Shown here: one piece after another, positions 1 to 20,166 of the stretch
How the letters are laid out: each line of letters opens with the position of its first letter
Numbering within the stretch: the stretch's first letter is position 1
Origin: an uncultured Anaerolineales bacterium
GTDB taxonomy: Bacteria > Chloroflexota > Anaerolineae > Anaerolineales > Villigracilaceae
Assembly: GCA_937928015.1 (NCBI GenBank)
Contig: CALFXA010000192.1
Coordinates: 1-20,166 of the forward strand
Length of the DNA: 20,166 nt
Direction of reading: 5' to 3'
Notes under the pieces: generated by a model
Databases searched by the model: none
What the model was told of the DNA's origin: nothing
What the model saw: only the letters and a program-made list of their open reading frames with translations
Translations under genes and position numbers: made by a program

Positions 1-303
1 CATCCGTGCCCAGATCGCAACTGCCATGCCCGGGAAATACAGCAGGGACCCGAACGCCAGCATCAAAGATTGCACTCGCTGCGAAATGGACCACGGCAGG
101 GGAGCCCATCCAAAATAGGCAATGGCAAAAAACAGTACTGCGGAAACCAAATAGAACCAGAACGACCGCAGGAAGCGCCCCGTCCTACCCGTGGTACGTC
201 CCGCCTGCCGCCTTGAGCCGCGCCAAACGCCGTAAAGCACGAGGGCAAGTGTGAAATAGGCCAACAATCCACCCGCCCAACGAATCAGTGTCTCAAAAGC
301 CAT
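1..303 (-). CDS. Isoprenylcysteine methyltransferase-like membrane protein, 5' part (runs off left edge)
   Basis: An open frame of 101 codons starts at ATG 303 on the minus strand and is still open at base 1, so only the N-terminus is present. It begins MAFETLIRWAGG, with a first hydrophobic segment at about residues 8-25. A basic loop (GVWRGSRRQAGRTTGRTGR) follows, then a second segment at about 48-65 and a third at about 80-98 ending YFPGMAVAIWARM. A GAGG ribosome-binding site lies about 6-7 nt before the ATG. The alternation of membrane segments and basic loops, and the final PGMAVAIWAR, resemble the N-terminal half of small ICMT/PEMT-type membrane methyltransferases. The diagnostic C-terminal SAM-binding part is outside the window, so the family call is tentative. 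It lies 76 bp downstream of the ArsR-type gene on the same strand and could be co-transcribed with it. Confidence 0.6.
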   Translation of the reverse strand, partial: MAFETLIRWAGGLLAYFTLALVLYGVWRGSRRQAGRTTGRTGRFLRSFWFYLVSAVLFFAIAYFGWAPLPWSISQRVQSLMLAFGSLLYFPGMAVAIWARM

Positions 304-327
304 CTTTTGCCTCGATCCATTTCATCC

Positions 328-364
328 AATGCCCTGCAAATCGCGAGGGACTTTGCAGGGCATT
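328..364. repeat. Perfect 13-bp inverted repeat between arsR-like gene and membrane gene
   Basis: AATGCCCTGCAAA at 328-340 is perfectly complementary to 352-364, leaving an 11-nt loop. Neither side carries a run of T, so it is not a canonical intrinsic terminator. It could still act as an RNA-end hairpin after the regulator gene (stop at 380-382). Its GGGACTTTGCA core recurs, with one change, in the palindrome at 10325-10358, suggesting a dispersed extragenic palindrome. Confidence 0.6.
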
Positions 365-379
365 CCTGTCAATTCTGAT

Positions 380-682
380 CTACTCTTTGGAGGTCACATG
401 CTCCACACCCTGCTTGAATAGGGTAATGATGTGCGGATCTTCCAAACGGTAATAAACTTCCTTCCCGTCCTTGCGCGCCACCACCAGCCGCATCTGACGC
501 AGACTGCGCATGTGATGCGACACCGCCGATTCGCTGATTCCCACCAATTCGGCCAATGCGCTGACGTTCTTTTCGCCAGTCAGCAGAACGGACATGATGC
601 GAACGCGGCTGGTATCGCTAAAAGCACGAAAAAGTTCGGCCACATGCGCAGCAGAATGCTCATCGAGAATGGAAAGTTTCAC
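380..682 (-). CDS. ArsR/SmtB-family metal-responsive transcriptional repressor
   Basis: A 100-residue winged-helix regulator. I chose GTG 682 as the start because AAGGAG lies about 6 nt before it; the frame stays open further upstream, but those codons run through the promoter. The order is ELFRAFSDTSRVRIM (dimer and helix region, 16-30), the DNA-recognition helix SALAELVGISESAVSHHMRSL (41-61), then a beta-wing ending KEVYYRL (74-80). In the last helix D82, H84 and H95 fall at the spacing of the SmtB/CzrA alpha5 zinc site. The fourth position, Glu or His in SmtB/CzrA, is Ser98 here, with Glu100 nearby. No cysteine-containing alpha3 metal site is present. Members of this family leave DNA when metal binds. 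The operator-like dyad at 703-716 next to its own -10 box suggests autorepression. The inducing metal cannot be told from sequence. Confidence 0.88.
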   Translation of the reverse strand: MKLSILDEHSAAHVAELFRAFSDTSRVRIMSVLLTGEKNVSALAELVGISESAVSHHMRSLRQMRLVVARKDGKEVYYRLEDPHIITLFKQGVEHVTSKE

Positions 683-702
683 GGTCTTCTCCTTACAACA
701 TC

Positions 703-752
703 TGAGTATATGTTCATTTGTTAAATTATAGGCCGTACGGAAAATTTTGCAA
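703..752 (-). promoter_or_regulatory. Autoregulated arsR-type promoter with SmtB/CzrA-like operator
   Basis: On the minus strand a perfect TATAAT -10 box (725-730) is preceded by TTGCAA (747-752) with a 16-nt spacer, placing the transcription start near 718. Immediately downstream, the minus strand reads TGAACATATACTCA (703-716). This matches the TGAA-N6-TTCA operator core known for SmtB/CzrA-type repressors with one mismatch, and its flanks extend the dyad to about 700-719. A repressor bound here would cover the transcription start. Confidence 0.75.
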
Positions 753-760
753 TAGGCAAT

Positions 761-787
761 TTGAAGAAGATCGTCTTGCACTATAAT
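761..787 (+). promoter_or_regulatory. Predicted promoter for the GMC oxidoreductase gene
   Basis: A perfect TATAAT at 782-787 follows TTGAAG at 761-766 with a short 15-nt spacer. It points toward the gene starting at 853 and is back-to-back with the arsR promoter. The predicted leader of about 60 nt contains the GGAGGG ribosome-binding site at 840-845. The -35 match is weak. Confidence 0.5.
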
Positions 788-852
788 CACCCCATTCACA
801 CCATGTGCCGATGCGCGGAAGAGGTGCGGCACACGCCTCGGAGGGCTTGCAG

Positions 853-2478
853 ATGACGCAAATCTACGACTATGTAATCATCGGCTCTGGATTTGGGGGC
901 AGCCTGTCGGCCATGCGGCTGACGGAGAAGGGCTATTCGGTGCTGGTGCTCGAAAAGGGCAAGCGCTTCCGCGACCAAGATTTCGCCAAGACCAACTGGC
1001 AGTATTGGAAATATCTGTGGCTGCCTGCCCTGCGCGCGCATGGCATTTTGCAGATCAGCATCCTCAAGGGTGTAATGGTGCTGCACGGAGCGGGCGTGGG
1101 CGGCGGCTCGCTGGGCTACGCCAACGTGCTGGAAGTCCCCACCGACGAGACCTTTGCCACCCCCGCCTGGAACGCTCCCCTGCCCTGGGGTCAGTTGCTC
1201 AAGCCGCATTACGAGAGCGCCAAGCGCATGTTGGGCGTGGCGCGCAATCCCAAGCTCTGGACAGCCGACCGATTGCTGCAAACCTTTGCCGAGGAACGCG
1301 GCATGAGTCACACCTTCCGCGCCACGGACGTGGGCGCCTACTTCGGCGAAGCGGGCGTCTCGGTGCCCGATCCCTTCTTTGACGGCGAAGGCCCCGAGCG
1401 CGCGGGCTGCCGTCACTGCGGCGGATGCATGGTGGGATGCCGCTACAACGCCAAGAACACCCTGCCGAAGAACTATTTATATTTCGCGGAGAAGCAAGGA
1501 GCGAAAGTGGTCTCCGAAGCAGAGGTAATTGATATCCGACCGTGGACAATGGACGGTGGACAGTCCACGGTCAACGGTCCACGGTCAGGCTATGAAGTCA
1601 CCTACCAGTCGAGCACCCGCTTCTTTAAGGAGACCCCGCAGCGGGTCCAGGCCAGACGGGTGATCCTGTCTGCGGGGGTGATGGGGACGATGAAGCTACT
1701 GCTGAATCTGCGCGACGAGAAGAAGTCCCTGCCGAAGCTGTCGCCGCGACTGGGCGACATGGTGCGTACCAACTCGGAGGCGCTGCTCGGCTCGGTGGCG
1801 CGCAAGTCGGACATCAATTATTCGGAAGGCGTGTCCATCTCTTCCATCTACAACCACGACGAGATCACGCGCGTCGAGCCTGTGCGTTACCCCGATGGCT
1901 CGTCGCTGATGCGCTTCCTGGCTGCGCCGCTGATCGACACGGACGTGAGCGTGCCCGTGCGTATCCTCAAGTTCCTCGGCTGGGCGTTGACGCATCCGCT
2001 CGATTTTCTCAAGGCGCTGGTGCTGCCTGGCTGGGCGCACAATGTGACCATCCTGCTGGTGATGCAGCACGCCGACAACCGCATGCGCTTCCGCATGGGA
2101 CGCAGCCCCTTCACGCTCTTCCGCCGCGGCATGGTGGCCGAAGAGGAGCCTGGCTACGTGATCCACGCGCAGGTCAAAGGCTCGCACGAGTTGACGCGTG
2201 AGTTCGCCAGACGCACGGACGGTGTGGCGCTCGGCTCTATCGGCGAGAACCTGCTGGGACTGCCCACCACCGCGCACATCCTGGGCGGCGCGCCCATCGG
2301 CAGGGACGCAAACGAAGGCGTGGTGGACGAGAACTTTGAGGTCCACAATTACCCTGGCCTGTACATCATCGACGGCTCGATCATGCCCGCCAACCCGGGC
2401 GTCAATCCGTCACTGACCATTACGGCACTGGCGGAGTATGCGATGTCAAAAGTGCCAACAATCTCAAAGGAAAAGTAG
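853..2478 (+). CDS. GMC-family FAD oxidoreductase (cholesterol-oxidase-like)
   Basis: A 541-residue flavoprotein starting at ATG 853, where GGAGGG sits 7 nt upstream; an in-frame GTG at 805 lacks this signal. YDYVIIGSGFGGS (GSGFGG at 11-16) is the ADP-binding Rossmann motif and GAGVGGGSLGYAN is the second flavin-contacting GMC segment. A cysteine cluster, CRHCGGCMVGC (C186, C189, C192, C196), precedes RYNAKNTLPKNYL, as in the cholesterol oxidase/ChoD-like branch. The C-terminus has GLYIIDGSIMPANPGVNPSLTITALAEYAM, the conserved GMC end with flavin-binding and active-site Asn. The likely role is oxidation of an alcohol substrate, perhaps a sterol-like or terpenoid lipid. Between VIDIRP and YEVTY lies a stretch of about 16 residues encoded by a palindromic DNA repeat (1538-1586). 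The gene is followed after 17 nt by a membrane-protein gene. Confidence 0.9.
   Translation: MTQIYDYVIIGSGFGGSLSAMRLTEKGYSVLVLEKGKRFRDQDFAKTNWQYWKYLWLPALRAHGILQISILKGVMVLHGAGVGGGSLGYANVLEVPTDETFATPAWNAPLPWGQLLKPHYESAKRMLGVARNPKLWTADRLLQTFAEERGMSHTFRATDVGAYFGEAGVSVPDPFFDGEGPERAGCRHCGGCMVGCRYNAKNTLPKNYLYFAEKQGAKVVSEAEVIDIRPWTMDGGQSTVNGPRSGYEVTYQSSTRFFKETPQRVQARRVILSAGVMGTMKLLLNLRDEKKSLPKLSPRLGDMVRTNSEALLGSVARKSDINYSEGVSISSIYNHDEITRVEPVRYPDGSSLMRFLAAPLIDTDVSVPVRILKFLGWALTHPLDFLKALVLPGWAHNVTILLVMQHADNRMRFRMGRSPFTLFRRGMVAEEEPGYVIHAQVKGSHELTREFARRTDGVALGSIGENLLGLPTTAHILGGAPIGRDANEGVVDENFEVHNYPGLYIIDGSIMPANPGVNPSLTITALAEYAMSKVPTISKEK
1538..1586. repeat. Dispersed GTCCACGGTC-type palindromic repeat inside the GMC oxidoreductase gene
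   Basis: GACCGTGGAC at 1538-1547 is inverted as GTCCACGGTC at 1563-1572 and again within GGTCCACGGTC at 1576-1586, with a GGACGGTGGAC copy at 1551-1561. These tandem and inverted GTCCACGG/CCGTGGAC units look unlike the surrounding coding DNA. They stay in frame and encode WTMDGGQSTVNGPRSG between two conserved strands of the enzyme. Confidence 0.75.
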
Positions 2479-2495
2479 GGACCAAAGGTGTTGAA

Positions 2496-3113
2496 ATGAA
2501 AAATCCGATCCTGGCGGGAGTTCTCAACGTCATCGTGCCTGGAGTAGGCATGGCCTACCTTGGAAAGTGGAAAGATGGGCTGGCACTTTTCTTCATCGCT
2601 CCTTTCTTTGCATTTTTTGGAAAATCCATTGTTCAATATCTGGGATATCCATACTTGAAGGAAATTGAAGCAACTTCTCTCTTTGCCTCGGCGCTTATCA
2701 CTACTACCAGAATTTTATGGATGATTTCTCTTGTATGCCTAACCTGGATTTTGTTTTACATGGCGTATCAGGAAGCAAAAGGGACTCTTAGGAAAAATCC
2801 GACCTTTGCTATTATGCTCAACTTTATTTCAGCGGGATTGGGCTTTGTTTACTTGAAGAAATGGTGGCTATCCATTGGAACATTTCTTTGGGTCTCTATT
2901 TTCCTGGAGTTGGTAAGCAACTCATCCATGACTGAGGATAACAGAGACATTGTCCTGGTTTGGGCAAAATTTTTGATCCTGTTTCTAGTCAGCGTCTATT
3001 TATATTGGGGTACCAGCAGGACAGCCTACAGGGAAGCTAAAAAGATCAATAAAGGCCATGAGACAAAAGTAGAAGGCGTCGAACCACAAGCATTGACCTC
3101 ACAATCAAACTGA
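2496..3113 (+). CDS. Membrane protein with two duplicated TM2-like halves
   Basis: A 205-residue protein with about six hydrophobic segments (roughly 4-22, 29-47, 62-90, 102-120, 124-140, 151-171). It is an internal duplication. Half 1 begins KNPILAGVLNVIVPGVGMAYLGKW and ends MAYQEAKGTLRK; half 2 begins KNPTFAIMLNFISAGLGFVYLKKW and ends TAYREAKKINK. The PGVGMAYLGKW-type loop resembles small TM2-like or DUF5683-like membrane modules, but no catalytic motif is visible, so no function is assigned. AAAGG lies about 7 nt before the ATG. The gene is visibly AT-richer than both neighbours, with many A/T-ending codons, suggesting separate ancestry or transfer. It starts 17 nt after the oxidoreductase stop and ends 13 nt before the SIMPL gene. 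Confidence 0.75.
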   Translation: MKNPILAGVLNVIVPGVGMAYLGKWKDGLALFFIAPFFAFFGKSIVQYLGYPYLKEIEATSLFASALITTTRILWMISLVCLTWILFYMAYQEAKGTLRKNPTFAIMLNFISAGLGFVYLKKWWLSIGTFLWVSIFLELVSNSSMTEDNRDIVLVWAKFLILFLVSVYLYWGTSRTAYREAKKINKGHETKVEGVEPQALTSQSN

Positions 3114-3126
3114 CAGGAAAAATCAA

Positions 3127-3780
3127 ATGGAACAAAAACCCGATACCATCAAAATCTCAGCCACCCACCGCGAGGAGATCCTCGCCACGTACGCAGACCT
3201 GCTCGTGACGGTGCGCGGCTCGTCCGTGGTCAGCGGTGACCAGGCCATGAAGAAGGCCAAGGAGGTCAGCCAACTCGTGGACGAGTTGATCCGCTTTGGG
3301 CTGAAGGCGGAAGATATCCACTTGCAGGGCGTCCACGTGGAGAACAGCAGCGGCGGGCTGCTCAAATCGTCCAGCGCAGCCTACAGGCTGAGGGTCCGCT
3401 GCGAGAAACTGGACCAGATCGCCGACCTGTTGGATATCGTCAGCGGGCAGAAGAACGCGACGCTCGAACGCATCGACTGGAAATACCCCGAAGAAGAGGC
3501 TCGCGCCCGCGAGCTGGAGGCGGTCATCGCCAAGGCCAAGGTCAAAGCGGAGCAGGTGTCCGCCGCCCTGGGGGTCAAGCTGCTGGGCGTGTACGATTTC
3601 ATCGAGAACAACTACGACGAGGAAGCGCCTGTCCCGTTCCAGATGCAGGCTCAGGCCGTACGGGCAAAATCGTTTGGGGCCGCCGCCGAGCAGGGACCGT
3701 CGCTGGGCATGGACATCCAGCACAGCAAGGTCATCCACATCAACGTGGACGTGTGGTACCGCGTGTCGGCGTTTCTATAA
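3127..3780 (+). CDS. SIMPL-domain (DUF541) protein without signal peptide
   Basis: A 217-residue SIMPL/DUF541-type protein. The N-terminal half has the strand-helix pattern DTIKISATHREEILATYADLLVTVRGS, then a long helix GDQAMKKAKEVSQLVDELIRFGLKAEDIHLQGVHV. The second half has KNATLERIDWKYPEEEARARELEAVIAKAKVKAEQVSAALGVKLLGVYDFIEN. Both halves fit the two repeats of this fold. Family members are usually periplasmic or outer-membrane proteins of unclear biochemical role, whereas this one has a charged N-terminus and no signal peptide, so it is probably cytosolic. An AGGAAA ribosome-binding site precedes ATG 3127. It may be the last gene of a unit with the oxidoreductase and membrane protein. High-GC coding use returns here, in contrast to the gene before it. 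Confidence 0.8.
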   Translation: MEQKPDTIKISATHREEILATYADLLVTVRGSSVVSGDQAMKKAKEVSQLVDELIRFGLKAEDIHLQGVHVENSSGGLLKSSSAAYRLRVRCEKLDQIADLLDIVSGQKNATLERIDWKYPEEEARARELEAVIAKAKVKAEQVSAALGVKLLGVYDFIENNYDEEAPVPFQMQAQAVRAKSFGAAAEQGPSLGMDIQHSKVIHINVDVWYRVSAFL

Positions 3781-3782
3781 CA

Positions 3783-3862
3783 GTTTGCCCTTCGACTGCG
3801 TTCGGCTATCGCCTCCCTCCGCTCACGTGTGCCTGCGGCCCAGTGCAGGCAGGGCGAAGAAA
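3783..3862. repeat. Degenerate CTTCGACT/CCGCTCA dispersed repeat in the intergenic region
   Basis: The stretch after the SIMPL gene contains GCCCTTCGACTGCGTTCGGC, then CCCTCCGCTCACG, and closes with GCAGGGCGAAG, which is complementary to the CTTCGCCCTGC form at other sites. The same word set recurs at 4928-5031 and 9380-9476. No coding potential is apparent in the rest of 3781-3945 apart from the palindrome next to the ABC gene. Confidence 0.6.
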
Positions 3863-3914
3863 CATTTTCTTCACACTCGCCTCATAAAACTAGCACTTTT
3901 GTTCTATTGATGAT

Positions 3915-3942
3915 AAAATCTCTCCTCCCGAGGAGAGATTTT
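3915..3942. promoter_or_regulatory. Perfect palindrome covering -10 region and Shine-Dalgarno of the ABC exporter operon
   Basis: AAAATCTCTCCT (3915-3926) and AGGAGAGATTTT (3931-3942) form a perfect 12-bp inverted repeat around CCCG. The right arm contains AGGAG (3931-3935), the ribosome-binding site for ATG 3946. The left arm overlaps a TAAAAT -10-like box (3914-3919). It could be a repressor operator, an RNA hairpin that hides the ribosome-binding site, or a terminator for the preceding gene (hairpin followed by TTTT). The sequence cannot distinguish these. Confidence 0.6.
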
Positions 3943-3945
3943 AAT

Positions 3946-4926
3946 ATGTCCCCAGAACCCATTCTTGTCGAACAATTGAGCAAGACCTATCAGGTGCCCG
4001 AGCGCGAAGGCGGCTTCGGTGCGGCCGTGCGCAGCTTCTTCAAACGCAAGTACAAGGATGTGAAAGCCGTGGAGAAGGTCAGCTTTCGCATCGAGCCGGG
4101 CGAGGTGGTCGGCTTTCTCGGCCCGAACGGCGCAGGCAAGACCACCACGCTCAAGATGCTCTCGGGCCTGCTGCATCCCACCAGCGGCGGGGCCAGTGTG
4201 CTGGGCTTCACGCCCTGGGAGCGCAAGTCTGAATATCTGCGTTCGATGACACTGGTGATGGGACAGCGCAACCGCCTGTCGTGGGACATCCCCGCCGCCG
4301 ACTCGTTCCTGCTCAACCAGGCCATCTACCGCATCCCCGACGACGAATACAAGAAAACCTACAAAGAGTTGGATGAACTGCTCGAACTCGAACCGTTGAT
4401 GAAGAAACCCGTCCGCAACCTGTCGCTGGGCGAACGCATGAAGTGCGAGATCGCGGCGGGACTGCTCCACCGCCCCAGGGTGCTCTTCCTCGACGAGCCG
4501 ACCATCGGTCTGGACATCACAGGCCAGGTACGCATCCGCGAGTTCCTGCGCGAGTACAACCGTCGCACGGGCGCGGCCATCCTGCTGACCAGCCACTACA
4601 TGGCCGACGTTACCGCCTTGTGCGAGCGGGTCATCATCATCGACCACGGCCAGCTCAAATATGACGGCGGCCTGACCGACCTCTCGCGCAAGATCGCGCC
4701 CTTCAAGCTGATCGGTGTGATGCTGTCGGACGCCGACTCGCACGATTTGAGCCGATACGGGACCGAGGTCCAGAACGAGGAGGACATGGACAAGCGTTAC
4801 CTTCAGGTCCGCGCCGACGAGGTCACGCGTGTCACCTCCCAGTTGCTGTCCGACCTGCCCGTCCACGACATCACCATCGCCGACCCGCCCATCGAGTCGG
4901 TCATCGAACAGGCGTTTAATCAATAA
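3946..4926 (+). CDS. ABC-2 type exporter, ATP-binding protein (COG4586-like)
   Basis: A 326-residue ATPase starting at ATG 3946, behind AGGAG with a 10-nt spacer; longer frames would read through the intergenic repeat. Walker A is GPNGAGKTT (59-67), the signature is LSLGERMKC (S160-G162 region; the second position of the usual LSGGQ is Leu), Walker B is VLFLDEP (179-185) and the H-loop is H217 in LLTSHYM. The early helix insertion AAVRSFFKRKYKDVKAVEKVSF and the Q-loop region VMGQRNRLSWDIPAADSF are typical of the COG4586 branch. That branch works with two DUF990-type permeases, which follow here. It presumably energises export of a lipid, drug-like compound or polymer of unknown identity. It is separated from its first permease by a dispersed repeat rather than the usual tight junction. 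Confidence 0.93.
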   Translation: MSPEPILVEQLSKTYQVPEREGGFGAAVRSFFKRKYKDVKAVEKVSFRIEPGEVVGFLGPNGAGKTTTLKMLSGLLHPTSGGASVLGFTPWERKSEYLRSMTLVMGQRNRLSWDIPAADSFLLNQAIYRIPDDEYKKTYKELDELLELEPLMKKPVRNLSLGERMKCEIAAGLLHRPRVLFLDEPTIGLDITGQVRIREFLREYNRRTGAAILLTSHYMADVTALCERVIIIDHGQLKYDGGLTDLSRKIAPFKLIGVMLSDADSHDLSRYGTEVQNEEDMDKRYLQVRADEVTRVTSQLLSDLPVHDITIADPPIESVIEQAFNQ

Positions 4927-4927
4927 T

Positions 4928-5031
4928 TCGCCCTGAGCGGAGCCGCCGCATTTTGGCGGCGCAGTCGAAGGGCAACCATGCGCTTCGACTACGTTCGGAC
5001 AAAAAACACGTCCTCGCTCCGCTCAGCGCGG
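4928..5031. repeat. Two adjacent CTTCGACT/CCGCTCAG palindromic elements inside the ABC operon
   Basis: Unit 1 runs from TTCGCCCTGAGCGGAGC to GCAGTCGAAGGGC, with an inner hairpin GCCGCC/GGCGGC around 4943-4962. Unit 2 runs from CGCTTCGACTACGTTCGG (about 4981-4998) to TCGCTCCGCTCAGCGCG (about 5014-5031). They occupy almost the entire 119-bp gap between the ATPase and the first permease. They are extragenic palindromes of the same family as 3783-3862 and 9380-9476. Confidence 0.75.
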
Positions 5032-5045
5032 ATAAGGAGCTTTAT

Positions 5046-5843
5046 ATGTTGAACATCTTCAAACGTCTCTGGCAGGTCAACTGGGCGGAACAGTGGCAGT
5101 ACCGCGCCAACCTGATCATGTATCTGCTGTACTGGCTGGTCTCGCCCATCATTTACCTCTCGGTATGGACCAGTATCGCCAGCGCCAAGGGCAGCGTCAA
5201 TGGTTTTACCGCGGGCGACTTCGTCAACTATTACATGATCCTGCTGGTCGCGGACCAGTTCACCAGCAACATCGTCATCCACAACTTCGCCTACAAGATC
5301 CAGGATGGCTCGCTCTCGGGCGAACTCGTCCGTCCGATCCACCCGATGCTGACCAATACCCTGGTCAACAACCTGGCCTTCAAGGCCCTGATCCTGGTCG
5401 GCTTCACGCCCGTCTGGCTGATTCTGACCCTTATCTTCAAGCCCGACTTCAGCGGCGTGACCTGGCAGGGCGTGCTGCTCTCCATCCCCGCCATGCTGCT
5501 GGGATTCATCATCGGCTTTCTGCTCTCGGCGGCCATCACCTCGCTAGCCTTCTGGACCACGCGTGTGTACTCGCTGCACGAGTTCTACTACGCGGTCATT
5601 CTGTTGTTTTCGGGCCAGTTCGTCCCGTTGACCTTAATGCCAAAGATCGTGCAGGACATCGCCCAATACCTGCCCTTCCAACTCTTCATGTATTACCCGA
5701 TCCAGCTCATCCTCGGCAAGCTGACCACGGCCCAGATCATTCAAGGATTTGTCGTCGGCCTGGTCTGGTTGGGACTGTCGATCCTCTTCTTCAACTTCGT
5801 CTGGCGGCGCGGCGTGAAGCAGTATTCCGCCGTGGGAGCGTAG
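5046..5843 (+). CDS. ABC-2 type exporter permease 1 (COG4587/DUF990-like)
   Basis: A 265-residue integral membrane protein. ATG 5046 is chosen because AAGGAG (5034-5039) lies 6 nt upstream; the longer open frame translates the repeat. It starts MLNIFKRLWQVNWAEQWQYRANLIMYLLYWLVSPIIYLSVW, the N-terminal amphipathic helix and first membrane span of this permease type. About six spans follow. The cytosolic loop IQDGSLSGELVRPIHPM is the characteristic DGSLxxxLxRP coupling element, and the end RRGVKQYSAVGA is the usual GxxxYSAxG tail. It pairs with the next gene as a heterodimeric channel powered by the ATPase at 3946. The substrate is unknown. Confidence 0.92.
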   Translation: MLNIFKRLWQVNWAEQWQYRANLIMYLLYWLVSPIIYLSVWTSIASAKGSVNGFTAGDFVNYYMILLVADQFTSNIVIHNFAYKIQDGSLSGELVRPIHPMLTNTLVNNLAFKALILVGFTPVWLILTLIFKPDFSGVTWQGVLLSIPAMLLGFIIGFLLSAAITSLAFWTTRVYSLHEFYYAVILLFSGQFVPLTLMPKIVQDIAQYLPFQLFMYYPIQLILGKLTTAQIIQGFVVGLVWLGLSILFFNFVWRRGVKQYSAVGA

Positions 5844-5846
5844 GCC

Positions 5847-6632
5847 ATGCACTTCTTAAAATTGATCTCCACCTTTCTCAAGGTCAACATCCAGATGTCG
5901 CTGGCCTACCGCGCCGACACGCTGGTCAACATCCTGCTCAACATCATGTGGCTGGGCTGGGAGCTGCTCGGGCTGAGTATCATCTTCAACAACACCACCA
6001 CGCTGGGCGGCTGGGGAATCGGCGAGTTGATCGCCCTGCTGGGCGTCTTCCGCCTGATCAACACCATGATGGCTTCGATCATCTGGCCCAACACCGAGAA
6101 ATTCAATCAGAGCATCCGCGACGGCTCGCTCGATTACACCCTGTTGCAACCTGCACCCAGCATGTTCCTGGTGACCTTCTCGCGCATCACCATCTGGCGC
6201 ATGTGGGACCTGCTCCTGTCCATCGTGCTGATCGTGGCGGGCGTCCGCATGGCGGGCGACGTCGCCACCCCGCTCAACATCCTGACCTTCCTCCTGCTGA
6301 CCGTCTCGGGAGCAATCGTCCTCTACAGCCTGTGGATCGTGCTGATCGCCTTCACCTTCTGGTTCACCAAGTTCGACAACAACGTCACCATCCTACAAGC
6401 CCTGCTTGACGCGGGCCGCTATCCCGTCAGCGTGTACCCCGCCTGGGTACAGATCATCGTGACCTACCTGGTTCCCATCGCGGTCGCCACCACGGTCCCG
6501 CTCCAGGCCTTGCGCGGCGACCTCAGCCTCGGGCGGGTGTTGATCTTTCTGGCCGTCAGCGTCGTCGCGGCCTGGGCTGCCTCGCTGGTCTGGAAGGCAG
6601 GCATCCAACGCTACAGCGGCGCGAGCAGTTAA
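5847..6632 (+). CDS. ABC-2 type exporter permease 2 (COG3694/DUF990-like)
   Basis: A 261-residue membrane protein whose ATG lies 3 nt after the stop of permease 1, so the two are surely co-translated. About six hydrophobic spans are visible, with MSLAYRADTLVNILLNIMWLGWELLGLSIIF at the N-terminus. The loop IRDGSLDYTLLQPAPSMF is the partner version of the DGSLxxxLxRP element, with Gln replacing Arg. The end VWKAGIQRYSGASS repeats the GxxxYSGA tail of this family. It completes the ATPase, permease, permease set. No terminator is seen directly after it; the next one is the lysC attenuator terminator at 6777-6810, where read-through transcripts would also be tested. Confidence 0.92.
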   Translation: MHFLKLISTFLKVNIQMSLAYRADTLVNILLNIMWLGWELLGLSIIFNNTTTLGGWGIGELIALLGVFRLINTMMASIIWPNTEKFNQSIRDGSLDYTLLQPAPSMFLVTFSRITIWRMWDLLLSIVLIVAGVRMAGDVATPLNILTFLLLTVSGAIVLYSLWIVLIAFTFWFTKFDNNVTILQALLDAGRYPVSVYPAWVQIIVTYLVPIAVATTVPLQALRGDLSLGRVLIFLAVSVVAAWAASLVWKAGIQRYSGASS

Positions 6633-6636
6633 CCGC

Positions 6637-6665
6637 TTGACGCATCCACCTCCCAGTGATATAAC
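6637..6665 (+). promoter_or_regulatory. Promoter of the aspartokinase attenuator leader
   Basis: TTGACG (6637-6642) and TATAAC (6660-6665) are separated by exactly 17 nt and match the sigma70-type consensus at 5 of 6 positions each. Transcription should begin near 6672-6674, at or within two bases of the leader ATG (6674). TATAACTGCGCGCAATG here resembles TATAATTGCGCGCATG at 16681-16696. Confidence 0.82.
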
Positions 6666-6673
6666 TGCGCGCA

Positions 6674-6757
6674 ATGTCCAACCCGACCTTCGGTATGACC
6701 ATGACCATGACTACCCTTCGCTCCACGCGTAGGGTTTGTTTGGTTGGTCGAGCCTGA
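6674..6757 (+). CDS. Thr/Met-rich leader peptide of the aspartokinase attenuator (leaderless)
   Basis: A 27-codon ORF, too short for usual gene callers, beginning MSNPTFG and continuing MTMTMTT at residues 8-14 (6695-6715), then LRSTRRVCLVGRA and TGA. Six of 27 codons are Thr and four are Met. Thr and Met are both end products of the pathway that the downstream lysC and asd genes feed; there is no Lys codon. The ATG is 8 nt after the -10 box, so the mRNA probably starts at the ATG and needs no ribosome-binding site. The position, the codon clustering just before RNA arm 1 (6713-6721), and the stop codon 19 nt before the terminator stem match classical ribosome-mediated attenuation, as in the E. 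coli thr leader. The peptide itself is not expected to have a function. Confidence 0.85.
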   Translation: MSNPTFGMTMTMTTLRSTRRVCLVGRA

Positions 6758-6789
6758 GAGAGGCACAAGTCCACACAAACGCCCTGCGC
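6713..6789 (+). promoter_or_regulatory. Attenuator: alternative 1:2 and 2:3 (antiterminator) RNA pairings
   Basis: Arm 1 (ACCCT-t-CGC, 6713-6721) pairs with arm 2 (GCG-t-AGGGT, 6727-6735). Arm 2, extended as GCGTAGGGTTTGT (6727-6739), can instead pair with arm 3 (ACAAACGCCCTGCGC, 6775-6789) through 13 base pairs with one G-U and a 2-nt bulge. Arm 3 is also the left half of the terminator. A ribosome stalled at the Met/Thr codons would cover arm 1 and free arm 2 to block termination. A ribosome that reaches the stop codon covers arm 2 and lets the terminator form. Confidence 0.82.
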
Positions 6790-6810
6790 AACGCAGGGCG
6801 TTTTTATTTT
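6777..6810 (+). terminator. Attenuator terminator upstream of aspartokinase
   Basis: CGCCCTGCG (6780-6788) and CGCAGGGCG (6792-6800) form a perfect 9-bp GC-rich stem with loop CAA, extended by three A-U pairs and followed by TTTTTATTTT (6801-6810). It is an intrinsic terminator lying between promoter and gene on the gene's own strand, the arrangement expected for an attenuator. Confidence 0.92.
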
Positions 6811-6848
6811 CTCGCTGCGCAAAGTCGAAGCGAACACAGGAGCGCACT

Positions 6849-8279
6849 ATGTCAGAGAACTCATCCAAAACACTGGTCATGAAATTCGGCGGGACCTCCG
6901 TCGGCCTCGGCTTGCCGAACGCGGTACAGATCGTCAAGGATACCCGCGCCGATTGGGGACGCGTCGTCGTGGTGACCTCGGCCATTTCGGGCGCCACCGA
7001 CCGCCTGTTGAACTCGGCCACCCACGCCGCACAGGGCGACCTGACCACCTTGCGCTCGACCTCGGCCTGGCTCCGTCAAAGCCACGCGGACCTGGCCGAG
7101 AAGCTGGTCGCTGACCCCGTCCGCCGCGCCCAGGTCAACACCGAGATCGGCGCGCTGATCGACTCGTTCGTCGAGTTGTGCCGAGCCATCGGCGTGCTGG
7201 GCGAAGCCTCGCCGCGCGCCCTGGACGCGGTCGCGTCACTGGGCGAGCGCATGAGTGTGCGGCTGCTCTCGGCGGCTATCGAAAGCGTAGGCGTGCCGTC
7301 GAAATACGTGGAGGCCACAGAATTAATTCTGACCAACGACCGTTTCCAGCACGCGCATCCCGATTCCACGCAAACCACCGAGCGGACGCGCCGCGTGCTG
7401 AATCCGCTGCTCGACCAGGGCATCGTCCCTGTGGTGACGGGCTTCATCGGCGCGACGGAGAAGGGTGCCATCACCACGCTGGGACGCGGCGGCTCGGACT
7501 ATTCCGCGGCCATTCTGGGCGCCGCCCTGCCCGCCGATGATGTGTGGATCTGGACCGACGTGGACGGCGTGATGACCGCCGACCCGCGCCTCGTGCCCGA
7601 TGCCCGAACGCTGCCCCAGGTCACCTACAGCGAGGTGGCCGAGTTGGCCTATTACGGCGCGAAGGTGCTGCACCCCAAGACCATCCGCCCGGTGGTGGAT
7701 GCGGGCATCGGCCTGCGCATCTGCAACACGTTCAACCCGTCGCATCCGGGCACGCGGCTGGTGGGTAACAACGGCAACGGCCACAAGGCCCTGCGGGGCG
7801 ATGAGGTCGTCCGTGCGGTGACGGCCATCCGCCAACAGCGGCTGGTCACCATCGAGGGGCGGGGCATGCTCGGGGTCCCCGGCGTGGCGGCGCGGACCTT
7901 TGGCGCAGTGGCCTCCACAGGCACCAGCGTCCCGCTCATCACGCAGGCTTCTTCCGAACAATCCATTTGTTTCGCCATCCCCTACAGCGCGGGTGAGGAG
8001 ACCGTCCGCGCGCTGGAGCAGGTCTTCGCCGAGGAGTTGGAAGACGGCGACATCGACCGCGTGTGGATGACCGATGAGGTCGCCATCCTGACCGTGGTCG
8101 GCGCGGGCATGCGGCATACGCCGGGCGTGTCGGGGTACGTCTTCAGCCAGCTTGGGGAGCAGAATGTCAACGTGCTGGCCATCGCGCAGGGTTCGTCCGA
8201 GGTCTCGATCAGCGTCGTGATCGATTCAGCCGACACCGAGCGCGCCGTGAAGGCGCTGCATGAAATGATCGTCAAATAA
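6849..8279 (+). CDS. lysC: Aspartokinase (aspartate kinase), ThrA-like monofunctional
   Basis: A 476-residue enzyme that phosphorylates aspartate, the first step to Lys, Met and Thr. ATG 6849 follows AGGAG (6838-6842) by 6 nt; the upstream extension of the frame is leader DNA. The kinase domain opens with KTLVMKFGGTSVG (K12, FGGTS 13-17) and contains TLGRGGSDYSAAILGAAL, WTDVDGVMTADPR and ELAYYGAKVLHPKTIRPV. Two ACT regulatory domains follow, from about residue 332 (LVTIEGRGMLGVPGVAARTFGAV) and about 408. The segment PLITQASSEQSICFAIP resembles the ISQASSEHSI signature of threonine-sensitive aspartokinase I rather than lysine-sensitive LysC, which fits the Thr/Met leader peptide. No homoserine dehydrogenase domain is fused. 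The asd gene follows after 20 nt. Feedback specificity is inferred, not shown. Confidence 0.95.
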   Translation: MSENSSKTLVMKFGGTSVGLGLPNAVQIVKDTRADWGRVVVVTSAISGATDRLLNSATHAAQGDLTTLRSTSAWLRQSHADLAEKLVADPVRRAQVNTEIGALIDSFVELCRAIGVLGEASPRALDAVASLGERMSVRLLSAAIESVGVPSKYVEATELILTNDRFQHAHPDSTQTTERTRRVLNPLLDQGIVPVVTGFIGATEKGAITTLGRGGSDYSAAILGAALPADDVWIWTDVDGVMTADPRLVPDARTLPQVTYSEVAELAYYGAKVLHPKTIRPVVDAGIGLRICNTFNPSHPGTRLVGNNGNGHKALRGDEVVRAVTAIRQQRLVTIEGRGMLGVPGVAARTFGAVASTGTSVPLITQASSEQSICFAIPYSAGEETVRALEQVFAEELEDGDIDRVWMTDEVAILTVVGAGMRHTPGVSGYVFSQLGEQNVNVLAIAQGSSEVSISVVIDSADTERAVKALHEMIVK

Positions 8280-8299
8280 TTTTCAAAGGAGTATTCATC

Positions 8300-9358
8300 A
8301 TGTCCCAACCCATCATCCCCGTCGCCGTGCTCGGCGCAACAGGCAGTGTCGGTCAGCGCTTCATCTCTCTGCTCGACAATCATCCGTGGTTCAAGGTCGT
8401 GGCCCTGGCCGCCTCGGACCGTTCGGAGGGTAAGAAATACGCCGAGGCCTGCCGCTGGATTTTGAACGACCCGATGCCCGATTGGGCACGCGAGATGACG
8501 CTGGTCCCCTGTCTGCCCAATTCGGTGGGCGACGCGCGCATCGTCTTCTCGGCCCTGCCCGCCGACCAGGCCAAGGACCTGGAGCCACAGTTCGCGCAGG
8601 CGGGCATGGCGGTCTGCTCGAACGCATCGTCGTACCGCACCGCCGAGGACGTGCCGCTCCTGCTGCCCGAGGTCAACGCCGACCATGTCGCGCTGGTCAA
8701 GCAACAACGCCTTCAACGCGGCTGGAGCGGCGCCATCCTGACCAATCCCAACTGCACCAGCACGGGCCTGACCGTGGCGCTCAAGGCCATTCAGGATAAG
8801 TTCGGGCTGAAGCGCGCCTTCGTCGTTTCGATGCAGGCGCTCTCGGGCGCGGGCTACCCTGGCGTGCCCTCGCTCGACATCATCGACAACGTCATCCCCA
8901 ACATCGGCGGCGAAGAGGACAAGGTCGAATGGGAACCGCGCAAGATGCTCGGCACGCTCACCGCTCAAGGCGTGGAACTGGCCGAGGTCAAGTTCTCGGC
9001 GCACACCAACCGCGTGGCCGTGGTGGATGGTCATACCGTGTGCGCCAGCGTGGAACTGGACTCGCCCGCCAGCCCCGAGGAGGTCATCGCCGCCCTGAGC
9101 GCCTACCGCTCCCACCCGCTCGCTGCGAGACTCCCGTCCGCGCCTGACCCCGTGATCCTGGTCCGCTCCGAACGTGACAGGCCCCAGCCGCGCCTCGACC
9201 GCCTCACGGGCAGAGGCATGTCCACCGTGGTGGGACGTGTCCGACTCGACCCGCTGCTGCACATCAAGTTCGTAGTCCTCTCACACAACACCATCCGCGG
9301 CGCCGCGGGCGGCTCGATCTACAACGCGGAGTTGTTGGTCAGCGAGAAGCTGTTGTAA
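8300..9358 (+). CDS. asd: Aspartate-semialdehyde dehydrogenase
   Basis: A 352-residue enzyme that reduces aspartyl phosphate, the aspartokinase product, to aspartate semialdehyde. The N-terminal NADP-binding fold begins IPVAVLGATGSVGQRFISLL. The catalytic cysteine is C152 in NPNCTSTGL, and H235 in KFSAHTNRVAVVDGHT is the expected acid-base histidine. The sequence style (SMQALSGAGYPG, NIGGEEDKVEWEPRKMLG) is that of the archaeal/fungal-type ASADH rather than the E. coli type. AAAGGAG (8285-8291) lies 8 nt before the ATG, and the gene is 20 nt after lysC, so both share the attenuated promoter. A run of nine A follows the TG of the stop codon. The next co-directional signal is the terminator at 9494-9530. 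Confidence 0.95.
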   Translation: MSQPIIPVAVLGATGSVGQRFISLLDNHPWFKVVALAASDRSEGKKYAEACRWILNDPMPDWAREMTLVPCLPNSVGDARIVFSALPADQAKDLEPQFAQAGMAVCSNASSYRTAEDVPLLLPEVNADHVALVKQQRLQRGWSGAILTNPNCTSTGLTVALKAIQDKFGLKRAFVVSMQALSGAGYPGVPSLDIIDNVIPNIGGEEDKVEWEPRKMLGTLTAQGVELAEVKFSAHTNRVAVVDGHTVCASVELDSPASPEEVIAALSAYRSHPLAARLPSAPDPVILVRSERDRPQPRLDRLTGRGMSTVVGRVRLDPLLHIKFVVLSHNTIRGAAGGSIYNAELLVSEKLL

Positions 9359-9379
9359 AAAAAAATGATGTGTGTTAAC

Positions 9380-9476
9380 TGTCCTTCGACTACGCCGCAG
9401 AGAACGCGGCTCCGCTCAGGACGAAGTTTCTTCGCGCTGAGCGGAGTGAGCCATCAGGCGAACGCAGTCGAAGCAC
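9380..9476. repeat. Pair of CTTCGACT/CCGCTCAGG palindromic elements
   Basis: Unit 1 runs from GTCCTTCGACTACGCCGC to GCGGCTCCGCTCAGGAC (9380-9421), with GTCCT/AGGAC ends and an inner GCCGC/GCGGC stem. Unit 2 lies in the opposite orientation, from GCGCTGAGCGGAGTGAGC to CGCAGTCGAAGC (about 9436-9475). The arrangement mirrors the doublet at 4928-5031. It fills the space between asd and its terminator. Confidence 0.78.
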
Positions 9477-9493
9477 AATAGCTTTAGTAATGA

Positions 9494-9530
9494 AAAGAGC
9501 CAGAGGCGACCTCTGGCTCTTTCTTCTTTT
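9494..9530. terminator. Bidirectional intrinsic terminator between asd and the MerR gene
   Basis: AAAGAGCCAGAG (9494-9505) pairs perfectly with CTCTGGCTCTTT (9511-9522) around a 5-nt loop. The plus side ends in a T-rich tail (TTTCTTCTTTT). On the minus side the stem is followed by TTTT. It sits between convergent genes and can end both transcripts. Confidence 0.88.
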
Positions 9531-9539
9531 CTCTTTCTT

Positions 9540-10283
9540 TTATTTCTTCCCCTTCACATAGGCTGCCACCGCCTCGCGCATGAACTCCGCGAGATGGGGG
9601 TGCATCTTGTCGAAGTTGGCCTTGAACTGAGGATCGTTCACATAACCGTCCGCCAAAAGTTGCAACTGATCCAGCTTCGGGGTCCAGAAGTAGTCCATGT
9701 GCTTGCGCCAGCGCTCGACGATGGCCTGGGCTTCGGGTGAGCCCGCGCCCTTGGGCATGACCGCGATCATATCCTGATAGATGGCCTTGCCTTCAGCCAG
9801 GATGGCTTCCTTTTTGGCCGCCGAGTAGCCCTTCCACTTACGGTTGGATTCGCGCACGGTCTCAGGGTTATACATCTGCTCGGCCTCCAGGGCATACTTT
9901 TCCTGCTGTTCTTCGCTGAATCCTTCAAAGAGCCCTTTTTCGCTCATAGGTTTGTTTCCTTTCAAATAGTCGATGGTGTGGTCCACGGTCTGGATCAGGC
10001 GCTCGAGTCGCCTGGCCTGTTTCTGCAGCGCTTCCTTGTGGGTATGTAACGCGCCCAGCACATCAAAATCACGACGTCCCATGATCTGCTTGATCTCGTC
10101 CAGCGGGATGTCCAGTTCGCGATAGAACAGGATCTGTTGCAGCCACAGCAGGGACTCCTCCCCGTAATAGCGATAGCCGTTATCGCCGATACGGGACGGC
10201 TTGAGAAGCCCGATCGCATCGTAGTGATGCAGGGTGCGCGGCGTGACGCCCGCCAGTTTGGAGAGTTGCTTGACCGTGAACAT
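9540..10283 (-). CDS. MerR-family regulator with TipAS-like ligand-binding domain
   Basis: A 247-residue protein. Residues 1-70 are a MerR winged helix: MFTVKQLSKLAGVTPRTLHHYDAIGLLKPS, then NGYRYYGEESLLWLQQILFYRELDIPLDEIKQIM. A dimerising helix lies at about 80-110 (HTHKEALQKQARRLERLIQTVDHTIDYL). The remainder is a TipAS domain with FSEEQQEKYALEAEQMYN and YFWTPKLDQLQLLADGYVNDPQFKANFDKMHPHLAEFMREAVAAYV. Its total length is close to that of Streptomyces TipAL. TipAS domains bind cyclic thiopeptides or other bulky drugs and activate transcription by realigning a long-spacer promoter. Such a promoter lies directly upstream (10290-10320), so autoactivation is likely. The start ATG is 6 nt after a -10 box, suggesting a leaderless transcript. 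No target gene other than itself, or possibly the divergent rluA-type gene, is adjacent. Confidence 0.9.
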   Translation of the reverse strand: MFTVKQLSKLAGVTPRTLHHYDAIGLLKPSRIGDNGYRYYGEESLLWLQQILFYRELDIPLDEIKQIMGRRDFDVLGALHTHKEALQKQARRLERLIQTVDHTIDYLKGNKPMSEKGLFEGFSEEQQEKYALEAEQMYNPETVRESNRKWKGYSAAKKEAILAEGKAIYQDMIAVMPKGAGSPEAQAIVERWRKHMDYFWTPKLDQLQLLADGYVNDPQFKANFDKMHPHLAEFMREAVAAYVKGKK

Positions 10284-10289
10284 GTCCCG

Positions 10290-10320
10290 AATATAAACCC
10301 TGACGTTACGTTAATGTCAA
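10290..10320 (-). promoter_or_regulatory. MerR-type long-spacer promoter and operator
   Basis: On the minus strand TTGACA (10315-10320) and TATATT (10290-10295) are separated by 19 nt, the stretched spacer typical of MerR-activated promoters. The spacer contains the dyad ACATTAACGTAACGT. A competing TTTATA at a 17-nt spacing (10292-10297) also exists. Transcription from TATATT would begin at about the ATG (10283). Confidence 0.72.
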
Positions 10321-10324
10321 GAGA

Positions 10325-10358
10325 AAGTGGGATGGACTTTGCAAAGTTCATCCCACTT
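10325..10358. repeat. 34-bp near-perfect palindrome in the merR-rluA divergent region
   Basis: The arms AAGTGGGATGGACTTTG and CAAAGTTCATCCCACTT match except for one G-T position. It lies between the two divergent promoters. Its GGACTTTGCA core is shared with the hairpin at 328-364, so it may be a dispersed palindrome rather than a dedicated operator. Confidence 0.7.
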
Positions 10359-10369
10359 CGTTGTAAAAT
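10339..10369 (+). promoter_or_regulatory. Possible leaderless promoter of the pseudouridine synthase gene
   Basis: TAAAAT (10364-10369) ends 6 nt before ATG 10376, and there is no ribosome-binding site in between. The best upstream box is TTGCAA (10339-10344) in the palindrome centre, with a 19-nt spacer, so the -35 assignment is weak. Confidence 0.5.
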
Positions 10370-10375
10370 ACCTCC

Positions 10376-11017
10376 ATGCAAATCCTCCACACCGACGACC
10401 ACCTCATTGTCATCAACAAACCCGCGGGCCTGCCCGTCCTCCCCGACGGCTGGGATAAGGACGCGCCCTACCTCGTCAAACTGCTCGAAGAACAATTCGG
10501 CAAAGTTTTCGTCGTCCACCGTCTGGACAAGACCACCAGCGGCGTGATGGTCGCGGCGCGGACCGCCGAGGCGCATCGTACGCTCAATATTCAATTCGAG
10601 AAACACGACATCGAAAAGTTCTATCACGCCATCACCGTCGGCGTGCCGCACTGGGACGAGAAGGTCACCAAGTTTCCGTTACGCGTCAACGTGGGACACA
10701 AGCACCGCACGATGGTGGACAACAAAAACGGGGTCCGCTCTGAGACGAGACTCAAGGTCCTGAAACGGGGTCAGGCCAACGCGCTGCTCGAAGCGCAGCC
10801 GATGACAGGACGCACGCATCAGATCCGCGTCCACGCTTATGCGTTGGGCTATCCGCTATTGGGCGATGTCCTCTACTCCGCGCCCGAAACGGACATCATC
10901 GCCCGCCCCGCCCTGCACGCTTTTTCTTTAACGTTCACGCATCCTGTGTCGAATGAGCGTGTGACCTTCACCGCGCCGTATCCCCCCGATTTTGAATCTG
11001 CCTTAAATAAAATATAG
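10376..11017 (+). CDS. RluA-family pseudouridine synthase
   Basis: A 213-residue RNA-modifying enzyme that converts specific uridines in rRNA or tRNA to pseudouridine. It begins QILHTDDHLIVINKPAGLPVLPD and has the catalytic motif VVHRLDKTTSGVMVAA (Asp51), then FYHAITVG and QPMTGRTHQIRVHAYALGYPLLGD (145-151 GRTHQIR). It ends after the LHAFSLTFTHP strand. No S4 RNA-binding domain is present, and the length is that of the short RluA/TruC-like forms. Which RNA is modified cannot be told. The ATG lacks a Shine-Dalgarno sequence and lies just after a -10-like box. The stop codon TAG is formed by the first bases of a palindromic repeat (11015-11041), so the last codons may have been set by insertion of that repeat. 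Confidence 0.92.
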   Translation: MQILHTDDHLIVINKPAGLPVLPDGWDKDAPYLVKLLEEQFGKVFVVHRLDKTTSGVMVAARTAEAHRTLNIQFEKHDIEKFYHAITVGVPHWDEKVTKFPLRVNVGHKHRTMVDNKNGVRSETRLKVLKRGQANALLEAQPMTGRTHQIRVHAYALGYPLLGDVLYSAPETDIIARPALHAFSLTFTHPVSNERVTFTAPYPPDFESALNKI

Positions 11018-11041
11018 GGGCAACCTGACGGGTCGCCCCTA
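11015..11041. repeat. TAGGGGCRACCYG palindromic repeat, copy 1
   Basis: TAGGGGCAACCTG (11015-11027) is inverted, with two G-T changes, in CGGGTCGCCCCTA (11029-11041). It nearly duplicates 12384-12412. It lies between convergent genes and may serve as a hairpin terminator for either transcript, although no T run follows. Confidence 0.85.
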
Positions 11042-11047
11042 CATAAA

Positions 11048-12364
11048 TTACGCAATCTTACGCGCTTCCATATAGAAGCGCTTTTCGCGCGCCTCGCCCA
11101 TCGAGAAGGTCTTGCGCGGCAACGCACCGTCGAGGATGACCGTCTTGAACAACTCGGACTTGGACATGCCAGGCAGGTAGATGCCTGCATTGCCAGGCTG
11201 CAAGCCCAGGCGCACGGTTACATCCTGGCCGTGGACGTAGTCGATCTTCTCCGCGCCGCCGTTCTTGACGAACGGGTCGAGGAAGGCCTGGATGGTGCCG
11301 ACGGGCAGGTTGGACGACGGGTTGGCGATCTCGACCACGCCAAACTGTTTCCCGCCGCCGACCAGGCCGATGAGTTGCTTCTCACCAGAAGCGTGATCCA
11401 CCGCCTTGACCATTTCCTCGGCGCTGGCCACGGGGCGATACGAGTAATTCGCGCCAAACGCGGATTCAAGCGCCGCATACAGGTCCTGCTTCAGACCGAA
11501 CAGCACACGGTGGATCGGCTCGAACTCCAGCCCCTCGTCGTGGACGTTCTCGATCTCGACCAGCGCGTAGCGGGCGGGGTGGTCCATGCCAACCTGTGGC
11601 TTGATCTTTTCCCAGATGGCCTTGGCCGTCGCCAGCGAGTGATTGCCATCACCCATCGCGAAGAGCAGCACAGGCTGGTCCGCGCCGATGCCATACTTGG
11701 CGGCAAAGGTCTCGGGCTTGGCGAGTCCACGCAGGGCTTCGACCACCTGATTCTCATGAGCGGCATCGACGGCATATCCCGCAAGATGACCGCTGTCCAG
11801 CATCAGATCGAAGTCGTAGATCTTTTCGAGTTTGGACTTGTCGGTCATGAGCGGCTCGATCACGGTGCGGCTCGGGTCGTCGATCAACACCAGGATGTGC
11901 GGAAATTCCAGCGCTGCGCCTTCGCGGATCTTCATGCGCGGGGGCAGGCGGTCGACGATGGTCCCTTCGGTAGCGCGAATCAGGCTGGAGGAACCCTTGT
12001 TGTAATCGTAGCGTTCCAGGTCCAGGGCCAGCACGATGCCCTTGCGGGTCTTGTCTGCCACCGTGCGCTCCACATAGATGAAGCCATCGCGCGCCTCGAA
12101 GACACCCGCATCCAGATACTTCTTCATCGTGGACTGGATGTTTTGGATGCGTTCCTCGCCGCCTGGCTTCTCAAGGTAAACCTCGGGGAAGGTCAGGTTC
12201 AACGTGGAGGGCGCATCACCGACGGTCTTCTCGACCTCGTTCCAATACTCGGGCTCGGAGGTGAACTGGTCACAGGCGATCACCGCCCACTTCTTGAGGT
12301 CGGTGCCGCGCTTGGGAAGGTAGACCTGGGGAATTTGAATGCCAATATCGCTAATGATTTTCAT
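11048..12364 (-). CDS. DUF1015 protein, second gene of the serA operon
   Basis: A 438-residue cytosolic protein of the DUF1015 family, starting MKIISDIGIQIPQVYLP with a GAGGT ribosome-binding site. Conserved-looking features are VIACDQFTSEPEYW (29-42), LIDDPSRTVIEPL (about 160-172), and the motif FAMGDGNHSLATAKAIWEKIK at about 235-255. The DGNHS core resembles the DGHHR motif of ParB/sulfiredoxin-fold proteins, which include an archaeal serine kinase. The family is frequently encoded beside serA and serC, as here (57 nt after serA, same strand). A role in serine or phosphoserine metabolism is a reasonable inference, but no reaction is established from this sequence. A palindromic repeat separates it from serA. 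Confidence 0.85.
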   Translation of the reverse strand: MKIISDIGIQIPQVYLPKRGTDLKKWAVIACDQFTSEPEYWNEVEKTVGDAPSTLNLTFPEVYLEKPGGEERIQNIQSTMKKYLDAGVFEARDGFIYVERTVADKTRKGIVLALDLERYDYNKGSSSLIRATEGTIVDRLPPRMKIREGAALEFPHILVLIDDPSRTVIEPLMTDKSKLEKIYDFDLMLDSGHLAGYAVDAAHENQVVEALRGLAKPETFAAKYGIGADQPVLLFAMGDGNHSLATAKAIWEKIKPQVGMDHPARYALVEIENVHDEGLEFEPIHRVLFGLKQDLYAALESAFGANYSYRPVASAEEMVKAVDHASGEKQLIGLVGGGKQFGVVEIANPSSNLPVGTIQAFLDPFVKNGGAEKIDYVHGQDVTVRLGLQPGNAGIYLPGMSKSELFKTVILDGALPRKTFSMGEAREKRFYMEARKIA

Positions 12365-12383
12365 GAATTACCTCATGGAATCG

Positions 12384-12412
12384 GTAGGGGCGACCCGACG
12401 GGTCGCCCCTAC
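12384..12412. repeat. GTAGGGGCGACCCG palindromic repeat, copy 2
   Basis: GTAGGGGCGACCCG (12384-12397) and CGGGTCGCCCCTAC (12399-12412) are perfect inverted arms around one A. It differs from copy 1 (11015-11041) at two positions. The two copies bracket the DUF1015 gene. This one fills most of the 57-bp gap to serA. Confidence 0.9.
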
Positions 12413-12421
12413 CTGATGAAT

Positions 12422-13321
12422 CTATTTCTTCGAGAACTCGATCAGCTTGGCGGCCACTTCCGCGCCGACGCGGGCCTGGGCTTCCTTGGTGGCGGCGCCG
12501 ATGTGCGGCGAGCCGATGACGTTGTCGAGCTTGAGCAGCTTCCAGTCCGTGGGCGGCTCCTCGGCGAAGACGTCCAGCGCGGCGCCAGCCACCTTGCCGC
12601 TGGTCAGGGCTTCGTAGAGCGCGTTCTCGTCCACAATGCCGCCGCGGGCGCAGTTGATGATGCGCACGCCGTTCTTCATCTTGCCGAACTGCTCCGCGCC
12701 AATCATGCCCGCGGATTCCTTGGTCTTGGGCAGGTGCAGGCTGATGTAATCGGCCTGGGCCAGCAGCTCGTCGAGGGTCACCATCTGGATACCATCCACA
12801 GCCTTGACGTAGGGATCATAGGCCACGACAGTCATGCCGAGGGCGATGGCGCGCTTGGCGGTTTCCTTGCCGATGTTGCCGACGCCGATCAGGCCGAGGG
12901 TCTTGCCGCCGATCTCGTCGCCTTCGAAGGACTTCTTGTCCCATTTCTCGGCCTTCATCGAGGAGGTCGCCTTGTAGAGCGAGCGGGCCAGAGCGAACAT
13001 GTAGCCGATGGCGAGTTCCGCCACCGAAGCGGAGGAGGCCAACGGAGTGTTCATCACGGCGATGCCCTTGGACTTGGCATACTCGTGGTCGATGGTGTCG
13101 AGGCCGACGCCGCCGCGCACGATAACCTTCAGGTTGGGGCACACGTCGATCAACGGCTGGCGCACCTTGGTGCGTGAGCGGACGATCATGCCGTCGTAGG
13201 CGGGCAACACATTGGGCAGTTCTTCGGGGGTGATGTCGTCGCGCACATCCACGGTCAGGCCCGCGGCGCGCATCTGTTCGATATACTCTTTTTCGGTCTT
13301 GTCGCAGACGAGGATCTTCAT
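12422..13321 (-). CDS. serA: D-3-phosphoglycerate dehydrogenase, short form without ACT domain
   Basis: A 299-residue NAD-dependent 2-hydroxyacid dehydrogenase catalysing the first step of serine synthesis. ATG 13321 is chosen from MKILVCDKTE and an AAGGAG ribosome-binding site about 8 nt upstream. Rossmann motif TLGLIGVGNIGKETA (GVGNIG 146-151); catalytic residues R226 in CARGGIVDE, E255 in DVFAEEPP, and H273 in GSPHIGAAT. The substrate-domain segment IVRSRTKV and VIVRGGVGLDTID fit SerA. It ends right after the catalytic domains and lacks the C-terminal ACT domain through which serine inhibits longer SerA forms. Control may therefore lie in expression, and the gene has a long leader with an internal terminator. 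It is divergent from serC and upstream of DUF1015. Confidence 0.93.
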   Translation of the reverse strand: MKILVCDKTEKEYIEQMRAAGLTVDVRDDITPEELPNVLPAYDGMIVRSRTKVRQPLIDVCPNLKVIVRGGVGLDTIDHEYAKSKGIAVMNTPLASSASVAELAIGYMFALARSLYKATSSMKAEKWDKKSFEGDEIGGKTLGLIGVGNIGKETAKRAIALGMTVVAYDPYVKAVDGIQMVTLDELLAQADYISLHLPKTKESAGMIGAEQFGKMKNGVRIINCARGGIVDENALYEALTSGKVAGAALDVFAEEPPTDWKLLKLDNVIGSPHIGAATKEAQARVGAEVAAKLIEFSKK

Positions 13322-13374
13322 GAGGGTTCTCCTTGTTGAATTTGTATAGTCCAGCAGGTATGGACCAGTTGAAA

Positions 13375-13434
13375 TTAAAAAGAGACCCGCCCGACGAATC
13401 GGCTGGTCTCCGTGGGACGCGTGCAAAGTATCAC
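13375..13434 (-). CDS. Predicted leaderless leader ORF overlapping the serA attenuator-like terminator
   Basis: A GTG at 13434, 6 nt after the -10 box of the serA promoter, opens a 19-codon frame reading MILCTRPTETSRFVGRVSF followed by TAA in the U tract. The intrinsic terminator (13377-13410) lies wholly within the frame, so a translating ribosome would directly prevent hairpin formation. Serine codons occur at positions 11 and 18, Cys at 4, Arg at 6, 12 and 16. There is no striking run of one amino acid, so the sensed signal is unclear. The spacing from the -10 box is the same as at other genes here. The translation is a prediction. Confidence 0.5.
   Translation of the reverse strand: MILCTRPTETSRFVGRVSF
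13377..13410 (-). terminator. Intrinsic terminator in the serA leader
   Basis: On the minus strand GAGACC (13410-13405) pairs with GGTCTC (13387-13382), and CCGA pairs with TCGG around a TTCG tetraloop, with a small internal loop. TTTTT follows immediately (13381-13377). It is located downstream of the serA promoter and about 55 nt before the serA ATG, the arrangement of an attenuator rather than a gene-end terminator. Confidence 0.8.
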
Positions 13435-13440
13435 GAAGGC

Positions 13441-13469
13441 ATTCTAACAAGCCGAAAACCCTTTGTCAA
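13441..13469 (-). promoter_or_regulatory. Strong serA promoter
   Basis: TTGACA (13464-13469), a perfect -35 box, and TAGAAT (13441-13446), one mismatch from the -10 consensus, are separated by exactly 17 nt on the minus strand. The predicted transcript begins near 13434 and carries a leader of about 113 nt before serA. Confidence 0.85.
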
Positions 13470-13504
13470 CGACATACATCAGGCCGAAAACATGCCGATT
13501 GTTC

Positions 13505-13583
13505 TTGAAGACTTGTCTGACAACCGACTATAATGTCGTGAAAGTCGCAGTATTGGGCCAAAGATTTGGCCTTCTTACCCAAT
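13505..13583 (+). promoter_or_regulatory. serC promoter and structured 5' leader
   Basis: TTGAAG (13505-13510) and a perfect TATAAT (13529-13534) have an 18-nt spacer. The predicted start near 13541 gives a leader of about 65 nt containing AGGAG at 13591-13595. The leader can fold GGCCAAA (13556-13562) with TTTGGCC (13565-13571), or ATTGGG (13552-13557) with CCCAAT (13578-13583). These two pairings share bases. No U tract follows, so it is not an obvious terminator. Confidence 0.65.
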
Positions 13584-13605
13584 CACCAACAGGAGTAAAC
13601 CCGCA

Positions 13606-14691
13606 ATGACCAAACGTGTGTTCAACTTCAACCCTGGTCCCGCCGCCCTGCCGCTCGAAGTCCTCGAGCAGGCCCAGGCCGAAATGCTGGACTTCAAGGG
13701 CACGGGCATGTCCGTGATGGAAATCAGCCACCGCTCGAAGGAATTCGAAGCCGTCATCAACACCGCTGAAGCGGACCTGCGCGAGCTGCTGGGCATCCCC
13801 GCCAATTACAAGATCCTGTTTCTGCAGGGCGGCGCGTCGCTGCAATTCGCCATGCTGCCCATGAACCTGCGCCCCGTGGGTGCTTCCGCCGACTATATCG
13901 TGACCGGCACCTGGAGCAAGACCGCCATCAAGGAATCCAAGAAATTGGGCACCGCCCGCGCCGCCGCCAACACCGAGGCCGAGGGATTCAAGAGCCTGCC
14001 CGCCAGCCTGGACCTCGACCCGAAGGCCGCCTACCTGCACTTCACCTCCAACGAGACCATTCACGGCGTCGAGTTCTTCACCGAACCGACCCCGCCCGCG
14101 GGCGTCCCGCTGGTGTGTGACTGCTCTTCCGATTTCATCAGCCACCCAATCGACGTCTCCAAGTACGCCATGCTGTATGCGGGCGCGCAGAAGAACGCCG
14201 GTCCCTCGGGTGTGGTCGTGGTCATCGCCCGCGAGGACATGCTCGAGCGCACGCCCGAGAACCTGCCCGTCATGCTCGACTACAAGGCCCTGGCCGCCAG
14301 CGGCTCCCTGCACAACACCCCGCCCTGCTGGTCCATCTACATGGTCGGACTGGTTTTTCAATGGGTCAAGAAGATGGGTGGCCTGGCGGGCATCGAGAAA
14401 ATCAACCGCACGAAGGCAAACCTGGTCTACAACGCCATCGACAACAGCGGCGGCTTCTATCGTGGACACGCCCTGCCTGAGGCCCGCTCGATCATGAACA
14501 TCCCCTTCCGCCTGCCCAGCGAGGAACTCGAAGACACCTTCGCCAAGGAAGCCAAGGGCGCAGGCCTGATCGGTCTGAAGGGACACCGCTCCGTCGGCGG
14601 CATGCGCGCTTCCATCTACAACGCCATGACCGTGGAAGGCACCGAGGCGCTGGTCCAGTTCATGAAGGAATTCCAGAAGAAGCACGGATAG
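13606..14691 (+). CDS. serC: Phosphoserine aminotransferase
   Basis: A 361-residue PLP enzyme that converts 3-phosphohydroxypyruvate, the SerA product, to phosphoserine using glutamate. It begins RVFNFNPGPAALPLEVL, and the N-terminal region includes GTGMSVMEISHRSKEF. The cofactor region has FLQGGASLQFAMLPMNL, and K196 in YAGAQKNAGPSG is the Schiff-base lysine. It ends with KGHRSVGGMRASIYNAMTVEGTEALVQFM. Full length for the class IV aminotransferase family. AGGAG lies 10 nt before the ATG. It is transcribed away from serA. A phosphoserine phosphatase gene (serB), the third step, is not in the window. A strong terminator follows (14718-14752). Confidence 0.96.
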   Translation: MTKRVFNFNPGPAALPLEVLEQAQAEMLDFKGTGMSVMEISHRSKEFEAVINTAEADLRELLGIPANYKILFLQGGASLQFAMLPMNLRPVGASADYIVTGTWSKTAIKESKKLGTARAAANTEAEGFKSLPASLDLDPKAAYLHFTSNETIHGVEFFTEPTPPAGVPLVCDCSSDFISHPIDVSKYAMLYAGAQKNAGPSGVVVVIAREDMLERTPENLPVMLDYKALAASGSLHNTPPCWSIYMVGLVFQWVKKMGGLAGIEKINRTKANLVYNAIDNSGGFYRGHALPEARSIMNIPFRLPSEELEDTFAKEAKGAGLIGLKGHRSVGGMRASIYNAMTVEGTEALVQFMKEFQKKHG

Positions 14692-14717
14692 TCTGGAAAT
14701 CGGTACGCAGTAATTGG

Positions 14718-14752
14718 AGCGGCCCCCGAATTCTCGGGGGTCGCTTTTTTTT
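14718..14752 (+). terminator. Intrinsic terminator after serC
   Basis: AGCGGCCCCCGA (14718-14729) pairs with TCGGGGGTCGCT (14734-14745), one G-U included, around ATTC, and a run of eight T follows. It is about 26 nt after the serC stop. Confidence 0.93.
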
Positions 14753-14823
14753 GAAGTCTTCCCTTACTAAAGGGAGGAGTTTTCGATAACGAAGTAGTCA
14801 TGTTCAGGCGGAAAAGCACGGGG

Positions 14824-14829
14824 TACAAT
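14824..14829 (+). promoter_or_regulatory. -10-like element before the histidine kinase
   Basis: TACAAT ends 14 nt before ATG 14844, giving a predicted leader of only about 7 nt, and no ribosome-binding site is seen. No convincing -35 box is visible. Apart from this and a short CCCTT/AAGGG hairpin near 14761-14775, the 14753-14843 gap holds nothing I recognise. Confidence 0.4.
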
Positions 14830-14843
14830 TTACTTGAATCCAA

Positions 14844-16628
14844 ATGCAATTTCAGTACACGCCCTATATTTTCCCCCTTCTATTTGCACTCGCCATCTCC
14901 TCCTGGATTGCCTATTACAGTTGGCAGAGACGGGCGTCCAATCATGCGATTCTGCTTCTATTCCTCGCGCTGACCATCACCGAGTGGACTGCCTTCTACA
15001 TTCTGCAAATCACGGGCGCAAACCTTCAGACCAAGCTGCTCTTCAGCAACATCAAATATATTGGCGTCTCTTTCACACCGTTATTGTGGATTCTCTTCGC
15101 CATTAATTATGCCAACCCGGGGAAATCCCCATCCTGGCGGATCGTGCTGCCCCTGGCGATCATTCCACTTTTAACCAGTCTCCTGGCCCTGACCTCCAAC
15201 TGGCACGGCCTGTTCTGGAGCAATTTCCAGCTAAAAGACTACGGAACCGTCTCAGATTTCGACGCAACCTACGGACCCTGGTATTGGGTGCATCTGGCCT
15301 ATTCCTACCTGCTGATTCTGGCTGGGACCCTGATCGTCTTTCGGGCCCTCCGCCGTTCGCAGGGACTGCACCGTCGACAAGCCGCCGCTCTGGTCGTAGC
15401 CGTGCTGACTCCCTGGATCGGGAACGTCCTCTATTTTTCGGGTCTCAGCCCGCTCCGCTATCTGGACCTGACGCCTTTTGCCTTTACCATCACGGTCACT
15501 GTCCTGACCTGGGCCATCCTCGGCTTTCGGCTGGTGGACCTTGCGCCCGTCGCCCGCGACCTGATCGTGGATGAGATGAAGGACGGGATGATCGTGCTGG
15601 ACGCCCAGAATTACATCGTGGACATCAACCCGTCTGCCGAGCGCATGATCAGGTTCTCCGCTGCCCAGGCAATTGGAAAACCTGCGCGCGAGGCCCTCTC
15701 GGCCTGGCCGGAACTCGTCGAGCGCTACAGCCAGGTCACCGATGCGCTGGATGAAGTCGCCGTGAGCCAGGGTGCGGCCGCGAACTGGCTGGAACTGTAC
15801 ATCTCGCCCTTGTATGACCGCCGAAAACGTTTCCTCGGACGTGTGATCGTCATGCGCGACATCACAGCGCGCAAGGAAATGGAGAATGCGCTCTCCCTCG
15901 CATTGACTCAGGCGCAGGAAGCCAGTCACCTCAAAGACCAATTGCTGGCGCGGGTCAGCCACGAATTGCGGACACCGTTGAGCAGCATCCTGGGATTCGC
16001 CGAATTGATGAACATGAATTCCTACGGTGTTCTGGAGGAAAGCCAGAAAGCGGCCACAGGGCAGATCATCGAAAGCGCCAACGACCTCAACAGGCTGATC
16101 AATCAATTGCTCGACCAGTCTCAATTGGCTTCAGACACTCTCATCCTGGAGAACACGCAGTTTTCGCTGGATGACTTGCTTCAAAGGGTGCGAGCCAGCA
16201 TGGACGGTCCCGCACGGGACAAGGGTCTGGGATTCAACATCCATCTTGCGCCCGAGGTCCCCAAGTCCTTGTTTGGCGATATGCGCCGCATCGAACAGGT
16301 CCTCCTGAATCTGGTCGGCAACGCGGTCAAATTCACCCAGCAGGGTCACGTGGACCTGAACATTTCCCTGCCCGACGCCGCCCACTGGGTAATCCAGGTG
16401 GCGGATACGGGACCCGGCATCCCTGAAGAGGCGCACACCTACATCTTCGAGGCGTTCCGTCTGGTCAACACGGCCATCGTCAACGAGAATCGCGGCGCGG
16501 GCCTGGGGCTGTCCATCACCCGCCAATTGGTCGAGTTGATGAAGGGCAGTATCCAGGTGGAGAGTCAGCCCGGGCAGGGCAGCACCTTCACCGTCACCCT
16601 GCCGCTGGACGCTGGCAATCCGCAATAA
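14844..16628 (+). CDS. Sensor histidine kinase with 7TM N-terminal domain and PAS domain
   Basis: A 594-residue membrane kinase. Residues 1-230 hold about seven hydrophobic spans, starting MQFQYTPYIFPLLFALAISSWIAYYSW and ending FTITVTVLTWAILGFRLVDLAPVARD, the HisKA-7TM type input domain. A PAS domain follows at about 240-345 (DEMKDGMIVLDAQNYIVDINPSAERMI up to RVIVMRDITARKEME). The HisKA box is RVSHELRTPLSSILGFAELM with phospho-acceptor H373. The ATPase domain has the N-box RIEQVLLNLVGNAVKF (N493), G1 VADTGPGIPEE (D521) and G2 RGAGLGLSITRQLVE. All catalytic motifs are intact, so it should autophosphorylate. No response regulator is adjacent, so its partner is elsewhere and the signal unknown. 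It follows the serC terminator and probably has its own promoter. Confidence 0.94.
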   Translation: MQFQYTPYIFPLLFALAISSWIAYYSWQRRASNHAILLLFLALTITEWTAFYILQITGANLQTKLLFSNIKYIGVSFTPLLWILFAINYANPGKSPSWRIVLPLAIIPLLTSLLALTSNWHGLFWSNFQLKDYGTVSDFDATYGPWYWVHLAYSYLLILAGTLIVFRALRRSQGLHRRQAAALVVAVLTPWIGNVLYFSGLSPLRYLDLTPFAFTITVTVLTWAILGFRLVDLAPVARDLIVDEMKDGMIVLDAQNYIVDINPSAERMIRFSAAQAIGKPAREALSAWPELVERYSQVTDALDEVAVSQGAAANWLELYISPLYDRRKRFLGRVIVMRDITARKEMENALSLALTQAQEASHLKDQLLARVSHELRTPLSSILGFAELMNMNSYGVLEESQKAATGQIIESANDLNRLINQLLDQSQLASDTLILENTQFSLDDLLQRVRASMDGPARDKGLGFNIHLAPEVPKSLFGDMRRIEQVLLNLVGNAVKFTQQGHVDLNISLPDAAHWVIQVADTGPGIPEEAHTYIFEAFRLVNTAIVNENRGAGLGLSITRQLVELMKGSIQVESQPGQGSTFTVTLPLDAGNPQ

Positions 16629-16680
16629 TTCCCCACCCTTACAAAAATCCGACAAAATCGGTCCACCCCGCATAACTGGT

Positions 16681-16686
16681 TATAAT
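16681..16686 (+). promoter_or_regulatory. -10 box of a leaderless transcript
   Basis: A perfect TATAAT ends 7 nt before ATG 16694, with no room for a ribosome-binding site. The element TATAATTGCGCGC-ATG closely resembles TATAACTGCGCGCA-ATG at the aspartokinase leader. The -35 region is unremarkable. Confidence 0.65.
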
Positions 16687-16693
16687 TGCGCGC

Positions 16694-17047
16694 ATGGAAT
16701 TTTTCTTCCCCGAAGACAATCTGGTCCGCGCCACGCCCGCAGAGACGAAGATCACCGCCCTGCACGCGGACCCCTATCCCGACGGACGCCGCGTGCACGT
16801 CAATGTCGAGATGACGCCCTTCCAGCAGCGCCCGCACCTCGAAGTGAACCTGTTCAACGCGGATGCCGACGAGGTCGCCACGGTCAGCGTGGTCGAGCCG
16901 ATGTCGTGGAAGATCGAGTTCACCCTGCATATCCGCGGCGAGCGGCGCGGACCCTACCGCCTGGAAGCCAAGCTCTTCTACCCTGAAGGCCCCGCCGCCG
17001 AGCCGTACGAGATCACCTTCGAAGCGGCCCCGCCGTCCGCCGAGTAA
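16694..17047 (+). CDS. Small hypothetical protein, beta-rich
   Basis: A 117-residue soluble protein that I do not recognise. It starts MEFFFPEDNLVRATPAETKITALHADPYPDGRRVHVNVEMTPFQQRPHLEVNLF and continues with alternating strands (EVATVSVVEPMSWKIEFTLHIRGERRGPYRLEAKLFYPE). The periodicity suggests a small beta-sandwich. There is no signal peptide or membrane span. It is probably expressed from the leaderless promoter at 16681 and is followed after 11 nt by a lipoprotein gene, so it may be co-transcribed with the two cell-surface proteins downstream. Codon usage matches the high-GC neighbours, supporting a real gene. Confidence 0.75.
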   Translation: MEFFFPEDNLVRATPAETKITALHADPYPDGRRVHVNVEMTPFQQRPHLEVNLFNADADEVATVSVVEPMSWKIEFTLHIRGERRGPYRLEAKLFYPEGPAAEPYEITFEAAPPSAE

Positions 17048-17058
17048 TTTCCCCCTCG

Positions 17059-18930
17059 ATGTCCAACCGTCCCATTGTTTTTCGTGCGCTTGTCGGCCTG
17101 ATTCTGGTGAGCCTGCTGTTTGCGGGATGCGACCAGCAAATCAGCACGGCCCCACCCGACTTCGCCACCCCCGCCGCAGCAGACACGCTTCCCCCAGAGC
17201 CGGTCGTCTCGGCCGGGCTGGCCCGCGACCTGGTGGTGCTGTCCATCGAAGAGAACGGCTATTCCCACCTCTTCGTCACCATCCCCGGCGAGATGCCTCT
17301 CACCCGCCTGACCTCAGGCGACTGGAACGACATCACGCCCGCCATCAGCCCCGACGGCTCGCGCCTCGCCTTTGCGTCCAACCGCGACGGCTTCTACGAC
17401 CTCTACCTGCTCGACCTGCAATCGGGAGGAGTCCAGCGTCTGACTCAGACTGAGCAGTTCGACTCCTCGCCCACCTGGTCGCCCGACCTGGCCTGGATCG
17501 CCTACATCACCTACGTCAACGACAACCTCGAAATCGCCTTCTATTCGCTGACCGATCCCGCGCAGGGACAGATTCTGCTCACCGACGATCCCGCCTCGGA
17601 CCATTCCCCCGTCTGGGCGCCGAACGGCCGCCAGATCGCCTTCGTCTCGGATCGCAGCGGCGACAGCGAGGTCTGGCTGGCCGACCTCGACATCAAGGAC
17701 GACAGCCGCTTCACCGACCTGAGCAATTCGCCGCAGTCGGCCGAGTCACACCCCGCCTGGAACGCCGACGGCTCGCGCCTGGTGTGGGCCTCCGACTCGC
17801 TGCAACTCGGCTACAGCGGAATCTACATCTGGGACGTGAAGCAGCCGACCCGTCCCGCTCAGTGGATCGGCGACGGTGACTGGCCCGCCTGGAATCCCCA
17901 AAGCGACCAGGTCATCGCCCTGCTGGATGGCCCCAACCAGGAATATCTCACCGCCTATACCCTCGACGGACGCCTGTTGCTGGCTCCGTTCCCCTTGCCC
18001 GGTCACGCCCGCGGCTTAATCTGGCCAAACGTCTCGCTGCCAGACCCGCTGCCGAACGTCTTCACCCAGGCTGCGCAGACCACGCCCGCCGCCCTGTGGG
18101 CGCCCGCTCTCACCCCGGTGACCGGTGTGCCCGGTCAGCGTTGGTATCTGGTGGACCTGCCCGACGTGCAGGCGCCCTACCCGCAACTGCACGACCTCGT
18201 GGACGAATCCTTCACGGCCCTGCGTCAGCGCGTGGTTCAGGCCACAGGCTGGGACGCGCTGGCCAGCCTCGAAAATGCCTTCGTGCCGCTGACCGCCTCA
18301 CTCGACCCGGGCTATGAGGAAGACTGGCTGTACACCGGCCGCGCCTTCGCGCTCAACTCGCTGATGGTCAATGCAGGCTGGATGGCGGTGGTGCGCGAGC
18401 AGATCGGCAACGAGACCTACTGGCGGCTGTATCTGCGCGCCCAGCGCCAGGACGGTTCGCTCGGCGAGCCGATCCAGAATCCGCCGTGGGACGTGAATGC
18501 CCGCTACGACCTCGATCCGCGTTCGTACGAAGCGGGCGGACGTTACGCCCCGGTGCCTTCAGGCTACTGGGTGGATATGACCTCGCTGGCGCAGGCCTAT
18601 GGCTGGCAGCGCCTGCCCGCCCTGACCAACTGGCAAAATTATTTCGCGGGCGCGCGCTTCACCGAGTTCGCCATGCCCAATGGCCTGGACTGGTACGCGG
18701 CCATGCTGGAGCTGTATCCCGCCGAGGTGCTGGCCACGCCCACGCGCGTCCTGCCGCCCACGGCCACCCCCAGCCGCACACCCGTGCCGACTTCCACGCC
18801 CGGGCCTTCGCGCACGCCGCGTCCCACGGGCTCACCGACCAACACGCGCACGCCCACCAATACGCCCACCCCGTCGAATACGCCCCTGCCCACCTTCACC
18901 CCACCGACGGTGGTTCCCACGTTCCAGTGA
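17059..18930 (+). CDS. TolB-like beta-propeller lipoprotein with Thr/Pro-rich tail
   Basis: A 623-residue exported protein. Signal peptide RPIVFRALVGLILVSLLFAGC, with C24 the probable lipidation site; Phe at -3 is less usual. Residues about 55-290 contain TolB/WD40-like blades with recurring PDGSRLAFASNRDGFYDLYLLDL, SPDLAWIAYIT, APNGRQIAFVSDRSGDSEVWLADL and NADGSRLVWAS. The middle region (about 340-555) has WYLVDLPDVQAPYPQLHDLV and FAMPNGLDWYAAMLELYP and matches nothing I recognise. From about residue 559 to the end is a Thr/Pro/Ser linker. The protein likely sits on the outer face of the cytoplasmic membrane. No Shine-Dalgarno sequence is seen before the ATG. Its stop overlaps the next start (TGATG), so it is translationally coupled to the M23 peptidase. 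Confidence 0.85.
   Translation: MSNRPIVFRALVGLILVSLLFAGCDQQISTAPPDFATPAAADTLPPEPVVSAGLARDLVVLSIEENGYSHLFVTIPGEMPLTRLTSGDWNDITPAISPDGSRLAFASNRDGFYDLYLLDLQSGGVQRLTQTEQFDSSPTWSPDLAWIAYITYVNDNLEIAFYSLTDPAQGQILLTDDPASDHSPVWAPNGRQIAFVSDRSGDSEVWLADLDIKDDSRFTDLSNSPQSAESHPAWNADGSRLVWASDSLQLGYSGIYIWDVKQPTRPAQWIGDGDWPAWNPQSDQVIALLDGPNQEYLTAYTLDGRLLLAPFPLPGHARGLIWPNVSLPDPLPNVFTQAAQTTPAALWAPALTPVTGVPGQRWYLVDLPDVQAPYPQLHDLVDESFTALRQRVVQATGWDALASLENAFVPLTASLDPGYEEDWLYTGRAFALNSLMVNAGWMAVVREQIGNETYWRLYLRAQRQDGSLGEPIQNPPWDVNARYDLDPRSYEAGGRYAPVPSGYWVDMTSLAQAYGWQRLPALTNWQNYFAGARFTEFAMPNGLDWYAAMLELYPAEVLATPTRVLPPTATPSRTPVPTSTPGPSRTPRPTGSPTNTRTPTNTPTPSNTPLPTFTPPTVVPTFQ
18736..18927 (+). repeat. Low-complexity Thr/Pro-rich coding tail
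   Basis: About 64 codons composed mainly of Thr, Pro and Ser in TPT, NTPT and RTP units, for example TNTRTPTNTPTPSNTPLPT. It is an unstructured, probably surface-exposed spacer, a composition often seen at the ends of exported Anaerolineae proteins. The DNA is correspondingly repetitive (ACGCCCACC-type words). Confidence 0.85.
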
Positions 18931-20096
18931 TGAACAGAATCCGCATGTCCTTGCGAGGGCAAAGCCCAAGGCAGTCCCCAAGAACTGGGAGATTGCCGCG
19001 TCGTCGCTCTGCTCTTCCTCGCAACGACATCATCGTCCTTTTTCTCCTCGCCTCCCTGATCCTCACTTCTTGCGCGCAGACCGTTAACGGAGTCTCGCCC
19101 ACGCCGCTGTTCGCCGATGTAGCGGCGACCGAGCCACAGGTCCAGGCGGAGTTGACACCCACACTGGCGCCTTTCCGCTTTGACCTGCCGACCCCGGGAG
19201 TGGCGCCCGTCTCGGGCTGGCGTCCTCCGCTGTATCCCATCCCGTGGGCGCCGACCTCCTACGACCATTTCTACTTTGCGCGCCCCATCGCCGCGGACCA
19301 GGTCAACTGGCCGCTGGCGGATTATCGCTATGGCGGCATCTACTTTGGGCCGAGCATCGTCCACACGGGCGTGGACATCCCCGCGCCCGAGGGCACGCCC
19401 ATCATGGCGGCGGGCCCGGGCACGGTGGTCTGGGCGGGCTGGGGCCTGTTTACCGAGTCGCCCTTCGCCAAGGACGACCCCTACGGGCAGGCGGTCGCCA
19501 TCCGCCACGACTTCGGCTATCGCGGGCAGCAGCTTTACACGATCTATGCCCACATGAGCAAGGTCATTGCCGTGCTCGGGCAGCACGTCGAGACGGGCGA
19601 CCGCATCGGCCTGGTGGGGTCCACGGGAGCGACCACGGGGCCGCACCTTCACCTTGAGGTACGCCTGCCCGCCAACAAGTTCCAGAACACCTATAACCCC
19701 GAGCTGTGGATGGCTCCGCCGCAGGGCTGGGGTGTGCTGGCCGCGCGCCTGATGGACACCAAGGGCAACACCCTGCAACAGGTAGAGGTGTACGTCCGCA
19801 ACGTGGAGACGGGCGAACAGCGCATGGTCAAGTCGTACGGCGGCGGCGGGGTGATCAACCACGACCCGTATTACAACGAGAATTTGGTGCTGGGCGACCT
19901 GCCCGCGGGACTGTACAAGGTCACCTTCCGTTACGAAAAGGATTTGCAGACCTGGGTGGAGATCTATCCCGGGCAGGTGACCTTCTTCACCTATCAGGGC
20001 GGCCTCGGTTTCACGGTCGGTCCGCCGCCCGCGCCGACCTTGGAAGGCGTGCCCGAAACCGCCACCCCCAACGCGACGGGGACGCCCAAGCCGTAA
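18930..20096 (+). CDS. M23-family metallopeptidase lipoprotein
   Basis: A 388-residue exported peptidase, probably acting on peptidoglycan or another cell-surface polymer. Start at ATG 18930, overlapping the previous stop by one base. The lipobox is LTSC with C48, after the hydrophobic stretch IIVLFLLASLIL. Zinc ligands of M23 are present: H145 and D149 (HTGVD), H239 and H241 (GPHLHLEV). H208 in YTIYAHMS is the usual third conserved histidine. The fold signals GTPIMAAGPGTVVWAG and HVETGDRIGLVGSTGATTG are typical. A C-terminal region (about 255-360) with EVYVRNVETGEQRMV and GDLPAGLYKVTFRYE looks like a beta-sandwich, and the end is Pro/Thr-rich. The first 33 residues are unusually Arg/Ser/Pro-rich and are encoded by a dispersed repeat (18947-19028). 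Confidence 0.92.
   Translation: MNRIRMSLRGQSPRQSPRTGRLPRRRSALPRNDIIVLFLLASLILTSCAQTVNGVSPTPLFADVAATEPQVQAELTPTLAPFRFDLPTPGVAPVSGWRPPLYPIPWAPTSYDHFYFARPIAADQVNWPLADYRYGGIYFGPSIVHTGVDIPAPEGTPIMAAGPGTVVWAGWGLFTESPFAKDDPYGQAVAIRHDFGYRGQQLYTIYAHMSKVIAVLGQHVETGDRIGLVGSTGATTGPHLHLEVRLPANKFQNTYNPELWMAPPQGWGVLAARLMDTKGNTLQQVEVYVRNVETGEQRMVKSYGGGGVINHDPYYNENLVLGDLPAGLYKVTFRYEKDLQTWVEIYPGQVTFFTYQGGLGFTVGPPPAPTLEGVPETATPNATGTPKP
18947..19028. repeat. TTGCGAGG-type inverted repeat forming the N-terminal codons of the M23 lipoprotein
   Basis: GTCCTTGCGAGG (18947-18958) is inverted as CCTCGCAACGAC (19017-19028), 11 of 12 positions. The interior has GGGAGATTGCCGCGTCGTCGC, the familiar word order of TTGCGAGG...GGAGATTGC...CTCGCAA dispersed palindromes of many bacterial genomes. 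It encodes about residues 6-33 of the peptidase, just before its signal-peptide core. Confidence 0.8.
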
Positions 20097-20138
20097 ACCG
20101 AACTACAAAATCATCCTATTCAGGAAGGGAGTGCTCCC

Positions 20139-20166
20139 ATGGAATCCACATCCGCCCCAAAGCAAC
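20139..20166 (+). CDS. Start of an unidentified gene (runs off right edge)
   Basis: ATG 20139 opens MESTSAPKQ and is cut by the window end. It is preceded by AGGAAGGGAG (20122-20131) with a 7-nt spacer, which supports a real start. GGGAG and CTCCC directly before the ATG can form a small hairpin. Nine codons are too few for any functional call. Confidence 0.55.

Follow-up and report, generated by a model that had tools for sequence, protein, structure and literature searches.

The ask gene encodes the enzyme that starts the synthesis of threonine, methionine and lysine. In E. coli, the aspartokinase step is preceded by the thr attenuator (thrL), which combines a leader peptide containing Thr and Ile codons with alternative hairpins and a terminator, and in the ilvGMEDA-type attenuators of enteric bacteria Ile, Val and Leu are read by a single leader peptide. 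T-boxes bind one uncharged tRNA, and their function does not need translation. The amino-acid attenuators named in the accessible part of a 2013 survey (PMC3766115) are those for His, Leu, Thr, Trp, Ile/Val and Phe, for which a gammaproteobacterial origin was suggested. Leader-peptide systems are known in Proteobacteria and Actinobacteria, to which Firmicutes were added according to the available text of PMC2965389, and in the excerpted PMC1262725 a search of Actinobacteria found no conserved RNA structures for the Thr, Met or Lys operons. Leaderless polycysteine short ORFs of mycobacteria are described, in the passages available from PMC9031893 (citing Canestrari et al. 2020) and PMC9094748, as attenuators through which cysteine availability governs the operon that follows. 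Among the matches listed in a literature search that covered little of the subscription literature, no leader-peptide attenuator was found for Chloroflexota or for Met.

The window, i.e. the whole 20,166-nt stretch of DNA analysed here from an uncultured Anaerolineales bacterium, carries upstream of ask-asd a run of end-product codons, a mutually exclusive terminator and antiterminator, and an intrinsic terminator between the ORF and ask, as is characteristic of leader-peptide attenuators. Judging from the sequence and from folding models, ask-asd is very probably (at a probability of roughly 0.88) controlled by a ribosome-mediated transcription attenuator sensing charged tRNA-Thr and tRNA-Met. 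The leader has in common with the E. coli thr attenuator a Thr-rich leader peptide, alternative hairpins, a terminator and the aspartokinase step; it differs in that its codons are those for Thr and Met, its peptide is predicted to be leaderless, and the genes that follow are a monofunctional ask and then asd. Nor is it a member of the Rfam family RF00506 (Thr_leader), which matches the leader at 18.9 bits (E 0.27) against a gathering score of 55. As in the ilvGMEDA-type attenuators, several amino acids of one pathway would be read in one leader peptide, although here they are Thr and Met, and the sister leaders described below have Asn/Asp or Thr/Asn codons instead. The proposed device resembles T-boxes in sensing tRNA charging and in controlling amino-acid genes, but it has no T-box match and contains a conserved ORF. 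With the mycobacterial polycysteine ORFs, as far as the excerpts of the sources describe them, it shares a short ORF with a codon run and, as proposed, control of a downstream operon, and its ORF is likewise predicted to be leaderless, whereas the ask leader has Thr/Met codons, an intrinsic terminator and a covarying antiterminator. The type of mechanism is classical; what looks new is the phylum, the partnership of Met with Thr, the predicted leaderless initiation and the apparent network of related leaders. Such a device would bring leader-peptide attenuation into Chloroflexota, and its specificity, Met together with Thr, is absent from the part of the PMC3766115 survey available.

The leader region upstream of ask-asd

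The locus comprises the following features:

6637-6642, + strand: -35 box TTGACG (TTGAC in 66 of 67 leaders)
6660-6665, + strand: -10 box TATAAC, at a 17-nt spacer from the -35 box
6672-6673, + strand: predicted transcription start, placed from the -10 position, 1-2 nt before the ATG
6674-6757, + strand: leader peptide ORF of 27 codons encoding MSNPTFGMTMTMTTLRSTRRVCLVGRA and a stop, with no Lys codon
6695-6715, + strand: putative regulatory codons ATG ACC ATG ACC ATG ACT ACC (MTMTMTT, residues 8-14)
6713-6721, + strand: arm 1, pairing with arm 2 and overlapping the last Thr codon
6726-6750, + strand: arm 2, pairing with arm 1 or arm 3
6769-6789, + strand: arm 3, which pairs with arm 2 as the antiterminator and whose 3' portion doubles as the terminator's 5' strand
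6792-6803, + strand: arm 4, the 3' strand of the terminator
6777-6803, + strand: intrinsic terminator stem-loop of 12 bp (6777-6788 with 6792-6803), loop CAA
6804-6810, + strand: U tract TTATTTT, directly 3' of the terminator stem
6838-6842, + strand: Shine-Dalgarno sequence AGGAG of ask
6849-8279, + strand: ask (lysC), aspartokinase with ACT domains, start codon ATG at 6849
8300-9358, + strand: asd, aspartate-semialdehyde dehydrogenase of the asd_EA type, the second gene, after ask

The promoter and the short ORF with its Met/Thr run and no Lys codon, both described in the earlier note, are confirmed; a strict promoter scan gave no promoter because it demands T as the last base of the -10 box. 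The positions proposed there for arms 1, 2 and 4 also stand, but the duplex shows that arm 2 runs on to about 6750 and that arm 3 starts at about 6769. Likewise, the hairpin and U tract before lysC are present, but the stem, at 12 bp, is a little longer than the '9-bp GC stem' given there.

The Met/Thr run exceeds chance expectation: none of 5000 Markov (dinucleotide) resamples of 6633-6848, in which ATG ORFs of 10-60 codons were counted, gives six or more Met/Thr codons in seven, while seven were observed. The fold of 6673-6815 has a z score of -4.7, with 1 of 200 shuffles equally stable. Terminator-like sites alone are not rare, with two in 6000-7400 (both of them this hairpin) against a shuffle average of 0.9. 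Elsewhere in the window, serA (12422-13450, - strand) and serC (13606-14691, + strand) lie divergently, and the match of the serA product to the 525-position PGDH model is confined to positions 1-300, the C-terminal part of the protein seeming to be absent.

Conservation of codons, promoter and RNA arms in Anaerolineae

The nearest relatives of the window are Chloroflexi/Anaerolineae MAGs. Over a 2.4-kb piece comprising the leader and ask, DNA identity to the window is 92% in locus L001 and 85% in L002, and the ask proteins are 96 and 92% identical, respectively; the Met/Thr run is the identical peptide in all three, and the flanking residues vary on both sides. By a codon criterion (an upstream ORF with at least four of eight codons for Met or Thr), a Thr/Met-rich leader was found in 66 of 80 ask loci of GTDB species genomes, after L040, L064 and L080, which also reached the threshold, had been removed by eye as chance ORFs. 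A 67th leader, in L013, is a covariance-model match (73.5 bits) and enters only the count of 67/80, which, since the 80 loci are the best 80 of 127 by similarity to the ask of the window, is a prevalence among close relatives only. A terminator-like hairpin with a T-rich tail precedes ask in 66/66 leader-bearing relatives and in the window (raw count of the finder). The leader peptide of L010, ...GTMTMTTTSGKTREAFVLGQR, is typical of the main clade, and deep relatives retain the architecture and a Thr-rich run, as in L075 (...GMTMTTTSRRRQPLLRFG). The leader could serve as a conserved, codon-readable predictor of amino-acid control for uncultured bacteria. No leader was found in 13 of the 80 loci, among which L018 and L071 offer just 39 and 108 nt of sequence before ask; a strong match to the leader model (95.8 bits) does occur on another contig of the L018 genome. 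In L079 (positions 1-2819), LSU and 5S rRNA genes lie directly upstream of an ask without leader.

The covariance model, R1, was built from 59 aligned leaders (alignment A1). Eight divergent leaders (L059, L063, L072, L073, L074, L075, L077 and L078) were left outside the alignment, which is why the covariation counts cover 59 of 67 leaders; R1 recovers seven of these eight, outside its training, at E values of 3.5e-8 to 9.8e-5 and misses L074. The rows are not all independent because L049 and L062 share one MAG and L067 and L068 are near-identical. In a class-wide scan of 298 genomes, 15 were matched by R1 at E<=0.001 and 10 of these also at E<=2.5e-12, but this figure is not a prevalence, since R1 is specific to close relatives and stricter filters drop divergent leaders; at least four of the ten strongest genomes belong to its training set.

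A -35/-10 pair was found in all 67 leaders. Apart from L024, which has no ATG within 30 nt past the -10 box, the spacer is 17 nt in 57 of 66 leaders, and the first ATG lies 8-13 nt past the -10 box (exactly 10 nt in 38). This ATG and the Met/Thr core share a reading frame in 65/66 leaders, against about one third expected by chance, and the exception, L078, has a doubtful promoter call. If transcription starts 7 nt past the -10 box, 65/66 leaders would have a 5' UTR of 2-5 nt and the remaining one a UTR of 7 nt, which leaves no room for a Shine-Dalgarno sequence; for this reason, and because the first ATG lies near the -10 box and in the frame of the core, the leader peptide is predicted to be leaderless. 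In the window, the transcript would start at about 6672, 2 nt before the ATG, with the leader peptide essentially leaderless, and such a design would let the first ribosome load as soon as the earliest nucleotides of the RNA are made. According to the text available from PMC3160421, sequence analysis of 12 Chloroflexi genomes revealed leaderless genes in 4 of them. In the genome of one relative (G001), a pattern consisting of a TTGAC/TATnnT promoter 5-9 nt before an ATG has 19 matches, against 3 for the reversed control, which suggests that leaderless genes may be frequent in this lineage. In 10 of the 19 the ATG opens a frame of at least 90 codons. Only the aminotransferase leader among these matches resembled an attenuator, the strict pattern being one that misses the ask leader.

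Each of the three proposed helices covaries. In the 59 aligned leaders, 99.4% of the terminator cells are paired, with 33 double-change cells and double changes in 7 of 11 pairs; the antiterminator (arm 2:arm 3) has 90.6% of cells paired, 33 double-change cells and 6 of 14 such pairs, and the 1:2 hairpin 86.7%, 11 cells and 2 of 7 pairs. In percentage paired, double-change cells and covariation score, each of the three helices exceeds all 500 of its shuffles; the 59 aligned sequences share ancestry, which shuffling leaves in place, so these counts are not strict probabilities. The number of pairs with double changes and that of pair types are unexceptional in the antiterminator (reached by 50 and 165 of 500 shuffles) and in the 1:2 hairpin (173 and 333). 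On single measures, slid helices come close: an antiterminator displaced by -2 also has 6 pairs with double changes, one displaced by +2 is 72.5% paired, and the 1:2 hairpin at +2 has a covariation score of 0.136, compared with 0.160 in place. Individual pairs are broken in part of the alignment, namely the 1:2 pair at columns 40/49 in 31/59 sequences and the antiterminator pair 56/131 in 20/59. The duplex of a leader's own arms 2 and 3 has a mean energy of -28.5 kcal/mol, against -24.2 when arms are swapped between loci (67 leaders), and the own arm 2 beats shuffled arm 2 at z below -2 in 56/67; on average, a quarter of foreign arm 3s outpair the own arm 3.

Column entropy at codon positions 1/2/3 amounts to 0.54/0.84/1.19 bits in the core and 0.62/0.83/0.69 bits in the arm-2 region. 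The rise at the third position in the core, which does not occur in arm 2, indicates constraint on the codons within the core and on the RNA elsewhere. Conservation in the main clade extends to the C-terminal end of the peptide (e.g. REAFVLGQK), as would be expected if the ORF encoded a functional micropeptide and the hairpin were an ordinary upstream terminator or a constitutive dampener. This explanation is very improbable, however: the conserved tail lacks the third-position excess that coding constraint produces and falls on arm 2, for which covariation with arm 3 is seen, and deeper relatives have another peptide tail while arm 2:3 duplexes are still present. The conservation of Thr/Met codons through synonymous changes, and of the arm pairings through compensatory changes, in Anaerolineae relatives is the outcome that the earlier note had named as support for an attenuator, and it strengthens that reading.

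Folding of the leader and the amino acids probably sensed

In the proposed mechanism, RNA polymerase would start some 2 nt ahead of the leader ATG, and this near-5'-terminal codon would be used by a ribosome for initiation without a Shine-Dalgarno sequence. When charged tRNA-Thr and tRNA-Met are ample, the ribosome would cross the Met/Thr codons and arm 2 to the stop codon, leaving arm 3 free for arm 4, and transcription would terminate at about 6806-6810. When either charged tRNA is short, the ribosome would stall at 6695-6715 and mask arm 1, so that arm 2 would pair with arm 3, the terminator would be blocked and ask-asd would be transcribed. One aspartokinase gene could in this way read two branch end products at once.

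Folding models were computed for RNA ending at arm 3 and for the whole leader at equilibrium. In the former, arm 3 pairs upstream (P>0.5) in 66/67 leaders with a ribosome in the core and in 3/67 with a ribosome at the stop codon, compared with 49/67 without a ribosome and 64/67 with a ribosome just before the core. What this model distinguishes is thus a stalled ribosome from a finished one, not the core from earlier codons, and since arm 2:3 forms without a ribosome in 49/67, termination of untranslated RNA is not assured by the 1:2 hairpin alone. In the window at equilibrium, the terminator has a probability of 0.99 without a ribosome, with a ribosome before the core and with one at the stop codon, and of 0.01-0.02 when the last ATG, ACT or ACC occupies the A site, a flip that is thermodynamically feasible and singles out the core codons in the window. 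With the full terminator at equilibrium, stalling lowers the terminator probability by more than 0.5 in only 17/67 leaders, the window included, and most leaders would therefore need co-transcriptional (kinetic) folding.

From the codon content, we infer joint control by Met and Thr. The 8-codon cores contain 302 Thr, 124 Met, 1 Ile and 3 Lys among 536 codons, and at least one Met occurs in 63/67 cores, with two or three in 48. The dominant Thr codons, ACC and ACT, are one transition away from Ile and two changes away from Met, and only 6 codons are ACG, the Thr codon that differs from ATG by a single change; the 124 Met against a single Ile suggest that AUG has been selected, although the cores were picked by Met+Thr density, which favours Met/Thr over other residues. 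An attenuator that is real but senses threonine only, its AUG codons being incidental or spare start codons, would fit the excess of Thr over Met, the four cores without Met and L058, where a single ATG is followed by seven Thr codons. It would also fit the codons adjoining arm 1, which are almost always Thr (ACC at 6713 in 55/59 and ACC/ACT at 6710 in 52/59). Against it stand the presence of Met in nearly all cores and the single Ile, which makes an origin of Met by mutational drift unlikely, an argument weakened somewhat by the core selection. Moreover, spare starts would be needless given the 5'-proximal in-frame ATG, and the equilibrium model of the window antiterminates already with the A site on the last ATG. 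Threonine-only sensing is therefore considered unlikely, though it deserves more weight than the other alternatives, and the joint reading of Thr and Met is preferred; the codon choices of the aspS, aminotransferase and ask-asd leaders, which are coherent, also support Met as a genuine signal.

Other regulatory devices and sister leaders in related genomes

At the ask leader, all Rfam families stay below their gathering scores, both in the window and in 17 leader-bearing ask loci, and the three sub-threshold matches there are led by Thr_leader, a family with no match at gathering score anywhere in the window or in the 20 loci scanned. In particular, no T-box (RF00230), lysine riboswitch or SAM riboswitch was found upstream of ask in the window and the 17 loci. 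T-boxes (at thrS) and SAM riboswitches (after ask) do exist in these genomes, which lends some plausibility to a riboswitch of the T-box, lysine or SAM type, or a protein-binding leader, as the control of ask, with the Met/Thr ORF a coincidence. Given the lack of any Rfam family at gathering score and a Met/Thr run that is conserved and beyond chance, this explanation is extremely improbable.

One aspartokinase match at E<=1e-30 was found in each of 10/10 genomes searched, which fits the proposed control of the pathway. Five of the 17 leader-bearing ask loci scanned (L004, L008, L010, L020 and L025), and also L033, have a SAM riboswitch 1.1-1.3 kb past the end of ask, and none was found in the window; in L008 it follows asd, near a gene whose protein, by its sequence, looks like O-acetylhomoserine sulfhydrylase. 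A T-box at the Rfam gathering score precedes thrS in two of four loci tested (L210 and L211). A T-box-like stretch is visible by eye before thrS in L212 and L213. The status of Thr and Met thus seems to be read elsewhere by other devices, and the shared first step, ask, appears to read both.

No Thr/Met leader with terminator was found at hom in 20 loci from 18 genomes, at least two of which (L140 and L145) were read in an unrelated frame. The negative result for thrC (30 loci, no leader) is weak because the choice of the longest ORF took a neighbouring gene in many of them. The 10 loci scanned for each of thrS and trpE have terminators without any leader ORF like that of ask, with no T-box at gathering score in three trpE loci; ilvB had no ask-type leader in 10 loci, and phage DNA gave no match.

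The same architecture precedes aspS and a PLP aminotransferase gene, always in genomes of relatives and not in the window, which suggests a small attenuation network of the aspartate family. This device, like the predicted leaderless initiation, was absent from the earlier reading. It appears fairly probable that Anaerolineae possess such a network of leaderless leaders, each integrating two charged-tRNA signals, beside single-signal T-boxes and SAM riboswitches; the pairs would be Thr/Met at ask-asd, Asn/Asp at aspS (in one genome aspS-asnS) and Thr/Asn at the aminotransferase gene. If this is true, a leader-peptide attenuator would use methionine as a regulatory amino acid, and would do so in a phylum for which we found no such attenuator reported.

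Among 20 second-tier R1 matches fetched, 11 are aminotransferase leaders, one is an aspS leader and eight are apparently unrelated. The aminotransferase leaders (L091-L096, L098, L105, L106, L108 and L109) encode Thr/Asn/Arg-rich peptides, e.g. MFNLFNHNLNTNTTRTTRW, and are predicted to be leaderless; a promoter-leader pattern applied automatically found 8 of these 11 again and took a spurious ORF in L098. The enzyme belongs to Aminotran_1_2, its best PDB matches are named aspartate aminotransferase, and no curated NCBIfam cut-off was reached among the 25 families shown.

Upstream of aspS, a predicted leaderless ORF with at least six Asn/Asp in eight codons was found in 21 of 27 loci (L150-L176), and a further aspS leader is visible by eye in L170. 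A typical leader peptide is that of L155, MYTSIQFANNNNDNDDRCIVGRSFAG. The terminator starts 15-25 nt past the stop codon in 20/21, compared with 55 nt in L167, a weaker case. A swapped-arm control was uninformative here (-23.4 with own and -23.3 with swapped arms) because the arms are nearly identical. In G001, the region around L159 contains, by names taken from translations, a gatB-like gene, the leader, aspS and an asnS-like gene, and the second aspS of this genome (L103, leader 456-582) has an Asn/Asp leader of its own, MKPELLFALNNNNNNNDDRMAAVGRSASG.
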